Source: Citreicoccus inhibens (lineage in GTDB: Bacteria > Myxococcota > Myxococcia > Myxococcales > Myxococcaceae). Taken from it: DNA of 64,000 nucleotides. The notes under the pieces are model-generated. The model was not told where the DNA came from. It saw only the letters and a list, made by a program, of their open reading frames with translations, and made no database searches. Location of the stretch: positions 62,001 through 126,000 of the forward strand of contig NZ_JAHNZT010000022.1 in assembly GCF_019039035.1 (NCBI RefSeq). Reading direction: 5' to 3'. Position numbers and translations under genes: made by a program. Below are positions 1-64,000 of the stretch, in pieces (within the stretch, counting starts at the first letter, position 1; each line of letters starts with the position of its first letter).

Positions 1-1
1 T

Positions 2-250
2 CCGTTGCCCATGCCCTCGCGGGCGGATTTCGTGGAGATGGCGAAGACGTGGCTGTCACAGCGCTCGCCCGCGATCTCCTTGTCCGAGGACGTGCTGGCC
101 GCCTTCGCGGCCGAGGCTCTGCGTTCGCCGCGTGCGGGCCATGAGCTGCGCGCCCTCTTGTCTCGTGTCATCGCGGGCTCCTGGCGACTGGAGCCCCGCG
201 CAAAGCCAGCCCGTGCCCGTGGCAGAGGGCGGCGGAAGGGCTCGTCGTGA
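2..250 (+). CDS. C-terminal fragment of unidentified protein (truncated by window edge)
   Basis: The reading frame is open from the first bases of the window, so this is probably the 3' end of a longer gene; a TTG at 5 and an ATG at 11 are the only visible starts. The visible 80 or so residues contain two helical stretches and finish in a basic Arg/Lys/Gly tail. The pattern of a hydrophobic helix followed by a helix with spaced Leu and Arg loosely recalls the small lid domain of AAA+ ATPases, but no catalytic motif lies in the window, so I assign no function. Its TGA overlaps the GTG start of the next gene (GTGA), which indicates translational coupling with lipB. Confidence 0.5.
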   Translation, partial: PLPMPSRADFVEMAKTWLSQRSPAISLSEDVLAAFAAEALRSPRAGHELRALLSRVIAGSWRLEPRAKPARARGRGRRKGSS

Positions 251-1338
251 ACACCATCACCGTCTACCGGCTCGGCCGGGTTGAATACGAGGACGGCCTG
301 CGCCTCATGCAGTTGCTGGGTGAAGCCCGCTTGCAGGGACAGGTGTCGGACTCGCTGTTGCTGCTGGAGCATCCGCCGGTCCTCACGCTCGGGCGCGCCG
401 CCAGGCGCGAGAACATCACCGCCAGCGACGCGGACCTCGCGGCCGAGGGCGTGACGACCTTCGACACCAATCGCGGTGGGGACGTCACGTACCACGGGCC
501 TGGGCAGATCGTCGGTTACCCCATCTTCCTCCTGCCCTCCGAACGCCAGGACGTGCGCCGCTACGTGCGCGACGTCGAGCGCTGCATCATCCAGTCGCTC
601 GCCACCTTCGGCATCACGTCCGGCACCATCCCCAAGTGGCCGGGAGTCTGGGTCGGTGGCGAGGGCTCTCCGGATGCGCGGAAGATCGCCGCCATCGGCG
701 TGCACCTGTCGCGCTGGCTCACCACGCATGGCTTCGCGCTGAACGTGAACACGCGACTGGAGCACTTCCAGCTCATCGTTCCCTGCGGCATTCGCGAGGC
801 CGGGGTCACCTCCATGCAGCGCGAGCTGGGGCACGCGCTCGCCATTCCCGATGTGGAGGAGGTGCTCGCGCGCAACGTCTGCGAGGTGTTCGAGAGTCAG
901 CGCATCGAGGCGCCCGAGCCCACGCGAACCGTGAGCGTGGCGGCCCTGCGCGGCCACGGTCCGGAGCTTCAAGTCCTGCTCCTGCGTCGGCGCCCCGAAC
1001 GCGGAGGCTTCTGGCAGGTCGTCACCGGGAGGATCGAAGCAGGGGAGACGCCAGCGCAGGCCGCGGCCCGCGAGCTCGCGGAGGAGACGGGCCTGGTGCT
1101 CACTCCGATGGATCTCGACTACCGCCACGCCTTCGCGGTGGGGAACGCAGCCCCCCTGCGGCTCGTCCAAGAGCACGGCTTCGGCGCCCAGGGCGTGCCC
1201 GATGCGCGCGTTCGCCTGAGCCCGGAGCACGATGCCTTCGAGTGGGTAGACGTCCCCGCCGCGCTGGAGCGACTGCCCTTCGAGGGCCTGCGCGAGACGG
1301 TGCGGCGCGCGGTGGCGCGCTTCGCCCTCAGAGCTTGA
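247..1338 (+). CDS. lipB: Octanoyltransferase LipB fused to a C-terminal Nudix hydrolase domain
   Basis: Residues 1-215 form a complete LipB domain, which transfers octanoyl groups from acyl carrier protein to lipoyl-dependent enzymes. The signature RGGDVTYHGPGQ is at residues 76-87. The catalytic pair is Lys146 (in ARKIAAIGVH) and Cys180 (in VPCGI). Residues about 226-363 form a Nudix domain with a perfect box from Gly261 to Leu283, GX5EX7REXXEEXGL, including the metal-binding Glu residues. LipB alone is usually about 210-250 residues, so the 363-residue length reflects a real fusion; both domains sit in one uninterrupted frame with no internal frameshift. The GTG start overlaps the upstream stop codon. 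The gene converges on the MBL hydrolase and overlaps its 3' end by 11 bases. The Nudix substrate cannot be told from sequence. Confidence 0.93.
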   Translation: MNTITVYRLGRVEYEDGLRLMQLLGEARLQGQVSDSLLLLEHPPVLTLGRAARRENITASDADLAAEGVTTFDTNRGGDVTYHGPGQIVGYPIFLLPSERQDVRRYVRDVERCIIQSLATFGITSGTIPKWPGVWVGGEGSPDARKIAAIGVHLSRWLTTHGFALNVNTRLEHFQLIVPCGIREAGVTSMQRELGHALAIPDVEEVLARNVCEVFESQRIEAPEPTRTVSVAALRGHGPELQVLLLRRRPERGGFWQVVTGRIEAGETPAQAAARELAEETGLVLTPMDLDYRHAFAVGNAAPLRLVQEHGFGAQGVPDARVRLSPEHDAFEWVDVPAALERLPFEGLRETVRRAVARFALRA

Positions 1339-2248
1339 GGACCATCGACTCCTTGGCCGCGATGGCCTCGGGGCGATGCTTGCGCACCTGGCGGACCAAC
1401 TTGTCCATCTTCGCGTCGTCACGCGTGGGATCGTGATGGAAGAGGACGAGCGACTTCACGTCGCTGGCGTTGGCGGCGTGCACCGCCGCCTCCCAGGTGG
1501 AGTGGCCCCAGCCCGTGCGCGCGGGCCCGGTGCGGCCGTGGTACTCGTCCTCGGTGTACATCGAGTCGTAGATGAGCAGGTCGGCGCCGCGCGCGAAGTC
1601 GAAGAGGCGTGAGTCCAACTCGCTGCCGTGCTCGACATCCGTCGCGTACACGAGCGACCGTCCCTGGTAGTCCACGCGATAGCCGAGGTTGCCACCTGGG
1701 TGGTTGAGCTCCAGCGTGCGCACGCGCGCGGGGCCCACCTCGAGGACTTCGCCCGCCACCACGTCGCGGTACTCCACGCGCGCACGGAAGACCGCCTCCG
1801 CCGTCACCGGGAAGTACGGGGGCATCATCTGTCCGGCGAGAATCTGCTTCACCGACTGCCCGTTGCGAGGCGAGCCGAACAGGGTGATGGCGTTGTCCGG
1901 CCCGAACATGGGCGCGAAGAACGGCAGGCCCTGCAAATGGTCGTAGTGGTAGTGCGAGATGAAGATGGAGGCGTTGAGCGGCTTGAGCCCCAGCTCATCG
2001 CCCAGCGCTCGTGCGCCAGAGCCCAGGTCGAAGATGAGGAGTTCACCTCCGCACCGCACCTCCACGCAGGGCGTGTTGCCGCCGTAGCGCTTCGTCGCCG
2101 GACCTGGCGCGGGAATGGACCCGCGCACGCCCCAGAAGCGGACCTCGAAGGGACCTCGCGCCTTGTTGCGGGCCAGCGTGTTGCGTCCCTTCGCCGGGCG
2201 CTCAGCCGGTCTGGGCTTCCGTGTCGTCGTCCTCGGCGAAGAGCTCAA
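1328..2248 (-). CDS. Metallo-beta-lactamase-fold hydrolase
   Basis: This is a 306-residue member of the MBL-fold superfamily. After a basic, probably disordered N-terminus of about 33 residues comes the subfamily opening FEVRFWGVRGSIPAPGP. The metal-binding motif HYHYDH is at residues 99-104, and further ligand candidates are the Asp in YATDVEHG and the His pair in LVLFHHDP near the C-terminus. Proteins with this opening are generally annotated as MBL-fold hydrolases, sometimes as cyclic-nucleotide phosphodiesterase-like; the substrate is not known. The chosen ATG overlaps the end of ribA by 47 bases on the same strand, so the true start could be further in, within the basic tail. No signal peptide is visible, so it is probably cytoplasmic. 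Confidence 0.85.
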   Translation of the reverse strand: MSSSPRTTTRKPRPAERPAKGRNTLARNKARGPFEVRFWGVRGSIPAPGPATKRYGGNTPCVEVRCGGELLIFDLGSGARALGDELGLKPLNASIFISHYHYDHLQGLPFFAPMFGPDNAITLFGSPRNGQSVKQILAGQMMPPYFPVTAEAVFRARVEYRDVVAGEVLEVGPARVRTLELNHPGGNLGYRVDYQGRSLVYATDVEHGSELDSRLFDFARGADLLIYDSMYTEDEYHGRTGPARTGWGHSTWEAAVHAANASDVKSLVLFHHDPTRDDAKMDKLVRQVRKHRPEAIAAKESMVLKL

Positions 2249-2876
2249 TCAGGTGCCCCGTACGCTCACGCTTCGTCTTCAAGTAGTCGACGTTATGCGG
2301 ATTGTGCTCGGTCCGGGAAGGGATTCGGCGACGTACCGGGATGCCTTCCTCCACCAGCCCCGCGATCTTCAGCGGGTTGTTGGTGATCAGATCCACGGAG
2401 CGTACATCCAGGCCGCGCAGCATCTCCGCCGCGATGTCGTAGGTGCGCAGATCATCCGCGAAGCCGAGCTGCCGGTTGGCCTCGTAGGTGTCCAGGCCCT
2501 TGGCCTGCAGCGCATAGGCCTTGATCTTGTTGCCCAGGCCAATTCCCCGGCCCTCCTGGCGCAGGTACAGGACCACCCCGAGCCCCTGCTGGGCGATGAA
2601 ATCCAGCGACCGGTCGAGCTGCTGCCGGCAGTCGCACTTGAGGCTGCCAAAAACCTCGCTCGTGAGGCACTCGGAGTGGATCCGCACCGGGACCCCCTCC
2701 AGGCCCGTCACGTTGCCCACGGTCAGCGCCACGTGCTCCCGGCCATTGCGCTTGTCCCGGAACACGATGGTCCGCAGGACACCCCGCGCCGTGGGCACGT
2801 CCGCCTCGGAATACCGCTCCAGGAACTGGGTCGGCTTGCGGGTCGGCAGGACCTGTGGTGAGCGCGTGTCAGACAT
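2202..2876 (-). CDS. ribA: GTP cyclohydrolase II
   Basis: This enzyme opens the riboflavin pathway by converting GTP to 2,5-diamino-6-ribosylamino-pyrimidinone phosphate, formate and pyrophosphate. The zinc ligands Cys70, Cys81 and Cys83 lie in the signature CLTSEVFGSLKCDC. RQEGRGIGL (residues 107-114) and GFADDLRTY follow, as in stand-alone RibA. I chose the ATG at 2876 (MSDTRSPQ) rather than the longer frame to 2927, because a GGGAG ribosome-binding site lies about 10 bases upstream and family similarity begins after it. The protein is 224 residues, near the usual 200-220 for monofunctional RibA; there is no RibB domain. It shares its strand with the MBL gene downstream. Confidence 0.95.
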   Translation of the reverse strand: MSDTRSPQVLPTRKPTQFLERYSEADVPTARGVLRTIVFRDKRNGREHVALTVGNVTGLEGVPVRIHSECLTSEVFGSLKCDCRQQLDRSLDFIAQQGLGVVLYLRQEGRGIGLGNKIKAYALQAKGLDTYEANRQLGFADDLRTYDIAAEMLRGLDVRSVDLITNNPLKIAGLVEEGIPVRRRIPSRTEHNPHNVDYLKTKRERTGHLIELFAEDDDTEAQTG

Positions 2877-2996
2877 GGTGTGTCTTCTCCCGTTGCCGGA
2901 CTCTCTTTGGGGTCGCCCTGGAATCATGTCAAGGCGACAGGGGAGGGCCCTTCGAACAAATCACGAGGTCAGATGCAACGCCCGGTCGTGTGTTCC

Positions 2997-4226
2997 TCAT
3001 CCCACCCAGGACAGCGGGAGCAATTCCACATGGGCGCCATGAGCCAGGCTGTTGGCGGCCTGGGGGAAGTGGAGCAGGTGCGTGGCCAGGGCCGCTGACC
3101 TGAGAACACCCGAGGTCTGGGTGGCCAAGGGGTGCGCCCACAGCTCGCCCTCTCTCCAGGCCGCCGAGACCCGGATGAAGTGGGCCAGTCCCGGGGGCTT
3201 GGAGAGCGCGCCCTCCAGGCGGCCGGGTACTCGGGGTGGCTCCACCTGGACGTGGCCGAGCATGCGGCGCAGGGCGGGCCGGACGAACAGCTCGAACGTC
3301 ACCAGGGAGGACGTGGGGTTGCCAGGCAGGCCCAGGAAGAGGGTGGCCCCTCGCGTGCCCACCAGCAGCGGCTTGCCGGGCTTGATGGCCACGCGCCAGA
3401 AGTGCCGCTGCACGCCGAGCGCCTCCAGGGCGTCCTTGACGAAGTCCCGCTCGCCCACGGAGACGCCCGCGCTGGTGAGGACCACGTCGAAGCCCTCGGC
3501 CCGAGCGAGGGCGGCCTCCACGTCCGCGCGCGTGTCCCGGGCGATGCCCAGGAGGCTCGCAACACCTCCCGCGCGCCGCACGGCCAGCGCCAGCGCGGGG
3601 GCGTTGGTGTCGACGATGCGGCCTTCCGGCGGTTCGTCCGGGCGGCACAGCTCATCGCCCGTGGAGAGGATGGCCACCCGAGGGCGCCGCGGCACCCGCG
3701 CCGCGCCGAGCCCCTGCGCCCACAAGAGCCCCAGTTCGGGGATGCCCAGGGGCGTGCCACGCGGCAGGAGGACCTCGCCGGCGCGAGCCTCCTCACCCCG
3801 GGGCCGCACGAAGGTCCCCACCGCCACGGCTTCCAGGATGTCCACCGCGTCTCCAGGCCCCTCGGCCGCGCGGGTCTTCTCGCGCATCACCACCGCGTCC
3901 GTGCCGGGGGGCAGCGGCGCACCGGTCATGATCCGCGCGCACTCACCATCCTGGAGGGGCCGTGTGGGCACGTGGCCGGCATAGACCGTCTCGCCCACGG
4001 AGAGCCGGACGGGGAGGGGCCGGGTGAGGTCCGCCGCGCGCACGGCGTACCCGTCCATGGCCGAGTTGTCCCAAGGCGGGAGCGTGCGGCGCGCGACCAC
4101 GTCCTCGGCCAGCGCCCGCCCCAGCGCGTCATCCAGCGGGACCCACTCTGGGGAGAGCGGGTCCACGCGCTCCAGCACGCGGGCTCGGGCGTCCTCCACG
4201 GGCAAGAGGGCGGGGGCGTCAGTCAT
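2997..4226 (-). CDS. moeA: Molybdopterin molybdenumtransferase MoeA
   Basis: MoeA inserts molybdenum into adenylylated molybdopterin in the last step of molybdenum cofactor synthesis. The 409-residue protein has the family layout: an N-terminal segment with PPWDNSAMDGYAV (residues 50-62), the central MPT-binding MoCF domain with STGDEL (188-193), TSAGVSVGERDFVKDAL (251-267) and LGLPGNPTSSLVTFELFVRP (298-317), and a C-terminal beta domain. I chose the ATG at 4226 (MTDAPALL) because translation upstream of it runs into the antisense of the neighbouring lysine-rich gene and has no family similarity. No other molybdopterin gene is adjacent. The gene is divergent from the K/A-rich gene at 4420. 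Confidence 0.95.
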   Translation of the reverse strand: MTDAPALLPVEDARARVLERVDPLSPEWVPLDDALGRALAEDVVARRTLPPWDNSAMDGYAVRAADLTRPLPVRLSVGETVYAGHVPTRPLQDGECARIMTGAPLPPGTDAVVMREKTRAAEGPGDAVDILEAVAVGTFVRPRGEEARAGEVLLPRGTPLGIPELGLLWAQGLGAARVPRRPRVAILSTGDELCRPDEPPEGRIVDTNAPALALAVRRAGGVASLLGIARDTRADVEAALARAEGFDVVLTSAGVSVGERDFVKDALEALGVQRHFWRVAIKPGKPLLVGTRGATLFLGLPGNPTSSLVTFELFVRPALRRMLGHVQVEPPRVPGRLEGALSKPPGLAHFIRVSAAWREGELWAHPLATQTSGVLRSAALATHLLHFPQAANSLAHGAHVELLPLSWVG

Positions 4227-4419
4227 GGCGGATTTATAGTCCCGAGCGCGCGTCACGGGGGCGTTTTCACGACCAAAGTCCGTGGGAAAATCAAGTGTTA
4301 GTTTGACAGCCCTCCTGATCATCGTTACAAGCAATCGTGATCGCGAGGCCCGCGTCCCACTCGGGGGCGTCCCGCCAACCCGTTGATAAGACACGGGAAC
4401 TTTCAAGGAGACGGCGTCG

Positions 4420-5835
4420 ATGGCCAAGCCCAAGTCCGGGGCGAAGAAGGCGACTCCCGCTGCCAAGGCTGGTGCCAAGCCCGCCGCAAAGAAGGACAAG
4501 GCAGCCCGGCTGGACCTGATCAAGAACGCCTCCAAGAAGGTGGCGAAGGTCGAGGCGAAGCCGGCGAAGGCGCCCTCCGAGGGTACGAAGGGCAAGGCCG
4601 CAGCGGCGAAGAAGGTTCCCGCCGAGAAGGCCAAGCCTGAGAAGGCCGAGAAGGTCGTGGAGGCCAAGGGCAAGGCGAAGGCCGCGTCGGGGATGAAGGC
4701 CGCCGCGCCCGCCGCCAAGGCGGTGGGCAAGACCCCCGCCGCCAAGGCCGCCCCCGCCGAGGCTCCCGCTGGCAAGAAGGCGACGGGCAAGGGCGCCAAG
4801 GGCGCTGCCGCGGCCCCTGCGGCTCCGGCCGTGGATCGCCCCCGTCCTCGCGCCACCAAGCTCCCTCCTCCCGGCGAGCCCCTGACCAAGCGTGAGATGG
4901 AGCAGCTCCTCACGGCTGGCGAGGGCCGGGGTGTCATGGGCGAGGGCAGCCTCAAGGGCCGCCTCATCGTGAACGGCGAGATGCCGCATCTGGTCGTGGT
5001 GGGCCGGGACAAGCGCGAGCTGCTGTTCCTGCTCCAGGGCCCGGACCAGGAGGTGCTGCCGGCGTACGTGGACCACAAGGTCTCCGTCAGCGGCCTCATC
5101 CGCAAGACCACCAACCACAGCGGCGTGGTGGACGTGCGCAAGTACTCGGCGAAGAAGCCTGAGGTCGAGGTCCCGGAGGTCGTTCCGGTCGAGACCGAGC
5201 CCAAGCTGCGCTACCTGTCGCCAGGTGAGGTGTCGATGCTGGTGGCCGCGGGCATGGGCGCCGGCATCAAGGGCTTCGCCAGCATCCGGGGCAACCTGGA
5301 GATGACGGGCGAGGAGTACGTGCTCGTCGTGTCCAACGGAGGCACGCGCCAGCAGGTGTCCTTCATCGTGGAGGGCAAGGCGGCCGGTAAGGGGCTGCGC
5401 AAGTTTGTCGGTCAGACGCTGCAGGTGACGGGCGTCGTGGACAAGCTGGCTGGCTGGGGTGGGCGCATCGGCGCTGAGACCGTGGAGCCTCGGCCCTCCG
5501 AAGCGCGCGCGGTTCTTCGCGACGAGATGGAGATCGTTCACATCGAGGGCGAGGTGCCCACGAGCGTGGACGTGAAGCTCAACCACGGCCTCACCGTGCG
5601 CCTGCCCGAGCAGCCCGGCGCCACCTGGGCCATCGAGCCCACCATCGCCAAGCGCGTAGGTCTGCGCGAGGCGAACTTCGAGTCGGGTGCCAGTGGCGGC
5701 GGCCAGGCGACCCGCGAATTCTTCTTCACGCCGCGAAACCCCGGCACCTTCGAAGTGGAGTTCTTCCTGGCCAAGGCCTTCATGCCCGGTCAGGTCGAGC
5801 GCTCCTTCAAGATCAACGTGACGGTCAAGCCCTGA
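4420..5835 (+). CDS. Multidomain protein: Lys/Ala-rich tail, duplicated beta domain, chagasin-like C-terminus
   Basis: I do not recognise this 471-residue protein as a named gene. Residues 1-145 are a histone H1-like low-complexity tail of Lys, Ala and Pro, with many AAK and KKA steps. Residues about 154-245 and 265-357 look like tandem copies of one domain. Both start with a short helix (LTKREMEQLLTAG, LSPGEVSMLVAAG), then a Gly-rich SLKGRL or SIRGNL strand, a hydrophobic strand, and V(S/Q)V(S/T)G(L/V)(I/V), which suggests an OB-like beta barrel. Residues about 380-471 (KLNHGLTVRLPEQPGATW, then TREFFFTPRNPGTFEVEFFL) resemble the beta sandwich of chagasin-type (I42) protease inhibitors. A clear AAGGAG ribosome-binding site precedes the ATG. 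The basic tail suggests nucleic acid binding, by inference only. Confidence 0.7.
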   Translation: MAKPKSGAKKATPAAKAGAKPAAKKDKAARLDLIKNASKKVAKVEAKPAKAPSEGTKGKAAAAKKVPAEKAKPEKAEKVVEAKGKAKAASGMKAAAPAAKAVGKTPAAKAAPAEAPAGKKATGKGAKGAAAAPAAPAVDRPRPRATKLPPPGEPLTKREMEQLLTAGEGRGVMGEGSLKGRLIVNGEMPHLVVVGRDKRELLFLLQGPDQEVLPAYVDHKVSVSGLIRKTTNHSGVVDVRKYSAKKPEVEVPEVVPVETEPKLRYLSPGEVSMLVAAGMGAGIKGFASIRGNLEMTGEEYVLVVSNGGTRQQVSFIVEGKAAGKGLRKFVGQTLQVTGVVDKLAGWGGRIGAETVEPRPSEARAVLRDEMEIVHIEGEVPTSVDVKLNHGLTVRLPEQPGATWAIEPTIAKRVGLREANFESGASGGGQATREFFFTPRNPGTFEVEFFLAKAFMPGQVERSFKINVTVKP

Positions 5836-5963
5836 GACGTGGAAGTGCCGCGCGCCCCCCACCCGGACCGAATGGGACCGGGGGGGCGAGCGCTCGCCGG
5901 GGGGTTCTCGCCCGGCCACTCCGGGCCTACCCGTTCCCGTAGCGGCCGAGCCGCATCCCTCCC

Positions 5964-8900
5964 GTGACTCTGACTCCCGAACATCTCAAGCAACTCCTCG
6001 CTGACGCCGATCACCCCCTTGGGGTGAAGGAACTCCTGCGCCTCGCGGGTCTGCACCCTGGCCAGCAGACCGCGCTCAAGCGCGCCCTTCGCGACCTGGT
6101 TCGCCAAGGCGACATCGCCAAGGACGGCAAGCGCTTCCGCCTCAACGTCGTCTCCCAGTCCCCGCGCCCTGAGCGCTCCCCCACGCGTGGTGGACGCGCC
6201 GAGCGTGAGCGCCCCCGTCCTCCAGGCCGCCTGTCGCGCGCCCCTGCCTCGCAGGACGACTGGGACGCCGATGGTGAGTCCACGGTGGAGGGAACGCTCC
6301 ACGTCCACCGCGACGGCTTCGGCTTCGTGCACCCCGTTTCGGGGGAGGGGGAGAACATCTTCCTGCCTCCGCATGAAGCGCAGCGGGCGCTCGACAACGA
6401 CCGCGTGGTGGTCGAGGTGTCGGGGCGTCCCGGTCGCTTCGAGGGGCGGCTGATCCGCGTCGTCGAACGGCGGCGCGAGCTGGCGGTGGGGACCTACGTG
6501 ACGCATGGCCGTCACGGACTCGTCGTGCCCACGGACGCGAGCCTGCCGGGGCCCATTCGCGTGCCGCTCACGCAGATGGCGCGAGACGGCGACCTGGTGA
6601 AGGTGCGACTGGGCATTGGCGCGAATCTGCTCTCCCCGGGACGGGATCTCATCGGTGAGGTCGCGGGTTCGCTCGGGCGCCCCGGTACGCCCAGCGCCGA
6701 GGTGATTGGCATCGCGTACTCCCAGGGCTTCTCCGATGAGTTCCCTCCGGAGGTCATGGACGAGGCGGACGCCTTCGAGGTGCGCGTGTCCGAGGAGGAG
6801 GCGCGCGGCGAGCAGCGGAAGGATTTGCGCGCGCTGCCGCTCGTCACCATCGACGGAGAGGACGCGCGGGACTTCGACGACGCGGTGTACGCCGAGCCCC
6901 ACGGGAATGGCTGGCGGCTGGTGGTGGCCATCGCGGACGTGACGCATTACGTGCGTGAGCGCCGCGCGCTGGATACCGAGGCCTTGCGCCGCGCGACGTC
7001 CGTGTACCTGCCGGATCGCGTCCTGCCCATGCTCCCCGAGCGCCTGAGTAACGGCATCTGCTCGCTGCGTCCGGACGAGGACCGTCTGTGCATGGTGGCG
7101 GACATGACGTTCGATGCGCGGGGCCACCGGCGCTCGTCGGAGCTGTATCCGGCGGTGATGCGCAGCGTGGCGCGGTGCACGTACAACGAGGTGCAGGACG
7201 TCCTCGATGACAAGGACGTGCCGCACCGCAACGCCTTCAAGCCGCACTTCCAGCAGCTCATGGCCTTGGCGCGCGCGTTGATGGGCATGCGCAAGGATCG
7301 CGGCGCCATCGACTTCGATTTGCCGGAGCACAAGGTGGTGCTGGGCCCGGATGGCCTGCCCGAGCGCATGGACAAGCGCGAGCGCAAGGACAGCCATCGA
7401 CTCATCGAGGAGTGCATGCTCGCCGCCAACGAGGCGGTCGCAGCGTTCTTCCAAGATGAAGGCCTGCCCACGGTGTACCGGTTCCATGGCGAGCCGGACC
7501 CCGACAAGCTGGCGGCCTTCGCCGCGCTCGCGCAGGCCTATGGCTTCGTGCTCCACATCGAGGATGGCGTGTCCTCGAAGGAACTGGACGCCTTCGTCAG
7601 TCAACTGGAGGGCCACCCCGAGCAGAGGGCGCTCAACCAGCTGCTGCTCCGCTCGATGATGCAGGCGGTCTACACGTCCTCGCGCGTGGGCCACTACGGG
7701 CTCGCGGCGGAGTACTACCTGCACTTCACCTCGCCCATCCGGCGCTACCCGGACTTGCTGGTGCACCGGTTGCTGAAGGCGCACTGGGCTCGCAAGGGGC
7801 GCAAGCCCACCGAGGCGCAGTTGGAGCGCGAGGAGGAGCGGCTGGAGGACATGGCCGTGCAGTGCTCCGAGCGCGAGCGCGCCGCCATGCAGGTCGAGCG
7901 CGAGGTGGTGTCCTTCTACGCGGCCTTGATGATGGAAGACCGGGTGGGCGAGGAGTTCGACGCCACCGTGGCGGGCATCGCCGACTTCGGCTTCTTCGTG
8001 GAGCTGGACACGGTGCACGTCGAGGGGCTGGTGAAGGCGGAGACGCTGGGGCCGGGCTCGAAGCTGGACAAGCGCGTGCACGCCCTCGTGTACCCGAACG
8101 GGCGCCGCGTCCGCGTGGGCCAGGCGCTGCGCGTGCGGTTGGTGTCAGCGAATCCCACGTCGCGGAAGATCGACTTCGAGGCGCTCCAGTTCGCGGGAGA
8201 GGCCCCGCTGCCCAGCCGCGGTGGCTTCGCGCCACCCCGCCGTCGCCGAGAGTGGGCTCCGCCCGCGCCGGCTCCCGCGCACCGGCCTGGCGAGCGCGCG
8301 AAGCGGCCTGGACGCCGCGAGCGCGAGGCCGCGAAGTCAGGGCGGCCCTGGATGCCTCCCCCCGCGGACTCAGATGTGGCGAAGGCGCTGGAGGCGCTTC
8401 CCGAGCCCATCGCGGAGGCGCTGCCGTGGACCGAGCCGGAGCCCACGCGCCCTCGCGGGCGCTTCAGCCGAGAGGGGCGTCGCGAAGAGGCCGCTCCCGC
8501 GCGCGGGCCTCGCTCCCGTTCCGTCGAGGCGGAGGCGTCCACGACACGTTGGCCGGGGATGGAGTCCACGCCGGCGCCCGCGACGCCGAAGCGGCGCATG
8601 TTCGTGCGCCCGGCGGCTGTGCCCACGGCTCCGAGTGAGTCTCCTGTTTCCGCTGAACCGACTCCCGAGGTGCCTGAGTCGGAGTCGCTTGCCTCGGGTG
8701 AGGCATCACCCTCGCCGCATCCGGGCTTCGACCGCATCCGGGCCCTGGCCTCGCAGCGCAAGTGGGATGCGTCGCGGGGGCGCGAGGTGGGCACGGAGCC
8801 GCGCGGTCCGGCGGACTCGGGCGGGTGGGCTCCGCGTGATGCGGGCGCGCTTGCGCCGCGCAAGAAGGTGAAGGCTGGCGGCGCGAAGAAGTCGAGCGGT

Positions 8901-8966
8901 GGAATGTCGCGCGCTCCCAAGAAGTCCGTGGGACGCTCCAAGAAGTCCCCCGGGCGCAAGCGCTGA
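5964..8966 (+). CDS. rnr: Ribonuclease R with long basic C-terminal extension
   Basis: RNase R is a processive 3'-to-5' exoribonuclease that degrades structured RNA. The domain order is a winged helix (residues about 1-60), a cold-shock-like domain (95-150, with GTLHVHRDGFGFVHP), the RNB catalytic domain from about 290, and an S1 domain at about 662-740 (FDATVAGIADFGFFVEL). The metal-binding cluster IDGEDARDFDD contains Asp303, Asp305 and Asp306. The S1 domain is followed by about 250 low-complexity residues rich in Pro, Arg, Ser and Glu that end in a Lys/Arg/Ser/Gly run. This makes the protein 1000 residues against about 720-820 in typical RNase R. The start is GTG at 5964 (MTLTPEHLKQLL). 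The 128 bases before it hold GC-rich inverted repeats but no convincing terminator. Confidence 0.95.
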   Translation: MTLTPEHLKQLLADADHPLGVKELLRLAGLHPGQQTALKRALRDLVRQGDIAKDGKRFRLNVVSQSPRPERSPTRGGRAERERPRPPGRLSRAPASQDDWDADGESTVEGTLHVHRDGFGFVHPVSGEGENIFLPPHEAQRALDNDRVVVEVSGRPGRFEGRLIRVVERRRELAVGTYVTHGRHGLVVPTDASLPGPIRVPLTQMARDGDLVKVRLGIGANLLSPGRDLIGEVAGSLGRPGTPSAEVIGIAYSQGFSDEFPPEVMDEADAFEVRVSEEEARGEQRKDLRALPLVTIDGEDARDFDDAVYAEPHGNGWRLVVAIADVTHYVRERRALDTEALRRATSVYLPDRVLPMLPERLSNGICSLRPDEDRLCMVADMTFDARGHRRSSELYPAVMRSVARCTYNEVQDVLDDKDVPHRNAFKPHFQQLMALARALMGMRKDRGAIDFDLPEHKVVLGPDGLPERMDKRERKDSHRLIEECMLAANEAVAAFFQDEGLPTVYRFHGEPDPDKLAAFAALAQAYGFVLHIEDGVSSKELDAFVSQLEGHPEQRALNQLLLRSMMQAVYTSSRVGHYGLAAEYYLHFTSPIRRYPDLLVHRLLKAHWARKGRKPTEAQLEREEERLEDMAVQCSERERAAMQVEREVVSFYAALMMEDRVGEEFDATVAGIADFGFFVELDTVHVEGLVKAETLGPGSKLDKRVHALVYPNGRRVRVGQALRVRLVSANPTSRKIDFEALQFAGEAPLPSRGGFAPPRRRREWAPPAPAPAHRPGERAKRPGRREREAAKSGRPWMPPPADSDVAKALEALPEPIAEALPWTEPEPTRPRGRFSREGRREEAAPARGPRSRSVEAEASTTRWPGMESTPAPATPKRRMFVRPAAVPTAPSESPVSAEPTPEVPESESLASGEASPSPHPGFDRIRALASQRKWDASRGREVGTEPRGPADSGGWAPRDAGALAPRKKVKAGGAKKSSGGMSRAPKKSVGRSKKSPGRKR

Positions 8967-9026
8967 CCCGGGTCGGACCGACCCCGCGGGGCTGCGTGCC
9001 CCACGGGGAACCATCAAGGAGGACAT

Positions 9027-9242
9027 GTGGGTGCTGCCCGCGTCGTGGGACTGATGCTCGTCGTGGTGGGGGGCGTGCTGCTGTGGACGGGAATGAAAGC
9101 CCGCGACTCCTTGTCGGAGCGCGCGACGGAGCTGCTCACCGGCCGCAACAGTGACACGACGACGGGCTACCTGGCGGGCGGCGGGGCGGCGCTGGTGGGC
9201 GGGCTCGCCCTGCTCGTGCTGGGCGGTGGGCGGCGGCGTTAG
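9027..9242 (+). CDS. Small DUF3185-like inner-membrane protein
   Basis: This 71-residue protein has two predicted membrane helices, at about residues 5-21 and 49-66, joined by a polar loop DSLSERATELLTGRNSDTTTGYL, and it ends in Gly-Gly-Arg-Arg-Arg. That layout, with a Ser/Asp-rich loop containing TGxxSD between two helices, matches the DUF3185 family of unknown function. The start is GTG at 9027 with AAGGAGGA just upstream; an ATG at 9025 is in another frame. It lies between rnr and the MFS gene on the same strand. Confidence 0.75.
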   Translation: MGAARVVGLMLVVVGGVLLWTGMKARDSLSERATELLTGRNSDTTTGYLAGGGAALVGGLALLVLGGGRRR

Positions 9243-9284
9243 CTTCTGACTTCGTCGGCACCCAGCGCGGAGGAGCGGAGCACC

Positions 9285-10613
9285 ATGGCGGCAGAGCGGG
9301 CTGCGAGCGACTGGCGGTTCATGCTTCGGGCGCTGGGTCACCGCAACTACCGCCTCTTCTTCTCGGGGCAGAGCGTCTCGCTCATCGGGACGTGGCTGAC
9401 GCGGGTGGCGACGAGCTGGTTGGTGTATCGCTTGAGTGGCTCGGCGATGCTCCTGGGCGTGGTGGGCTTCTGCGGACAGCTCCCCACGTTCCTGGTCGCG
9501 CCGTTCGCGGGTGTGCTGGCGGACCGCTGGAATCGGCACCGCGTGCTGGTGTGGACGCAAGTGCTGGCGATGCTCCAGTCGTTCGCGCTGGCGGCCCTGG
9601 CGCTCTCCGGCGTCATCGCCGTGTGGCACATCGTCGTGCTGAGCGTCGTTCAAGGCGTCATCAATGCGTTCGACATCCCCGCGCGACAGTCCTTCGTGGT
9701 GGAGATGATTGATGCGCGTGAGGACCTGCCCAATGCCATCGCGCTCAACTCCAGCATGTTCAATGCGGCGCGCCTGCTGGGGCCCTCGGTGGCGGGCGCG
9801 CTCGTGGCCGCGGTGGGGGAGGGGGGCTGCTTCCTCATTGATGGGTTCAGCTATCTGGCGGTGATCGCCTCGCTGCTGGCCATGCGCGTGCGCCCTCGGG
9901 CGCCGAACGCGCAGCACCAGCACGTGCTCTCGGAGCTTCGCGAGGGCTTCCGTTACGCCTACCACTTCCCGCCCATCCGCACGGTGCTCGCGCTGCTGGC
10001 GGTGATGAGCCTCATGGGCACGCCCTACACGGTGCTGATGCCCATCATCGCCTCGAAGGTGCTCCAGGGTGGAGCGAACGTGCTGGGCTGGCTCATGGCG
10101 GCCTCGGGGCTGGGCGCGCTCATTGGCGCCATCTTCCTCGCATCGCGCCGCTCCGTGCGGGGCCTGGGCCGTGTCATCGTCACCACCGCGGCGGTGTTCG
10201 GCGTGGGGCAGCTCGCGTTCTCGCTCTCGCGCGGGTTGGTGCTGTCGCTGGTGACGCTCGTGGCGACGGGCTTCGGGATGATGGTGACGATGGCCGCGTG
10301 CAACACCGTCCTGCAGACCATCGTCGAGGAGCGCATGCGCGGGCGCGTCATGAGCTTCTACTCCATGGCCTTCATGGGGACGGTGCCGTTCGGCAGTCTG
10401 TTGGCGGGCTCGCTCGCGTCGCGGGTGGGGGCTCCCTTCACCATCGCGCTGGGCGGGGCGGCGTGCATCGTCGCCGCGGTGTTGTTCCGGTGGCGACTGC
10501 CGTCGCTGCGCGAGCACGTGCGCCCCATCTACGCGCGCCTGGGCATCATCCCAGCCGAGGTGGCGTCGGGGATGGCGGCGGGGGCGGAGCGCACCGGTCC
10601 TCAAGAGTCGTGA
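9285..10613 (+). CDS. MFS transporter, EntS/MFS_3-type exporter
   Basis: This 442-residue integral membrane protein has about 11-12 hydrophobic segments. It opens with RNYRLFFSGQSVSLIGTWLTRVATSWLVYRLSGS, which is characteristic of the MFS_3 branch that includes the enterobactin exporter EntS. The motif-A-like segment GVLADRWNRHRVLV follows the second helix. Such proteins export siderophores or drugs by proton antiport. No siderophore synthesis genes lie nearby, so the substrate is open. The start is ATG at 9285 behind a GGAGCGGAG purine tract. The gene converges on a TPR lipoprotein gene, with a long inverted repeat between the two. Confidence 0.85.
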   Translation: MAAERAASDWRFMLRALGHRNYRLFFSGQSVSLIGTWLTRVATSWLVYRLSGSAMLLGVVGFCGQLPTFLVAPFAGVLADRWNRHRVLVWTQVLAMLQSFALAALALSGVIAVWHIVVLSVVQGVINAFDIPARQSFVVEMIDAREDLPNAIALNSSMFNAARLLGPSVAGALVAAVGEGGCFLIDGFSYLAVIASLLAMRVRPRAPNAQHQHVLSELREGFRYAYHFPPIRTVLALLAVMSLMGTPYTVLMPIIASKVLQGGANVLGWLMAASGLGALIGAIFLASRRSVRGLGRVIVTTAAVFGVGQLAFSLSRGLVLSLVTLVATGFGMMVTMAACNTVLQTIVEERMRGRVMSFYSMAFMGTVPFGSLLAGSLASRVGAPFTIALGGAACIVAAVLFRWRLPSLREHVRPIYARLGIIPAEVASGMAAGAERTGPQES

Positions 10614-10618
10614 GGATG

Positions 10619-10674
10619 TGACAGGGCCCGGAAGCACCGAGGCAGCTGCCTCGGGACTCCGGGCCCGGGTGTCA
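10619..10674. terminator. Long inverted repeat between convergent genes
   Basis: Nested palindromes lie in the 78-base gap between the MFS and TPR genes. The outer arms are TGACA/TGTCA, the middle arms GGGCCCGGA/TCCGGGCCC, and the core CCGAGGCAGCTGCCTCGG is a perfect palindrome. The hairpin could form on either strand and is well placed to end transcription of both genes. There is no U-tract, so its activity is inferred. Confidence 0.55.
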
Positions 10675-10691
10675 CGGCGCGAGGGCGAGGG

Positions 10692-11480
10692 CTACGGCTT
10701 CGCTGCGGCCTGACCCTTGGCGGCCTTGGCCAGCTCGCCGAACTTCTTGTTCACCTCGTCGAACTGCTTCTTGAACTCCTCGGCGCGGGCCTGGTGCTGG
10801 TCCGCGCGGGCCTTGGCCTCGGCCACGATGGCGGCGTCCTTGGCGTTCTCGGTGGCCTCGGAGAGGGCCGCGTCCTTCTGGTCGTTCTCGTACTGGATGT
10901 ACTTCAACATCACGATGCGCTTGTTGAGGTACGTGTTGGCCGAGTTCGGGTTGATGGCCAGGACCTTGTCGTAATACGAGAGGGCCTTGTCGAGGCTCTC
11001 GGGGACGACGGGCGCGGTCATGGAGCGCGCGCCGCCCTTCTGCGAGTAGATCTCCGCGATCCAGCCCAGCGAGGCCTCGTCCTTCGGGTCGATCTTCAGC
11101 GCCTCGTTGAAGTACTCCTCGGCCTTCTCCACCGGGCCGCCCTGCATGTAGAAGCCGGCGATGTTCCGGTAGACCTCCGCCTTCTGGGCGGGCTCCTTGC
11201 GGTACTCGAGGAGCTTGAGGGCCGAGGTCGCCGCCGCGGCGGGGTCGCCCGCCTGCAGGTGCGCGAAGGCCTTCTTCTCCCAGACCTTCTCCTGGTTCGG
11301 GTTGGCCTGGAGCGACAGCTCGTACTCCTTGATGGCCTCGGCGTACTTCTTGTCCGCCAGGAAGTTGGTGCCGGCGATGCGGTGGGAGTTCGCCTGCTCC
11401 TCCTGCTCGTTCTTGCAGCCCGTCACGCCGCCCAGGGCCAGCACCCCGAGCACCAATCCAACACGTCCGATGTGCTTCAT
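10692..11480 (-). CDS. TPR-repeat lipoprotein
   Basis: This 262-residue protein has a lipoprotein signal: MKHIGRVGLVLGVLALGG followed by the lipobox VTGC, with Cys22 as the lipidated residue. The mature part contains at least four TPR-like helix pairs, for example KKYAEAIKEYELSLQANPNQ, GPVEKAEEYFNEALKIDPKD and DKALSYYDKVLAINPNS. It ends in a charged coiled-coil-like segment (about residues 195-255) and an Ala/Lys tail. It is probably a periplasmic or outer-membrane scaffold; no enzymatic motif is present. I chose the ATG at 11480 over a TTG two codons upstream because AAGG lies about 7 bases before it. It is divergent from the lysR-type gene. Confidence 0.8.
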   Translation of the reverse strand: MKHIGRVGLVLGVLALGGVTGCKNEQEEQANSHRIAGTNFLADKKYAEAIKEYELSLQANPNQEKVWEKKAFAHLQAGDPAAAATSALKLLEYRKEPAQKAEVYRNIAGFYMQGGPVEKAEEYFNEALKIDPKDEASLGWIAEIYSQKGGARSMTAPVVPESLDKALSYYDKVLAINPNSANTYLNKRIVMLKYIQYENDQKDAALSEATENAKDAAIVAEAKARADQHQARAEEFKKQFDEVNKKFGELAKAAKGQAAAKP

Positions 11481-11755
11481 CGACAAGCCTTTCTGGCGGA
11501 TGCCCGGCCTCGCGTGCCGGACACGGTTCGGAAAACAGCCTTTGGGGCTCCCTCCAGGGGCCCCTCACGGGCCTGGGAGCATACCCGAACTCGCCTACCA
11601 CGTTCCCGCCCTGACAGGGGGCCTCGACTCGGGAGGGGATGGACGTGTGAGGGCCTGGATAGATGCCCGCCTTCTGGGGCCGGGGAGGTCCGGGGCACGC
11701 GGAGCGTCCGAGCGGTGCGTGACGGCGGGGGCGGGCTCTCGTATAGGTGCGTGCC

Positions 11756-12694
11756 ATGGAACTGCGCCACCTGCACTACTTCATCGCGGTCGCGGAGGAG
11801 CTCCACTTCGGACGCGCGGCGGCGCGGCTGCACATGGCGCAGCCCCCGCTGAGTCAGCAGATCCGCCGCTTGGAAGAGGAGCTGGGCGTCCTCCTGCTGG
11901 AGCGCAGCCAGCGGCGCTAGGTGAAGCTCACCGAGGCGGGCGCGGCGTTCCTGCGGGAAGCGCGCGGGGTCCTGGAGCGGGCCGAGCACGCCGCGCTGGC
12001 CGCCCAGAAGGCCGCGCGCGGGGACTCCGGGCACCTGTCCGTGGGCTTCGTGGGCTCGGTGGCGTTCCACTTCTTCCCCGCGCTGCTCAGGGCCTTCCGC
12101 CGGCAGTACCCCGACGTGGAGCTGCACCTCGAGGAGCTTCGCTCGCCGGATCAGGTGGAGGCGCTTCTCCAGGAGAAGCTCCAGGTGGGGTTGCTGCGGT
12201 CGATGAAGGACGTGAGCGGGCTGTGCCAGGAGTCCGTGCTGGCCGAGGAGTTGGTCGCCGTGCTGCCGGAGGGGCATCCGCTGGCCTCTCGCGCGCGGGT
12301 GGAGCTCGCGGATCTGGCCCGTGAGCCGGTGGTGTTGCCTCCGCGACACAGTGGCTGTGGGACGCTGCATGACCTCGTCGTGCAGGCGTGTGCCCTGCAC
12401 GGCATCACCCCGCGCATCGCCCAGCAGGCGACCGAACTTCACGCGCGCATCGCGCTGGTGGCGGGAGGGCTGGGCGTGACGATGGTGCCCGCCACGTACC
12501 AGGTGCTCCAGCGCGAGGGCGTGGTGTTTCGTCCCCTCACGGACCCCGCGCCGCGGGTGGACCTCACCGTCGCGTGGCGACAGGGCGATCGGTCTCCGCT
12601 CGTGCGGGCCTTCCTGGACGTGGCCCGCGAGACGGCGGCCCTCCACGAAGCACGCCGCTCGGGGAACGTGGTTTCGATATCTCCGAAGTATTGA
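11756..12694 (+). pseudogene. LysR-family regulator interrupted by an in-frame TAG
   Basis: The first 54 codons (11756-11917) encode a complete LysR-type winged helix-turn-helix, with [20 protein letters not shown] and [24 protein letters not shown]. Codon 55 is TAG at 11918-11920. The frame then continues unchanged with VKLTEAGAAFLREARGVLERAEHA and a full effector-binding domain to 12694. Family members usually read RRVKLTEAG without a gap here, so the TAG looks like an extra codon between RR and VKLT. Both halves keep normal composition and conserved residues, so the lesion is recent, is a sequencing error, or is read through. A GTG at 11921 could start a separate C-terminal fragment without the DNA-binding domain. 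It sits directly upstream of the RND efflux operon, which it would be expected to regulate. Confidence 0.8.
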
Positions 12695-12715
12695 AATCGC
12701 GTTTCCAAAGTATTG
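12682..12715 (+). promoter_or_regulatory. Direct repeat, candidate operator of the RND operon
   Basis: TCCGAAGTATTG (12682-12693) and TCCAAAGTATTG (12704-12715) match at 11 of 12 positions. They start 22 bases apart, about two helical turns. The repeat is AT-rich for this genome, overlaps the end of the lysR-type gene and lies upstream of the pump gene. It may be a binding site for the adjacent regulator; this is inference from position. Confidence 0.45.
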
Positions 12716-12821
12716 GACGCGGACGGACTCGGAGCGCATTTAGCACGGCATTCAACAGGGAGCGTTTCGCGCACGGTGTTGACACTGGCGTGACGGAGCC
12801 GCTCCCGGGAGTTGCCATTCC

Positions 12822-15800
12822 GTGTGGATCGTGCGGCTGGCGCTGCGGCGCCCCTACACCATTGCCGTGATGTCCGCGCTCATCCTCCTGGCGGGAGTGA
12901 TGTCCGCGGCGCGGATGAAGGTGGACATCTTTCCTGCCATCGACATCCCGGTCGTCATGGTGGTCTGGAGTTATCCGGGCATGTCCGCCGAGGACATCGA
13001 GCGCCGCGTGGTGCTCATCAGCGAGCGCGCCTACTCGACGACGGTGGACGGCATCAGCCACATCGACTCGCAGTCGATCTCCGGCATCGGCATCCTCAAG
13101 GTCTACTTCGAGCAGGACGCGGACATCGGCGCGGCCATCGCGCAGATCGCCAGCGTGTCGCAGACGGCCAGCCGGCTCATGCCTCCAGGCATCAGCCCGC
13201 CCAACGTCATCCGCTACAACGCGTCCAACGTGCCGGTGGCCCAGCTCACCGTCTCCAGCCAGAACCTGTCCGAGCAGCAGCTCTATGACTACGGACTGAA
13301 CTTCCTGCGCATCAAGCTGTTCACCATCCCGGGCATGTCCATTCCGTCACCGTATGGCGGCAAGGCCCGGCAGGTGATGGTGGACGTGGATCCCGCCAAG
13401 GTGGCGGCCAAGGGACTCACGCCGCAGGACGTGGTGCAGGCGCTGCTCCAGTCCAATGTGCTCGTCCCCGCGGGCACCGCGCAGATCGGCCACACCGAGT
13501 ACAACGTCAAGCTCAACTCGAGTCCCAGCACCGTCGATGAGTTCAACGCCTTGCCCGTGAAGGTGGTGGACGGCGCGCCGGTGTACCTGCGGGACGTGGG
13601 GTTCGTGCATGACGGCTTCGCCGTGCAGACCAACGTCGCGCGGGTGAACGGCAAGCGCGCCACCTACCTGGCCCTGCTCAAGCACGCCAACGCCTCCACC
13701 CTGGCGGTGGTGGATGCCTCGCGCGAGCTGCTGCCGCAGCTCAAGGCGGCGGCGCCCGAGGGCATGGAGCTGAAGATCGACTTCGACCAGTCCGTGTTCG
13801 TGCGCGCCGCCGTGATGAACGTGCTGCATGAGGCGCTGATCAGCTCGGTGTTGGTGTCGGTGATGATCCTCCTGTTCCTGGGGAGCTGGCGCAGCATGTT
13901 GCTGGTCTCCACCTCCATTCCGCTGGCCATGGCGGTGGGGGTGACGGGCCTGTTCCTCCTGGGCCACACGTTCAACATCATGACGCTGGGCGGCCTGGCG
14001 CTCGCCATCGGCATGCTCGTGGATGACGCGACGGTGGCCGTGGAGAACATCCACCGCCACCGCACGCTGGGGATGCCGCTGACGCCCGCCATCCTCATCG
14101 GCGCCGAGCAGATCGCCACCCCGGCGCTGGCGGCCACGCTGACCATCTGCATCGTGTTCTTCCCGGTGGTGCTGCTGGTGGGGCCCGCGCGCTTCCTCTT
14201 CACGCCGCTGGCGCTGTCGGTGGTCATCTCCATGCTCGCCAGCTACGTGCTCAGCCGGACCCTGGTGCCCACGCTGGCGCGCCAGCTCCTGGAGCACGAG
14301 GCGCATGGGCCCGAGGCGGCTCGAAGCGTCTGGGGGCGCTTCAACGCCTGGCGCGATCGGCACTTCGATCGCTTCACGGACGTGTATGGCCGAGCCCTGG
14401 CCGTGGTGCTGGCTCATCGCGGATTCGTCCTCGGCTGCGCGGCGCTGCTGGTGGGCGCGACCGCGGTCCTGCCGTTCGTGGTGGGCTTCGACTTCTTCCC
14501 CTCCGTGGACGCCGGCCAGATGCGCCTGCACGTGCGCGCGCCCATTGGCACGCGGCTGGAGGCCACGGAGGAGATCGTCGAGGCGGTGGAGCAGCGCGTC
14601 CGGGAGCTCATCCCGGAGAACGAACTGGAGACCATCAACGACAACATCGGCCTGCCCATCTCCTTCAACCTGGCGCTCGTCCCTACGGACAACATCGGGA
14701 GCCAGGACGCGGAGGTGCTCATCGCGCTGAAGGAGCATCACCACCCCACGCGCCAATACATGCAGGCCATCCGCGAGATGCTGGCGAAGGACTTCCCCGG
14801 CGTGAGCGCCTACTTCCAGGCGCCGGACATCGTCAGCCAGGTGCTCAACTTCGGTCTGTCAGCGCCCATCGATGTGCAGATCGAGGGCAGTGACCTGGAC
14901 AAGTCCTTCCTGCTGGCGCGCGAGCTGCGCGACCGCATGCGCGAGATTCCCGGCACCGTGGATGTGCGCATCGCGCAGGTGTTGGATCATCCCGCGCTCC
15001 AGGTGGAGACGGACCGCGTGCGCGCCGCGCAGGTCGGCATCACCCAGCGCGACGTGGCCAACAACCTCCTCACCACGCTGTCGTCCAGCTCCACCGTGTC
15101 GCCCTCGTTCTGGCTCAGCCCGCAGAACAACGTGAACTACCCGGTCGTGGTGCAGACGCCGATTGTCCAGATGCAGAGCGTCAACGACCTGATGACCACG
15201 CCGGTGGCCGGAGGCACGGCGCCGCTGCGGCAGACCCAGAGTCGCGGGGTGGGGGACTCGGCCTCCAGCACCACGCTCTACCTGGGGAGCATCGCCTCGA
15301 TGCGGGCCACGCAGGACAAGGCCCTCATCAATCACGCCACCGTTCAGCGGGTCATCAACGTGCAGGCCTCCGCCGAGGGGAGAGACCTGGGCAGCGTCAC
15401 CCGCGACATCCAGAAGGCCATCAGCGGCCTGAAGGACGTGCCCAAGACGACGCGCATCAGCATCCGAGGCCAGAGCGAGAGCATGTTCACCTCGTTCAAG
15501 AGCCTGGGCACCGGGCTCCTCCTGGCCATCGTGCTCGTCTACCTGCTCATGGTCGTGCTGTTCCAGAGCTGGTTGGACCCGTTCATCATCATGGTCGCGG
15601 TGCCGGGCGCGCTGGTGGGCATCCTCTGGATGCTGGCCGTGACAGGCACCACGCTCAACGTGGAGTCCTTCATGGGCTCCATCATGGCCGTGGGCATCGC
15701 GGTGAGTAACTCCATCCTCCTGGTCAACTTCGCCAACGACGTGCGCGGCGAGCGCGGCATCAGCGCGCTGGAGGCCGCGCTCGAAGCGGGGCGCACGCGA

Positions 15801-16067
15801 CTGCGTCCCATCCTCATGACGGCGCTCGCCATGGTGCTCGGCATGTTGCCCATGGCGCTGGCGCTGGGCGAGGGCGGTGAGCAGAACGCGCCGCTGGGCC
15901 GCGCCGTCATCGGGGGGCTCTCGGTGGCCACCTTCGTCACCTTGTTCATGGTCCCGGTCGTCTATTCGATTCTGCGCAAGGCCCCGCCTCGCCAGCACGA
16001 GCTGGACAAGCGCTTCGAGGCCGAGGCCGCGCTCCTTCCTTCTCCGTCCGCAGGTCACTCCACATGA
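12822..16067 (+). CDS. RND-family efflux pump, inner-membrane transporter (AcrB/HAE-type)
   Basis: This 1081-residue protein has the RND layout: an N-terminal membrane helix (RPYTIAVMSALILLAGVM), a large periplasmic loop, a block of helices, a second periplasmic loop and a final helix block ending in PVVYSILRK. The opening KVDIFPAIDIPVVMVVWSYPGMSAEDIERRV is typical of the hydrophobe-efflux group. The proton-relay Asp pair in TM4 is present as Asp401-Asp402 in GMLVDDATVAVENIHRHR. The final block contains MGSIMAVGIAVSNSILLVNFANDVR. The start is GTG at 12822 with CGGGAG about 10 bases upstream. The stop overlaps the adaptor gene start (ATGA), so the three genes form an operon. The substrate range cannot be inferred. 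Confidence 0.93.
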   Translation: MWIVRLALRRPYTIAVMSALILLAGVMSAARMKVDIFPAIDIPVVMVVWSYPGMSAEDIERRVVLISERAYSTTVDGISHIDSQSISGIGILKVYFEQDADIGAAIAQIASVSQTASRLMPPGISPPNVIRYNASNVPVAQLTVSSQNLSEQQLYDYGLNFLRIKLFTIPGMSIPSPYGGKARQVMVDVDPAKVAAKGLTPQDVVQALLQSNVLVPAGTAQIGHTEYNVKLNSSPSTVDEFNALPVKVVDGAPVYLRDVGFVHDGFAVQTNVARVNGKRATYLALLKHANASTLAVVDASRELLPQLKAAAPEGMELKIDFDQSVFVRAAVMNVLHEALISSVLVSVMILLFLGSWRSMLLVSTSIPLAMAVGVTGLFLLGHTFNIMTLGGLALAIGMLVDDATVAVENIHRHRTLGMPLTPAILIGAEQIATPALAATLTICIVFFPVVLLVGPARFLFTPLALSVVISMLASYVLSRTLVPTLARQLLEHEAHGPEAARSVWGRFNAWRDRHFDRFTDVYGRALAVVLAHRGFVLGCAALLVGATAVLPFVVGFDFFPSVDAGQMRLHVRAPIGTRLEATEEIVEAVEQRVRELIPENELETINDNIGLPISFNLALVPTDNIGSQDAEVLIALKEHHHPTRQYMQAIREMLAKDFPGVSAYFQAPDIVSQVLNFGLSAPIDVQIEGSDLDKSFLLARELRDRMREIPGTVDVRIAQVLDHPALQVETDRVRAAQVGITQRDVANNLLTTLSSSSTVSPSFWLSPQNNVNYPVVVQTPIVQMQSVNDLMTTPVAGGTAPLRQTQSRGVGDSASSTTLYLGSIASMRATQDKALINHATVQRVINVQASAEGRDLGSVTRDIQKAISGLKDVPKTTRISIRGQSESMFTSFKSLGTGLLLAIVLVYLLMVVLFQSWLDPFIIMVAVPGALVGILWMLAVTGTTLNVESFMGSIMAVGIAVSNSILLVNFANDVRGERGISALEAALEAGRTRLRPILMTALAMVLGMLPMALALGEGGEQNAPLGRAVIGGLSVATFVTLFMVPVVYSILRKAPPRQHELDKRFEAEAALLPSPSAGHST

Positions 16068-17239
16068 GCTCCGCTCCCGTGCCCGTCATTCCTCCCTCGC
16101 CCGAGCCGGTGCCTCCCACGCCCCCTCGACCTCCCTCCGCGCGCGGCCTGTTCGCGGTGGGCGTGGTGAGCGTCAGCGTCGCCATGGGCGGCGTGGCGTT
16201 CCTGGCCACCACGCGCAGCCACGCCGAGGCGCGCGAAGCGGAGTTGCGGCGCGCTGCGGTGGCCGCGGGTCCGCGCTTGCGCGCCGTCAAGGTCACCCTG
16301 GCCGCGTCGGGCCGAGACGTCACGTTGCCGGCCGAGGCCCGTGCATGGGCTCAAGCCACGCTCTACGCGAAGGTGAGCGGCTATCTGCGCGACATTCGCG
16401 TGGACAAGGGTGACCGGGTGAAGAAGGGCCAGTTGCTGGCCACGCTCGAGTCTCCCGACACCGAGCAGCAGGTGGCCGCCGCGCGAGCGGACCTGGATGT
16501 GAAGCGGCAACTCCTCCAGCGTCACTTGTCGCTCGTCTCGACGGGCGTCAGCTCTCAGCAGCAGGTGGACGATGCGCAGGCGGGGGTGAAGATCTCCGAG
16601 GCGAACCTCGCGCGCGCGCAGTCGCTCCAGTCCTACGGGACGCTGACCGCGCCGTTCGAGGGCATTGTCACCGCGCGCTACGTGGACACGGGTGCGCTGC
16701 TCCCGGCCGCCACGGGCTCCACGACGAGCGCCCAGCCGGTGCTGGACCTGGCGGACATGGACAAGCTGCGCATCTACGTCTACCTGGGCCAGGACGACGC
16801 GGACTCCGTGCACGAGGGCGACGCCGTCACGCTGTCGGTGGACCAGCGCCCGGGGCAGACGATCGAGGCGAAGGTGACGCGCATGACGCGCAACCTGGAT
16901 GCGCGCACGCGCACCATGCTGTGCGAGGTGGACATCGACAACAAGGACGTGGGCCTGTACCCGGGCAGCTTCATCCACGCCACGCTCCACCTGCAGGCCC
17001 GTCCCTATCCGATGGTGCCCGCCGAGGCCCTGTTCATGCGCGCCGACAAGCAGTTCGTCGCCGTCGTTCAGGATGGGCGCGCGCGCGTGGTGCCGGTGGT
17101 GGTGGGCCGACACGACGGAAAGGTCGCGCAGATCGTCAGCGGACTTCAGGGCGGAGAGGTGGTCGCTCTCAACGCGGGCAGTGACGTGACGGATGGCGGC
17201 CCGGTGGACGCGGTGCTGGCCTCGGCGGAGAAGCGGTGA
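16064..17239 (+). CDS. RND efflux periplasmic adaptor (membrane fusion protein)
   Basis: This 391-residue HlyD/AcrA-type adaptor links the RND pump to the outer-membrane channel. A Pro-rich cytoplasmic N-terminus leads to one membrane helix at about residues 26-46 (GLFAVGVVSVSVAMGGVAFL). Next come the barrel and lipoyl-like half motifs (YAKVSGYLRDIRVDKGDRVKKGQLLATLESPD, then SYGTLTAPFEGIVTARYVDTGALL), separated by a short helical hairpin (about 135-180). A beta domain follows, with DMDKLRIYVYLGQDD. It carries a membrane anchor, not a lipobox. Its ATG overlaps the pump stop and its stop overlaps the next GTG. Confidence 0.93.
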   Translation: MSSAPVPVIPPSPEPVPPTPPRPPSARGLFAVGVVSVSVAMGGVAFLATTRSHAEAREAELRRAAVAAGPRLRAVKVTLAASGRDVTLPAEARAWAQATLYAKVSGYLRDIRVDKGDRVKKGQLLATLESPDTEQQVAAARADLDVKRQLLQRHLSLVSTGVSSQQQVDDAQAGVKISEANLARAQSLQSYGTLTAPFEGIVTARYVDTGALLPAATGSTTSAQPVLDLADMDKLRIYVYLGQDDADSVHEGDAVTLSVDQRPGQTIEAKVTRMTRNLDARTRTMLCEVDIDNKDVGLYPGSFIHATLHLQARPYPMVPAEALFMRADKQFVAVVQDGRARVVPVVVGRHDGKVAQIVSGLQGGEVVALNAGSDVTDGGPVDAVLASAEKR

Positions 17240-18579
17240 GCGCGATGCGAGCGTGGATGGAGGGTGGAGTGATGGTCGCCGCGCTGTTGTCTGGCGCGGC
17301 GCGAGGGGGGCCGCCGACGACGGCGACCCAGGCTCCCGAGGCCACACAGGTCCCCGCGACGGTGCAGGCTCCGGCGCTGACGTTCGAGGACGCCGTGCAG
17401 CAGTCGCTCGCGCGCAACCCGACGCTCACCCAGGCCAAGGCCCAGGTGGCGCGAGCGCAGGCCTTGGTGACCGAGGCCCGCGCGGCCTTCCTGCCGGTGC
17501 TCACGGCGAACGGCGTGTATACGCAGCTGGACGGGGACCGCGTGCAGAACGATCGCGTGGTGCAACCCGGCAGCGCGTTCAACGCCAATCTCAACCTGAG
17601 CGTGCCCTTGGTGGCGCCCCAGCGATGGCTCGCCGCGAGCCGCGCGAAGCAAGCCGTGGATGTGGCGCGCGCCAGCGAGTCGGATGTCCGGCGTTTGGTC
17701 GCTTCGGGCGCGGCCCAGGCCTACCTGTCCGTCGTGCTGCAGCGGCGCTTGCTGGCCGTGGCCGTGCAAGCGCGAGACACGGCGCGGGCGCATCTGGAGT
17801 TCTCCCAGGCTCGGCGCTCGAAGGGCTTGGGCACCCGGCTGGACGAGGCGCGGGCGCAGCGCGAGCTGTACGACAACGAGGCGCGCGTGCAACTCGCCGC
17901 CACGGCGCTGAACCGTTCTCGCGAAGCGCTCGGCGTGGCGGTGGGCGTGGATGGTCCGCTCGACGCGGCGGGCGATGCGGTGCTGGCTTCGCCTCCCGCG
18001 CTCGCGGAGGCCCTGAAGGCGGTGGAGCAGCGCGAGGACATCGCCTCGCAGCGCGCGCGGCTGTCGCTGGCCGAGCGCACGTACGCGGAGAGCTGGGCGG
18101 ACTTCATGCCCACGCTGTCCGCCTCGGCGCAGCCGTACTTCCAGACGCCGGAGACCGTCACGCTGCCCACGTGGGGCTTCCAGGCTCAGGTGCTGCTGTC
18201 GGTGCCGCTCTATGACGGCGGCTTCCGGTATGGCGCCAGACGTGAGCGCGCGGCGCTGGTGGCGGATGCCCGGGGTGCGTTGGACACCTTGATGCAGCGG
18301 GCCCGGGGCGAGGTGCGTTCAGCGGACGAACAGCTCCAAGGCGCGACGGCCGCGGCGGTGGAGCAGGGACACTCGGCGGAGTCCGCGCGCGAGACGCTTC
18401 AGCTCTCCACCGAGGCCTACCGGGCGGGCGCCACCACGAACCTGGACGTCGTGGACGCGGAGCGCACGGCGCGGGACGCCGAGACGAATGCGCTGCTCGC
18501 CCAGGACGCGGTGCTTCAGGCTCGGCTGAACCTGCTGGTGGCCAGCGGCGAGTTCCCGCGCGACGTGGCCGGGAAGTAG
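17236..18579 (+). CDS. TolC-family outer-membrane efflux protein
   Basis: This 447-residue protein is the outer-membrane channel of the tripartite pump. It has a signal-peptide-like N-terminus, then two homologous TolC halves made of long amphipathic helices. LTFEDAVQQSLARNPTLTQAKAQVARAQALVTEARAAFLPVL opens the first half. The second ends with STEAYRAGATTNLDVVDAERTARDAETNALLAQDAVLQARLNLLVASG, the usual C-terminal signature. The GTG at 17236 gives a GTGA overlap with the adaptor; the ATG at 17245 is an alternative. Being third in the operon agrees with its role. Confidence 0.9.
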   Translation: MSAMRAWMEGGVMVAALLSGAARGGPPTTATQAPEATQVPATVQAPALTFEDAVQQSLARNPTLTQAKAQVARAQALVTEARAAFLPVLTANGVYTQLDGDRVQNDRVVQPGSAFNANLNLSVPLVAPQRWLAASRAKQAVDVARASESDVRRLVASGAAQAYLSVVLQRRLLAVAVQARDTARAHLEFSQARRSKGLGTRLDEARAQRELYDNEARVQLAATALNRSREALGVAVGVDGPLDAAGDAVLASPPALAEALKAVEQREDIASQRARLSLAERTYAESWADFMPTLSASAQPYFQTPETVTLPTWGFQAQVLLSVPLYDGGFRYGARRERAALVADARGALDTLMQRARGEVRSADEQLQGATAAAVEQGHSAESARETLQLSTEAYRAGATTNLDVVDAERTARDAETNALLAQDAVLQARLNLLVASGEFPRDVAGK

Positions 18580-18645
18580 GGCGCTGCTCGCGGTGACGCG
18601 GGCGGAACGTGAGGATGGCGCGTGGGTGGTGCATCATCACCCGCC

Positions 18646-19692
18646 ATGCGCGTCCGAACGCGGTTCCGAGGCGTCTGCTCCCTGCTCGCGGTTCTCCTGC
18701 TCGCAGCGTGCCGCATTGAATCCGCGGCGCCAGCGAGCGGGGGACCCGTGGCATCGGCGGAGAGCGTGATGGGCGACGTGTGGGTCTACACGTCGATGTA
18801 CCAGCACGTGCTGGACGCGCTGGCACCCCTGTTGGCTCAGCGACTGCCGGGCGTGAAGGTGCACTGGTATCAGGCGGGCAGCGAGAAGGTGGCCAGCCGG
18901 CTGGAGGCGGAGCGTCTGGCTGGGGCCGTGCGCGCGGACGTGTTGCTGACGTCCGATCCGTTCCTGTATGAGCGACTCGCTCGGGAGGGTGCCTTCCTTC
19001 GGTACGCCTCGCCGAACGTCCTGCGCGTTCCTCGAACACTGCTCGACCTGGACGCGCGCTATGCAGCGGCCCGGGTGTCCACCATGGTGCTCGTCCATCG
19101 CGAGGACTCGGTGCCCCCGCCGACCTCCTTCGCGGCGCTGGCGAGGGGGCCGTGGTCGGGCCGCGCCGCGATTGGAGATCCACTCACCTCTGGGACGGCC
19201 TACACCTGGGTGGTGTTCCTGAGGTCTCGGTATGGCGAGGGGTTCTTCTCGGCGCTGCGGGCGCGCGGAGCACTCGTGGCTGGCGGGAACGCGGCCGTGT
19301 TGCAGAAGGTCGAGAGCGGCGAGGTGGACGTGGGGGTCGTCCTGCTGGAGAACGCGCTCGCGGCCAAGGGGCGTGGGAGTCCCCTCGCGGTGACCTGGCC
19401 CGAGGATGGCGCGGTCGTCATCCCGGGCCCGGTGGCCATCTTCCAATCGACGCGCAATCCCGTGGCCGCGCGCGCCCTGGTGGACCTCCTGCTGTCGCCC
19501 GAAGGGCAGCGCATCATCGTGGAGCGCGGAGACATGCACGGCGTGGATCCACGCTTGGAGGGGCCGCGAGGCGAGGCTGGCGTGGAAGCGCTGCTCAGCC
19601 GCTCGCAGCCGTGGACGCCCGAGTTGTTGGAGTTGGGCTTGTCGCGAGGGACGACCATCAAGGCGGCCTTCAGTGAGGCGTTCGCCCGATGA
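18646..19692 (+). CDS. Iron(III)-type ABC transporter substrate-binding lipoprotein
   Basis: This 348-residue extracellular solute-binding protein begins with a lipoprotein signal (LLAVLLLAAC, lipidated Cys22). The fold starts with VWVYTSMYQHVLDALAPLLAQRLPGVKVHWYQAGSEKVASRLEAE and continues with ADVLLTSDPFLYERLAREGAFLRYASP, a pattern seen in the FbpA/Fut and 2-aminoethylphosphonate binding families. An iron(III) or phosphonate ligand is therefore possible; the sequence does not decide. I chose the ATG at 18646 rather than the GTG at 18622 because the signal peptide starts there. The stop overlaps the permease ATG (ATGA). Confidence 0.85.
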   Translation: MRVRTRFRGVCSLLAVLLLAACRIESAAPASGGPVASAESVMGDVWVYTSMYQHVLDALAPLLAQRLPGVKVHWYQAGSEKVASRLEAERLAGAVRADVLLTSDPFLYERLAREGAFLRYASPNVLRVPRTLLDLDARYAAARVSTMVLVHREDSVPPPTSFAALARGPWSGRAAIGDPLTSGTAYTWVVFLRSRYGEGFFSALRARGALVAGGNAAVLQKVESGEVDVGVVLLENALAAKGRGSPLAVTWPEDGAVVIPGPVAIFQSTRNPVAARALVDLLLSPEGQRIIVERGDMHGVDPRLEGPRGEAGVEALLSRSQPWTPELLELGLSRGTTIKAAFSEAFAR

Positions 19693-21350
19693 TCCGCGAC
19701 GGAGCCTGGGGCGCGCGATTCGGCCTGAGCGCGTGGCTGGTGCCGGTGCTGTTCTTCGGCGTAGGGCCGCTGGGCGTGTTGTGGGTCCGCGGCCTGGAGT
19801 TCCTCGTCACTCGCTCGGATACGGCCTGGAGCGGCGAGTGGGGTGCATTGTCGAACACGATCGTGATCTCGACAGGCGCGAGTCTGCTGGCGCTCGGCTT
19901 GGGAGCGCCTCTGGCGTTGCTGCTGTTCCGCACGGACCTGCCGTTCCGGCGGGTGTTTGGTGTCCTCTTCACGCTGCCTTCGGCGATTCCCGCGTTCATC
20001 TGGGGCATGGGCTGGCTGTCGCTCGCGAGCCCTCGCGCGGGCTATCTCAATCGGTTGTGGGGGACGGGCCCATTCGACATCTACGGAGTCGGAGGCATCG
20101 CTTTCGTGGAGGGGCTCTCCGGCTTGCCCTTCGTCCTGCTCGCGGGTGCCGCCGCGCTCCGGCGCATCGATCCCGCCCTGGAGGAGGCAGCTCGCGTGTG
20201 CGGGGCGTCTCCGTTCCGCGCGCTGACGACGGCGACGCTGCCCTTGATGCTCCCCTCGGTGCTCTCCGGCGCGGTCATGGTTTTTCTCCTGACGGCTTCG
20301 TCGTTTGGCGTGCCCTATCTGCTTGGTGTCTCTGCTTCGCCTCCGACGCGGGTGTTGACCACTCGGATCTACGAATTGGTGTTGATGGGCGGCGCGGAGG
20401 GGCTTCCCCGTGCCATGGCGCTGGCCACGTTGTTGCTGGGACTGACGCCCATCGCGCTGGGCGTGATGCGGTGGTTGGGGCGCGGCGGACGCGTGCGGCT
20501 GGGCGCGGGCAAGGGCCTGTCGCCTCGACCCATGGCGCTCGGCAAGGCGCGCGGGCCTTGGGTCATCGCGGTGTCGCTCGTGTGCGCGGCCTGCATCGTG
20601 TTGCCGCTGGGCGCGTTGGTGCTCACGTCGCTCCAGCGGAGCTTTGGCGCGCCGCTGTCATGGGAGTCTCTGACCTTCACGCGCTGGGGGAGTGTGCTGG
20701 GGAGTGAGCGGGCGCGCGGGGCGCTGGCCAACAGCGTGGTGCTGGCGACCGGGGCCGGCGTGTTGGTGTGTGGCTTCGGTCTTTCCGCGGCCATGCTGCG
20801 CCGCAGTTCGCGCGGGATGGTGGAGGCGCTATCGGTGGGGCCATTCTCCGTCCCAGGGACGGTGCTGGCGCTGGCGCTGCTCGTGGCCTTCTCGCGAGAC
20901 TGGCGGTTCATCGCGTTCGAGCGAATCGCCTGGGTCCTCGCGCTGGCGCATACCCCGTGGCTGCTGCTCATCGCCTACGCGGTGAAGTACCTGGCGCTGG
21001 GGGAGCGCAACAGCTCCGAGGGGCTTGCGCAGCTCGACCTGTCGCTCGTCGAGGCGGCGCGGCTGAGCGGGGCAGGGCCGCTGCGCGCGTTCCGAGACGC
21101 GGCGCTGCCGGTGCTGAGGCCCGCGCTCATCTCGGCGTTCGTGCTCGCGTTCCTCACGTGTGCCTCGGAGATGACCATGTCGGTGCTGCTGGTGCCCGCG
21201 GGTTCGCAGGTGCTGGGCACGCTGCTGTTTGAACTTCAGAGCTACGACGACCCGGCCGCCGCGGCGGTGCTCGCCTGCGCGCTGGTCGTGCTCGTGTTGG
21301 TGGGGCGTGGCGTGCTCGCGCTCGGGCCTCGTTCGTCGGTGGAGGGGTGA
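19689..21350 (+). CDS. ABC transporter permease, duplicated BPD domain (FbpB-type)
   Basis: This 553-residue inner-membrane protein has two copies of the binding-protein-dependent permease domain in one chain, as in FbpB and ThiP. The EAA-like loops that contact the ATPase are EEAARVCGASPFRALTTATLPLMLPSVLSGA (first half) and VEAARLSGAGPLRAFRDAALPVLRPALISAF (second half). About 12 hydrophobic segments are present. It overlaps the binding protein upstream by ATGA and its TGA abuts the ATPase start, so the three genes form one importer operon. Confidence 0.9.
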   Translation: MIRDGAWGARFGLSAWLVPVLFFGVGPLGVLWVRGLEFLVTRSDTAWSGEWGALSNTIVISTGASLLALGLGAPLALLLFRTDLPFRRVFGVLFTLPSAIPAFIWGMGWLSLASPRAGYLNRLWGTGPFDIYGVGGIAFVEGLSGLPFVLLAGAAALRRIDPALEEAARVCGASPFRALTTATLPLMLPSVLSGAVMVFLLTASSFGVPYLLGVSASPPTRVLTTRIYELVLMGGAEGLPRAMALATLLLGLTPIALGVMRWLGRGGRVRLGAGKGLSPRPMALGKARGPWVIAVSLVCAACIVLPLGALVLTSLQRSFGAPLSWESLTFTRWGSVLGSERARGALANSVVLATGAGVLVCGFGLSAAMLRRSSRGMVEALSVGPFSVPGTVLALALLVAFSRDWRFIAFERIAWVLALAHTPWLLLIAYAVKYLALGERNSSEGLAQLDLSLVEAARLSGAGPLRAFRDAALPVLRPALISAFVLAFLTCASEMTMSVLLVPAGSQVLGTLLFELQSYDDPAAAAVLACALVVLVLVGRGVLALGPRSSVEG

Positions 21351-22387
21351 TGGCGACCATCGTGCTCGACGGCGTGGTGAAGGCCTATGGCAAGAACCCG
21401 GTGGTTCGCGGGTTGAGCCTGGAGGTTCACGAGGGCGAGCTGCTGTCGCTGCTCGGGCCCTCGGGTTGCGGCAAGACGACGACGCTGCGGATGCTCGCGG
21501 GCCTGGAGCACCCAGACCAGGGCACCATCGATATAGGTGGAACCCGGGTCGCCGGCCCCGGCGTTCGCGTGCCGCCGGAGCGACGTGGTCTGGGGATGGT
21601 GTTCCAGAGCTATGCCGTGTGGCCCAATCGCTCGGTCGAGGCGAACGTCGCCTATCCGTTGGCCCTGCGGCGGCTCGCGCGCAGCGAGATCTCCGAGCGC
21701 GTGCGGACCGCGCTGCGCTGGGTTCGCCTCGAAGCGTTCGCGGAGCGCATGCCGCACGAGCTATCGGGTGGTCAGCTTCAGCGGGTGGCCCTGGCGCGCG
21801 CGCTCGTCTCCAACCCGCGGGTGCTGTTGTTGGATGAGCCGCTCTCGAACCTGGACGCGGCCTTGCGCGAGGAGCTGCGCGCGGAGCTCGCCGCCCTCCG
21901 TGAGCGGCTCGGGACCACGCTCGTCTTCGTCACGCACGATCAGGCCGAAGCGCTCGCGTTGTCGGACCGCATCGCGGTGATGAATGGCGGCGTGTTGGAG
22001 CAGGTGGATGCGCCGGAGCGGCTCTACCACGCGCCGGCCTCGGCCTTCGTCGCGCGCTTCGTGGGCGGGGCGAACGTCCTCCCGGGTGTGGTGCGCGACG
22101 GCGTCTTCCACTGCGCGCAGTCCGAGGCGACCTTCGCGCTTCCCAACGAGGTGGCGCGCAGCGAAGGCCCCGCGACGCTGGTGCTTCGTCCGGAGGACCT
22201 GGAGCTGGGAACGGAGGGGACCCCGCTGCCCTTGGCCGCGCGGCTCTTCCTGGGGAACTCGGTGGAGTATCGCTTCGCGGTGGGCACCTCGCTTCTGCGA
22301 GTCGTGGCGCCTCCGATGGAGGGCGTCCGCACAGGACAGGTGCTGCGAATCCGCGCGCGGAGGGCGAGGGTGTTCGCCGCTCCGTGA
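21350..22387 (+). CDS. ABC transporter ATP-binding protein (FbpC/PotA-type)
   Basis: This 345-residue ATPase energises the importer. Walker A is GPSGCGKT (residues 36-43), the signature is LSGGQLQRVALARAL, Walker B is VLLLDEPLSNLDAALREELR, and the switch His is in VFVTHDQAEALALSDR. A C-terminal TOBE-like beta domain (about 240-345) is typical of the FbpC/MalK/PotA group. The ATG at 21350 shares one base with the permease TGA; a GTG one codon upstream is possible. It is the last gene of the operon. Confidence 0.92.
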   Translation: MATIVLDGVVKAYGKNPVVRGLSLEVHEGELLSLLGPSGCGKTTTLRMLAGLEHPDQGTIDIGGTRVAGPGVRVPPERRGLGMVFQSYAVWPNRSVEANVAYPLALRRLARSEISERVRTALRWVRLEAFAERMPHELSGGQLQRVALARALVSNPRVLLLDEPLSNLDAALREELRAELAALRERLGTTLVFVTHDQAEALALSDRIAVMNGGVLEQVDAPERLYHAPASAFVARFVGGANVLPGVVRDGVFHCAQSEATFALPNEVARSEGPATLVLRPEDLELGTEGTPLPLAARLFLGNSVEYRFAVGTSLLRVVAPPMEGVRTGQVLRIRARRARVFAAP

Positions 22388-22521
22388 CGCCCGCGGTGAT
22401 GGCGGTATTTCGCGGGCTTGAACCCCGCCTGTTGCCGCTTCGTTGCCATCCGGGGCCCCCTGTTTCTTTGGGGTTACAACGGTGTATGCTGGCGGACAAT
22501 TACGCTGACCATGGAACCCCC

Positions 22522-22594
22522 GGAGGGTCGTGGTCTGAGGCTTTTAAGACCCTCCGCCATGAGCGTGATCCTTCCGACGGAGGTGCGCCACCTC
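22522..22594 (+). promoter_or_regulatory. Structured 5' leader of the M4 protease gene
   Basis: Two hairpins can form between the ABC operon and the protease ATG. One has arms GGAGGGTC/GACCCTCC (22522-22529 and 22548-22555); the other is GAGGTG-CGC-CACCTC (22580-22594). A possible -10, TATGCT, lies near 22487 but no good -35 is apparent. The role is unknown; I do not match it to a known riboswitch. Confidence 0.35.
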
Positions 22595-22642
22595 GGGTGC
22601 CGACGGCGGGAGTTCCCCTGAACGCTGTGTGGAGTCAAATCC

Positions 22643-25600
22643 ATGTCCAAGCTGTGGCCCCGGTGGCCTCTGCTCCTCGCCGGCCTCTTCTCGGCGAGCT
22701 CATCCCTCGCGGCTGAGAAACTCACCCCTGTTGCTCCATCCACGTTGGCGCAGCTCCAGGTCCGGGAGCCCGCCCGTGTGGCGGAGTCTCTGGCCAACCT
22801 CAAAGCGCAAAGCCTCAAACTGGGGCTTGGCACGCGGGACGACTTCAAGCTGTCCAGTTCCAGCACGGACTCCTTTGGCCAGACGCACGCGCGCTTCGCG
22901 CAGACGTATCAGGGCGTACCCGTGTGGGGCGCCATGGCCATCACCCACCAGGGGCTGTCCTCGCGGGACATCCAGATCACCACCGAGGGCCTGCGCAAGG
23001 GCATCCGCCTGAACGTGGCGCCCACACTGGACGCGAAGGCCGCGGTGACGAAGGCCACCCAGGAACTGGCGCCCAAGGGCGAGTTCGGCGCCACGCCGAG
23101 TAGCGAACTCATCGTCTATCCCCAGACGCGGCTCGTGAACCGCTACCCCGGCAAGCCGCTCGCGAAGCAGAACGCGGCGGACTTCGATACGGAGGTCATT
23201 GGCTACCGGCTCTCGTACCATGTGCACACCGAGCTGGAGAACGCGAAGGACGGCGTCAAGCACACGGACTTCATCATCGACGCGCAGTCGGGCGAGGTGC
23301 TGAAGAAGTGGAACTCGCTCCAGACGGCCGCCGCCAAGGGCCTCGGCCACTCGCAGTACAGCGGTGATGTCTCGTTGGACGTCTTCCAGAACGCCGACGG
23401 GCTGTTTGAGCTGCGTGACTTCACGCGTACCGGCGGCGAGGGCATCCGGACCTACGACGTCAACCACGCTGAGGTGCAGAAGGGCGCCATTCCCACGCTG
23501 ACCCTCTACACGGACGAGGACAACGTCTGGGGCGACGGTCAGAACTACGTCATTGGCGCCAACAACACCCTGAGCGCCAACGGTCAGACGGCCGCCGTCA
23601 ACGCGCATTACGGCCTGCTGGCGACGTGGGACTTCTACAAGAAGATCTTCGGGCGCAACGGCGTGGACGGCGTGGGCTCCCCCACCTACAACCGGGTGCA
23701 CGCCAGCAATAAATACAACAACGCGTTCTGGAGTGACGGCTGCTTCTGCATGAGCTACGGCGACGGCTCGTACCCGGCGGCCGGCGGCTTCAAGTCGATG
23801 GGCGTGCTCGACGTGACGGGCCACGAGATGACCCACGGCGTGACCTCGCGCTCGGCTGGCCTCATCTATGACGGCGAGTCCGGCGGCCTCAACGAGGCCA
23901 GCTCGGACATCTTCGGCACCATGACGGAGTTCTGGGTGGCCAACGGCCGTGGCAGCACCATTGGTGATACCGGCGGCAACTGGCTCATGGCCGAGCAACT
24001 CAGCGACTTCCCGTTGCGCGTCATGTTCCGCCCGTCTCTGGATGGGTCGAGCGCGGACGCTTGGTACCCCGGCCTCGGCAACATCGACGTGCACTACAGC
24101 AGCGGCCCGATGAACCGCGCCTTCTACTTCCTGTCCCAGGGCGTGCAGCCGCTGGCTGTCAGCACCGACTTCTCCAGTACCTATCTGCCAGCAGGTATGC
24201 GGGGCATCGGCAACGACAAGGCGGCGGCCATCTGGTACCGCGCGCTCACCGTCTACATGTTCCCCGCGTCCAACTACATGTCGGCCCGCACCAGCGGTCT
24301 CCAGGCCGCGGCGGACCTCTTTGGCTCCCAGTCCAACGAGTACCGCGCGGTGCAGAATGCCTTCGCGGCCATCAACGTGGGCTACACCGCCGGGACGTAC
24401 GATGACCGCACGGCTCCCACCGTCGTCGCGAGCGTCGCTGGCAGCGCGCCTGACCTCCAGATGCAAGCGCAGGCCGACGACAATGTCGGCGTGGCCCACG
24501 TGGAGTTCTATGTCGACGGTGCCCTGGTGGGGAACGTCTACTCCCGGCCGTTCCAGGCCCCGCTGGACGCCACTTCGCTGTCCAACGGTTCGCACGGTCT
24601 GGTTGCAGTGGCATTCGACGCGGCCGGCAACTCCGCTGCGTCCGCTCCGGCGAGCTTCACCGTCGCCAACTCCTTCGATCAGCTCCTGATCGACCCGGGC
24701 TTCGAGCTGGGCCAGGGCTGGGTGGCGGACCCGCCGGGGGACATCAACTTCCCGGTCTCTTCTGGCCCGCGCTCCGGCCAGGGGTTTGTGTGGCTCAATG
24801 GCTGGGGTGAGACGCACGTCGACCGGCTGTGGCAGGACGTCACCATTCCCGCCGGCGTCACCAAGGCCGCACTGACCTTCTTCCTCAATCTCACCACCGA
24901 AGAGACGACGACCACCGCTGTCCGCGACACGCTGACGCTGCAGGTGCGGGACACCTCGGGCACGGTGTTGGGGACGGTGACGACGTGGTCCAATCTGAAC
25001 ACGACCCTCGGCTGGGTGCAGCAGAGCGCGGACCTGACGGCCTACGCGGGCCAGACGGTGCGCATCTTCCTGGAGGGCAGCGAGAACGCTTCGCTCGCCA
25101 CGAACTTCCAGCTCGATGACTTCTCGCTGCGCGTCAGCTACGCGGCGGATGCCGAGGTGCCCCGCGTGAAGGCCAGCGTGGTCTTCTCCGGTACGCGCGT
25201 GGGCTACCTCGCGGAGGTGGCCGACAACGGCTTCGTCAACGCGGTGGAGTTCCTCGTTGACGGCGTGTCCCTGGGCAACTCCGTCAAGTCGTTCATGCGG
25301 ATCGTCAACCTCTCCACGTTGACGGCGGGCGCGCACACGCTCGTTGCCCGGGCCACGGACGCGGACGGCAACGTGGGTGAGTCTCCCGCGGTGACGTTCT
25401 ACGTGGACACCACCGCCACCCAGCGCGTGCTCAACCCAAGCTTCGAGACCAGCACGAACTGGACGGTCGCGACGACCTTGTCGGGCTCGGCGGGCATACT
25501 CCCCCAAGCGTCCTTCGCGCACTCGGGCGCCCGCTTCTTCATCTTCTATACCAACGCGGGTCTGGCGCGGCACTCCGTGCGTCAGTCCGTGGCCATCCCG

Positions 25601-26863
25601 GCGAACTCGACCTCGGCCATCTTCAGCTTCTGGCTGCGCATCTACAACGGTGCGTTCACCGACACGCTGCCCCACCACACCTTCAGCCCGAAGGTGCGGG
25701 ACTCCGCTGGCACCGAGCTGGCGACGCTGAAGGTGCTCTCCAACGTGGATGACACCAACGCCGAGTACGTCCAGCACCGCTTCGACCTGACCGCTTACCG
25801 AGGCCAGACGGTGCAGTTGTTCTTCGACGTGGACCAGACGGCGGCCCCGCAGATTGCGGGCGAGAACACCCAGTTCTTCCTGGATGACGTCAACCTGGTC
25901 ACCTCGACCCAGGCGGATCTCCAGAGCCCCACGCTCTCCGCGGCGGTCGAGGGCAGCTACGGGACGGTGCAGCTCCGGGCCACGGTGAGCGACAACATCT
26001 GGACGTCCACCCTCGCGTTCGCGGTGGATGGCGCCCCGGTGACCTCGTTCACGGACGTCGAGGGGACCTACGCGGCAGCGTTCGACACGAAGAACCTGTC
26101 CAACGGTCCTCACCAGTTCAAGGCGACGGCCACGGACAAGGCGGGCAACACGACGGAGCGGACGGTGGACTTCACCGTGTACAACTCCACCGTCCAGGAT
26201 CAGGGCGCGCCGCACGTCACCGCCAGCGTGGAGGGCCTGTTCGAGACCTACACGATGCGGGCCGAGGCCACCGACGACACGGGCGTGACGTTCGTGGAGT
26301 TCTACGTGGACGGTGCTCTGCAGGGTCGGAGCACGTCTGCGCCGTACACGCTGCCGCTGTTCACGATTCCGCTGGCGCCCGGGGCTCACGTCCTCGAGGC
26401 GGTGGCGTATGACGCCTATGGCCACTGGTCCAAGGCGACCACTCCCTTCACGCTCCAGCCCGTCACGGTGGAGTTCGCGGAGGCGCAGCACGTGGTGCCG
26501 GTGGGGAGCTCCGTTGCCCTGCAGGCGAACGTGGCGAACGTGGTGAACACGGCGGTGACGTGGTCCGTGGCGGAGGGCCGCATCTGCGGCACCGTCAGCG
26601 AGGCCGGCGTCTACGCCGCTCCGGCGATCCGAGGTCTGTGCCACGTGTCCGCGGCGAGCGTCGTGGTACCGACGGCGAAGGCCGTGGCGACCGTCCGGGT
26701 CTACACGGGCGACATCAATGGCGACAACGTCGTGGACGGAGAGGACATGGGCCTGCTCGCGCAGGACTACGGCACCGACGGCTCCGAGGCGACGAACCTC
26801 GACGGCGTTGGCTCTGTGAACGACAGCGACATCACCCTCTTCGTCAGCCAGTTCGGACGGTAA
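22643..26863 (+). CDS. Secreted M4 (thermolysin-like) metalloprotease with Ig-like modules and C-terminal dockerin-like module
   Basis: This 1406-residue secreted protease has a signal peptide (about residues 1-23), an FTP/PepSY-like propeptide (to about 210) and an M4 catalytic domain. The zinc site is HEMTH (His394, Glu395, His398) with Glu418 in GGLNEASSDIFG, and the active-site His484 is in DVHYSSGPMN. After about residue 590 come Ig-like units with the pattern VEFYVDG...G.H.L...A.DAAGN, alternating with two jelly-roll-like modules that start DPGFELGQGWVAD and NPSFETSTNWTV. Another Ig-like unit (TWSVAEGRICGTVSEAGVYAAP) follows. Residues 1356-1406 are dockerin-like: GDINGDNVVDGEDMGLLAQDYG is a canonical calcium loop-helix and NLDGVGSVNDSDITLFVSQFG a weaker second copy. 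The next gene, 8 bases on, encodes a lipoprotein with a cohesin-like domain. Confidence 0.93.
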   Translation: MSKLWPRWPLLLAGLFSASSSLAAEKLTPVAPSTLAQLQVREPARVAESLANLKAQSLKLGLGTRDDFKLSSSSTDSFGQTHARFAQTYQGVPVWGAMAITHQGLSSRDIQITTEGLRKGIRLNVAPTLDAKAAVTKATQELAPKGEFGATPSSELIVYPQTRLVNRYPGKPLAKQNAADFDTEVIGYRLSYHVHTELENAKDGVKHTDFIIDAQSGEVLKKWNSLQTAAAKGLGHSQYSGDVSLDVFQNADGLFELRDFTRTGGEGIRTYDVNHAEVQKGAIPTLTLYTDEDNVWGDGQNYVIGANNTLSANGQTAAVNAHYGLLATWDFYKKIFGRNGVDGVGSPTYNRVHASNKYNNAFWSDGCFCMSYGDGSYPAAGGFKSMGVLDVTGHEMTHGVTSRSAGLIYDGESGGLNEASSDIFGTMTEFWVANGRGSTIGDTGGNWLMAEQLSDFPLRVMFRPSLDGSSADAWYPGLGNIDVHYSSGPMNRAFYFLSQGVQPLAVSTDFSSTYLPAGMRGIGNDKAAAIWYRALTVYMFPASNYMSARTSGLQAAADLFGSQSNEYRAVQNAFAAINVGYTAGTYDDRTAPTVVASVAGSAPDLQMQAQADDNVGVAHVEFYVDGALVGNVYSRPFQAPLDATSLSNGSHGLVAVAFDAAGNSAASAPASFTVANSFDQLLIDPGFELGQGWVADPPGDINFPVSSGPRSGQGFVWLNGWGETHVDRLWQDVTIPAGVTKAALTFFLNLTTEETTTTAVRDTLTLQVRDTSGTVLGTVTTWSNLNTTLGWVQQSADLTAYAGQTVRIFLEGSENASLATNFQLDDFSLRVSYAADAEVPRVKASVVFSGTRVGYLAEVADNGFVNAVEFLVDGVSLGNSVKSFMRIVNLSTLTAGAHTLVARATDADGNVGESPAVTFYVDTTATQRVLNPSFETSTNWTVATTLSGSAGILPQASFAHSGARFFIFYTNAGLARHSVRQSVAIPANSTSAIFSFWLRIYNGAFTDTLPHHTFSPKVRDSAGTELATLKVLSNVDDTNAEYVQHRFDLTAYRGQTVQLFFDVDQTAAPQIAGENTQFFLDDVNLVTSTQADLQSPTLSAAVEGSYGTVQLRATVSDNIWTSTLAFAVDGAPVTSFTDVEGTYAAAFDTKNLSNGPHQFKATATDKAGNTTERTVDFTVYNSTVQDQGAPHVTASVEGLFETYTMRAEATDDTGVTFVEFYVDGALQGRSTSAPYTLPLFTIPLAPGAHVLEAVAYDAYGHWSKATTPFTLQPVTVEFAEAQHVVPVGSSVALQANVANVVNTAVTWSVAEGRICGTVSEAGVYAAPAIRGLCHVSAASVVVPTAKAVATVRVYTGDINGDNVVDGEDMGLLAQDYGTDGSEATNLDGVGSVNDSDITLFVSQFGR

Positions 26864-26871
26864 TCCCCATG

Positions 26872-28701
26872 AAAACGTGGATGAAGCTCATTGTTCCGCT
26901 CCTGATTGGGGCGCTGGCGGCCTGCTCCGACCCTGACTCGGGGCCGGTGACGGTGACTCCGAAGAACGTCACGGTGAAGGCCGGTGCGAAGACGACCTTC
27001 TCCGCCTCGGTGAAGGACGCGAAGGACCCTCGCGTCCTCTGGTCGGTGGAGGGAGGCGACTCCCACGGCACCATCAGCAGCGCGGGCATCTACACCGCGC
27101 CTGCTGCGGCCGGCACGTACACCGTGGTGGCCACCAACGCGGTGGACACCTCGAAGCAGGACTCTGCCACCGTCAAGGTGGAGGCGGTCCAGACTCCGAC
27201 CGTCATCGTGAAGGTGACGCCGGAGGTGGCGACCATCGGTCAGGGGACTGTCGCGAACCTCACGGCGGAAGTCTCCGGCTCCTCCATCACCGCGGTGCAG
27301 TGGGCCGTGGAAGGTGGAGATGAGAACGGCATCGTCAGCAGCACGGGCCGGTACACGGCGCCGAACAAGGCGGGGACGTTCACCGTGACCGCCACCAGCG
27401 TGGCGGACCCGACGAAGAAGGCCTCGGCGGCCATCACGGTGGAGCCTGTCGTCGTCGCGGATGTGAAGGTGGCGGTGACCCCCGCGTCAGCCAGCACCAC
27501 CTGGGACGGCACGGTCCAGTTGACCGCCGAGGTCACGGGCACCAACAACCTCGCGGTGCAGTGGGCCGTGGAGGGTGGAGACGCGAACGGCTACGTCAGC
27601 AGCACGGGCGTGTACCGGGCGCCGAAGAAGACCGGCACGTTCACCGTGACCGCCACCAGCGTGGCGGATTCGACGAAGAAGGCCTCCGCTTCCATCACGG
27701 TGGAGGCGGTCGTCGTCGAGGCGGTGGTGGTGGCTGTCTCTCCGAAGACGGGCACCGTGGTGCAGGATGCCTCCTTCACCTTGTCCGCTCACGTCACCGG
27801 GACGAACAACGTCGCGGTGCTGTGGTCCGTGGACGGTGGTGACGACAACGGCACCGTGAGCAGCACGGGCGTGTACCGGGCGCCGCGCCGCGCGGGCACG
27901 TTCACCGTGACGGCCACGAGCGTGGTGGATCCGACGAAGTCCGACTCGGCCACCCTCACCGTGGACCCCATCGTCGTTCCGACGGTGGCGGTGAGCGTCA
28001 CTCCGAAGACGGCCACCGTGGGGCAGGGCGCCGTTGTCAACCTCACGGCCGAAGTCACGGGCGCCTCCGTCGTCGCGGTGACCTGGGCTGTCGAGGGCGG
28101 TGCGACCAACGGCACCGTCACCAGCTCCGGCGTGTACACCGCGCCGAACAAGCCGGGCACGTACACGGTGACGGCGACCAGCGTGGCGGATGCGTCGAAG
28201 AGTGACTCCGCCACCATCACCGTGCCCGTCGCCGGCACGGTGAGCTATGTGGACCCCTCGGAGACGACGGGCTGGCGCCTGGTTCGCAACGCCGCCCTGT
28301 CCTCGGGCAACACGCTGGTGCTGGACCTGGTGGGCCCCACGGGCCAGTCCGGTCGCGGCGCGGACCTGACGCTGGGGCTGGATGCCGCCACTGCGTCCTG
28401 GTCCACCGTGGAGGGTTCCGAGTACGTGGCCAACCGTGGCTACACGCTTGGCGCCGCGCCCCGGTTGCTCAAGTCGGGCGTGAAGGGCAGCACGCTTCGC
28501 GTGGGCGTGTACCAGAAGGGCGCTCCGGCGCAGGCGTACACCGGCGCGCTGCTGTCGGTGGCGCTGACCGTGAATGCCTCGGCCGAGACGCCGGCGGGTA
28601 CGGTTGTGCCGCTCAACGTCCTCAAGGCGCATGCGCTGCCGGCTTCCGGCTCGCTGCAGACCATCAACGTGGCCGTGGGCACCATCACGACCGCGCAGTA
28701 G
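26872..28701 (+). CDS. Lipoprotein with five Ig-like repeats and a cohesin-like C-terminal domain
   Basis: This 609-residue protein starts with a lipoprotein signal ending in LAAC (Cys19). Five tandem repeats of about 85 residues fill residues 27 to about 455. Each has the core WSVEGGD..G..SS.G.Y.AP...GT.TVTATSVAD..K...A.ITV, as in Big_2-type bacterial Ig domains. Residues about 457-609 look like a cohesin-type jelly roll: NTLVLDLVGPTG.SGRGADLTLGLDAATASW, TLRVGVYQKG, ALLSVALTVNASAETPAGTVVPLNV and a final VAVGTITT strand. The ATG lies 8 bases after the protease stop, in an evident operon, and a strong terminator follows. The likely role, by inference, is to hold the dockerin-bearing protease at the cell surface. 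Confidence 0.8.
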   Translation, partial: KTWMKLIVPLLIGALAACSDPDSGPVTVTPKNVTVKAGAKTTFSASVKDAKDPRVLWSVEGGDSHGTISSAGIYTAPAAAGTYTVVATNAVDTSKQDSATVKVEAVQTPTVIVKVTPEVATIGQGTVANLTAEVSGSSITAVQWAVEGGDENGIVSSTGRYTAPNKAGTFTVTATSVADPTKKASAAITVEPVVVADVKVAVTPASASTTWDGTVQLTAEVTGTNNLAVQWAVEGGDANGYVSSTGVYRAPKKTGTFTVTATSVADSTKKASASITVEAVVVEAVVVAVSPKTGTVVQDASFTLSAHVTGTNNVAVLWSVDGGDDNGTVSSTGVYRAPRRAGTFTVTATSVVDPTKSDSATLTVDPIVVPTVAVSVTPKTATVGQGAVVNLTAEVTGASVVAVTWAVEGGATNGTVTSSGVYTAPNKPGTYTVTATSVADASKSDSATITVPVAGTVSYVDPSETTGWRLVRNAALSSGNTLVLDLVGPTGQSGRGADLTLGLDAATASWSTVEGSEYVANRGYTLGAAPRLLKSGVKGSTLRVGVYQKGAPAQAYTGALLSVALTVNASAETPAGTVVPLNVLKAHALPASGSLQTINVAVGTITTAQ

Positions 28702-28723
28702 TCATCGATTGACGCAGTGAGAG

Positions 28724-28755
28724 CGGCGGCCTTCCTCAGGGAAGGCCGCCGTTTT
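28724..28755 (+). terminator. Intrinsic terminator of the protease-lipoprotein operon
   Basis: A perfect 12-base-pair stem, CGGCGGCCTTCC/GGAAGGCCGCCG, with a TCAG loop is followed by TTTT, 23 bases after the lipoprotein stop. It also separates this unit from the convergent C69 peptidase gene. Confidence 0.88.
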
Positions 28756-28893
28756 CATTTCATGCACCCAGATTGGACAGGGCGCCGAGCCAGCGAGGGG
28801 AGCACGGAGTTGCTCCGCGCAGCATCCCTCGTGGGACTGGCCAGATCCGGGGCGCGCGGCGCGGCGCGGATCCGGCCCGGTGCACCGATGGGA

Positions 28894-30600
28894 CTACGGG
28901 GCGGGGGCCACCGTAGGCTTGTGCTCCGCCTTGGGCAGCGGCTTCGGCTCGGGCTTCTGGACGGGCTTCGGCTCGGCCTTCGGCGCCTCGCGGACCTCGA
29001 TGCGCTCACCCGCGTCCCGGGCGATGTGGCGGTACCAGCCTTCCGGGTACTTGGGGTGGGTCACCTTGCCGGACTCATCGCGGACGTTGCCGTCGATGTA
29101 CTTCACGAGCAGGTTCTCACCCAGCTTGCGCCAGCGGGCATGCACCGCGTCGCTCTGCTGCGAGGAGTAGTCCGTGAGGTACTTGCGGGCCTGCTCGGGG
29201 TCGCGCTTGTACTGCTCCAGCGCCGACTTCTCGATGTCGGTCTGGTCCGCCAGGAACTGCCCCTCCAGCGCGCCCTGCTCCTTCTGGACGTCGACAATCA
29301 TGTCACTCCAGCGGGAGTAGGCCTGGTTGGACACCCAGTTGAACACCCAGAAGGACGAGTCCCAGGAGAACGACCCGCGGTTCGCGACGCCCTGCGCGAG
29401 GTTGTGGGGCGCCTGCCGGATGCCCGCGTACATGGGCGTGTAGACGGTGGTGAATGTGTCATCCACGCCGAACCATAGGACTCCGCCGATGGGGTCCGGC
29501 ATGAACGAGCGCATCTGCGCGACGAACGAGAAGCCCGTCTGCTGCGTGGAGATGGCGCGCTCGTGGACGTACTTCTTGCCGTCCACCTCCCACGTCATCG
29601 GGCGCCATCGATACGGGACCTGGTACGGGCCCGCGCCCACGTCCTTCGTCATGTCGAGCTTGGTGCCCTCGAAGTGATCGCGCATCAGCGCCATGGTGTC
29701 CTGCACGGACAGCTTCTTGTCCGGCTTGACCCACAACGGCAGCCGCTTGGCCGGATTGGAGCCATCCGCGTACTCATCGCCCAGGCCGAGCGACGGCGCG
29801 GCCCGGCGGAAGATGCTCCACACGCGCGCCTCGGAGAAGCGCACGCCCTCGAAGTCGAGCGGGTGGTACGTGTCCGCGAAGCTGAAGTCCTTGTCCGCGC
29901 CGGTGTACCAGCCCTTCTCGCGCGCGAAGCTGATGACGTCCGGCGCGTAGACGGCGTTCTCTGCGTCGGCCAGGGGGAACTGGCGGATGCGCGACTGGTT
30001 GGCGTGCGCGGAAATCATCCCATCCGGCAGGCGGCGGGCGACCCAGACGGCGCCCTTCTTGCCCTCGCCCTTGCCAATCATCTCCAGGATCCACGCCTCC
30101 TTCGGATCCGCGATGGAGAACGTCTCGCCGGTGGAGGCATAGCCGTGCTCGGCGACCAGGGTGGTCATCACCTGGATGGCCTCGCGGGCCGTCCTGGCGC
30201 GCTCCAGCGCGATGTAGATGAGCGAGCCGTAGTCGATGATGCCGGTGGGGGCCTCCAACTCCTCGCGGCCGGTGAAGGTGGACTCGCTGATGGAGAGCTG
30301 GTGCTCGTTCATGTTCCCCACCACCGAGTAGGTGACGGGGGCCTCGGGAATGCGACCCAGGAACTTGCCCGTGTCCCACTCGATGATGTCGCGCATCGCG
30401 CCGGCCGCGTGGCGGCGCGCGGGCGTGTAGTACAGCTCGCCGTAGAGCTCGTGCGAGTCGGCGGCGTAGGTGATGAGGGTGGCACCGTCCGTCGTAGCGC
30501 CCTTGGTGACGAGCATGCTGGTGCATGCGTCCGCGGCCGGAGCGACGAGCGCCGCCGTGACGGGCAGCGCCGCGAGGAACGTGAAGAGGCGTTGGGTCAT
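28894..30600 (-). CDS. C69-family dipeptidase (Ntn hydrolase)
   Basis: This 568-residue secreted or periplasmic protein has a signal peptide that ends just before Cys26 (PAADA then CTSMLVTKGATTDGATL). In peptidase family C69 this Cys is exposed by processing and acts as the N-terminal nucleophile. Further family features are ESTFTGREEL, EAWILEMIGKG and the ISAHANQSRIRQFP strand. The C-terminus carries an extra Pro/Lys/Glu-rich tail of about 40 residues (from about 528), possibly wall- or surface-associated. I chose the ATG at 30600 because the signal peptide starts there. It is downstream of cysI on the same strand, 67 bases away, but has no obvious sulfur role. Confidence 0.87.
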   Translation of the reverse strand: MTQRLFTFLAALPVTAALVAPAADACTSMLVTKGATTDGATLITYAADSHELYGELYYTPARRHAAGAMRDIIEWDTGKFLGRIPEAPVTYSVVGNMNEHQLSISESTFTGREELEAPTGIIDYGSLIYIALERARTAREAIQVMTTLVAEHGYASTGETFSIADPKEAWILEMIGKGEGKKGAVWVARRLPDGMISAHANQSRIRQFPLADAENAVYAPDVISFAREKGWYTGADKDFSFADTYHPLDFEGVRFSEARVWSIFRRAAPSLGLGDEYADGSNPAKRLPLWVKPDKKLSVQDTMALMRDHFEGTKLDMTKDVGAGPYQVPYRWRPMTWEVDGKKYVHERAISTQQTGFSFVAQMRSFMPDPIGGVLWFGVDDTFTTVYTPMYAGIRQAPHNLAQGVANRGSFSWDSSFWVFNWVSNQAYSRWSDMIVDVQKEQGALEGQFLADQTDIEKSALEQYKRDPEQARKYLTDYSSQQSDAVHARWRKLGENLLVKYIDGNVRDESGKVTHPKYPEGWYRHIARDAGERIEVREAPKAEPKPVQKPEPKPLPKAEHKPTVAPAP

Positions 30601-30667
30601 GTCGCGGATGCTAGCAGGCCAACCGGCCGGCGGCGCGGTTCGTGGTGTGCGCATGCCCGCCCGCCTC

Positions 30668-32338
30668 TTAGATGGCCGACTTGAGCAGGCCCGCGCGGAC
30701 GACGAAGTCCCCGAAGGCTTCCTGCGGCGTTCGGTCGCGTGCATAGGCGGCGAACAGCGGGTCGAGCGCGGCGATGATGGCCGGCTCGTCGATGTTCTCG
30801 CGGTACAGGCGATTGAGCCGCTGCCCGCGTCGATCTCCACCCAGCAGCAGGTTGTAGCGCCCGGGCGCCTTGCCCACGAGCGCAATCTCCGCGACGTAGG
30901 GTCGGGCGCAGCCGTTGGGGCACCCGGTGATGCGCAGGTGGAGGGGGATTCCCTCCAGGCCATGGGCGCGCAGCCGCTCTTCCAGGAGCGGCACGATGCG
31001 GGGCAGGTAGCGCTCGGCCTCGGCCATGGCCAGTCCGCAGGTGGGCAGCGCCACGCAGGCCAGCGCATCGCGTCGAAGTGGGCTCGCCCTCCGGAAGTCA
31101 TCCAGGCCGTGGGCCGTCACGAGCGCCTCGATGGCGGGGCGGTCCTCGGGTGCCACGCCAGCGATGATGACGTTCTGGTTGGCCGTGAGCCGGAGGTCGC
31201 CGCGATGGATCCGCGCCACCTCCCGCATGCCCGTCAGCCGCGAGGCGCCCGGCACATCCGCCACGCGCCCGCTGTCGAGCTGGAGCGTGAGATGCCACGT
31301 TCCGTCGTGGCCCTCGGTCCAGCCAAACCGGTCGCCGTTGTGATCGAACCGGAACGGTCGCGCGGGCTCCAGGCGGAAGCCCAGCCGTCGTTCCAGCTCG
31401 GCGGTGAACCAGGGCACGCCCCGGTCCTCCAGGGTGTACTTGAGGCGTGCATGTTTGCGATTGGACCGGTCTCCGAAGTCGCGCTGCACGGTGACGACCT
31501 GCTCGGCCACCGCGAGAAGCTGCTCGGGAGGGATGAAGCCGATGACATCCGCCAGCCGGGGATGGGTGGCCGCATCACCGTGCGTCGCGCCCATGCCGCC
31601 GCCCACCGTCACGTTGAAGCCCGCCAGTCGCCCCGCCTCGAGGATGGCGATGAAGCCCAGGTCATGGGCGAACACATCCACGTCGTTGAGGGGCGGCACG
31701 GCGATGGCGGTCTTGAACTTCCGGGGCAGATAGGTGGCGCCGTAGATGGGCTCCTCCTCGCCGCCGGCGACCTTCTCCTCGCCCAGCCAGATTTCATGGT
31801 ACGCGCGCGTCCGAGGGAGCAGGTGCTCCGACAGGCGGACGGCCCATTGATAGACCTCCGCGTGGACCTGCGAGTCCACGGGGTTGGGGTTGCACATCAC
31901 GTTGCGGTTGACGTCGCCGCAGGCGGCGATGGTGTCCAGCAACGTCTGGTGGATGCGCGCGAGGGTGGGCTGGAGGTCCTCCTTCAAGACGCCGTGGAGC
32001 TGGAAGGCCTGTCGGGTGGTGAGGCGCAAGGTGCCGTTGGCGTGCTCGCGGGCGAGCGCGTCCAGTGCGAGCCATTGGGCGGGCGTGCAGACACCGCCGG
32101 GTAGCCGCGTGCGAATCATGAAGCTGTAGTCGGGCTCCAGCTTCTGTTGGCGGCGCTCCTCGCGAAGCTCGCGGTCGTCCTGCTGATAGCTGCCGTGGAA
32201 CTTCAGGAGCTGGGTGTCGCTGGTCGCGAGGCCGCCGGTGAGGGGATTCGCGAGGCTCTCGTTCAAGGTGCCGCGCAGGAGGTTGCTTCGAGCCTTGGTG
32301 TGCTCGACCTCCGAGAGAGGCTGAGAGGGGGAACTCAT
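30668..32338 (-). CDS. cysI: Assimilatory sulfite reductase, siroheme/[4Fe-4S] hemoprotein subunit
   Basis: CysI reduces sulfite to sulfide with six electrons. The 556-residue protein contains both siroheme/iron-sulfur half domains. The cluster cysteines are Cys428 and Cys434 (CVALPTC) and Cys473 and Cys477 (CPNGC), spaced C-X5-C and C-X3-C as the family requires. The siroheme-binding Arg/Lys-rich stretch [14 protein letters not shown] and [19 protein letters not shown] are present. I chose the ATG at 32338 (MSSPSQPL) because family similarity begins there. It lies 14 bases downstream of cysJ, which supplies its electrons, and is the last cys gene of the operon. Confidence 0.95.
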
Positions 32339-32352
32339 GGGGTGGCTCGCAT

Positions 32353-34182
32353 TCAGTAGACGTCGCGTTGGTAGCGCTGCTGTTCGCGCAAGGATTGGAG
32401 GAAGGCCTCCGCGTCGTCGCGGCTCTTGCCTCCGTGTGTCATCAGGATGTCGACGAGGGCCGCGTGGACATCGGGGGCCATGCGCTGGGCCTCGCCGCAC
32501 ACGTAGAGGGAGGCGCCTTCCTCCAACCAGGCATGGAGCTCCCGACCCTGCTCGCGCAGGCGGTGCTGGACGTAGACCTTCTGCTCCTGGTCCCGGGAGA
32601 AGGCGACGGACAGGCGATGCAACGTGCCCGCGCTGAGCGCCTCCTGCCACTCCGTTTGGTAGAGGAACTGGCTGCGCCGGTGCTGGTCGCCGAAGAAGAG
32701 CCAGTTGCGTCCCGTCGCGCCAACGTGTGCTCGCTCCTGGACGAAGGCGCGGAAGGGCGCCACGCCTGTACCGGGCCCGATCATGATCACGTCTCGGTGG
32801 GTGTCGCTGGGCAGGCGGAAGCGAGGGTTGGGTTCAATGAACACCCGCACCGTGTGCTCACCCGCCACCCGCGTGGCGAGGTGGGACGAGGCGGCTCCCA
32901 CGTGCGCCGTGCCGAACGCCCGGTAGTCCACGACGGCCACCGTGAGGTGGGCCTCGTCGCCGACGCTGCGCTGGCTCGATGCCAGGGAGTACAACCGCGG
33001 CGTTTGTCGCCGCAGCGCTTGCACCAGCTCCTCCGCGCGCCAGGAGACGGGGTGCTCGCGCACCAGGTCGATGACCTGATGGCTGTTGAGCAAGGCGCGG
33101 AGTCCGCTGGTGCCCTCGGGAGTCAGCAAGGGCCGCAGGGACTCTCCGCCAGAGTGCGCGGCGTGGCGCTCCAGGAAGGCGCGTGAGAGGCGGGTGATCT
33201 CCAACTCGTCGGTGAGCCATTGCGTGAGTGGGAGCGTCCTTCCATCACGCGTGGCAGTCGTCTCGGCCTCCAGGTTGAGCGTGTTCAACAGCGCGGTCAC
33301 CAATCCCGGAGGATTTCGAGGCCAGACCCCGAGGGCATCCCCCGGCTCGTACGTGAGGCCCGACCCCGCGAGCGACAACTCCAGATGCCTTACGTCCTTG
33401 AGCGCACCCCGGCTGGTGATGCGCTGGTTGACCAGGACCTCGGCGGCGAATGGGGCATCGCGGCCATGCGCGGGCGTGAGCGTGATGCCGCGCAGCGGGA
33501 CGACCTCCGCGCGGGGCTCGGCGGGGGCGAGTGTCTCGCGCGTGAGGTCGAGTGTTCGCGTGAGCCAGCCGGTGGCGGTCGGCTCGAAGTCCACATCACA
33601 GTCCGCGCGCTCGAGCAGACGGGAGGCGCCCAGCTCCGCGAGTCGTGCGTCGAGGACTCGGCCCGTCTCGCAGTACTTTGGATACGACGAGTCACCCAGC
33701 GCGAGCACGGCGAAGCGGAGCGACTCCAGCCGGGGCGCGCGGCGACTCAGGATGAAGTCGTAGAAGCCTCGCGCGTCGTCGGGCGGATCCCCATCGCCCT
33801 GCGTGCTGATGACTACACACAACACCCGCTCCTTGTGCAGCTCTCGAAGTGGGTACTCGCCCGCGCGGAACAGGCGGACCGCGACGCCTTGTGCCTCCGC
33901 TTGCGCTTTGAGGCGCTCGGCCAGGAGCCGGCTGTTGCCCGTCTGGGTGCCATAGACGAGCGCGAGGTGACCGGCGGGAGTGGGGGCGGGGGCCGGAGCC
34001 GCGGCAGGCCCCGCGCGTCCTGAAGCCAGCCCCGCGGCGTAGCCGCTCAGCCACTGGAGTCCGGGGGCGTCCATGCCCTCCAGCAACTGAAGGAGCTGTG
34101 CGCCCTGATCCGCGCCGAGTCGGCTGGTGATGACGGGCGGCGGCCCCAGGCGCGACAACTCCGCACGAGAGGACGTGGTCAC
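32353..34182 (-). CDS. cysJ: Sulfite reductase flavoprotein subunit
   Basis: CysJ passes electrons from NADPH through FAD and FMN to CysI. The 609-residue protein has an N-terminal flavodoxin domain (FMN-binding YGTQTGNS at residues 77-84), a linker, the FAD domain with RLYSLASSQ, and the NADPH domain with [16 protein letters not shown] and a C-terminal YQRDVY. An extra N-terminal segment of about 70 residues ends in an Ala/Pro linker, as in other CysJ. The start is GTG at 34182, overlapping the cysN TGA (GTGA), so the two are translationally coupled. Length fits the usual 590-610. Confidence 0.93.
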
Positions 34183-35891
34183 GACGCACGCTCCTCGGGG
34201 CCGACGATGGCTTGGAGCCATTGCTCGGGAGACGCATCGGCTACGGCCTCGAACCAGGAGACGTCCGCGTCGCGTGCGAGCCCTCGGAGCGCTCGCCGCG
34301 CTTGGGGGGCGGATGGGTGCACGATGGCGTAGAGCCCGGCACCCGCGAGCGCCAGCGCCGCCTCGGTGTCCTCACCCGCCACGGCCACATGGCGTCCCGC
34401 ATCGAAGAGCGCGCGCTCGAGTTGGAAGGCGTGCGCCCGCGTGTCCGGGCCGCTTGGGAGGAGGATGACGCCACCGCGCTGCGAGAGGCGACTCGTCCGC
34501 TCCGAAGACGTGACGAGCGAGTGCGCGTGCGCGGTGCCCGAAGTCGTCTCGGAGGCCCCGACGATCATGCCGGCCGCCACCGTGTCCTGGGTCAATGGGT
34601 CGATGACGATGAATGCGCCTGTGCGGCGATTGCCTCGGTAGGCATCCGCGAGCAGGGGACGCCGGCAGAGCAAGCGGACCCGTCCCATTTCATTGAGCGC
34701 GAGTGTCTCCGCGGGGACCTCCGATAGGTCCTCCAATTCCTTGCGCCACACGACCTGTTCGATGTGCGCGGGCACGGTACGGCTGGTGTGCTTGACCAGG
34801 TATCTTCGAGAGCAGTCGAGGGGCTGCTCGCCAAACCAGACGAGCATCGCGTCGAGATGATGGAGGGCGAGCGGGGGTTGGTGGACGTGGGTGAGGACGT
34901 CACCTCGGCTGACATCCACTTCGTCCGCGAGCCGGAGCGTGACGGAGGCGGGCGCGGACGCTTCACTCAAGGGGCCGTCGAACGTGTCAATGCCCGCGAC
35001 GCGCGTCGTGCGGCCCGAGGGCGCGACCCGGACCTCGTCACCGACTCGGAGGGTGCCAGAGGCGATCTGCCCAGCGAAGCCGCGATAGTCCAAGTGCGGA
35101 CGCAGCACGTACTGCACGGGGAAGCGGAAGGTCTGCGGCGCCTGCGGAGACTGGCGCGGCAGGGACTCCAGCCACGACAGGAGCGTGCCGCCTTCGTGCC
35201 AGGGGGTGCGCGCGCTGGTGCGGGTGATGTTGTCTCCCTGGCTCGCGCTCACCGGGAAGAGGCGCACCTGCTCGAAGCCCAGCGTGCGCGCGAAGTGCTC
35301 CAGCTCGGAGCTGATGCGCTCGAAGGTGGCGCGGTCGAAGTCCACCTTGTCCATCTTGTTCACGGCCACAGCCAGGTAGGGGATGCCCAGGAGCGAGGCG
35401 ATGTACGCGTGCCGCCGCGTCTGCGCGAGCACGCCCAGCCGTGCGTCCACCAGGATGACGGCCGCGTCCGCCGTGGAGGCGCCCGTGGCCATGTTGCGCG
35501 TGTACTGGAGGTGTCCCGGCGTGTCCGCGACGATGATCTTTCGCCGGGCGGTGGACAGATAGCGGTAGGCCACGTCGATGGTGATGCCCTGTTCACGCTC
35601 GGCGCGCAGGCCATCCGTGAAGAGGGAGAAGTCGAGCTCCTCCACCGGGGGCGCCTCGTGTGTCGCGCCCGTCAGCCCCGCCGAGGCCGCGCGCTTCGCG
35701 CTGGCTCGACGGACCGCGAGGATCTGATCCTCGAACAATCCGTCGCACTCGTAGAGCAGACGACCGATGAGGGTGGACTTGCCGTCGTCGACCGAGCCGA
35801 CGACGACGAGGCGGAGCAGCTCCTTGCGTCCGTGCTCGGCGAAGAGCTGCTGCAGGGTGGGGACGGGACTGGCCAGTCGTGCGGTGTCCAT
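34179..35891 (-). CDS. cysN: Sulfate adenylyltransferase GTPase subunit with degenerate CysC-like tail
   Basis: CysN is the regulatory GTPase of ATP sulfurylase and drives APS formation with CysD. The P-loop GSVDDGKST is at residues 32-40, DTPGH at 123-127 and NKMD at 178-181, followed by two beta-barrel domains. CysN alone ends near residue 460. Here about 105 more residues follow, and LSQRGGVILLPSGPDTRAHA (469-488) then LERALFDAGRHVAVAGED (491-508) line up with the start of APS kinase CysC (GxxxWLTGLSGSGKST...LERALxxAGRxVxVLDGD). The kinase P-loop Gly-Lys-Ser/Thr is lost, and so is most of the catalytic core. The protein therefore looks like a CysNC fusion whose kinase half has decayed. The ATG shares one base with the cysD stop (TAATG). 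Confidence 0.93.
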   Translation of the reverse strand: MDTARLASPVPTLQQLFAEHGRKELLRLVVVGSVDDGKSTLIGRLLYECDGLFEDQILAVRRASAKRAASAGLTGATHEAPPVEELDFSLFTDGLRAEREQGITIDVAYRYLSTARRKIIVADTPGHLQYTRNMATGASTADAAVILVDARLGVLAQTRRHAYIASLLGIPYLAVAVNKMDKVDFDRATFERISSELEHFARTLGFEQVRLFPVSASQGDNITRTSARTPWHEGGTLLSWLESLPRQSPQAPQTFRFPVQYVLRPHLDYRGFAGQIASGTLRVGDEVRVAPSGRTTRVAGIDTFDGPLSEASAPASVTLRLADEVDVSRGDVLTHVHQPPLALHHLDAMLVWFGEQPLDCSRRYLVKHTSRTVPAHIEQVVWRKELEDLSEVPAETLALNEMGRVRLLCRRPLLADAYRGNRRTGAFIVIDPLTQDTVAAGMIVGASETTSGTAHAHSLVTSSERTSRLSQRGGVILLPSGPDTRAHAFQLERALFDAGRHVAVAGEDTEAALALAGAGLYAIVHPSAPQARRALRGLARDADVSWFEAVADASPEQWLQAIVGPEERAS

Positions 35892-36808
35892 TAGAAATAG
35901 CCCTCGCGCTTCTTGAGCTCCATGGAGCCCTCTTCGTCGTGGTCGATGAGTCGGCCCTGCCGCTCGGATTGGCGCGCGGAGAGCATTTCGTGGATGACTG
36001 CCTCCACCGTGGTGGCGGAGGACTCGATGGCGCCGCTGAGCGGGTAGCAGCCCAGCGTGCGGAAGCGGACGCGGCGGGACTGGACGCGCTCGCCCGGCTT
36101 CAGCCGCATGCGCTCGTCATCCACCATGAGCAGCGCGCCGCTGCGCTCGATGACGGGCCGCTCGGCCGCGAAGTAGAGCGGCACCACGGGGATGCGCTCC
36201 TGGAGGACGTAGAGCCAGACATCCAGCTCCGTCCAGTTCGACAGCGGGAAGACGCGCATGCTCTCGCCTGCGTCCACGCGCCCGTTGTAGAGGTTCCACA
36301 GCTCCGGGCGCTGGCGCCGAGGGTCCCACTGCCCGTGGCGATCTCGGAAGGAGAAGACCCGCTCCTTCGCGCGCGACTTCTCTTCGTCCCGCCGCGCTCC
36401 GCCGAAGGCCGCGTCGAAGCCGTGCATCGCCAGCGCTTCGAGGAGCGCCTGGGTCTTCATCGCGTGGGTGTACTTCTGGCTGCCATGGTCGAAGGGGTTG
36501 ATGCCCTCGGCCAGCGCGCGGCGGTTCTGGTGCACGAGCAGGCGCAAGCCATGCTGCGCCACGAACGCGTCGCGGAACGCATACATCTCGCGGAACTTCC
36601 ACGTCGTGTCCACGTGGAGGAGCGGGAAGGGCAGGGGCCCGGGATGGAACGCCTTGCGCGCCAGATGCAGCAGCACCTGTGAGTCTTTGCCGATGCTGTA
36701 GAGCATCACCGGGTTGGCGAACTCCGCCGCCGTCTCGCGGAGGATGTGGATACTCTCTGCTTCCAAGTCCGCCAGGTGCGAGGCCTTCGTCGAAGTGGCC
36801 GTGCTCAT
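35891..36808 (-). CDS. cysD: Sulfate adenylyltransferase subunit 2
   Basis: CysD is the catalytic ATP sulfurylase subunit that makes adenosine 5'-phosphosulfate from ATP and sulfate. The 305-residue protein carries the PP-loop motif [13 protein letters not shown] (residues 37-49), [36 protein letters not shown] and [12 protein letters not shown], and ends in the typical KKREGYF. The start is ATG at 36808, overlapping the stop of the methyltransferase gene upstream (ATGA). It works with CysN encoded immediately downstream. Confidence 0.97.
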
Positions 36809-37599
36809 GAGCGGCCTCCCGCGTTCGCGATGCGTGCCTCATGCGTCGAGGTGCGCCGCGCCGCCAGGGACGGCAGCCGAGCGCGCAGGGACACCACGTC
36901 TCCGACGACGAGCAGGGAGGGAGAGCCGAGGCCCGCCTGACGCGCCTCGGTCGCCACGACGGCGAGGGGCGCCTCGACCACGCGCTGGTGCTCCCAGGTG
37001 CCTGCCTCCACGACCGCTGCCGGAGTCGAGGCCGGCTTGCCTGCGCGGATCAGCTCGCGCGAGGCCTCCTCCAACCGACGCCCGGACATGAAGAGGACCA
37101 GCGTCTCCGCGCCCGCGAGGTGCGCCCAATCCGTGGAGCGATCGGCCCGGTGCGCGGTGGCGAAGGTCACGGCACCGGACAGGCCTCGATGCGTGACGGG
37201 GATGGCCGCCGCCGATGCCGCCGCGATGCCGCTGGAGATGCCGGGAACCACTTCGTACGCGATGCCCGCGGCCTCCAGTGCGAGTGCCTCCTCCGCGCCG
37301 CGCCCGAACACGAATGGATCTCCGCCCTTCAAGCGCACCACCGTGCGGCCCAGTCGAGCCTGCGCGATGAGCACCGAGTGGATGTCCTCCTGCCGGACCG
37401 AAGGGCCGTGGCCCTCCTTGCCCACGTAGATGAGCCGCGCTCGCGCCCGCGCGTGGGCGAGCACGCCCGGGTGGATCAATCGGTCATGCACCACGGTGTC
37501 CGCCGCCGCGAGCACCTGGGCCGCTCGCAAGGTGAGCAGCCCAGGGTCTCCCGGCCCCGCTCCCACCAGATACACCTGACCTTCTGTCGTGCCTCTCAT
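36805..37599 (-). CDS. cobA: Uroporphyrinogen-III C-methyltransferase (siroheme synthesis)
   Basis: This SAM-dependent enzyme methylates uroporphyrinogen III to precorrin-2, the precursor of the siroheme used by CysI. The 264-residue protein shows the methyltransferase motifs [18 protein letters not shown] (residues 9-26), [22 protein letters not shown] (89-103), [22 protein letters not shown] and [10 protein letters not shown]. It corresponds to the C-terminal half of E. coli CysG (also called sumT); the N-terminal half is the adjacent gene. I chose the ATG at 37599 ([11 protein letters not shown]), which overlaps the preceding stop by ATGA. Confidence 0.94.
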
Positions 37600-38234
37600 G
37601 TCGTCTGTCTCCGTGCTTCTCGGTCGTTCAGTTCCTCGCGCACGCGGGCCCATGCGGCCCGGCGCTGGCCTTGAGCCAGGAGCGCGCCAATGTCTCCGTC
37701 CACCAGCAGCTTCAGCAGGCGCTGACGGGTGAGCCCTCGCGGCAGGCGTCGCCGCAGCCACCCGCTCAGTCGTGTGATGCGCACGTGGTGGTCCGTCACC
37801 TGCGTCATCAGCTCGCGCCGGAGCGCGGCGGCGAGTGCGGGTGACTGCCCTGTGCTGGACACCGCCACGGTGATGGCGCCACGGCGCCCCACGGATGGCA
37901 GCGTGAAGTCACAGGCCGCGGGCTCATCCGCCGTGTTCAGCCAGATGCCGAGCGCGCGCGCCTCATACGCGACCGCCTGACTCACGCGCGGGTCGTCGAC
38001 CGCCGTGAGCACCAGCGCGTAGCCACGCGTGTCGCCGGGGATCCACCGTCGCCGCACCCACTCCAGCCGCTCCGCCTTCGCGAGCTGTCGCAGGACGATG
38101 GTGGCCTCGGGCGACACGAGTCGCACCCGCGCCCCGGCGTCGAGCAGCGCGAGGACGCGCCCCTCGGCGATGGGGCCTCCGCCCACCACGAGGACGGGCC
38201 GGTCCTCCAGCCTCAGGCAGACCGGATAGTCCAT
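37596..38234 (-). CDS. Precorrin-2 dehydrogenase / sirohydrochlorin ferrochelatase-type protein (CysG N-terminal half)
   Basis: This 212-residue protein corresponds to Met8p or the N-terminal part of CysG, which oxidises precorrin-2 with NAD and inserts iron to make siroheme. It has the Rossmann motif VLVVGGGPIAEGR (residues 14-26), LVLTAVDDPRVSQAV, NTADEPAACDFTLPSVGRRGAITVAVSSTGQSPALA and a helical C-terminus with LKLLVDGDIGALL. I chose the ATG at 38234 (MDYPVCLRLEDRPVLVVGGG), which matches the way CysG begins; a more upstream ATG at 38252 would overlap cysH. It lies 4 bases after cysH and overlaps cobA. Confidence 0.9.
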   Translation of the reverse strand: MDYPVCLRLEDRPVLVVGGGPIAEGRVLALLDAGARVRLVSPEATIVLRQLAKAERLEWVRRRWIPGDTRGYALVLTAVDDPRVSQAVAYEARALGIWLNTADEPAACDFTLPSVGRRGAITVAVSSTGQSPALAAALRRELMTQVTDHHVRITRLSGWLRRRLPRGLTRQRLLKLLVDGDIGALLAQGQRRAAWARVREELNDREARRQTT

Positions 38235-38238
38235 GGCC

Positions 38239-38985
38239 TTAGCGCCGCGCATGGATGCCGCACTCGTTGTGTTCAGCGGACTCCCACCACCACCGGCCCG
38301 CGCGCTCATCCTCGAACGGCTTCACCGCTCGCGTGCAGGGGGCGCAGCCGATGGACAGGTAACCGCGATCGTGGAGCGGGTTGTATGGGACGCCGTGCTC
38401 GCGCAGGTAGTTCCACACGTCACGCGCGGTCCAACTGGCCAGAGGGCTCAGCTTGAGGAGCCCGCCGTGCTCTCGGTCCACGGACAGCACGGAGACATCG
38501 GCGCGGTTGCTGGACTGATCACGCCGCAGTCCCGTCACCCACGCGAGTCGCCCCGCGAGCGCGCGTCGCAACGGCTCGACCTTGCGAATCGCACAGCATT
38601 CCTTTCGAGCGTCGACACTCTTTCGAAAGGAGAAGTGGCCGTGCTCGGACTGGAGGGCCTCCAAGCGCTCGTGGTCGGGGAAGAACGTCTCCACCGTGAC
38701 GCCGTAGCGATTGCGCACCACCTCCATCAGCTCATACGTCTCGGGCGGGAGGCGGCCCGTGTCGAGCGTGAGCAGCCGAAGGCTCCGCGCATGTCGGCGT
38801 GACATGTCCACCAGGACCATGTCCTCGGGGCCGAAGCTGGTGGCGATGACCGCGCGCGCGCCGAAGCGATGCTCGGCCCACGCGAGGACCTCCTCGGCGG
38901 GAGCGCTCGCGAGCGAGGTGCCCGTGGCGAGCAGCTCTTCTTCAGAGACAGTGGTTTCGACTGGGACAGGGCGAACCGCGGACAT
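38239..38985 (-). CDS. cysH: Adenylylsulfate (APS) reductase, CysH family with [4Fe-4S] motif
   Basis: This 248-residue thioredoxin-dependent reductase yields sulfite. Cys130-Cys131 (ECCAIRKVEPL) and Cys214/Cys217 (IGCAPC) form the CC...CXXC set that binds a [4Fe-4S] cluster and marks assimilatory APS reductases; PAPS-specific CysH lacks it. The catalytic Cys242 lies in the C-terminal ECGIH. Direct use of APS agrees with the decayed APS kinase tail on CysN. I chose the ATG at 38985 (MSAVRPVPVETT), which has AAAGGAG just upstream; starting at 39141 would put the coding region across the attenuator hairpin. It is the first gene of the assimilation operon. Confidence 0.94.
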   Translation of the reverse strand: MSAVRPVPVETTVSEEELLATGTSLASAPAEEVLAWAEHRFGARAVIATSFGPEDMVLVDMSRRHARSLRLLTLDTGRLPPETYELMEVVRNRYGVTVETFFPDHERLEALQSEHGHFSFRKSVDARKECCAIRKVEPLRRALAGRLAWVTGLRRDQSSNRADVSVLSVDREHGGLLKLSPLASWTARDVWNYLREHGVPYNPLHDRGYLSIGCAPCTRAVKPFEDERAGRWWWESAEHNECGIHARR

Positions 38986-39000
38986 CGGGGACTCCTTTGG

Positions 39001-39045
39001 ACGAAACGAAATGGCCCGCGCCTCGGAGGTCTCCGAGGGCGGGCC
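39001..39045 (-). terminator. Attenuator terminator in the cysH leader
   Basis: On the minus strand a hairpin with arms GGCCCGC-CCTCGGA and TCCGAGG-C-GCGGGCC and a GACC loop (39013-39045) is followed by ATTTCGTTTCG. It lies between the second Cys-rich leader ORF and the cysH ribosome-binding site, so reading through it is required to express the operon. GCCCGCC in its 5' arm (39038-39044) is complementary to GGCGGGC at 39101-39107, just after the leader Cys codons, which would give an antiterminator. Confidence 0.75.
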
Positions 39046-39077
39046 GCGCAAGCAGGACAGGGTTCGGGAAGGGTGGG

Positions 39078-39161
39078 TTACGCACTCCCCGCTGCTCGGC
39101 GCCCGCCAGAAGGCGGACACATCCGACAACAGGCCCCGCACGCGCCCGTCCCACGGCGCAC
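39078..39161 (-). CDS. Cys-rich leader peptide 2 of the cysH operon
   Basis: This is a 27-codon ORF (GTG start; a TTG three codons upstream is an alternative). Residues 8-15 read CGACCRMC, four Cys in eight codons, and the TAA lies 93 bases before cysH. Directly after the Cys codons the RNA can fold as CCGCC-TTCT-GGCGG (39103-39116, a 1:2 pairing), or GGCGGGC can pair with the terminator arm (2:3 pairing). That is the arrangement of an attenuation leader in which ribosome stalling at Cys codons permits readthrough. No strong ribosome-binding site is visible. Its function is inferred; the ORF itself is seen. Confidence 0.6.
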   Translation of the reverse strand: MRRGTGACGACCRMCPPSGGRRAAGSA

Positions 39162-39259
39162 GACGACCAAGCGGTCGCTCAGTGCGGCGTAAGACGTGTG
39201 GGACGACGTGGAGGACATGAAGGGCGAGCGCAGCGGAGACGAGGAGCGGGGCTGGACCT

Positions 39260-39276
39260 CACCTCGAAACGAGGTG
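39260..39276 (-). promoter_or_regulatory. Hairpin downstream of Cys-rich leader 1
   Basis: CACCTCG-TTT-CGAGGTG is a perfect 7-base-pair stem on the minus strand, extended outward by CTGG/CCAG. It lies 46 bases after the leader 1 stop codon. It lacks a U-tract, so it may be a pause or spacer structure and not a terminator. Confidence 0.45.
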
Positions 39277-39322
39277 GGCCAGAGAGGATTGAGGCGCGAG
39301 GTGTGGCGGAAGGGATGCTTGC

Positions 39323-39382
39323 TCAGTGCCACGCGCCCGGGAGGGCACAGCGACACATCCGACAGCAGCGGCGGCAACACAT
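39323..39382 (-). CDS. Cys-rich leader peptide 1 of the cysH operon
   Basis: This 19-codon ORF has an ATG start and reads MCCRRCCRMCRCALPGAWH, with six Cys among the first twelve residues. It begins about 28 bases after the predicted transcription start. The segment coding CCRMC is nearly identical in DNA to the one in leader 2, at 15 of 16 bases. No Shine-Dalgarno sequence is evident. A density of Cys codons this high is very unlikely by chance and suggests a sensor of charged Cys-tRNA upstream of the sulfate-reduction genes. Confidence 0.6.
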   Translation of the reverse strand: MCCRRCCRMCRCALPGAWH

Positions 39383-39417
39383 CGCGGCGGTCGGAGTGGA
39401 GGTTTGCATCGGCGTGC

Positions 39418-39447
39418 ACGGTACGTTCATCCCTTGCGCTTCGTCAA
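39418..39447 (-). promoter_or_regulatory. Promoter of the cysH operon leader
   Basis: On the minus strand TTGACG (39442-39447) is followed after 18 bases by TACCGT (39418-39423), a reasonable sigma-70-type pair. It lies just after the cysA stop and would start an RNA that runs through both Cys-rich leaders into cysH. Confidence 0.5.
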
Positions 39448-39474
39448 TGTGGGGACGGCGCGGTGCATGGCGGC

Positions 39475-40539
39475 TCAGATGGCGTAGTCGCCAACGAAGA
39501 CCCTCGCGGAGCGGACGTCCGCGAGGACCGAGTCGCCTTCGACCACGCCCAGCGCCTCGAACTCCGAGCGTGGGACCTCCACCGCCAGCTCGTCGCCGGT
39601 GGGCAGGCGCAGGAGCACCTTCACGTAGCCACCCACGGGCTTCAGGCGCTGCACGCGGCTGGCGCCTTCGGGATGTCCCAATCCCACCGGTGTCCTCGCG
39701 AGCTTGATGTCATGCGGACGCACGAAGGCGTGCACAGGCTCGCCTTCGCGGGCGGCCTCGGGGGCGCTCACCACGAGCGAGCCCATCTCCGCGCGGCCCT
39801 CGCGCACCCGACCTCGGAGGATGCTGGTGCCTCCCACGAAGGACGCGACGAATGGGGTGGTCGGCCGGTCATAGATGTCCTCGGGAGGCCCCGCCTGCGC
39901 GACCTGTCCTCCCGACATCACGACCACATGCTGGGAGATCTCCAAGGCCTCTTCCTGATCATGCGTGACGAGGAGCGTGGTGATGCCCGTGCGGACATGC
40001 AGCGCATGCAGCCACTCGCGCAGCTCCACGCGGACGCGGGTGTCGAGCGCCCCGAAGGGCTCGTCCAGGAGGAGCAGCCGCGGCTGGATGGCGAGCGCCC
40101 GGGCGAACGCGACGCGCTGCCGCTGGCCGCCAGAGAGCTGGCCCGGGAGGCGCTCTCCCAGGTCATCCAACTGCACGAGCGAGAGCATCTCCTCCACGCG
40201 CGTGGCGACCTGCGCACGGGGAATGCGCCTTAACTCCAACCCGAAGGCGATGTTCTGCCGCACCGTCATGTGACGGAACAGCGCGTAGCTCTGGAACACG
40301 ACGCCCACGCCGCGCTGCTGCGCGGGGAGCCCCGTACAGTCCACGCCGTCGATGTGGATGGCTCCTGCGTCCGCGATCTCCAGGCCCGCGATGAGTCGGA
40401 GCAGCGTGGACTTGCCCGCGCCGGAGGGGCCCAGAAGCGACGTGATGGCACCCGTGGGCGCGCGAAATGAGACGTCCGCGACGGCGGGCAGATGGCTCCG
40501 AGTGAAGTGCTTGGTCAGGTGTTCGACGATGACACTCAT
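39475..40539 (-). CDS. cysA: Sulfate/thiosulfate ABC transporter ATPase
   Basis: This 354-residue ATPase drives sulfate import. Walker A GPSGAGKST is at residues 37-45, followed by LSGGQRQRVAFARALA, Walker B LLLLDEPFGALD and the switch His in LLVTHDQEEALEIS. A TOBE-like C-terminal domain with FVRPHDIKLAR is typical of CysA. Its ATG overlaps the cysW stop (ATGA). It is the last gene of the uptake operon; the 489 bases that follow it hold the regulatory leader of cysH. Confidence 0.95.
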   Translation of the reverse strand: MSVIVEHLTKHFTRSHLPAVADVSFRAPTGAITSLLGPSGAGKSTLLRLIAGLEIADAGAIHIDGVDCTGLPAQQRGVGVVFQSYALFRHMTVRQNIAFGLELRRIPRAQVATRVEEMLSLVQLDDLGERLPGQLSGGQRQRVAFARALAIQPRLLLLDEPFGALDTRVRVELREWLHALHVRTGITTLLVTHDQEEALEISQHVVVMSGGQVAQAGPPEDIYDRPTTPFVASFVGGTSILRGRVREGRAEMGSLVVSAPEAAREGEPVHAFVRPHDIKLARTPVGLGHPEGASRVQRLKPVGGYVKVLLRLPTGDELAVEVPRSEFEALGVVEGDSVLADVRSARVFVGDYAI

Positions 40540-41384
40540 GGGGCGTCAGCCCTCCATTCCACGTACTTCTTGATGACGAGCGTGGCGAGCGCGAGCAGGG
40601 TCAGCAGCGAGGCCACGGCGAACGCGCCGACGAAGTCGTATTCGTTGTAGAGAATCTCCGCGTGCAGCGGCAGCGTGGTCGTCACGCCGCGCACGTGTCC
40701 GGAGACGACGGACACCGCGCCGAACTCACCCATCGCGCGCGCGTTGCAGAGGATGACGCCGTAGAGCACGCCCCACTTCACCTTCGGGACGGTGACCTGA
40801 AGGAACGTGCGCCAGCCGCTCGCGCCCAACGTCAGGGCGGCTTCCTCTTCGTCGCAGCCCTGTGCCTGAAGGACGGGCAACACTTCGCGCGCCACGAAGG
40901 GAAAGGTGACGAAGAGCGTGGCCAGCACGATGCCGGGCACCGCGAAGAGGACGGGGTGGCCGTGCTCGATGAGCCATGGGCCCAGCCCGCCATGCCGTCC
41001 GAAGAGGAGGACGAAGAGGAGGCCCGCGATGACCGGCGAGATGCTGAAGGGCAGGTCGATCAACGTGAGGAGCAGGGCGCGCCCGGGGAACTGGAAGCGC
41101 GCGATGAGCCAGGAGGCGGCCAGCCCGAAGACGAGGTTGATGGGGACCGAGATGAGCGCGGCGGTGAGGGTGAGCCGGATGGCCGCGAGTGACTCGGGGG
41201 TGCGGATGGCCGCGAACCACGCGTCCGCGCCCTTCTGGAAGGCGTACGAGAAGACGGCGATCAGCGGGACGAAGAGGAACACGCCCAGGAACCCGAGCGC
41301 GGTCGCGATGAGGCCCCACTTCAGGAGGGCCGGGCTCGCGAGGGAGCGGGTCGCATGGCGCGGCGTGAAGGTGGCGACGTGCAT
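40536..41384 (-). CDS. cysW: Sulfate ABC transporter permease CysW
   Basis: This 282-residue inner-membrane protein has six hydrophobic segments and the permease loop EEEAALTLGASGWRTFLQVTVPKVKWGVLYGVIL, which contacts CysA. The markers of the CysW branch are LPFSISPVIAGLLFVLLFGRHG and NARAMGEFGAVSVVSGHVRG. It pairs with CysT encoded 3 bases upstream and overlaps cysA downstream. Confidence 0.94.
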   Translation of the reverse strand: MHVATFTPRHATRSLASPALLKWGLIATALGFLGVFLFVPLIAVFSYAFQKGADAWFAAIRTPESLAAIRLTLTAALISVPINLVFGLAASWLIARFQFPGRALLLTLIDLPFSISPVIAGLLFVLLFGRHGGLGPWLIEHGHPVLFAVPGIVLATLFVTFPFVAREVLPVLQAQGCDEEEAALTLGASGWRTFLQVTVPKVKWGVLYGVILCNARAMGEFGAVSVVSGHVRGVTTTLPLHAEILYNEYDFVGAFAVASLLTLLALATLVIKKYVEWRADAP

Positions 41385-41387
41385 GGG

Positions 41388-42227
41388 TTACCCGGGGCGG
41401 GACTCGAGCCGACGCTGGCTCCAGCGCTGGAGGAGGTTGACGGTCAGCAAGAGCGTGAACGACGTGACGAGCATCACGAGCGCGAGCGCGGTGGCGCCCG
41501 CGTAGTCGTATTGCTCCAGCCGCGTGACGATGAGCAGCGGGACGATCTCCGTGCGCATGGGCATGTTGCCGGAGATGAAGACGATGGAGCCGTACTCGCC
41601 CAGCGCTCGCGCGAACGCGAGGGTGAAGCCGCTGAGCAGCGCTGGGAGCACGTGGGGAAAGACGACGCGCGAGAACGTCTGCCACGGCGTCGCGCCGAGC
41701 GTCGTCGCGGCTTCCTCTACCTCGGGATCCAAGTCCTCCAGCACGGGCTGTACCGTGCGCACGACGAAGGGCAGCCCGATGAAGGTCAACGCGATGGCGA
41801 CGCCCAGGGGCGTGAAGGCCACCTTCAAGCCCAGCGCCTCCAGGTACCGCCCATAGACGCCATGCGAGGCGTAGAGCGTGGTCAGCGTCAGCCCTGCGAC
41901 GGCCGTGGGGAGCGCGAAGGGCAGGTCCACCAACGCGTCCACCCACGCACGGCCTGGGAAGCGATAGCGCACGAGAACCCACGCCACGAGCAGTCCGAAG
42001 ACCGCGTTGATGAGCGCCGCCGCGAGGGATGCGCCGAAGCTCAGTCGATAGGCCGCGAACGCGCGAGGCGAGGCCACGGTCTCCCAGAACCGCTCCCACG
42101 ACAGGTTGAGGCTCTGGAAGACGAGGCCGGAGAGGGGAACGATGACCAACAGGCCCAGCCAGGCCCAGGTCATTCCCAGCGACAGGCCGAAGCCGGGGAG
42201 GATGCGTCTGCGCGCGGACGTGCTCAT
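41388..42227 (-). CDS. cysT: Sulfate ABC transporter permease CysT
   Basis: This 279-residue inner-membrane permease (also called cysU) has the markers DLPFALPTAVAGLTLTTLYASHG, EEAATTLGATPWQTFSRVVFPHVLPALLSG and ALGEYGSIVFISGNMPMRTEI, all typical of CysT. I chose the ATG at 42227 (MSTSARRRILPG) because the longer frame to 42275 runs back into the binding-protein gene. It follows that gene by 10 bases and precedes cysW by 3. Confidence 0.94.
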   Translation of the reverse strand: MSTSARRRILPGFGLSLGMTWAWLGLLVIVPLSGLVFQSLNLSWERFWETVASPRAFAAYRLSFGASLAAALINAVFGLLVAWVLVRYRFPGRAWVDALVDLPFALPTAVAGLTLTTLYASHGVYGRYLEALGLKVAFTPLGVAIALTFIGLPFVVRTVQPVLEDLDPEVEEAATTLGATPWQTFSRVVFPHVLPALLSGFTLAFARALGEYGSIVFISGNMPMRTEIVPLLIVTRLEQYDYAGATALALVMLVTSFTLLLTVNLLQRWSQRRLESRPG

Positions 42228-42237
42228 GGCGTGGGGC

Positions 42238-43266
42238 TCATCGGGCCTGGGCGACGGAGAACCGGTCGAACTCACCGCCGTCGTCGAAGTGGGCCTTCTG
42301 CGCCTTGCGCCAGCCGCCGAATGCCTCGTCGATGGTGAAGAGTGTGACGGCGGGGAAGTCCTGCGCGTGCTTCGCCGCCACCGTCTGCGAGCGCGGCCGG
42401 TAGTGATGGCGCGCGGCGATCTCCTGTCCCTCGTCGGAGTAGAGGTAGCGCAGATACGCCTCGGCCACCGCGCGCGTCCCGCGCTTGTCCGCGTTGCGAT
42501 CGACCAGGGCCACGGGCGGCTCGGCGAGGATGCTCACCGAGGGGGCGACGATGTCGAACCGCTCCTTGCCCACCTCGTGCGTCAGGAGGAGGGCTTCGTT
42601 CTCCCAGGCGATGAGCACGTCACCCAGGCCGCGCTCGGCGAAGGTCGTGGTGGAGCCTCGGGCTCCTGAGTCGAGCACGGGGACATTCTTGAAGAGGCGT
42701 GACACGAAGGCGCGCGCCGAGTCCTCGGTGCCGCCTGGCTTGCGCAGCGCATAGCCCCACGCCGCGAGGTAGTTCCACCGCGCGCCACCCGACGTCTTGG
42801 GGTTGGGCGTGATGACGGACACGCCGTCTCGCGTGAGATCGTCCCAGTCGCGGATGTTCTTGGGGTTGCCCTTGCGCACCACGAACACGATGGTGGAGGT
42901 GTAGGGCGCGCTGTTGTTCGGCAGGCGGGTCTGCCAGTCCGTCGGCAGGAGGTTCGCCTTGTCGTGGAGCATGTCCACGTCGTACGCGAGCGCGAGCGTC
43001 ACCACATCCGCTTCGAGTCCGTCGATGACGGCCCGCGCCTGCTTTCCGGAGCCACCGTGCGACTGCTGCACCGTGAGCTTCCGCCCCTGGCTGGCCTCCC
43101 AATGCTTCGCGAACGCGGCGTTGAAGTCTTCGTAGAGTTCGCGGGTCGGGTCATAGGACACGTTCAGCAGCGTGACGGTCTCCCCGTTGGAGCCGTCGCC
43201 TCCGGCCTTGGAGCAGCCGCCGAGCGAGAGCAGCAAGAGGAGCGGCAAGACGTGGCGTGGATGCAT
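42238..43266 (-). CDS. sbp: Sulfate-binding lipoprotein
   Basis: This 342-residue periplasmic binding protein is of the Sbp/CysP type. A lipoprotein signal ends in LGGC (Cys18), so it is anchored, unlike the soluble enterobacterial Sbp. The family signature is clear in [56 protein letters not shown] and [24 protein letters not shown] chose the ATG at 43266 since it begins the signal peptide; a GTG three codons earlier is possible. It is the first ABC component, immediately after the porin gene. Confidence 0.94.
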
Positions 43267-43281
43267 GGGAGTCACGGCCTT

Positions 43282-44562
43282 TCACCAGCTGAGCTGGAAG
43301 CGAGAGAGGAAGACGGACTCGGGCGTCCGGTCCGCATCAGGGGCGCCGCCGTCGAAAGTGGTGTGGTCGAAGTCCGCGGCGAGGCGCGCGTTGGCGTTGA
43401 GGTACCAGTTGGCGGCCACCCCCCAGCTCCGCGCGGCGCGAGCGGACTTGTTCGGATCCGCGTAGAGGGGGAAGGCGTCGGAGTCGACGGTGAGCGTGTG
43501 GTACCGGCCCGCCAGTTCGACCGCGCCCCACGCGCCTTCCGAGGGGCGCAAGGGATGAGGGGGCCGCACGCCCTCGAATGACGGCGCGCCGCCGAGCACC
43601 ACCGCGCTCGCGGTGACCTGCCACGCTTGATTGCGGAGCCGCGCGCGCTCCGTGCCGCGGCTGACGGCTTGGGTGGAGGTGACGTACTCGGCCAGCAGGC
43701 CCACCGGGCCCGCGTAGAAGTACCCCTGTGGCGAAAGGCGGAAGTGGTCTCCGTGGGCGATGGCGGTGTCGTCGGCCAGCGCGCCCGCGCGGTAGCTGAA
43801 GAAGGTCTGCTGTCCCACCGTGCGAAGCGGCGCGACGCCCGTGCTCGCGGTGGCCCCGAACTGTTGTCCCTGCGATGCGGCGATGCCGACCCCGAGTCCC
43901 TTCAGGACGCTCGGCCCCCCCGCGCGGAAGGGCTGGGCGAACACGCGCGCGGCGATGTCGAAACTGTCATCCAGGTTGGTGTCGGCGCTGGCTCCGTCCG
44001 CTGTGCCATTGAAGGCCGCCACCGCGTAGGTGAGCACACCCCCGTGCAGCTCACCGTGGACTTGCAGGCCCACGTCTCGGTTGGGCACGAGATCCGTGGG
44101 CAGGGCGCGCTCGATGAAGACGGTGTTCGTCGCGCTCTGGAGCCGCTCCAGTCCCACGGGCGGCTTGAACTTGCCCGCACGCAGCCGCACCTCCTTGGCG
44201 GGGTGGAAGTCCAGGTAGGCGTCGAAGAGTTGGACCGTCCCGGCGCCGAAGTCCGGCATCAATCGGAAGTCGAACGCGCCGAAGAGCGTGCCCTCCACGA
44301 TGGGCCGTGCGCGCCGGATGAGGAACGTGGTGGCGCCGGGTTTGTCCGCGTGGCTCGCGAAGAAGCGGCCGTCTGTCTGGAGATAGCCGCGCAGCTTGAG
44401 CTGAAAGGCTTTGTCGGCGGAGGTGAGGGTGAAGCCGTCCGAGCCTGCCTGGACGGTGACCGCGGGTGGGGCCTCGGGCGGGTCGCCTTCGGCGTGGGCG
44501 CTGAGCGGGGAGAGAAGTCCTCCCAGGACGAGAGGGATTGCGAGACGCGTCGTGGATGCCAT
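43282..44562 (-). CDS. OprP/OprO-type outer-membrane porin of the sulfate uptake operon
   Basis: This 426-residue outer-membrane beta-barrel has a signal peptide ending in SAHA, repeated amphipathic strands and a terminal Trp, the usual C-terminal sorting residue. FTLTSADKAFQLKLRGYLQTDGRFF and the FLIRRARPIVEGTLFGAFDFRLMPDFG segment match the phosphate-selective porin O/P family. Located 15 bases before the sulfate-binding protein gene and behind a Cys-responsive leader, it is likely to admit sulfate or another anion; that specificity is inferred from context. Confidence 0.85.
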   Translation of the reverse strand: MASTTRLAIPLVLGGLLSPLSAHAEGDPPEAPPAVTVQAGSDGFTLTSADKAFQLKLRGYLQTDGRFFASHADKPGATTFLIRRARPIVEGTLFGAFDFRLMPDFGAGTVQLFDAYLDFHPAKEVRLRAGKFKPPVGLERLQSATNTVFIERALPTDLVPNRDVGLQVHGELHGGVLTYAVAAFNGTADGASADTNLDDSFDIAARVFAQPFRAGGPSVLKGLGVGIAASQGQQFGATASTGVAPLRTVGQQTFFSYRAGALADDTAIAHGDHFRLSPQGYFYAGPVGLLAEYVTSTQAVSRGTERARLRNQAWQVTASAVVLGGAPSFEGVRPPHPLRPSEGAWGAVELAGRYHTLTVDSDAFPLYADPNKSARAARSWGVAANWYLNANARLAADFDHTTFDGGAPDADRTPESVFLSRFQLSW

Positions 44563-44617
44563 TCGTTGACCTCGTGACGAGACGGGGCAGCGAAGGGGCG
44601 GTGGGTGAGATCCGGTC

Positions 44618-44659
44618 CTGGAAACTCAAAAGCCCACCTCCCTTCCGGGGGTGGGCTTT
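44618..44659 (-). terminator. Attenuator terminator upstream of the sulfate porin gene
   Basis: On the minus strand AAAGCCCACC and GGTGGGCTTT form a 10-base-pair stem (44629-44659), followed by TTGAGTTT. It sits 23 bases after the stop of the Cys-rich leader ORF and 66 bases before the porin start. The 5' arm GCCCACCC is perfectly complementary to GGGTGGGC at 44704-44711 inside the leader ORF, which gives a competing antiterminator. Confidence 0.8.
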
Positions 44660-44682
44660 CGTGTCAGCTCAGCCGATAGCGC

Positions 44683-44760
44683 TCAGGCCACCGGCGGACA
44701 CACGCCCACCCAAGGTGCCTGACAGCAACACGAGGCGAGGGGGGTGGTGGGGGTTCGCAT
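44683..44760 (-). CDS. Cys-rich leader peptide of the sulfate uptake operon
   Basis: This 25-codon ORF starts with ATG at 44760. Codons 11-13 are TGT TGC TGT, three consecutive Cys, and Cys21 follows. Immediately after the Cys run, codons 17-20 (TGG GTG GGC GTG) contain GGGTGGGC, which can pair with the 5' arm of the downstream terminator, while CCCACC earlier in the ORF can pair with GGTGGG instead. This 1:2, 2:3, 3:4 layout is that of amino-acid attenuators such as trp and his. A shortage of Cys would stall the ribosome, free GGGTGGGC and prevent termination. The ribosome-binding site is weak. The ORF and complementarity are seen; regulation is inferred. Confidence 0.7.
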   Translation of the reverse strand: MRTPTTPLASCCCQAPWVGVCPPVA

Positions 44761-44770
44761 GAGCAGGAAC

Positions 44771-44799
44771 ACGTTGCCTGTGGAGTTCACGGCTGTCAA
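44771..44799 (-). promoter_or_regulatory. Promoter of the sulfate uptake operon
   Basis: A consensus -35 TTGACA (44794-44799, minus strand) is followed after 17 bases by CAACGT (44771-44776), a weak -10. Transcription would start almost at the leader ATG, leaving little room for a ribosome-binding site. It lies directly after the stop of the PLP-enzyme gene. Confidence 0.45.
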
Positions 44800-44815
44800 T
44801 GCCCTGCCCTGTTCA

Positions 44816-45970
44816 TCACGCGACATGACGTGCCGCCTCGAAGGCCAAGGCGAGGTCTTCACTCAGGTCTCCCAGGTCCTCCAGCCCTACGGAGAATCGG
44901 ATGAGGCCCTCGGTGATGCCGCGGCGCTCTCGCTCCGCTGCTGGGACCGACGCATGCGAGTGGCGAGCAGGCACCGTGACGATGCTCTCCACCGCACCCA
45001 GCGAGACACCGAGCAGCGGCAGTCGCAGGTTCTGCACGAACGGCGCGGCCATGGCGTCTCGCGCGAGGCGGAATGACACCACCGCGCCAGTGCCGGGATA
45101 GAAGACCTCGCGAACCTCAGGCCGCTCCTCGAGCCACTGCGCCAACGCCGAGGCGGTGCGCACCTGCCGCTCCATTCGGACCTGAAGCGTCTTGATGCCG
45201 CGCTGGAGGAGGAAGCAGTCCTGCGGACCGAGCACCGCGCCCACCGCGTTCTGGAGGAAGTAGATCTCCTGCGCGAGTGCGGGAGTCCTCACCGCCACCG
45301 AGCCCGCGACGACATCGCTGTGCCCCCCCAGGTACTTCGTCGCGGAGTGGACGACGATGTCCGCGCCCTCGGTGATCGGGCGCGAGAGGTAGGGCGACAG
45401 GAATGTGTTGTCGACGATGAGCAGCGCCTTGTTCTGGCGGGCGATCTCCGCCATGGCGGGCACGTCGGTGCGCCGGAGGAACGGGTTGCTGACCGTCTCC
45501 ACGAGCAGGGCGCGCGTGTTGGGGCGGACGGCGGCCCGCACCGCCGCGGGGTTGCTCGTGTCCACGAAGGTGGCGTCCAGCCCGAAGCGCCGGAACACCC
45601 GCGTGAGCACGCGATAGGTGCCGCCGTAACAGTCGTCGGTGACGACGAGGTGGTCGCCCGCGCTGAACAACATCAGCACGGTGGAGACCGCCGCCATGCC
45701 CGAGCCGAACGCGAACGCACCCGCGGCCTCATCGAGGCTGGCGAGCACGCCTTCGAGCGCCCGCCGCGTGGGGTTCCCCGAGCGCGCGTAGTCGAACTCG
45801 CCGGGCTGGTCCAGGCTCGGCTGATCGAACATCGACACCTGGTAGATGGGCACGGCCGCCGCGCCCGTCGTCGGATCTAGCTCATGACCCGTGTGCAAGA
45901 GGCGCGTGGCGAAGCTCTCGCAACGTGTGGGCTCCGGCGAGCGCTTCGGAAAGGTCGGCAATGATGTCAT
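44816..45970 (-). CDS. PLP-dependent Cys/Met metabolism enzyme (cystathionine gamma-synthase/beta-lyase family), second copy
   Basis: This 384-residue enzyme is of the MetB/MetC fold. The PLP lysine is Lys212 in VVHSATKYLGGHSDV; other family features are YARSGNPTRRALE (61-73), FAFGSGMAAVSTVL, CYGGTYRV and IVDNTFLSPYLSRP (185-198). Taken with the adjacent metB-like gene, one probably makes cystathionine and the other splits it, but sequence alone does not say which. I chose the ATG at 45970 because conserved residues (ESFATRLLHTGHELD) lie upstream of any later start; this gives an 88-base overlap with the upstream gene in another frame, which is unusual. A TTG near 45913 would remove conserved residues. 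Confidence 0.87.
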   Translation of the reverse strand: MTSLPTFPKRSPEPTRCESFATRLLHTGHELDPTTGAAAVPIYQVSMFDQPSLDQPGEFDYARSGNPTRRALEGVLASLDEAAGAFAFGSGMAAVSTVLMLFSAGDHLVVTDDCYGGTYRVLTRVFRRFGLDATFVDTSNPAAVRAAVRPNTRALLVETVSNPFLRRTDVPAMAEIARQNKALLIVDNTFLSPYLSRPITEGADIVVHSATKYLGGHSDVVAGSVAVRTPALAQEIYFLQNAVGAVLGPQDCFLLQRGIKTLQVRMERQVRTASALAQWLEERPEVREVFYPGTGAVVSFRLARDAMAAPFVQNLRLPLLGVSLGAVESIVTVPARHSHASVPAAERERRGITEGLIRFSVGLEDLGDLSEDLALAFEAARHVA

Positions 45971-47009
45971 GGACGTCCTCGATTCCCACGGAGAGGCGCA
46001 GCAGGCGGTCAGTGATTCCCAGCTCCTCGCGACGGGCCGCGGGGATGTCGGCGTGCGTCTGGGTGGCCGGATAGGTGATGAGCGTCTCGACGCCGCCGAG
46101 CGACTCGGCGAAGAGACACAAGCGCACGGAGGCGAGCACGCGCGGCACGAGCGCCGCGTCGGTGACGGTGAAGGACAACATGCCGCCCACGCCTGGATAG
46201 AAGACGCGCTCCACGAGCGGATGCGAGGCGAGCCAACCGGCCACCTCACGCGCGTTGGCCTGATGGCGCTCCATACGGAGCGCGAGCGTCTTCAGCCCGC
46301 GAATCACGAGGTAGGAGTCTTGTGGCCCGAGGATGGCCCCGATGCCGTTCTGGAAGTACGCCAGCCGCTCGCCGAGCGCCGCGTCCTTCGCGACGAGCGC
46401 GCCCGCGACGACGTCGTTGTGGCCCGACAGATACTTGGTGGCGCTGTGGACGACCAGATCCGCGCCCAGCTCCAACGGACGCTGGAGACAGGGCGTGAGG
46501 AACGTGTTGTCCACGACGAGCAGCGCGCCAGCCTCGTGCGCGAGGTTCGCGAGGACCGGGATGTCCGCCGTGCGCATCACCGGGTTGGTGGGGGACTCCA
46601 CCAGCACGGCCTTGGTGTTGGGACGCAGGGCCGCGCGCACCGCTTCGGGGCGACTGGTGTCGACGTAGGTACAGCGCCGCTGGAGGATGTTCTCCACGAG
46701 CCGATACGTCCCGCCGTAGAGGTCCTCGGTCAGCACCAGATGGTCATCGGGCCCCAGGAGTTGGAGCGCACAGTGGATGGCAGCCATGCCGGAGGAGAAG
46801 GCCAGTCCGCGGCTGCCGCCCTCCAGGCGCGCGATGGCCTCTTCCAACGCGGAGCGCGTGGGGTTGCGCGTGCGCGAGTAGTCGTAGCCCGTGGACTGCC
46901 CGAGCGCCGGGTGCTGGAAGGTGGCGGATTGGTAGATGGGGACGGCGACGGCGCCGGTGGAGGGATCGCGCCGGACGCCTGCGTGAACGACTGCCGTGGC
47001 GAGCTTCAT
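45882..47009 (-). CDS. metB: PLP-dependent cystathionine gamma-synthase/lyase-family enzyme
   Basis: This 375-residue enzyme belongs to the Cys/Met PLP family. The PLP lysine is Lys192 in VVHSATKYLSGHNDV, with YDYSRTRNPTRSALE (42-56), DLYGGTYRLV (96-105) and ETLITYPATQTHADIP, all typical of cystathionine gamma-synthase or gamma-lyase. It starts ATGAAGCTCGCC with GGAG close upstream and lies 10 bases after the aspartokinase-homoserine dehydrogenase gene, which supplies homoserine. MetB is the likeliest role in this methionine unit, although gamma-lyases look similar. Confidence 0.85.
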   Translation of the reverse strand: MKLATAVVHAGVRRDPSTGAVAVPIYQSATFQHPALGQSTGYDYSRTRNPTRSALEEAIARLEGGSRGLAFSSGMAAIHCALQLLGPDDHLVLTEDLYGGTYRLVENILQRRCTYVDTSRPEAVRAALRPNTKAVLVESPTNPVMRTADIPVLANLAHEAGALLVVDNTFLTPCLQRPLELGADLVVHSATKYLSGHNDVVAGALVAKDAALGERLAYFQNGIGAILGPQDSYLVIRGLKTLALRMERHQANAREVAGWLASHPLVERVFYPGVGGMLSFTVTDAALVPRVLASVRLCLFAESLGGVETLITYPATQTHADIPAARREELGITDRLLRLSVGIEDVHDIIADLSEALAGAHTLRELRHAPLAHGS

Positions 47010-47019
47010 GGGGGCTCCT

Positions 47020-49515
47020 TCAGCGACCGCGGAGGGTCTGGGAGATGCGGAGGATGTCGGCCAGGAGGCCGGAGGCGGTCACCGCGCCGCCCGCGCCCGC
47101 GCCGCGCACCGTGAGCGGGTAGTCGCTGTGGCGCGTGGTGGTGAAAGAGATGAGGGACTCGGCGCCGCGGAGATCCGCCGCGGGCTGGCCCGCCTCCACC
47201 ACCGTGGGGCCCACGCGGATGATGGGGCCCTCTCCAGAGCGGCCCGGGGCGATGCGCGCCAGATAGCGCAGCACGGTTCCGGTCTGCCGGCAGCGGGCCA
47301 CCTTCTCTGAATAGGTTCCATCCAGCGCCTCCAGTCCCTTATGGAGCACGTCCACGGGCGCTGTGCACAGGTCGGCGGGAACGAAGGACTCCAGCGCTAC
47401 GTCCGAGAGCGAGAGCGGCAGGCCCAACTCGCGCGCGAGGATGAGCGCCTTGCGCGCGACGTCGATGCCGCTGAGGTCATCCCGTGGATCCGGCTCGGTG
47501 AAGCCGCGCTCGCGCGCCGTGCGCACCGCGACGGACAGCGGGACCCCCGCCATCAACTCGTTGCACAGATAGCCGAGTGTTCCGGACAGCGACGCGGTGA
47601 TGAGCCGCACCGTGTCGCCCGTGCGCACGAGGTTCGACAACGTCTCGATGACGGGCAGGCTGGCGCCCACCGTCGTCTCGTAGTGGTAGGCCACGTGGTG
47701 CCGCTGGGCTTCGGCGAGGAGCTGCTCGTGCTCGGCCCAGGGCAGGGCGAGCGGCTTCTTGTTGGCCGCCACCACGTGAATGCCGCGCTGGAACGCCTGC
47801 GTGTAGACGGCCTCCATGCCCGCGGCGGCCGTGCAGTCCACGAGGATGGGCACGGGCTGCCGGCGCAGCTCCTCCAACAGCGGGACGAGCCGCGAGAGCC
47901 CGGCCTCGCGCGCGTCTCCTCCCGAGAGGCGGTCCTCGATGCGGTCGAGTGGCAGGCCGCGCGCGTCGAACACCGCGCGACGGCTGTCCGCGATTCCCAC
48001 CACGCGAAGCGCGATGCCATGGCGCTCCCGGAGCTGGGCCTCCTGGGCGCGAAGCTGCGCGAGGAGCTGCCCGCCCACCGTCCCCTTGCCCAGCAGGAAG
48101 ACGCTGACCTGTTGGTGCGCGAGGTTGAAGGCCGCGTGCGTGGTGCGCACCGCGATGGCCGTGTCCGAGGCATCGACGACGCACGAGATGGAGCGCGAGC
48201 TGGCGCCCTGCGCGATGGCCTTCACGTTGACGCCCACGCCGCCCAGCGCACGGAAGAAGCGGCCGGCCACGTTGACGCCGTGACCCATCGCCTCGGCCAC
48301 GAGCGTCAGCAACGTGACGGGCTGGCGAATCTTCAGCGGCTCCACCTCGCGACGGGCGAGCTCTTGCGCCAGCTCGGACTCCAGCGCCGTCCGGGCCCGC
48401 TCCGCGTCGGGGCGAGGAACCACCACGGCGATGGACTGCCCGTTGGACGACTGCGCCGTCATCCACACGGTGACGTCCGCCTGTCGCAGCGCGGACAGCG
48501 CCCGCTCTCCGAGCTGGAACTGGTCGGACAGCTTGCGCACCTCGATGTCGAGGAGGGCGAGGTCCTCACGCGTGGCGATACAGGTGGGGCGCTGGCCATC
48601 GAGCGAACCCACGGCGTCGATGAGCGTGCCGGGGTGCTCGGGCGACATCGTGTTGCGGATCCGCAGCGGGATTCCGGACTCGATGAGCGGAATCATGGTG
48701 CGCGCGTGCAGCATGCGCACGCCCACCGCGGCCAGCTCCAGGCCCTCGCCGTGCGTGAGGTGCGCGACCGGGTACGCATCCGCCACGAGGTCGGGATCCG
48801 CGGTGTGCAGGCCGAGCACGTCCGTCCACACGGTGACCTCGGAGGCCGCGAGGCCCTGCGCCACGAGCGCGGCGGTGTAGTCCGAGCCGTTGCGCCCCAG
48901 CGTGGTGGTGCGCCCATCCGGCGTCGCCGCGATGAACCCGGGGAGGACGGGCACCGCGTTGCCCCACGTGTGCGCGGCCTCCTGGATGAACGCCCGGGTC
49001 CGCTCCACGTCCACTCTCGCGGCGCCGAACCGGTCATCCGTCACGATGAGCGCACGCGAGTCACAGAAGCGTGACTCCACACCCGCGGCCTGGAGCAGCT
49101 CCGGCAGCACCGTGGAGGTGAGCAGCTCTCCATAGGACAGCACCCGGTCCTTCGATGCCGGGGAACACTCGCGGGTGAGCGCGATGCCTTGCAGCAGGAG
49201 CTGAAGCGGCGCGAGCAAGAGGTCGATGCGCGCCGCGAGGGCCGTGCTGGGGGAGGGATGGAGCGCGGCGACGTTGCTCTTCGCCAGCTCGGTGATGCGC
49301 CAGAGCACCGCGCGCGCACCTTCCAGGTTGCCGGCCGCCGCGAGGCTCGCTGCCTCCAGCAGCCAGTCCGTGGTGTCTCCCATGGCGGAGACCACCACGG
49401 CCAGCGGGCCGCTCCGCGAGTGCTGCGCGATGAGCTGCACCACCTGTCGCAGCCGAGGGGGAGAACCCACCGACGAGCCGCCGAACTTCATGACCCTGAA
49501 CCGAGGACTGTTCAT
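47020..49515 (-). CDS. metL: Bifunctional aspartokinase / homoserine dehydrogenase
   Basis: This 831-residue enzyme catalyses the first and third steps from aspartate to homoserine. The kinase domain starts with VMKFGGSSVGSP (residues 8-19) and contains GRNGSDYTAALVA (207-219) and LTHGEGLELAAVGVRMLH. ACT-like regulatory segments run from about 315 to 450. The homoserine dehydrogenase Rossmann motif VFLLGKGTVGGQLL is at 472-485. Later motifs are VAANKKPLALPW, SLSGTLGYLCNEL and EPDPRDDLSGIDVARKALILARELG. The fusion matches ThrA/MetL of enterobacteria; linkage to metB-like genes and a SAM-riboswitch-like leader argues for the methionine-directed isozyme. I chose the ATG at 49515; longer frames run into the leader. 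Confidence 0.94.
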   Translation of the reverse strand: MNSPRFRVMKFGGSSVGSPPRLRQVVQLIAQHSRSGPLAVVVSAMGDTTDWLLEAASLAAAGNLEGARAVLWRITELAKSNVAALHPSPSTALAARIDLLLAPLQLLLQGIALTRECSPASKDRVLSYGELLTSTVLPELLQAAGVESRFCDSRALIVTDDRFGAARVDVERTRAFIQEAAHTWGNAVPVLPGFIAATPDGRTTTLGRNGSDYTAALVAQGLAASEVTVWTDVLGLHTADPDLVADAYPVAHLTHGEGLELAAVGVRMLHARTMIPLIESGIPLRIRNTMSPEHPGTLIDAVGSLDGQRPTCIATREDLALLDIEVRKLSDQFQLGERALSALRQADVTVWMTAQSSNGQSIAVVVPRPDAERARTALESELAQELARREVEPLKIRQPVTLLTLVAEAMGHGVNVAGRFFRALGGVGVNVKAIAQGASSRSISCVVDASDTAIAVRTTHAAFNLAHQQVSVFLLGKGTVGGQLLAQLRAQEAQLRERHGIALRVVGIADSRRAVFDARGLPLDRIEDRLSGGDAREAGLSRLVPLLEELRRQPVPILVDCTAAAGMEAVYTQAFQRGIHVVAANKKPLALPWAEHEQLLAEAQRHHVAYHYETTVGASLPVIETLSNLVRTGDTVRLITASLSGTLGYLCNELMAGVPLSVAVRTARERGFTEPDPRDDLSGIDVARKALILARELGLPLSLSDVALESFVPADLCTAPVDVLHKGLEALDGTYSEKVARCRQTGTVLRYLARIAPGRSGEGPIIRVGPTVVEAGQPAADLRGAESLISFTTTRHSDYPLTVRGAGAGGAVTASGLLADILRISQTLRGR

Positions 49516-49771
49516 GACTGAACCCAAGACAGACGCCCGCTGACGAGCGTCGATAGGAATTGAAAGGGAATGGCTCGCCGTCACCGCGCGCGGACGCGCG
49601 AGCGGGCTCGAAGCCAACGACAGACGTGAGAGGGATAGACGCGAAGCCCTAGCGCGCGAGCCAGGGCTGACGCATTCGCGCCGACCCCGCGCGACAGCGC
49701 GAGCAACAACCCTGAGCGGGGCGGGGGACCGTCGTCTGTCGAGGCGCGTGAACCACGGCGAGACTCTCTCA
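49516..49771 (-). other. Leader region between hairpin and metL start
   Basis: This 256-base stretch continues an open frame into metL but lacks codon bias or family similarity upstream of the metL ATG. I see no short ORF rich in Met, Thr, Ile or Lys codons, and no U-tract terminator, in it. Confidence 0.4.
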
Positions 49772-49802
49772 CCGAAGCATGGGGCGAGGGCCCTGGCTTC
49801 GG
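49772..49802 (-). promoter_or_regulatory. Hairpin following the SAM-riboswitch-like element
   Basis: CCGAAGC and GCTTCGG form a 7-base-pair stem enclosing GGGC-CCTC-GCCC on the minus strand. Its position after the aptamer-like element suggests an expression platform. It lacks a U-tract, so it may act in another way or be incidental. Confidence 0.4.
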
Positions 49803-49822
49803 ACGCTTGGATTGCCCGCGGA

Positions 49823-49910
49823 ATCACTTCTCCCGGGCCGCATCATTTGGACACCTTGGAGGTCCGTCTCCAGGTTGTCGGGCACCCGCGCAAGCGAGGC
49901 CGCTCTTGAT
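49823..49910 (-). ncRNA. SAM-riboswitch-like leader of the methionine operon
   Basis: On the minus strand, right at the expected transcription start, the sequence begins ATCAAGAG. A hairpin follows (GGCCTCGC-TTGC-GCGGGTGCC), then CGACAACC, a stem CCTGGAG/CTCCAAGG, then GGTGTCCAAAT, and it closes with GAAGTGAT. The order ATCAAGAG...(G)CAACC-stem-AGGTGnnnAA is the core of the SAM-I/SAM-IV riboswitch clan; ATCA/TGAT would be P1. The element is shorter than SAM-I (about 88 against 105-120 bases), with a simple P2. The gene content downstream, aspartokinase-homoserine dehydrogenase plus two Cys/Met PLP enzymes, is what such switches control. A covariance-model search would decide. Confidence 0.55.
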
Positions 49911-49918
49911 GTTGCGCG

Positions 49919-49955
49919 CATATAGCCCTTGAAGGGCATCACTTGTCAAGACAAG
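49919..49955 (-). promoter_or_regulatory. Promoter with two palindromes upstream of the methionine operon
   Basis: A consensus -35 TTGACA (49944-49949, minus strand) is followed after 18-19 bases by CTATAT or TATATG (49919-49925). The -35 lies inside the inverted repeat CTTGTC-TT-GACAAG (49942-49955), and a second perfect palindrome GCCCTT-C-AAGGGC (49925-49937) fills the spacer. Such symmetry suggests an operator for a repressor in addition to the RNA element. Confidence 0.6.
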
Positions 49956-50020
49956 GGCCGCGCCAGGGCCAGATGGCCCCGGGCGGCCCCGGGTTCAGCT
50001 CACCGCGTCAGCGAGAGGGA

Positions 50021-51217
50021 TTAGCCGTGGTAGCCGAGCGTGAAGGTCAGCACGTGCAGCGAGCCCGTGTACGTGCCGGGCAGCGCGGGCGTGGTGCTCT
50101 CCTTCTTCGCGAACAGGAGCAGCTGGTAGCCCGCCGTCAGCGACAGCTTGCCGATGCCATAGGTCACTCCCAGCGCGCCCTGGTAGCGATCCGAGTCCGG
50201 CAGCTCCGGGGTGAGCGTGGCGTCCGGGATGGGCGTCGGGTCATAGCCCACGCCCGCGCGCACGGTGACCGCGGGCGTCACGGCGTACTCGGCGCCCAGG
50301 TCGAAGGACCAGCGGTTGTGCCAGTTCTTGGGCTGGCTCGTGCTGAACGCCGCGTTGTCGAACTCGAGGTTCAGGCTCTGCAGGCGCGACCAGTTCCACC
50401 AGGTGGCGTCGGCGGCGATCGTCATGCGATCGACCGGATGGTAGGCCAGCCCCAGGCCCATCGACTGCGGCATGGGCATGCTCACCCGCACGCCCTGCTT
50501 GGCGAAGGCGGCCTGGAGGGGCTCGGGGACGTCGCTGAACTCCGCGTCGCCCTTGAAGTCGAGCGTGGTGGCGCTGCGGTAGGTGATGCCCGCGGACAGC
50601 TTGTTCTTCACCAGGTCCGCCTGCACGCCCGCGTTGAATCCGAACGCGACGTCGTCACCGGAGATGCTCGCGCCCGCCTCGGTGTTCGTCGGCAGCGGGA
50701 CGCGCTGACGAATCTTCAGCATGCCGTAGAGGATGTCCGCGCCCACGCCCACGCGCAGCCAGTCCGTGGCCGCGTAGGCCAGCGTGGGGTTGAGGTTGAA
50801 CGTGGCCATCTGCGAGTACGTGGCCACGAAGCGGCCGGAGAAGCCGTCCTTCCACTCCAGCGCGGCGCCATACGGGGTGTACACGCCCACGCCCGCCACC
50901 AGCCCCTGCGTCAGCGGGAACGCGGCGAACAGGTGCGGCGGCGGCGAGACGGCGAACTTCGTGGCCTCCGCGGTGTTGGAGCCCTGCGGCGTGAGGTTCG
51001 CCACGGGGATGACGGCGCTGCCACCCACTTCCAGATCATATGTCGTCAGCGCGGAGAGACCCGCGGGGTTGAACGCTACGGACGAGGCATCCTGGACGTG
51101 CGCCGTCATGGCGCTGGCCATGCCGGTGGCTCGGGCGGTGTGGGTGGTGTTGGCGAAGCCAGCAGCCTGACTGCCGCCGGCGAGGAGCAGGGTCGCGAGG
51201 GAGACGTACTTCTTCAT
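50021..51217 (-). CDS. FadL/OmpP1-family outer-membrane protein
   Basis: This 398-residue outer-membrane beta-barrel has a signal peptide ending near SQAAGFANTTH. The FadL hallmark follows: GFANTTHTARATGMASAMTAHVQDASSVAFNPAGLSAL, where NPAGL is the conserved N-terminal plug motif. Later strands include GADILYGMLKIRQRVPLP and YHPVDRMTIAADATWWNWS. The family transports long-chain fatty acids or hydrophobic compounds through the outer membrane. I chose the ATG at 51217 since the signal peptide begins there, with AGGA upstream. It is divergent from the kinase gene. Confidence 0.9.
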   Translation of the reverse strand: MKKYVSLATLLLAGGSQAAGFANTTHTARATGMASAMTAHVQDASSVAFNPAGLSALTTYDLEVGGSAVIPVANLTPQGSNTAEATKFAVSPPPHLFAAFPLTQGLVAGVGVYTPYGAALEWKDGFSGRFVATYSQMATFNLNPTLAYAATDWLRVGVGADILYGMLKIRQRVPLPTNTEAGASISGDDVAFGFNAGVQADLVKNKLSAGITYRSATTLDFKGDAEFSDVPEPLQAAFAKQGVRVSMPMPQSMGLGLAYHPVDRMTIAADATWWNWSRLQSLNLEFDNAAFSTSQPKNWHNRWSFDLGAEYAVTPAVTVRAGVGYDPTPIPDATLTPELPDSDRYQGALGVTYGIGKLSLTAGYQLLLFAKKESTTPALPGTYTGSLHVLTFTLGYHG

Positions 51218-51311
51218 GTGTGCATCCTCTGGTCCCGGCCACGCGCAGGAGGGTGAGGTTGCACGGGAGACTCGGACTGCCGGAGACCGTGCGCGGGCGC
51301 GGAACAGACGA

Positions 51312-51339
51312 ACGGTAGCCTGTTCGCCTGCTCGGACAA
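51312..51339 (-). promoter_or_regulatory. Possible promoter of the fadL-type gene
   Basis: On the minus strand TTGTCC (51334-51339) and TACCGT (51312-51317) are 16 bases apart, about 95 bases before the start codon. The -10 is the same hexamer as in the cysH promoter. The match is moderate. Confidence 0.3.
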
Positions 51340-51569
51340 TGCGGGTCCAACTCGACCTGTGAGTGACGCGGTGAGACAGGCTCACGCCGTATCACCGCCC
51401 GCCCCGCGATGACTGTCATTGGATTCCCGGACAGCTCTGGCCGAGAGACAGGCTCGCCGCGGCTCCAGTGCTTCCGGTCCAGAACCGGACAATTCCGAGA
51501 GACCCAGCAGGTATCAGGCGTGCACAAGTCTGATTAAGCTGAAATTCTCGTTGAAGTGCGGGCGTAAAC
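51340..51569. other. Divergent intergenic region without recognised gene
   Basis: This is the middle of the 415-base gap between the divergent fadL-type and kinase genes. It contains short inverted repeats such as TCCGGT...ACCGGA near 51476-51500. I see no ORF with myxobacterial codon bias and no recognised RNA. Confidence 0.4.
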
Positions 51570-51598
51570 TTGTGAACCCTGAAGTGCGTCTGTATCTT
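51570..51598 (+). promoter_or_regulatory. Promoter of the Ser/Thr kinase gene
   Basis: TTGTGA (51570-51575) and TATCTT (51593-51598) are separated by exactly 17 bases, and the region is AT-rich for this genome. Transcription would start near 51605, leaving a leader of about 28 bases before the TTG start codon. Confidence 0.55.
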
Positions 51599-51632
51599 CC
51601 TCGAATTTCCAGTTCTGGTCTCGGGGTAAAAG

Positions 51633-52901
51633 TTGGATAGGAACGCGACAGCATCTCCAGCGCCCGAAACTCATTTCGGGAAATACAGGATAGTCCAGCA
51701 GCTGGCCGCGGGAGGGATGGCGCACCTCTTCGTGGCGACGCTGGATGGACCTGACGGGTTCTCCAAGGCCTGCGTCATCAAGCGCGTGTTGCCGGAGTAC
51801 GCGAACCTGGAGGCGTTCAGCCGGATGTTCGTGGACGAGGCGAAGGTGGCCGCGCTCCTGACGCACCCGAACATCGTGCAGGTCTTCGACTTCGGGAAGA
51901 TCGACGGCCAGTACTACATCGCGATGGAGTACATCCAAGGGCAGTCGTTCGACCGGCTGCTGCGGCACGCGGGCGCGGCGGGGCTGCCGGTGGGGCCTCG
52001 GCTCGCGGTGGACGTGGGCATGGCGTTGTCGGACGCGCTGGCGTATGCGCACACGAAGACGCTGCCGGACGGAACGCCGCTGGGGCTGGTGCACCGGGAC
52101 ATCACGCCGGGCAACGTGCTGGTGTCGCGCGACGGCATCATCAAGCTGGCGGACTTCGGCATCGTCAAGACGAGCGTCAACGTCGAGCGCACCGTCGCGG
52201 GGGTGGTGAAGGGGAAGTACGCGTACATGTCCCCGGAGCAGATCACCAACCGCGAGTTGGATCACCGCTCGGATCTTTTCTCCCTGGGGATCGTGCTGTA
52301 CGAGGCGTCGACGGGGCGCCGGCTCTACAAGCGTGACTCGATGGAGGCAACCATCCTGGCCGCGTCGCACGCGGAGGTGCCGCGCCCCTCGGACGTGGTG
52401 CCCGGGTTCGATCCGGCGCTGGAGCGCATCATCCTGAAGCTGCTCCAGAAGGATCCGAACGCCCGCTATCAGACCGCGCGCGAGCTGCACGAGGACCTGG
52501 AGCGCTATCGGTCGGCGCAGAACTGGACCTCGGGCGGACGCGAGCTGGCCTCGCTGATGGCGACGCTGTTCCCCCCGGACAAGGCGGGGCGTCACGCGCC
52601 GGCCATGCCCGCGCAGGGCTCTCAGCCCGGAGGTACGGGCGGAAGCGGCTCGGGCTCCGCGCGCACGCCGAGCGGCGTGTCGGCACCGCGCTCGGTGATC
52701 GAGCCCGAGCCGGATCTCGAGCCCGCGTCGGTCCCCGGATCGGCGGGCTCGGGGGGGCGCATGCCCACGGCCGCGACGGTGGGGCTGGGTGTGGCGGGGG
52801 GCGGGTCCATGGCCGTGGCCGAGGGATTCCCATGGGGCATCGCGGCGGCCGCGGGCGTCGCGCTCATTGGCTCCGCCCTGTTCTGGTACTTCGCCGGCTG
52901 A
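51633..52901 (+). CDS. Membrane-anchored Hanks-type Ser/Thr protein kinase
   Basis: This 422-residue protein has a full kinase domain at about residues 15-295. The Gly-rich loop is LAAGGMAHLF (24-33), the ATP-binding Lys is Lys50, Glu69 is in helix C, the catalytic loop HRDITPGN (154-161) contains Asp156 and Asn161, DFG is at 174-176, and SPE (200-202) stands for APE. A Gly/Ser/Pro-rich linker follows, then one C-terminal membrane helix (about 397-420) ending in WYFAG, so the kinase faces the cytoplasm. No extracellular sensor domain is present. HRDIxPxN replaces HRDLKPEN, as often seen in myxobacterial kinases. The start is a TTG at 51633; it is the first gene of a plus-strand group with the PEGA protein. 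Confidence 0.92.
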   Translation: MDRNATASPAPETHFGKYRIVQQLAAGGMAHLFVATLDGPDGFSKACVIKRVLPEYANLEAFSRMFVDEAKVAALLTHPNIVQVFDFGKIDGQYYIAMEYIQGQSFDRLLRHAGAAGLPVGPRLAVDVGMALSDALAYAHTKTLPDGTPLGLVHRDITPGNVLVSRDGIIKLADFGIVKTSVNVERTVAGVVKGKYAYMSPEQITNRELDHRSDLFSLGIVLYEASTGRRLYKRDSMEATILAASHAEVPRPSDVVPGFDPALERIILKLLQKDPNARYQTARELHEDLERYRSAQNWTSGGRELASLMATLFPPDKAGRHAPAMPAQGSQPGGTGGSGSGSARTPSGVSAPRSVIEPEPDLEPASVPGSAGSGGRMPTAATVGLGVAGGGSMAVAEGFPWGIAAAAGVALIGSALFWYFAG

Positions 52902-52958
52902 TCGACCTGGGCCGCCGCCTTTGCCCGTGAGGCGGCGCGGCGCGGGAGTGAGACATTG

Positions 52959-54032
52959 ATGAAACAGAAGACGTGGATCGTGGTCATTCTCGTGGGCGCC
53001 CTGGCGTTCAACGCGCTCGCGTACATGGTGGTGCGTGGGCGCCGCGCCGCGACTCCAGTGCCGCCTCCGTCCGCTCCAGTCGCGGCCGAGGTGGCCCCCT
53101 CCGCGCCCGTGGCCGCACCGGCCGTCGAGGATGCGAACGCGGGGCTGGCGCGCGCGCGTCGCGCCGCGGGGCTCGCGGCGCTGGAGGACCGCGACTACGA
53201 CAAGGCCGTGTCTGAGTTCACCGAGGCGCTCAGCCTGCGCAAGGACAAGGGCGACCTCGTGGAGTTGCTGCGCATCGCGGCGGATCTGCGTACCCGCGAG
53301 CAGTCACGCAAGGCGGCCGAGCCGGCGCGCGCGCCCCATGAACCCGCCGTGCCTCCGGGGCGTGGTGGTGCTCGGACGCGCGCGGTCCGCCTGGCGTCTC
53401 GTTCCGCGCAGCGCGAGGAGGCTCCCGTGCCAGTCGCGGCGGAGGCTGCACACAACGGCCTGCTGCTGGTGACGTCGACGCCTCCCGGGTTGGTGGTGTT
53501 GGTGGACGGCAAGGCCACGGACCTGACGCCCGCGCGGGTGACGGTGGCCGCGGGAACGCACCGCGTGGCGCTCGCGCAGGGGGAGCGGAAGCTGTTCGAG
53601 GAGACGGTCGACGTGCCCGATGACTCGGTCCGCTCGATCAACCGGGACCTCTCGTCGGAGCTGCCGCCCGCGAGCCCTCCCGCCGTGCTGGCCGCTCGGG
53701 CTCCCGTGACGCCGCCTCCCGCGGCGGTGCCTGCCGCGGCTCCCGCGGCGAGTCCTCCCGTGGCGGTGGCGACTCCCGCTCCGGCCGCGGCGGAGACCGT
53801 GCCGGCCGTGGCTCGAGCGGCCGTGGCGGGGAAGGGGGACCTGGATGTCACGTCCCCGTCCATCTACGGAGAGATCTGGATCAACAGCCGGCCCTATGGC
53901 TTCCCGCCCGTGACGGCGGATGGTCTGCCCGCGGGTCCGGCTCGCATCGAAGTCCGCGTGAATGGCGAAGTGAAGCGCCGGATGACCGTCGAGGTCGAGC
54001 CGGGTCGCCGCACCGCCGTTCGCGTTCGCTGA
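52959..54032 (+). CDS. Membrane-anchored PEGA-domain protein
   Basis: This 357-residue protein has an N-terminal membrane anchor (WIVVILVGALAFNALAYMVV, about residues 5-24), an Ala/Pro linker and a TPR-like helix pair (AALEDRDYDKAVSEFTEALSLRKDKG). A PEGA domain (LLLVTSTPPGLVVLVDGKATDLTPARVTVAAGTHRVAL, about 168-205) follows, then a long Pro/Ala linker and a second PEGA-like domain (about 292-357, IYGEIWINSRPYGFPPVTADGLPAG). PEGA domains are surface or periplasmic beta modules often found with kinases. I chose the ATG at 52959 over a TTG one codon earlier; GGGAG precedes it. It lies 57 bases after the kinase and may be its partner. Confidence 0.83.
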   Translation: MKQKTWIVVILVGALAFNALAYMVVRGRRAATPVPPPSAPVAAEVAPSAPVAAPAVEDANAGLARARRAAGLAALEDRDYDKAVSEFTEALSLRKDKGDLVELLRIAADLRTREQSRKAAEPARAPHEPAVPPGRGGARTRAVRLASRSAQREEAPVPVAAEAAHNGLLLVTSTPPGLVVLVDGKATDLTPARVTVAAGTHRVALAQGERKLFEETVDVPDDSVRSINRDLSSELPPASPPAVLAARAPVTPPPAAVPAAAPAASPPVAVATPAPAAAETVPAVARAAVAGKGDLDVTSPSIYGEIWINSRPYGFPPVTADGLPAGPARIEVRVNGEVKRRMTVEVEPGRRTAVRVR

Positions 54033-54107
54033 CGCTTCGTGCCGGCGCGCCCGTAGGTCGCCGGCCTCGTCCGTCCCGTCTTCCCGACACAGAGTGCCGA
54101 GGTTCGC

Positions 54108-56141
54108 ATGCGCAGCAGCCCTGGGTGGCTTCGCGGTTCTATGGGTGTGATCAGTCTGGTGCTGTCGGCATCCCTGGAGGCGGCCGCGCAGGAGTCCACC
54201 GCGCCCGCGTCCACGGAGCCGACGATGGAACGCGAGGCCGAGGAGCCGGAGGTCCACAGTCAGGTGGCCTCGTTCGCGGTGACCAAGCTCCACGACTCGC
54301 CCGCTGTCGTCACCGCGGTGACGGGCGAGGAGATCCGCGCCTCGGGCGCGCGGGACCTGATGGATGTCCTGCTCCAGGTGCCGGGCTTCTTCTTCGGCGT
54401 GGACGTGCAGGGCGCGGTGGGCCCGGGCTTCCGTGGCCTCTGGGGGCACGAGGGCAAGGTGCTCCTGCTCATCGACGGCAAGGAGATGAACGAGCAGCTC
54501 TACTCGACCATCCAGCTCGGCCACGAGTTCCCCATCGAACTCATCGAGCGCGTCGAGGTCGTGCGCGGCCCGGGCTCCGTCATCTACGGCGGCAACGCGG
54601 AGCTGGCCGTCATCAACGTCATCACCCGAGGCATCCAGGGCAGCTCGGACGTCATGCTCGCGGGAACCTACGGTGAGCTGAAGTCCGCCAATGGGCGCCG
54701 GAGCCTGACGCTGTCCGGGCGCAAGGTGTTCGAGAGCGCGCCGGGCCTGAGCGCGTTCGTCTCCGCGTCGGTGGGGCAGGGGCAGCGCAGCGACGCGGTG
54801 TTCGATGACTTCTATGGCAACTCCGCCACCATGGGCGGGCACTCGCGGTTGGATCCGACGACGGTGCAGGCGGGCGTCGGCTATCGCGATCTCCAGTTGA
54901 GCGTGCTGTATCAGCGCTACAACACCACGGCCGTGGCCGCGTTCGAGGAGGTGCTCCCCACGCCGGCGACGACGAACTTCGACTCGCTGCACATGGAGCT
55001 GACGGACCGCTTCCGCCCGACGGATCGCCTGGAGATCATCCCTCGGCTGAACCTGACCCTCGGCGAGCCGTACCGCGACTCGAACCAGGCCTCGGACTTC
55101 TTCTACGACAAGCAGGTGCGGCGCTTCCGCGGACGGACGGTGGCGCGCTGGGCGCCCATCGACATGCTCCAGCTCACGAGCGGCGTGGACGTCACGTATG
55201 ACGAGGGGCTGCTGCGTGGCCCGGCGGGCGTGGGCCTCCAGACGGCGTTCGGCGAAGGCGCGGACCAGGTCTCCTACGTCAACGCGGCGGGCTTCGTGGA
55301 GGTGTACGCGGACAACCCCATCGCCACGGTGGTGGCCGGTGCACGCTACGAGCACCACAGCGCCTTCGGTGACTCCTTCGTGCCGCGCCTCGTGCTGCTG
55401 CGCTCCTTTGGCGCGTTCAGCGGCAAGGCCCTGTTCAGCCGTGCCTTCCGCGCGCCGGGCATCGAGAACATCAGCCTGGGTGACCACGTGACGCCGGAGC
55501 GGACCACCGTGTTCGAACTGGAAGGCACCCTGCGCCTGGGGGACGGCCAGCAGGTGAGCGCGAACGTCTTCGACGTGGGCGTGCGAGACCCCATCATCTA
55601 CTCGTACGACGCCGAGTCCGGCACGGAGGCCTACCGCAACCTGGGACGTCTGGGGAGCCGGGGCGTGGAGCTGGAGTACCGGATGAAGGCCACATGGGGC
55701 CGCGCGGTGCTCGGCTACTCGTACTACACGCCGTCCGGGAAGAACGACGTGCAGGACTACCTGGTGCCGGGCAACGCCAACACCTTCACCGGCATGCCCA
55801 CCCACAAGGCGACGCTCGCGGCCAGCGTCAAGCTGCTGCCGTGGCTGTCGTTCAACCCGACCGCGGTGCTGGTGGGACAGCGCTACGCCGTGGAGGCCCC
55901 GGATGACCGAGGCGTCTCGGCGGTGCAGCGGATGCCCACGCAGCTGTTGCTCAACAGCTTCCTGCGCGCCGAGAACGTGGGCACGCAGGGGCTGGAGATT
56001 GGCGCGGGCGTCTACAACCTGCTCGGCACCGACTTCCGCGTGGCGCAGCCGTACAACGGCGGCCACGCCCCGCTGCCTGTCTTCTCCCGCGAGTTCCTCG
56101 TGCGCCTCACGTACCTCTACGACCCCTCTTTCGAGGGGTAG
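54108..56141 (+). CDS. TonB-dependent receptor
   Basis: This 677-residue outer-membrane receptor takes up a ligand by TonB energy. After a signal peptide (about residues 1-28) and an acidic linker comes the plug: ASFAVTKLHDSPAVVTAVTGEEIRASGARDLMDVLLQVPGF, LLLIDGKEMNE and RVEVVRGPGSVIYGGNAELAVINVITRG, all standard plug motifs. The rest is a 22-strand-type barrel that ends in EFLVRLTYLYDPSFEG. The TonB box is not clear. FRAPGIENIS is present, as is usual in this family. No substrate-specific gene is adjacent, so siderophore, cobalamin or other ligands are possible. The ATG follows GCCGAGG. Confidence 0.92.
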   Translation: MRSSPGWLRGSMGVISLVLSASLEAAAQESTAPASTEPTMEREAEEPEVHSQVASFAVTKLHDSPAVVTAVTGEEIRASGARDLMDVLLQVPGFFFGVDVQGAVGPGFRGLWGHEGKVLLLIDGKEMNEQLYSTIQLGHEFPIELIERVEVVRGPGSVIYGGNAELAVINVITRGIQGSSDVMLAGTYGELKSANGRRSLTLSGRKVFESAPGLSAFVSASVGQGQRSDAVFDDFYGNSATMGGHSRLDPTTVQAGVGYRDLQLSVLYQRYNTTAVAAFEEVLPTPATTNFDSLHMELTDRFRPTDRLEIIPRLNLTLGEPYRDSNQASDFFYDKQVRRFRGRTVARWAPIDMLQLTSGVDVTYDEGLLRGPAGVGLQTAFGEGADQVSYVNAAGFVEVYADNPIATVVAGARYEHHSAFGDSFVPRLVLLRSFGAFSGKALFSRAFRAPGIENISLGDHVTPERTTVFELEGTLRLGDGQQVSANVFDVGVRDPIIYSYDAESGTEAYRNLGRLGSRGVELEYRMKATWGRAVLGYSYYTPSGKNDVQDYLVPGNANTFTGMPTHKATLAASVKLLPWLSFNPTAVLVGQRYAVEAPDDRGVSAVQRMPTQLLLNSFLRAENVGTQGLEIGAGVYNLLGTDFRVAQPYNGGHAPLPVFSREFLVRLTYLYDPSFEG

Positions 56142-56153
56142 CGGAGCACGCGG

Positions 56154-58568
56154 CTACGAGCGCAGGGCCACGATGGTGACGCCGTCCCCCCCCTCGTGGC
56201 TCTCGCCCGGGCGGAACATGCGGATGTACGGCGACGCGGCCAGATAGTCGCGGATGGCCTGCTTGAGCGCGCCGGTGCCATGGCCGTGGATGATGACCGC
56301 GGCCTCCTCACCCTGGCGCATGCCCGCGTCGAGGAAGGCCTCGACCTCCGTGAGCGCTTCGTCCGCGCGGTGACCGCGCACGTCGCAGCGGAAGTTCGTG
56401 GCCTCCACCTCCGCGGGCGCCGCCGAGGCCGCGCGCTTCAGCACGGCCTCCTGCTTGGCTCGCTCGGGGAACCGCGCCTGCTGCGGCTTGCGGGTGCGCG
56501 AGCCGGACAACTCGGTCGTCGGCACGCGCATCTTCATCGCGCCGCCCGCGGACACCACCGCGCTGCCCTCCGACAATTCGAGGATCTCCACGTCGCGGCC
56601 GAGCCCCGAGTGGTGCACCCACGCGCCCACCTTGAGCGTCGCCGGGGCAGGGGCCTCGACCTGGAACAGCTCGGCCTTGGCGGCCTGGGAGCGCTTCTGG
56701 GCCTCCTCCGCGCGCTGCTGGAGCTGGGCGCGTGCCTCGGAGAGCGCCTTCTCGTTCTGCGACGTCCGCAGCTTCGCGAGCAGCTCGCGCACCTCGGTGG
56801 TGGCGAGCTCGGTGGCGGCGTGCACGTCGTCGTTGAACTGCATCATCCGGCCCTTGCGCTCGCGCTCGAACGCGACCTTCTGCTTCTCCAACTCGGCGCG
56901 CAGGGCCTCGGCTTCGCGCGCGGCCACGCGGGCCTTCTCTAGCTCCTCGTTGAGCTTGCGGCGCTCGTCCTCGGCCGCGGCCAGCGCCTTGGTGAGCGGG
57001 CCCCCTGCGTTGACGGACAGCTCGCGAGCGCGTTCACACACACGCGCCGGCAGGCCGACGCGGGCAGCGACCTCGATGGCGGAGGACTGGCCCGCCGCGC
57101 CGATCTGCAGGCGATAGGTGGGCGCCATCTTCTTCGCGTCGAAGCCCACGCGCGCGTTGAGGAAGCGCCGGTCCATGTGCGCCAGGGCCTTGAGCTCCTC
57201 CAGGTGCGTGGTGACGAGCACCACCGCGTCCTTCTGGAGCAGCTCCTCCAGCACCGCCACGGCGATGGCCGCGCCCTCGCGCGGGTCGGTGTCCGCGGCG
57301 ATTTCATCGATGAGGACCAGCGAGCCCTCGCCCGCGACGCCGATGATGTCGCGCAGCATCACCACGTGGGCGCTGAACGTGGACAGGCCCTGCGTGAGGT
57401 CCTGCGCGTCGCCGACGGTGGAGTGCACGGAGCGGTACAGCGGCATCCGCGAGCCCTCTGCCACGGGGATGGGAAGCGCGGAGCGCAGCATGAGCGCGCA
57501 GAGCCCCACGCCCGTGAGCGTCACCGTCTTGCCGCCGGCGTTGGGGCCCGAGACCACCAGGGACCGCGCCTCGCCGGTGAGGGCCACGTCGTTGGCCACC
57601 ACGTCCATGTCCTTGAGGACCAGCCGAGGGTGGCGCAGGAGGCGCAGCTCCAGCTCGCGCACGCCGTCAAACGCCGGCGTGTTGGCGTCCAGGTCGGCGG
57701 AGAGCAGGGCCACGGCCTCCAGCTCATCCAGCTCCGCCACCGCCGCGAGCCCCTCGAGGATGCGGTCCGCCTCGCGCCCGAGGTGCCCGCTCAACTCCTG
57801 GAGGACCTTGAGCTCCTCCTCGGCCACCTCGGACTGGGCGATGGCCAGGTCGTTGCCCAGGCTGACCATGACCTGCGGCTCCATGAAGAGCGTCTGGCCG
57901 GTCTGGCTGGCGTTGTGGACGATGCCGTCCACCTCCGAGCGGTAGTTCGACACCACGGGAACCACGTACCGGCCATTGCGCACCGAGTAGTAGTTCTCGC
58001 GGAGCTTGGAGACGAAGCCCTCGTCGTGGAGCATCTCGTCCAGGCGGGACTTGATGCGGCGGTGCAAGCCGCGGGTCCGGTCCCGGGCCTCGCGCAGGGC
58101 GGGGCTGGCCCGGTCGGAAATCTCACCGTCTGGCTCGAAGCACTGATCGATTCGCCGCGCGAGCGATTCGAGCAGGGGCATCTGGCGCGCGATCTCCATC
58201 ATCCGAGGGACGCGCTCGCGGCGGTCCTCCAGCGCCTCGCGGCTGTTGATGAAGGCGAGCAGGAGCTGCGCCGAGTCGATGAGCTGCCGGGGCTCGAGCA
58301 CACCGCCCTTGGTCGTGTGCCCCAGGGCGATGCGCAGGTCCGTCACGCCACCCAGCGGCAGGGAGAACTGCTCCTGGGAGAGCGTCCGAGCCTCCGCCAC
58401 CAGGGCGAGCGCTTCGGTGACCTCCTCGGCCGAGTCGAGGAAGGGGCGGGCAAGGGCGCGCTCCCTGCCCGGCTCGGTCCGACAGCGTTGGGCCAGCGCA
58501 CGCAGCACGTCCGCGAAGCCGAGGTCTTCCAGTGTCCTTTGGGAAATCTGCACGGTCATGGGTTTCAT
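56154..58568 (-). CDS. mutS2: Endonuclease MutS2
   Basis: This 804-residue protein lacks the mismatch-recognition domains of MutS. It has the MutS core (about residues 1-330), the ATPase with Walker A GPNAGGKT (341-348), GDAQDLTQGLSTFSAHV and Walker B LVLIDEIAADTDP (417-429). A long coiled coil (about 500-625, rich in Glu, Lys and Ala), a KOW-like segment (VGAWVHHSGLGRDVEIL) and a C-terminal Smr nuclease domain (from about 725, DVRGHRADEALTEVEAFLD and IIHGHGTGALK) follow. MutS2 acts on recombination intermediates and collided ribosomes in other bacteria. I chose the ATG at 58568 (MKPMTVQIS); 58559 is also possible. Confidence 0.95.
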   Translation of the reverse strand: MKPMTVQISQRTLEDLGFADVLRALAQRCRTEPGRERALARPFLDSAEEVTEALALVAEARTLSQEQFSLPLGGVTDLRIALGHTTKGGVLEPRQLIDSAQLLLAFINSREALEDRRERVPRMMEIARQMPLLESLARRIDQCFEPDGEISDRASPALREARDRTRGLHRRIKSRLDEMLHDEGFVSKLRENYYSVRNGRYVVPVVSNYRSEVDGIVHNASQTGQTLFMEPQVMVSLGNDLAIAQSEVAEEELKVLQELSGHLGREADRILEGLAAVAELDELEAVALLSADLDANTPAFDGVRELELRLLRHPRLVLKDMDVVANDVALTGEARSLVVSGPNAGGKTVTLTGVGLCALMLRSALPIPVAEGSRMPLYRSVHSTVGDAQDLTQGLSTFSAHVVMLRDIIGVAGEGSLVLIDEIAADTDPREGAAIAVAVLEELLQKDAVVLVTTHLEELKALAHMDRRFLNARVGFDAKKMAPTYRLQIGAAGQSSAIEVAARVGLPARVCERARELSVNAGGPLTKALAAAEDERRKLNEELEKARVAAREAEALRAELEKQKVAFERERKGRMMQFNDDVHAATELATTEVRELLAKLRTSQNEKALSEARAQLQQRAEEAQKRSQAAKAELFQVEAPAPATLKVGAWVHHSGLGRDVEILELSEGSAVVSAGGAMKMRVPTTELSGSRTRKPQQARFPERAKQEAVLKRAASAAPAEVEATNFRCDVRGHRADEALTEVEAFLDAGMRQGEEAAVIIHGHGTGALKQAIRDYLAASPYIRMFRPGESHEGGDGVTIVALRS

Positions 58569-58634
58569 GCGCGGCCGGTTGGCCGTCAAGAGGAACTGTT
58601 GAGGAGTTCAGCCCGGCTCTGCTATCTGCCGTGG

Positions 58635-59372
58635 ATGACGTGGGTCATTCTGGCGGCGCTGCTGGCGGCCGCCGCCGACGCGCCAGCCTCTTCCACCCTG
58701 ACGGCGCCCCCGACCGTGGCCCCGGCCCCCTCGCTGGCGGCCGCGCTGGCCCATGAGGCGGAAGGGGATGATGCGGCGGCGCTCGCGGGCGTGGAGTCCC
58801 TCGCGCGGACCCAGCCCGCCTGGGAGCTGCCTCACCTGGAGGCGGCCCGCTTGCTCCTGAAGACGGGGGGGCCGGCCTCGCTCGAGCGGGCGAAGGTCCA
58901 CCTGGATGCCGTGGCCGCTGTCGCTCCGGAGAACCCCCGAGGGCACTACCTGCGCGGTCTGCTCCTCGAGGAGCAGGGCCTGCCCTTCAAGGCGGCCCGC
59001 GCCTACGAGACGGCCCTGTCGTACCGGGCTTCCTACGAAGAGGCCCGCTTCCGGCTCGCCAGCGTGTGGGTGGGGCTGGGGGACTGGCTGAAGGCCGAGT
59101 TGCACTACCGTTACCTGGCCCATGCCCGACCCGAGTGGGTCCAGGTGCGTCTCCAGCTCGCCCTGGTCCTGGAGCGCCAGGAGCGCGTCGCGGATGCGGA
59201 ACGAGAACTTCTCGCCGCGCGAGAAGCCCAACCCGGCGGGGCGATGGTGCTGCGCAAGCTGGCCGAGTTCTACGAGCGGACGAACAGGCCCCAGCTCGCC
59301 GCGAAGGTGCGGGCCCAGCTCGCCGCGCCCGAGTCCCGGCGCATGCGCGCCCTGAAACCTTCCAAGCGCTGA
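58635..59372 (+). CDS. TPR-repeat protein, probably exported
   Basis: This 245-residue protein starts with a hydrophobic segment (MTWVILAALLAAAADAPA) that looks like a signal peptide. An Ala/Pro linker follows, then at least five TPR-like helix pairs such as LERAKVHLDAVAAVAPENPRGHY, GLPFKAARAYETALSYRASYEEA and RVADAERELLAAREAQPGG, and a basic C-terminus. It is likely a periplasmic scaffold; no enzymatic motif is present. The ATG at 58635 has no close ribosome-binding site. It is divergent from mutS2. Confidence 0.72.
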   Translation: MTWVILAALLAAAADAPASSTLTAPPTVAPAPSLAAALAHEAEGDDAAALAGVESLARTQPAWELPHLEAARLLLKTGGPASLERAKVHLDAVAAVAPENPRGHYLRGLLLEEQGLPFKAARAYETALSYRASYEEARFRLASVWVGLGDWLKAELHYRYLAHARPEWVQVRLQLALVLERQERVADAERELLAAREAQPGGAMVLRKLAEFYERTNRPQLAAKVRAQLAAPESRRMRALKPSKR

Positions 59373-59438
59373 CAGCGAGCGCGAGGCTTCTCCGGTGGCA
59401 ATTGCTTCGCGCTGGCTGCTGCATACACTGCGCGCGCC

Positions 59439-60743
59439 TTGAAGACCGCCAACCTCGCCATCGTGTTCACCGACATCAAGGGGTTCACCGAGCGCACCAG
59501 CCGGCAGACCCTGGAGGAGAATCAACGCCTCCTGCAGGTGCACCAGGCGCTCCTGGCGCCGCTGTTCAAGGCGTTCGGTGGGCGCATCATCAAGTCCATC
59601 GGCGATGCGTTCCTCGTCACGTTCGAGTCGCCCACGCAGGCGGTGCTCAGCGGCATCGCCATCCAGGATCGCCTCTGGCAGCACAACCGAGGCTTGAGTG
59701 AGTCCGAGCAGCTCCACGTGCGCGTGGCCGTCAACGTGGGCGAGGTCCGCCTGGAGGCGAACGACGTCTTCGGCGAGCCCGTCAACATCGCCGCCCGCGT
59801 GGAGGGCATCACCGAGGCGGACGAGGTCTTCTTCACCGAGGCCGTCTACCTCGCGATGAACAAGGCCGAGGTGCCCTCTCAAGAGGTCGGGGCCTTCGAG
59901 CTGAAGGGCATCCCCGGAAAGATTCGCGTCTTCCGGGTGCCGCGCGCGCCCTATCGCGTCGAGGCGCCGGCTCCCGGCGTGGTGGTCCCGGCGGAGGCCG
60001 AGGCGTCGATGCCGCCCTATGGAAACCTGGCCCTGTCGCGCGTCTCGGAGAGTGCGCTGAGTGGCGCGGTGGACCTGGGGGCGCTGGGGCAGCGCGCGGC
60101 CGTGTTGGGCCAGCGCGCGGCCGATGGCGCGGTCGTGTTGGGGCGACAGGCTCGGACGGTCAGCGGCGTGTTGATGTCCCGGCTATCCGACGTGCTGCCT
60201 CCCACGCTCGTCGCGCGGCTCCATCTCCAGGGGAACACGCGCAAGCTGGCGCTGGGCGCGGGCGGCGCGGCGCTCGTGTTGGGGCTGGCGGTGGTGGCCT
60301 GGGGCGGCGGTCCCACCATGCGGGCCATTCACTCCGTGGAGGGCACGTCGGGGGCGGAGAAGGAGACCCGCGTTCGCGAGGCCCGGCGACTCATTGGCGA
60401 CGAGCGCGACGTGGGCCGGCGGCACTACTTGTTCGGGCAGTTGGAGGAGGCCCAGGGCAACGTGAAGAGCTCCCTGGACAGCTACGAGCGGGCCGCGCGC
60501 GCGGGTGACCGGACCTCCGAGTCCCGCATCATCGACTTGCTGGACCATGCGCAGTGCGGTGTGCGCTCGGCCGCGGCCAGCGCCGTGGCGGACCTGAAGC
60601 TCAAGCGGGCGCGCGGCGCGCTCGAGGACCTGGCAGGGGACGGCGGCTCGGACGACGGCCAGACCGGTGGCCTCTTTGGTCTGGGCATGTGCGACTCGAA
60701 GAAGGCAGCGCAGAGCGCGCTGCGGCGCATGGGCGAGGATTGA
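59439..60743 (+). CDS. Class III adenylate/guanylate cyclase with C-terminal membrane segment
   Basis: This 434-residue protein starts with the cyclase domain: FTDIKGFT with metal-binding Asp12, SIGDAFLVTF with Asp56, VAVNVGEVRLEANDVFGEPVNIAARVEGIT and the closing FELKGIPGKIRVFRV (to about residue 168). A linker with an [24 protein letters not shown] repeat follows, then one hydrophobic segment (about 270-290) and a C-terminal part with TPR- and HEAT-like helices (RRHYLFGQLEEAQGNVKSSLDSYERA). The catalytic domain at the very N-terminus with a tail-side membrane segment differs from typical sensor-first cyclases. The start is a TTG at 59439. The product, cAMP or cGMP, is not determined. Confidence 0.87.
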   Translation: MKTANLAIVFTDIKGFTERTSRQTLEENQRLLQVHQALLAPLFKAFGGRIIKSIGDAFLVTFESPTQAVLSGIAIQDRLWQHNRGLSESEQLHVRVAVNVGEVRLEANDVFGEPVNIAARVEGITEADEVFFTEAVYLAMNKAEVPSQEVGAFELKGIPGKIRVFRVPRAPYRVEAPAPGVVVPAEAEASMPPYGNLALSRVSESALSGAVDLGALGQRAAVLGQRAADGAVVLGRQARTVSGVLMSRLSDVLPPTLVARLHLQGNTRKLALGAGGAALVLGLAVVAWGGGPTMRAIHSVEGTSGAEKETRVREARRLIGDERDVGRRHYLFGQLEEAQGNVKSSLDSYERAARAGDRTSESRIIDLLDHAQCGVRSAAASAVADLKLKRARGALEDLAGDGGSDDGQTGGLFGLGMCDSKKAAQSALRRMGED

Positions 60744-60784
60744 GCGCGCTGCGGCGCCGCCAACCGTGACGCGAAGGGGTGACC

Positions 60785-61966
<1,182 letters not shown>

Positions 61967-61982
61967 GCGTGGGGACTTCCAC

Positions 61983-62657
61983 GTGATCGGCGTCTTTTCC
62001 GACAGCCATGGTGATCTCGCGGCCTTTGATGCCGCGTACGAACTCTTGCGGGCGCGCGGCGCGCGGCGCTTCATCTTCACGGGGGCGCGCTTCACGGACC
62101 TGGATGAGTGGGTGCTGTGGCGTCGGCAGAAGAGTCGGGGCGGGCGCGAGTACTCGGACGCGGACTTCCTGGCGGACGTCACCAACTGGCTGACGAACAC
62201 GCAGGAGGCCCGGCCTCGGACGCCCGCGTTCGGCGCGGCGCCCGCGGACGTGGCCTCGGAGGATGATCGGCGCCTGGTGATGGAGCGCTTCGTGCGCGTG
62301 CCCGAGCGCGACTCCCTGCACTACCGAGATCCGTCGACGCCCAACAAGATGCTCGAGCTGATGGGGGACACGCTCTGCTGTGTCGTCCACGACAAGAATG
62401 ACCTGAGCCGGGATGATCTCCTCAACGCGATGGTGTTCATCCACGGCAAGGAGTCCGACCCTCGCGTGGTGCAGATTGGCCCGCGCTACTTCGTGACGCC
62501 CGGGCGCCTCGTCGGCGCGGCCGAGCAGACCTGTGGCCTGTTGGAGAAGGTGGACCGCAACCTCCAGTTCTCGGCCTTCCGGCTGGATGGGCATCCGGTG
62601 CTGGAGCCGCAGGTGCTGCAGTTGGACAAGCGCGGCACGAAGCTGACCGTCAAGTGA
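61983..62657 (+). CDS. Degenerate calcineurin-like phosphoesterase-type protein
   Basis: This 224-residue protein opens with IGVFSDSHGDLAAFDAAYELLRARGARRFIFTG, the first metal-binding motif (Asp6, His8) of YfcE-type phosphoesterases. The following GD and GNH motifs are missing: the second strand reads FTGARFTDLDEW where FxGDxxD is expected, and the middle contains VVHDKNDLSRDD where GNHD would be. The C-terminal half (VVQIGPRYFVTPGRLV) keeps the beta-strand pattern. It may be a binding protein or a pseudo-enzyme. It lies between the DUF1343 gene (16 bases) and nadD (7 bases), probably in one operon. The start is GTG at 61983. Confidence 0.7.
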   Translation: MIGVFSDSHGDLAAFDAAYELLRARGARRFIFTGARFTDLDEWVLWRRQKSRGGREYSDADFLADVTNWLTNTQEARPRTPAFGAAPADVASEDDRRLVMERFVRVPERDSLHYRDPSTPNKMLELMGDTLCCVVHDKNDLSRDDLLNAMVFIHGKESDPRVVQIGPRYFVTPGRLVGAAEQTCGLLEKVDRNLQFSAFRLDGHPVLEPQVLQLDKRGTKLTVK

Positions 62658-62664
62658 GGCACCC

Positions 62665-63228
62665 GTGAAGGTCGCGCTGCTCGGAGGCTCGTTCAATCCG
62701 CCGCACGTGGGGCACCTGATGGCGGCGCACTACGTGCACGCCACGCAGGGCGTGGACGAGGTGTGGTTCATGCCCGCCTTCCATCACCCGTTCGGCAAGC
62801 AACTGGAGAGCTACGAGCACCGCGTGCGCATGTGCGAGGCGCTCTGTCAGGACGCCTCGGGTTGGCTGAAGACGAGCCTCGTGGAGCGCGAGGTGGGCGG
62901 CAGTGGACGCACGGTGGACACGCTGTCGTTCCTGGTGGAGCGGTATCCGCACATCCGCTGGTCGCTCATCATCGGCAGCGACATCTTGCGCGACCTGCCG
63001 AACTGGAAGGACTTCCCCCGCATCCAGCAGATGTCTCGCGTGGTGGTGCTCTATCGCGCCGGCTACCCGGCCCCGGAGACGGTGGGGCCGCCGCTCGCGG
63101 AGGTCTCCTCCACGCAGATTCGCGACATGCTCTCGCGCGGCGTCGAGCCCGACGAGTTGGTGCCCTCGCGCGTGCTGGCCTATGCGCGGCACGAGGGCCT
63201 GTATGGGTTTGCGACTCGGCGCGCCTGA
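62665..63228 (+). CDS. nadD: Nicotinate-nucleotide adenylyltransferase
   Basis: This 187-residue enzyme converts nicotinate mononucleotide and ATP to deamido-NAD in NAD synthesis. The nucleotidyltransferase signature GGSFNPPHVGH is at residues 7-17, and SSTQIRDML near residue 153 is the second conserved ATP-binding motif. IGSDILRDLPNWKDFPRI and FMPAFHHPFGK are as in NadD. The start is GTG at 62665 with TGAGG upstream. The length is slightly shorter than the usual 200-215. It ends 9 bases before the convergent outer-membrane protein gene. Confidence 0.93.
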   Translation: MKVALLGGSFNPPHVGHLMAAHYVHATQGVDEVWFMPAFHHPFGKQLESYEHRVRMCEALCQDASGWLKTSLVEREVGGSGRTVDTLSFLVERYPHIRWSLIIGSDILRDLPNWKDFPRIQQMSRVVVLYRAGYPAPETVGPPLAEVSSTQIRDMLSRGVEPDELVPSRVLAYARHEGLYGFATRRA

Positions 63229-63237
63229 GCGCGGCGG

Positions 63238-64000
63238 TCAGAAGAGCAGGCCGATGAGGTGCTCGTTGCCCATGTTGTTCTGGAAGCGGTAGGCGTACTG
63301 GTAATAGATGGCGAAGGGCACGAACTGGCCAATCGTGAAGCGCAGCGTCGCCGCGCCGCCCACCGCGCCCAGGCTCCGACGATTGTCCAAACGCGCCGCG
63401 CTACCGAAGCCTTCCAGCTCGAACTGGCGGAGGAAGAACGACGGCAGGATGAAGAGTGTGGACGCCCAGCCTCGGTCGAGGATGAAGCGATAGCGATACG
63501 TGGCCGAGGCAATGGCCACATTGCGCGCGCGGAACGTGCGGTCTTCAAAGCCTCGCAGGTACTCACCGAAGGCGATGCCGGGCTGCAAGTCGAGTGGCAG
63601 CGGATGTTCATCGGTGCTGCGGCGGTTCTTGTAGAAGACCTGACCGGGGAGGATGCCGCCCACTTCGAGCAGGCCCGCGGGCGCGCCGGGCAGGGCGCGG
63701 CCCACCGCGGTGAGCTGGAGGTTGTCCTTGCCCGTGAAGGGCAGTCCGCCGAGGAAGCCGTCCAGCCCGACGCGTACGTCGCCCATCGTCTGGGTGCGGA
63801 AGAACGCGTTCGGGTAGAGGCCACCGGACAGCGACATGCCCAGGCCGCGCTGCGTGCCGCCGTAGGCCGTGCCCGCGCCCGCGAAGTACGAGACCGCGAC
63901 CTCGGGTCCAATGAGCTTGGTGTCGAGGGCTGGCTCGGTATTCGTCGCGTCGAACTGTCGGCGCAGGGCCAGCAGTCCGAAGGTGACGGGCGTCGTCCAG
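63238..64000 (-). CDS. Outer-membrane beta-barrel protein (5' end beyond window)
   Basis: The frame is open from the window edge (64000) to a stop at 63238, giving about 253 residues of the C-terminal part. It shows alternating amphipathic strands with aromatic girdle residues (ATYRYRFILDRGWAS, FVPFAIYYQYAYRFQ), Gly-rich turns, and ends in LIGLLF, with a terminal Phe typical of outer-membrane proteins. Internal ATGs such as that at 63837 are unlikely to be the start because the strand pattern continues upstream (EVAVSYFAGAGTAYGG). The family is not recognised. Confidence 0.65.
   Translation of the reverse strand, partial: WTTPVTFGLLALRRQFDATNTEPALDTKLIGPEVAVSYFAGAGTAYGGTQRGLGMSLSGGLYPNAFFRTQTMGDVRVGLDGFLGGLPFTGKDNLQLTAVGRALPGAPAGLLEVGGILPGQVFYKNRRSTDEHPLPLDLQPGIAFGEYLRGFEDRTFRARNVAIASATYRYRFILDRGWASTLFILPSFFLRQFELEGFGSAARLDNRRSLGAVGGAATLRFTIGQFVPFAIYYQYAYRFQNNMGNEHLIGLLF

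Follow-up and report, generated by a model that had tools for sequence, protein, structure and literature searches.

A candidate tandem cysteine-sensing attenuator in the leader of a myxobacterial cysH operon

The window analysed here is a 64,000-nucleotide stretch of the Citreicoccus inhibens genome. Its minus strand carries a gap of 489 bases between the end of cysA (39475) and the start of cysH (38985), and all leader features described below lie on that strand. The first gene downstream of the leader is cysH (38239..38985), preceded by a Shine-Dalgarno-like AAAGGAG (38998-38992). Genes for a siroheme-synthase-like protein, a tetrapyrrole methylase, CysD, CysN, a CysJ-like flavoprotein and a CysI-like reductase follow in that order. 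The names are our reading of Pfam domains, namely PAPS_reduct for CysH and CysD, EF-Tu GTPase for CysN, Flavodoxin_1/FAD_binding_1 for the CysJ-like and NIR_SIR for the CysI-like protein, and NAD_binding_7 with TP_methylase for the siroheme-synthase-like protein and the methylase. In our reading the genome also holds a cysK-like gene behind a cysE-like gene, with no leader between the two. The gap itself contains the elements that an original prediction, made from the letters alone, had placed there: a TTGACG and TACCGT promoter, a 19-codon ORF with six Cys (MCCRRCCRMCRCALPGAWH, then stop), a 27-codon ORF (VRRGTGACGACCRMCPPSGGRRAAGSA, then stop), a GC-rich hairpin at 39045-39013 followed by ATTTCGTTTCG, and CCGCC, GGCGGGC and GCCCGCC segments that can pair as 1:2, 2:3 and 3:4. 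Its letters, coordinates and pairings were right, whereas comparison with relatives indicates that the starts of both ORFs had been set too far downstream.

The -35 element TTGACG (39442..39447) is identified from the sequence and from relatives, and the -10 element TACCGT (39418..39423) lies 18 nt from it. TTGACG with a spacer of 17-18 nt recurs in all 29 family cysH leaders scored for both ORFs (see below) and in all seven cysK leaders examined. ORF1 (39323..39409; 28 codons, MQTSTPTAAMCCRRCCRMCRCALPGAWH, then stop) starts at ATG 39409, 8 nt after the predicted -10; this start was chosen because its MQTSTPTAA.. aligns with the MTHSTPTAA.. of relatives. An in-frame ORF1 start lies 7-11 nt after the -10 in 25/29 cysH and 7/7 cysK leaders, and in the remaining four cysH leaders the first start is 18-34 nt away from it. 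These short distances suggest that ORF1 is probably translated leaderless or near-leaderless. A strict consensus scan of 38900-39600 returned no promoter-like and no terminator-like site, in our view owing to a weak -10 and a bulge in the terminator stem.

The Cys cluster of ORF1 (39347..39379, six Cys) stands out in a scan of the window for dense Cys codons. Read in six frames, the 64 kb hold a single place with at least six Cys in 12 codons, 39382-39347, and three with at least five. The genome (9.05 Mb) has two copies of the string TGYTGYMGNATGTGY, encoding CCRMC, and they lie in the cysH leader, 236 nt apart; the same pattern read backwards, as a control, occurs once. ORF2 (39078..39218; 46 codons, MSSTSSHTSYAALSDRLVVVRRGTGACGACCRMCPPSGGRRAAGSA, then stop) has four Cys and is assigned to ATG 39218 by comparison. 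This start is internal to the transcript, not at its 5' end, and no Shine-Dalgarno sequence was seen before it in the window. Rfam gave one hit in 38500-39900, below the gathering threshold (E 4.6), on the opposite strand and outside the leader. No Rfam family, aptamer or T-box matched the window leader, and none matched the cysK leaders or that of genome G036. Nor did NCBIfam or Pfam hold a model for the leader peptides tried (five in one search, four in others).

The second ORF is followed by a switch with mutually exclusive pairings. Region 1, CCGCC (39112..39116), comes after the last Cys codon of the ORF2 cluster, and region 2, GGCGGGCGCCGAGCA (39093..39107), lies inside ORF2 past the cluster. 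Region 3, GGCCCGCC, is the opening of terminator 2, a 3:4 stem-loop (39013..39045; -29.4 kcal/mol) with the U-rich tail ATTTCGTTTCG at 39002..39012. An antiterminator made of the 2:3 pairing and a nested middle pin (39038..39107) is predicted for transcripts that do not yet include region 4 and whose region 2 is free of ribosomes. It folds at -37.9 kcal/mol in the partial transcript and at -3.4 kcal/mol with a ribosome at the stop codon. The 118-nt unit 2 as a whole folds at -67.0 kcal/mol, against -47.8 +/- 3.4 in 200 shuffles (z -5.6). The antiterminator wins thermodynamically without any ribosome as well, so the default state would be set by kinetics and folding order.

The same anatomy recurs in the family. 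A T-rich tail (at least 5 T of 10) follows terminator 2 in all 29 genomes. Counting an antiterminator where at least half of the terminator's 5' arm is held, the fold predicts one for 26/29 second units, 21/29 first units and 7/7 cysK units; with a ribosome at the stop codon it predicts none in unit 2 (0/29), and likewise none in unit 1 or the cysK units. Across 17 units, 94% of cells are paired in the terminator form against 33-48% when the pairing is slid, and 79% in the antiterminator against 42-53%. The 1:2 helix has 89% and the terminator 2 stem (3:4) 97% of cells paired in these units. Cys-rich ORFs ahead of a cysH operon, an intrinsic terminator before the first gene and an exclusive antiterminator predicted to be blocked by a ribosome at the stop codon together make it well supported, at the level of predicted structure, that unit 2 has the complete anatomy of a Cys-responsive transcription attenuator.

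Conservation of the Cys codons among relatives, whose failure the original prediction had named as counting against it, was found: the pair of Cys-rich ORFs is retained in 30 genomes from three genera. Of the 96 family genomes searched, 51 bear cysH, and the tandem is present in 30 of these, with 27/27 genomes of g23, 2/2 of g1 (the genus of the window) and 1/1 of g4. It was not found in the other 21, one of which, G062, is cut off by the end of its contig. We take g23 to hold Myxococcus and Pyxidicoccus because it has leaders and contigs in common with named loci. A cysH homologue search of 60 relatives matched 26, and contigs of named genomes supplied 134 confirmed cysH loci, the best 80 of which were used. 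In Myxococcus, Pyxidicoccus and the sister species of the window, two Cys-rich ORFs precede cysH, the second followed by a stem-loop and a T-rich tail.

The family was also searched with a covariance model, R1, built on 17 training units that match by construction (nine g23 species, two g1, two g4 units, two g8 and two f7 MAGs). Because the model sets in only at the cluster's last Cys codon, it does not select for Cys-rich ORFs. In the 96 family genomes it marked 30 loci (L110-L139), 29 of them with both ORFs together; the other, L119, covers unit 1 of the g4 leader, where R1 hit unit 2 separately; since these two units were treated apart, L119 stands outside the 29-genome counts. At E 0.01 R1 matches 62/96 genomes, and we relied on hits below 1e-10 and on G036 (5.9e-7). 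Seven weaker hits were inspected: those in G086 (5e-8) and G085 (3e-7) are plain terminators at the end of another gene, and those in G029, G060, G063, G083 and G084 are cysH leaders with hairpins and no Cys ORF. All eight units found outside training (seven before cysK and that of G036) have a Cys-rich ORF in place.

ORF2 is 42 to 59 codons long among the 29 genomes, and an in-frame ATG lies 105-195 nt before its stop in 29/29, against 0/29 and 1/29 for the other two frames. In the family alignment the end of ORF1 has six columns with Cys in 15-20 of 20 distinct rows, and length changes among the cysK leaders are whole Cys codons. Against coding, pairwise differences show no clear excess at third codon positions (1045/882/705 by position in ORF1, 2215/1920/2801 in ORF2, 22/20/16 in the cysK ORF). 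Cys is encoded by TGT in 65-71% of cases in the cysH leader ORFs, compared with 24% in cysK leaders and 8% in cysH genes, the species not being independent; in the window TGT accounts for 7/11 Cys codons of the leader against 10/40 in 13 window genes (p 0.03). This bias may be selected or may reflect RNA pairing, and a slow-codon effect is possible.

Co-variation was assessed by swapping pairing partners among 19 units chosen from 72, without unit 1 of g1 or g23. Native 2-with-3 duplexes averaged -40.3 kcal/mol and swapped ones -35.7, and 0/20000 random permutations were as good as the native arrangement. Within a subset of eight (g1, g4, g8, two of g23, f7, f2 and cysK, three of them from g23 genomes, the cysK unit being one of the three), 4/40320 permutations were as good, the real one included. 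The window's own unit did not discriminate (rank 11/19). As judged by predicted duplex energies, the swap shows that changes in region 2 have gone hand in hand with changes in region 3 across the family. Column-wise covariation of the antiterminator was modest, with four pairs in which both partners differed (3.3 in shuffles) and a score reached by 35/500 shuffles. We prefer the swap because arm 3, which has two partners, is nearly invariant, and because outgroups misalign.

The first unit is more variable. In the window it comprises a 1:2-like GCCC-TCCC-GGGC pin at the end of ORF1 (39335..39346), hairpin 1 (CTGGCCCACCTCG..GGTCCAG, 39252..39282) at the position of a terminator 1, and a C-rich, G-poor linker between ORF1 and ORF2 (39219..39322). 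Hairpin 1 folds at -19.0 kcal/mol and lacks a U-tract, its tail CCCCGCTCCT having 2 T of 10, and the fold predicts no antiterminator; the intrinsic terminator and the stop-codon-sensitive antiterminator of unit 2 thus have no counterpart here. We set our own cut for calling terminator 1 strong, asking for a stem of -20 kcal/mol or better together with 5 T or more of 10; 12/29 genomes pass and 17/29 fail, four of the latter (L111, L122, L125 and L135) having strong stems and missing on T count alone. A T-rich tail follows terminator 1 in 15/29. The two stacked Cys sensors of the original prediction thus fit the family, where 12/29 genomes have a strong hairpin 1 and T-rich tails after both units. 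In the window the Cys ORF of unit 1 is kept while the U-tract and predicted antiterminator are missing. By its predicted structures, then, the tandem has support at the level of the family; in the window only half of it is intact, and the Cys ORF is the one part of unit 1 demonstrably retained. An ancestor of the window's genus may have had two complete attenuators, and the window's first unit may now act in another way, through Rho or ribosome supply, or be in slow decay.

We consider it highly probable that this leader attenuates transcription in response to cysteine, by means of two ORFs with Cys codons placed one after the other. The cell would probably gauge cysteine by the speed of ribosomes over the leader Cys codons. 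Given the ORFs with their conserved frame, the exclusive and co-varying pairings and the gene context, all shown by the analysis, we infer translation, ribosome stalling, termination, a response to Cys-tRNA and a role for unit 1 in the window. Transcription would start just before ORF1, which would be read leaderless or nearly so. With Cys-tRNA plentiful, a ribosome would reach the ORF2 stop and cover region 2 and the middle pin; region 3 would then pair with 4 and the polymerase stop before cysH. With Cys-tRNA short, the ribosome would stall in the ORF2 Cys cluster, covering region 1, so that the 2:3 antiterminator could form and the polymerase enter the sulfate-reduction operon. In many relatives ORF1, with its own terminator and antiterminator, would add a checkpoint, giving two cysteine checks in series; in the window the first would lack its U-tract and retain its Cys ORF. 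Two complete serial attenuators could quite possibly multiply read-through and give a steep, roughly squared response to cysteine loss. This serial reading draws on the 12 relatives with both terminators intact.

The state of unit 1 leaves room for a simpler account, in which only unit 2 attenuates in the window and ORF1 is a relict or a leaderless entry that supplies ribosomes to ORF2. We regard this as unlikely overall, yet it is the alternative that survives best. The missing U-tract and antiterminator in the window suit it, as do the 17/29 genomes with terminator 1 below the strong cut (the four on T count included), and an ORF2 without a Shine-Dalgarno sequence could draw its ribosomes from ORF1. 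However, the 17 genomes below the cut still have 5-7 Cys in ORF1, close to the 6-8 of the 12 that pass, and a relict or loading ORF would need none.

A second alternative has unit 1 steer Rho-dependent termination: fast reading of ORF1 would leave Rho the C-rich linker, a possible Rho loading region, and Cys stalling would alter its access. The linker's C-over-G skew of 0.29-0.49 on the RNA strand (60-base windows) suits this idea, and a part for Rho has been proposed both for mycobacterial Cys leaders without terminators (PMC1262725) and for mgtCBR (PMC3641672). We find it doubtful, and more so than the simpler account, since a ribosome stalled on ORF1 would not itself cover the linker and 15/29 genomes have instead a T-rich tail after hairpin 1.

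That the Cys-rich nascent peptides sense metal or oxidants rather than Cys-tRNA seems very improbable. Cys clusters could bind metal, and copper-responsive Cys-rich uORFs exist in Proteobacteria. Against this, Cys spacing is not fixed among lineages (CCRRCCRMCRC, CCCCC..CACC, CCCCACCCC, 12 Cys in a row), and the downstream genes (PAPS_reduct, PALP, NIR_SIR) fit cysteine synthesis. An ordinary cysA-operon terminator followed by a cysH promoter, with ORFs arising by chance, is scarcely credible: the leader does come directly after cysA in the window, but where checked the upstream gene varies (L030 has a Uma2 protein there, L034 an FMN-dependent dehydrogenase) while cysH keeps its leader, and the Cys ORFs and their frame are conserved.

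The favoured reading, Cys-dependent attenuation in series, has several relatives among known systems. In the trp, his and ilv attenuators a short ORF in the leader contains codons for the amino acid that the operon makes, the RNA forms 1:2/2:3/3:4 pairings, and an intrinsic terminator lies before the structural genes. The cysH leader resembles them in its product-amino-acid codons, pairings and terminator, and differs in sensing cysteine, in having two serial ORFs, the first probably leaderless and the second without a Shine-Dalgarno sequence, and in an antiterminator that wins in the fold even without a ribosome. Tandem T-boxes place two copies of one sensor kind in a leader. As described in PMC5666159, tandem glycine riboswitches do likewise. 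The cysH leader, by contrast, has no aptamer, and its sensor would be the translating ribosome.

Cys leader peptides have been predicted before actinobacterial cys operons, with no obvious terminators there (PMC1262725). Leaderless polycysteine sORF attenuators are described for mycobacteria (Canestrari et al. 2020, as related in PMC9031893 and PMC13236596), where control is of translation of the downstream genes (PMC9031893). The likeness lies in Cys-codon runs before cysteine genes and, if ORF1 is read as proposed, in the leaderless start; the cysH leader differs in its strong predicted terminators and antiterminators and in its doubled unit. Unlike a leader without a terminator, it has a predicted terminator 2, with a T-rich tail in 29/29 genomes. 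The leader of Salmonella mgtCBR likewise combines a pair of short ORFs with a pair of attenuators, with ATP and proline as signals and stem-loops unlike intrinsic terminators (PMC3641672). In the cysH leader both ORFs are Cys-rich, in the 29 tandem leaders and in L119, so different signals are not expected, and terminator 2 is intrinsic-looking. Searches of the open-access literature (PMC) yielded no report of serial peptide attenuators that share one amino acid.

Cys leader peptides and tandem attenuators are thus each known, and a serial pair for one amino acid would be unusual. If such a pair does operate, it would be the first example of ribosome-mediated attenuators for one amino acid arranged in tandem, double at cysH and single at cysK. 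The leader appears to represent, outside actinobacteria, a family of transcription attenuators that respond to cysteine and use intrinsic terminators. This family offers a natural experiment in sensor copy number: cysH has two units and cysK one, related genera have one or none, and some first units are half decayed. What a second like attenuator contributes (steepness, lower leak or noise control) is open to reporter tests in laboratory strains of Myxococcus. The leader could explain how sulfate reduction is shut off when these predators take cysteine from prey. Other genera of the bacterial family have a DNA-operator-like palindrome before cysH. This near-palindrome, TCCGYTATAnYGGA (up to two mismatches; 0.001 per sequence in a shuffled control), looks like a transcription-factor operator and occurs in genera with and without Cys ORFs: at L005, L007, L009, L010, L012, L013, L023, L032, L038, L110, L111, L127, L137, L160, L161 and L163-L169, and also in the cysK leader L146. 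At L021 a gene for an Rrf2-family regulator (Pfam) ends just before cysH; the palindrome was not found there.

Outside the three tandem genera, a single Cys ORF is present in 2/6 genomes of g8, where three others have hairpins without a Cys ORF and G062 is cut at the contig end. The cysH leaders of g12 (4/4), g15, g16 (6/6), g17, g3, g11 and g19 have no comparable Cys cluster; g16 has weak stretches, with at most three Cys in 15 in L165 and L166. The g8 leader L150 (G063) has two successive terminator-like hairpins and a leader ORF that consists of no more than ATG ACG CTC CCC TGA, which looks like a loss of its Cys codons. In g26, 0/16 genomes have a cysH match at E 1e-40, though related genera have cysH.

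The cysH tree (35 rows; L021-L024 are absent, having been missed by the motif filter, and others were not entered) groups g4 with g8 and g12 (96/92) and gives g1 no fixed place, so a single origin of the tandem is not shown by it. The g4 unit L011a is closest to L011b and to the g8 unit L012 (z 31 and 29), and L011b also resembles g23 unit 2 and the cysK unit (z 26). ORF2 of this g4 leader, L011 (= L119), has 12 Cys codons in a row, mostly TGC repeats. At L037 (BNCN01000014.1), labelled Comamonas sp. KCTC 72670, a Myxococcus-type cysH stands behind tandem leader peptides identical to those of L134 (G101, g23), and the species label looks wrong.

Single units also precede other genes. Seven g23 genomes have one, outside the R1 training set, before cysK with a leader like MSLPLPTTGAQCCCCCRVACACC..; the downstream gene is PALP (cysteine-synthase-like) by Pfam in L140 and has the same start in all seven. 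G036, from another family, has a unit with MRTVSATSFDHTAACCCCACCCCRPAGRAPGDFA and a stop before a NIR_SIR reductase gene, with cysH further down. Searched across 195 genomes of the phylum, R1 matched 40 at 1e-4 or better, those outside the family being only G036 and the training MAGs G138 and G140. Elsewhere in the order, single units precede cysH or a sulfite-reductase operon.

Among 67 further cysH loci (L043-L109), seven have at least four Cys in 15 codons upstream, and two of these, L076 and L084, were looked at. In L084 (Cytophagales bacterium) a SAM-I riboswitch at 4481-4595, the only gathering-level Rfam hit, is followed at about 4603-4734 by an ORF ending in TTCCCCCC and a stop, before cysH, possibly placing a SAM sensor and a Cys sensor in one leader. 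In L076 (Ignavibacteriae bacterium), at about 4343-4520, MTSITFSNMNRRAAACMCCCQCTGDYSVFREGESI and a stop precede a stem-loop and T-run, with a small gene and cysH downstream, apparently a separate Cys attenuator in another phylum.
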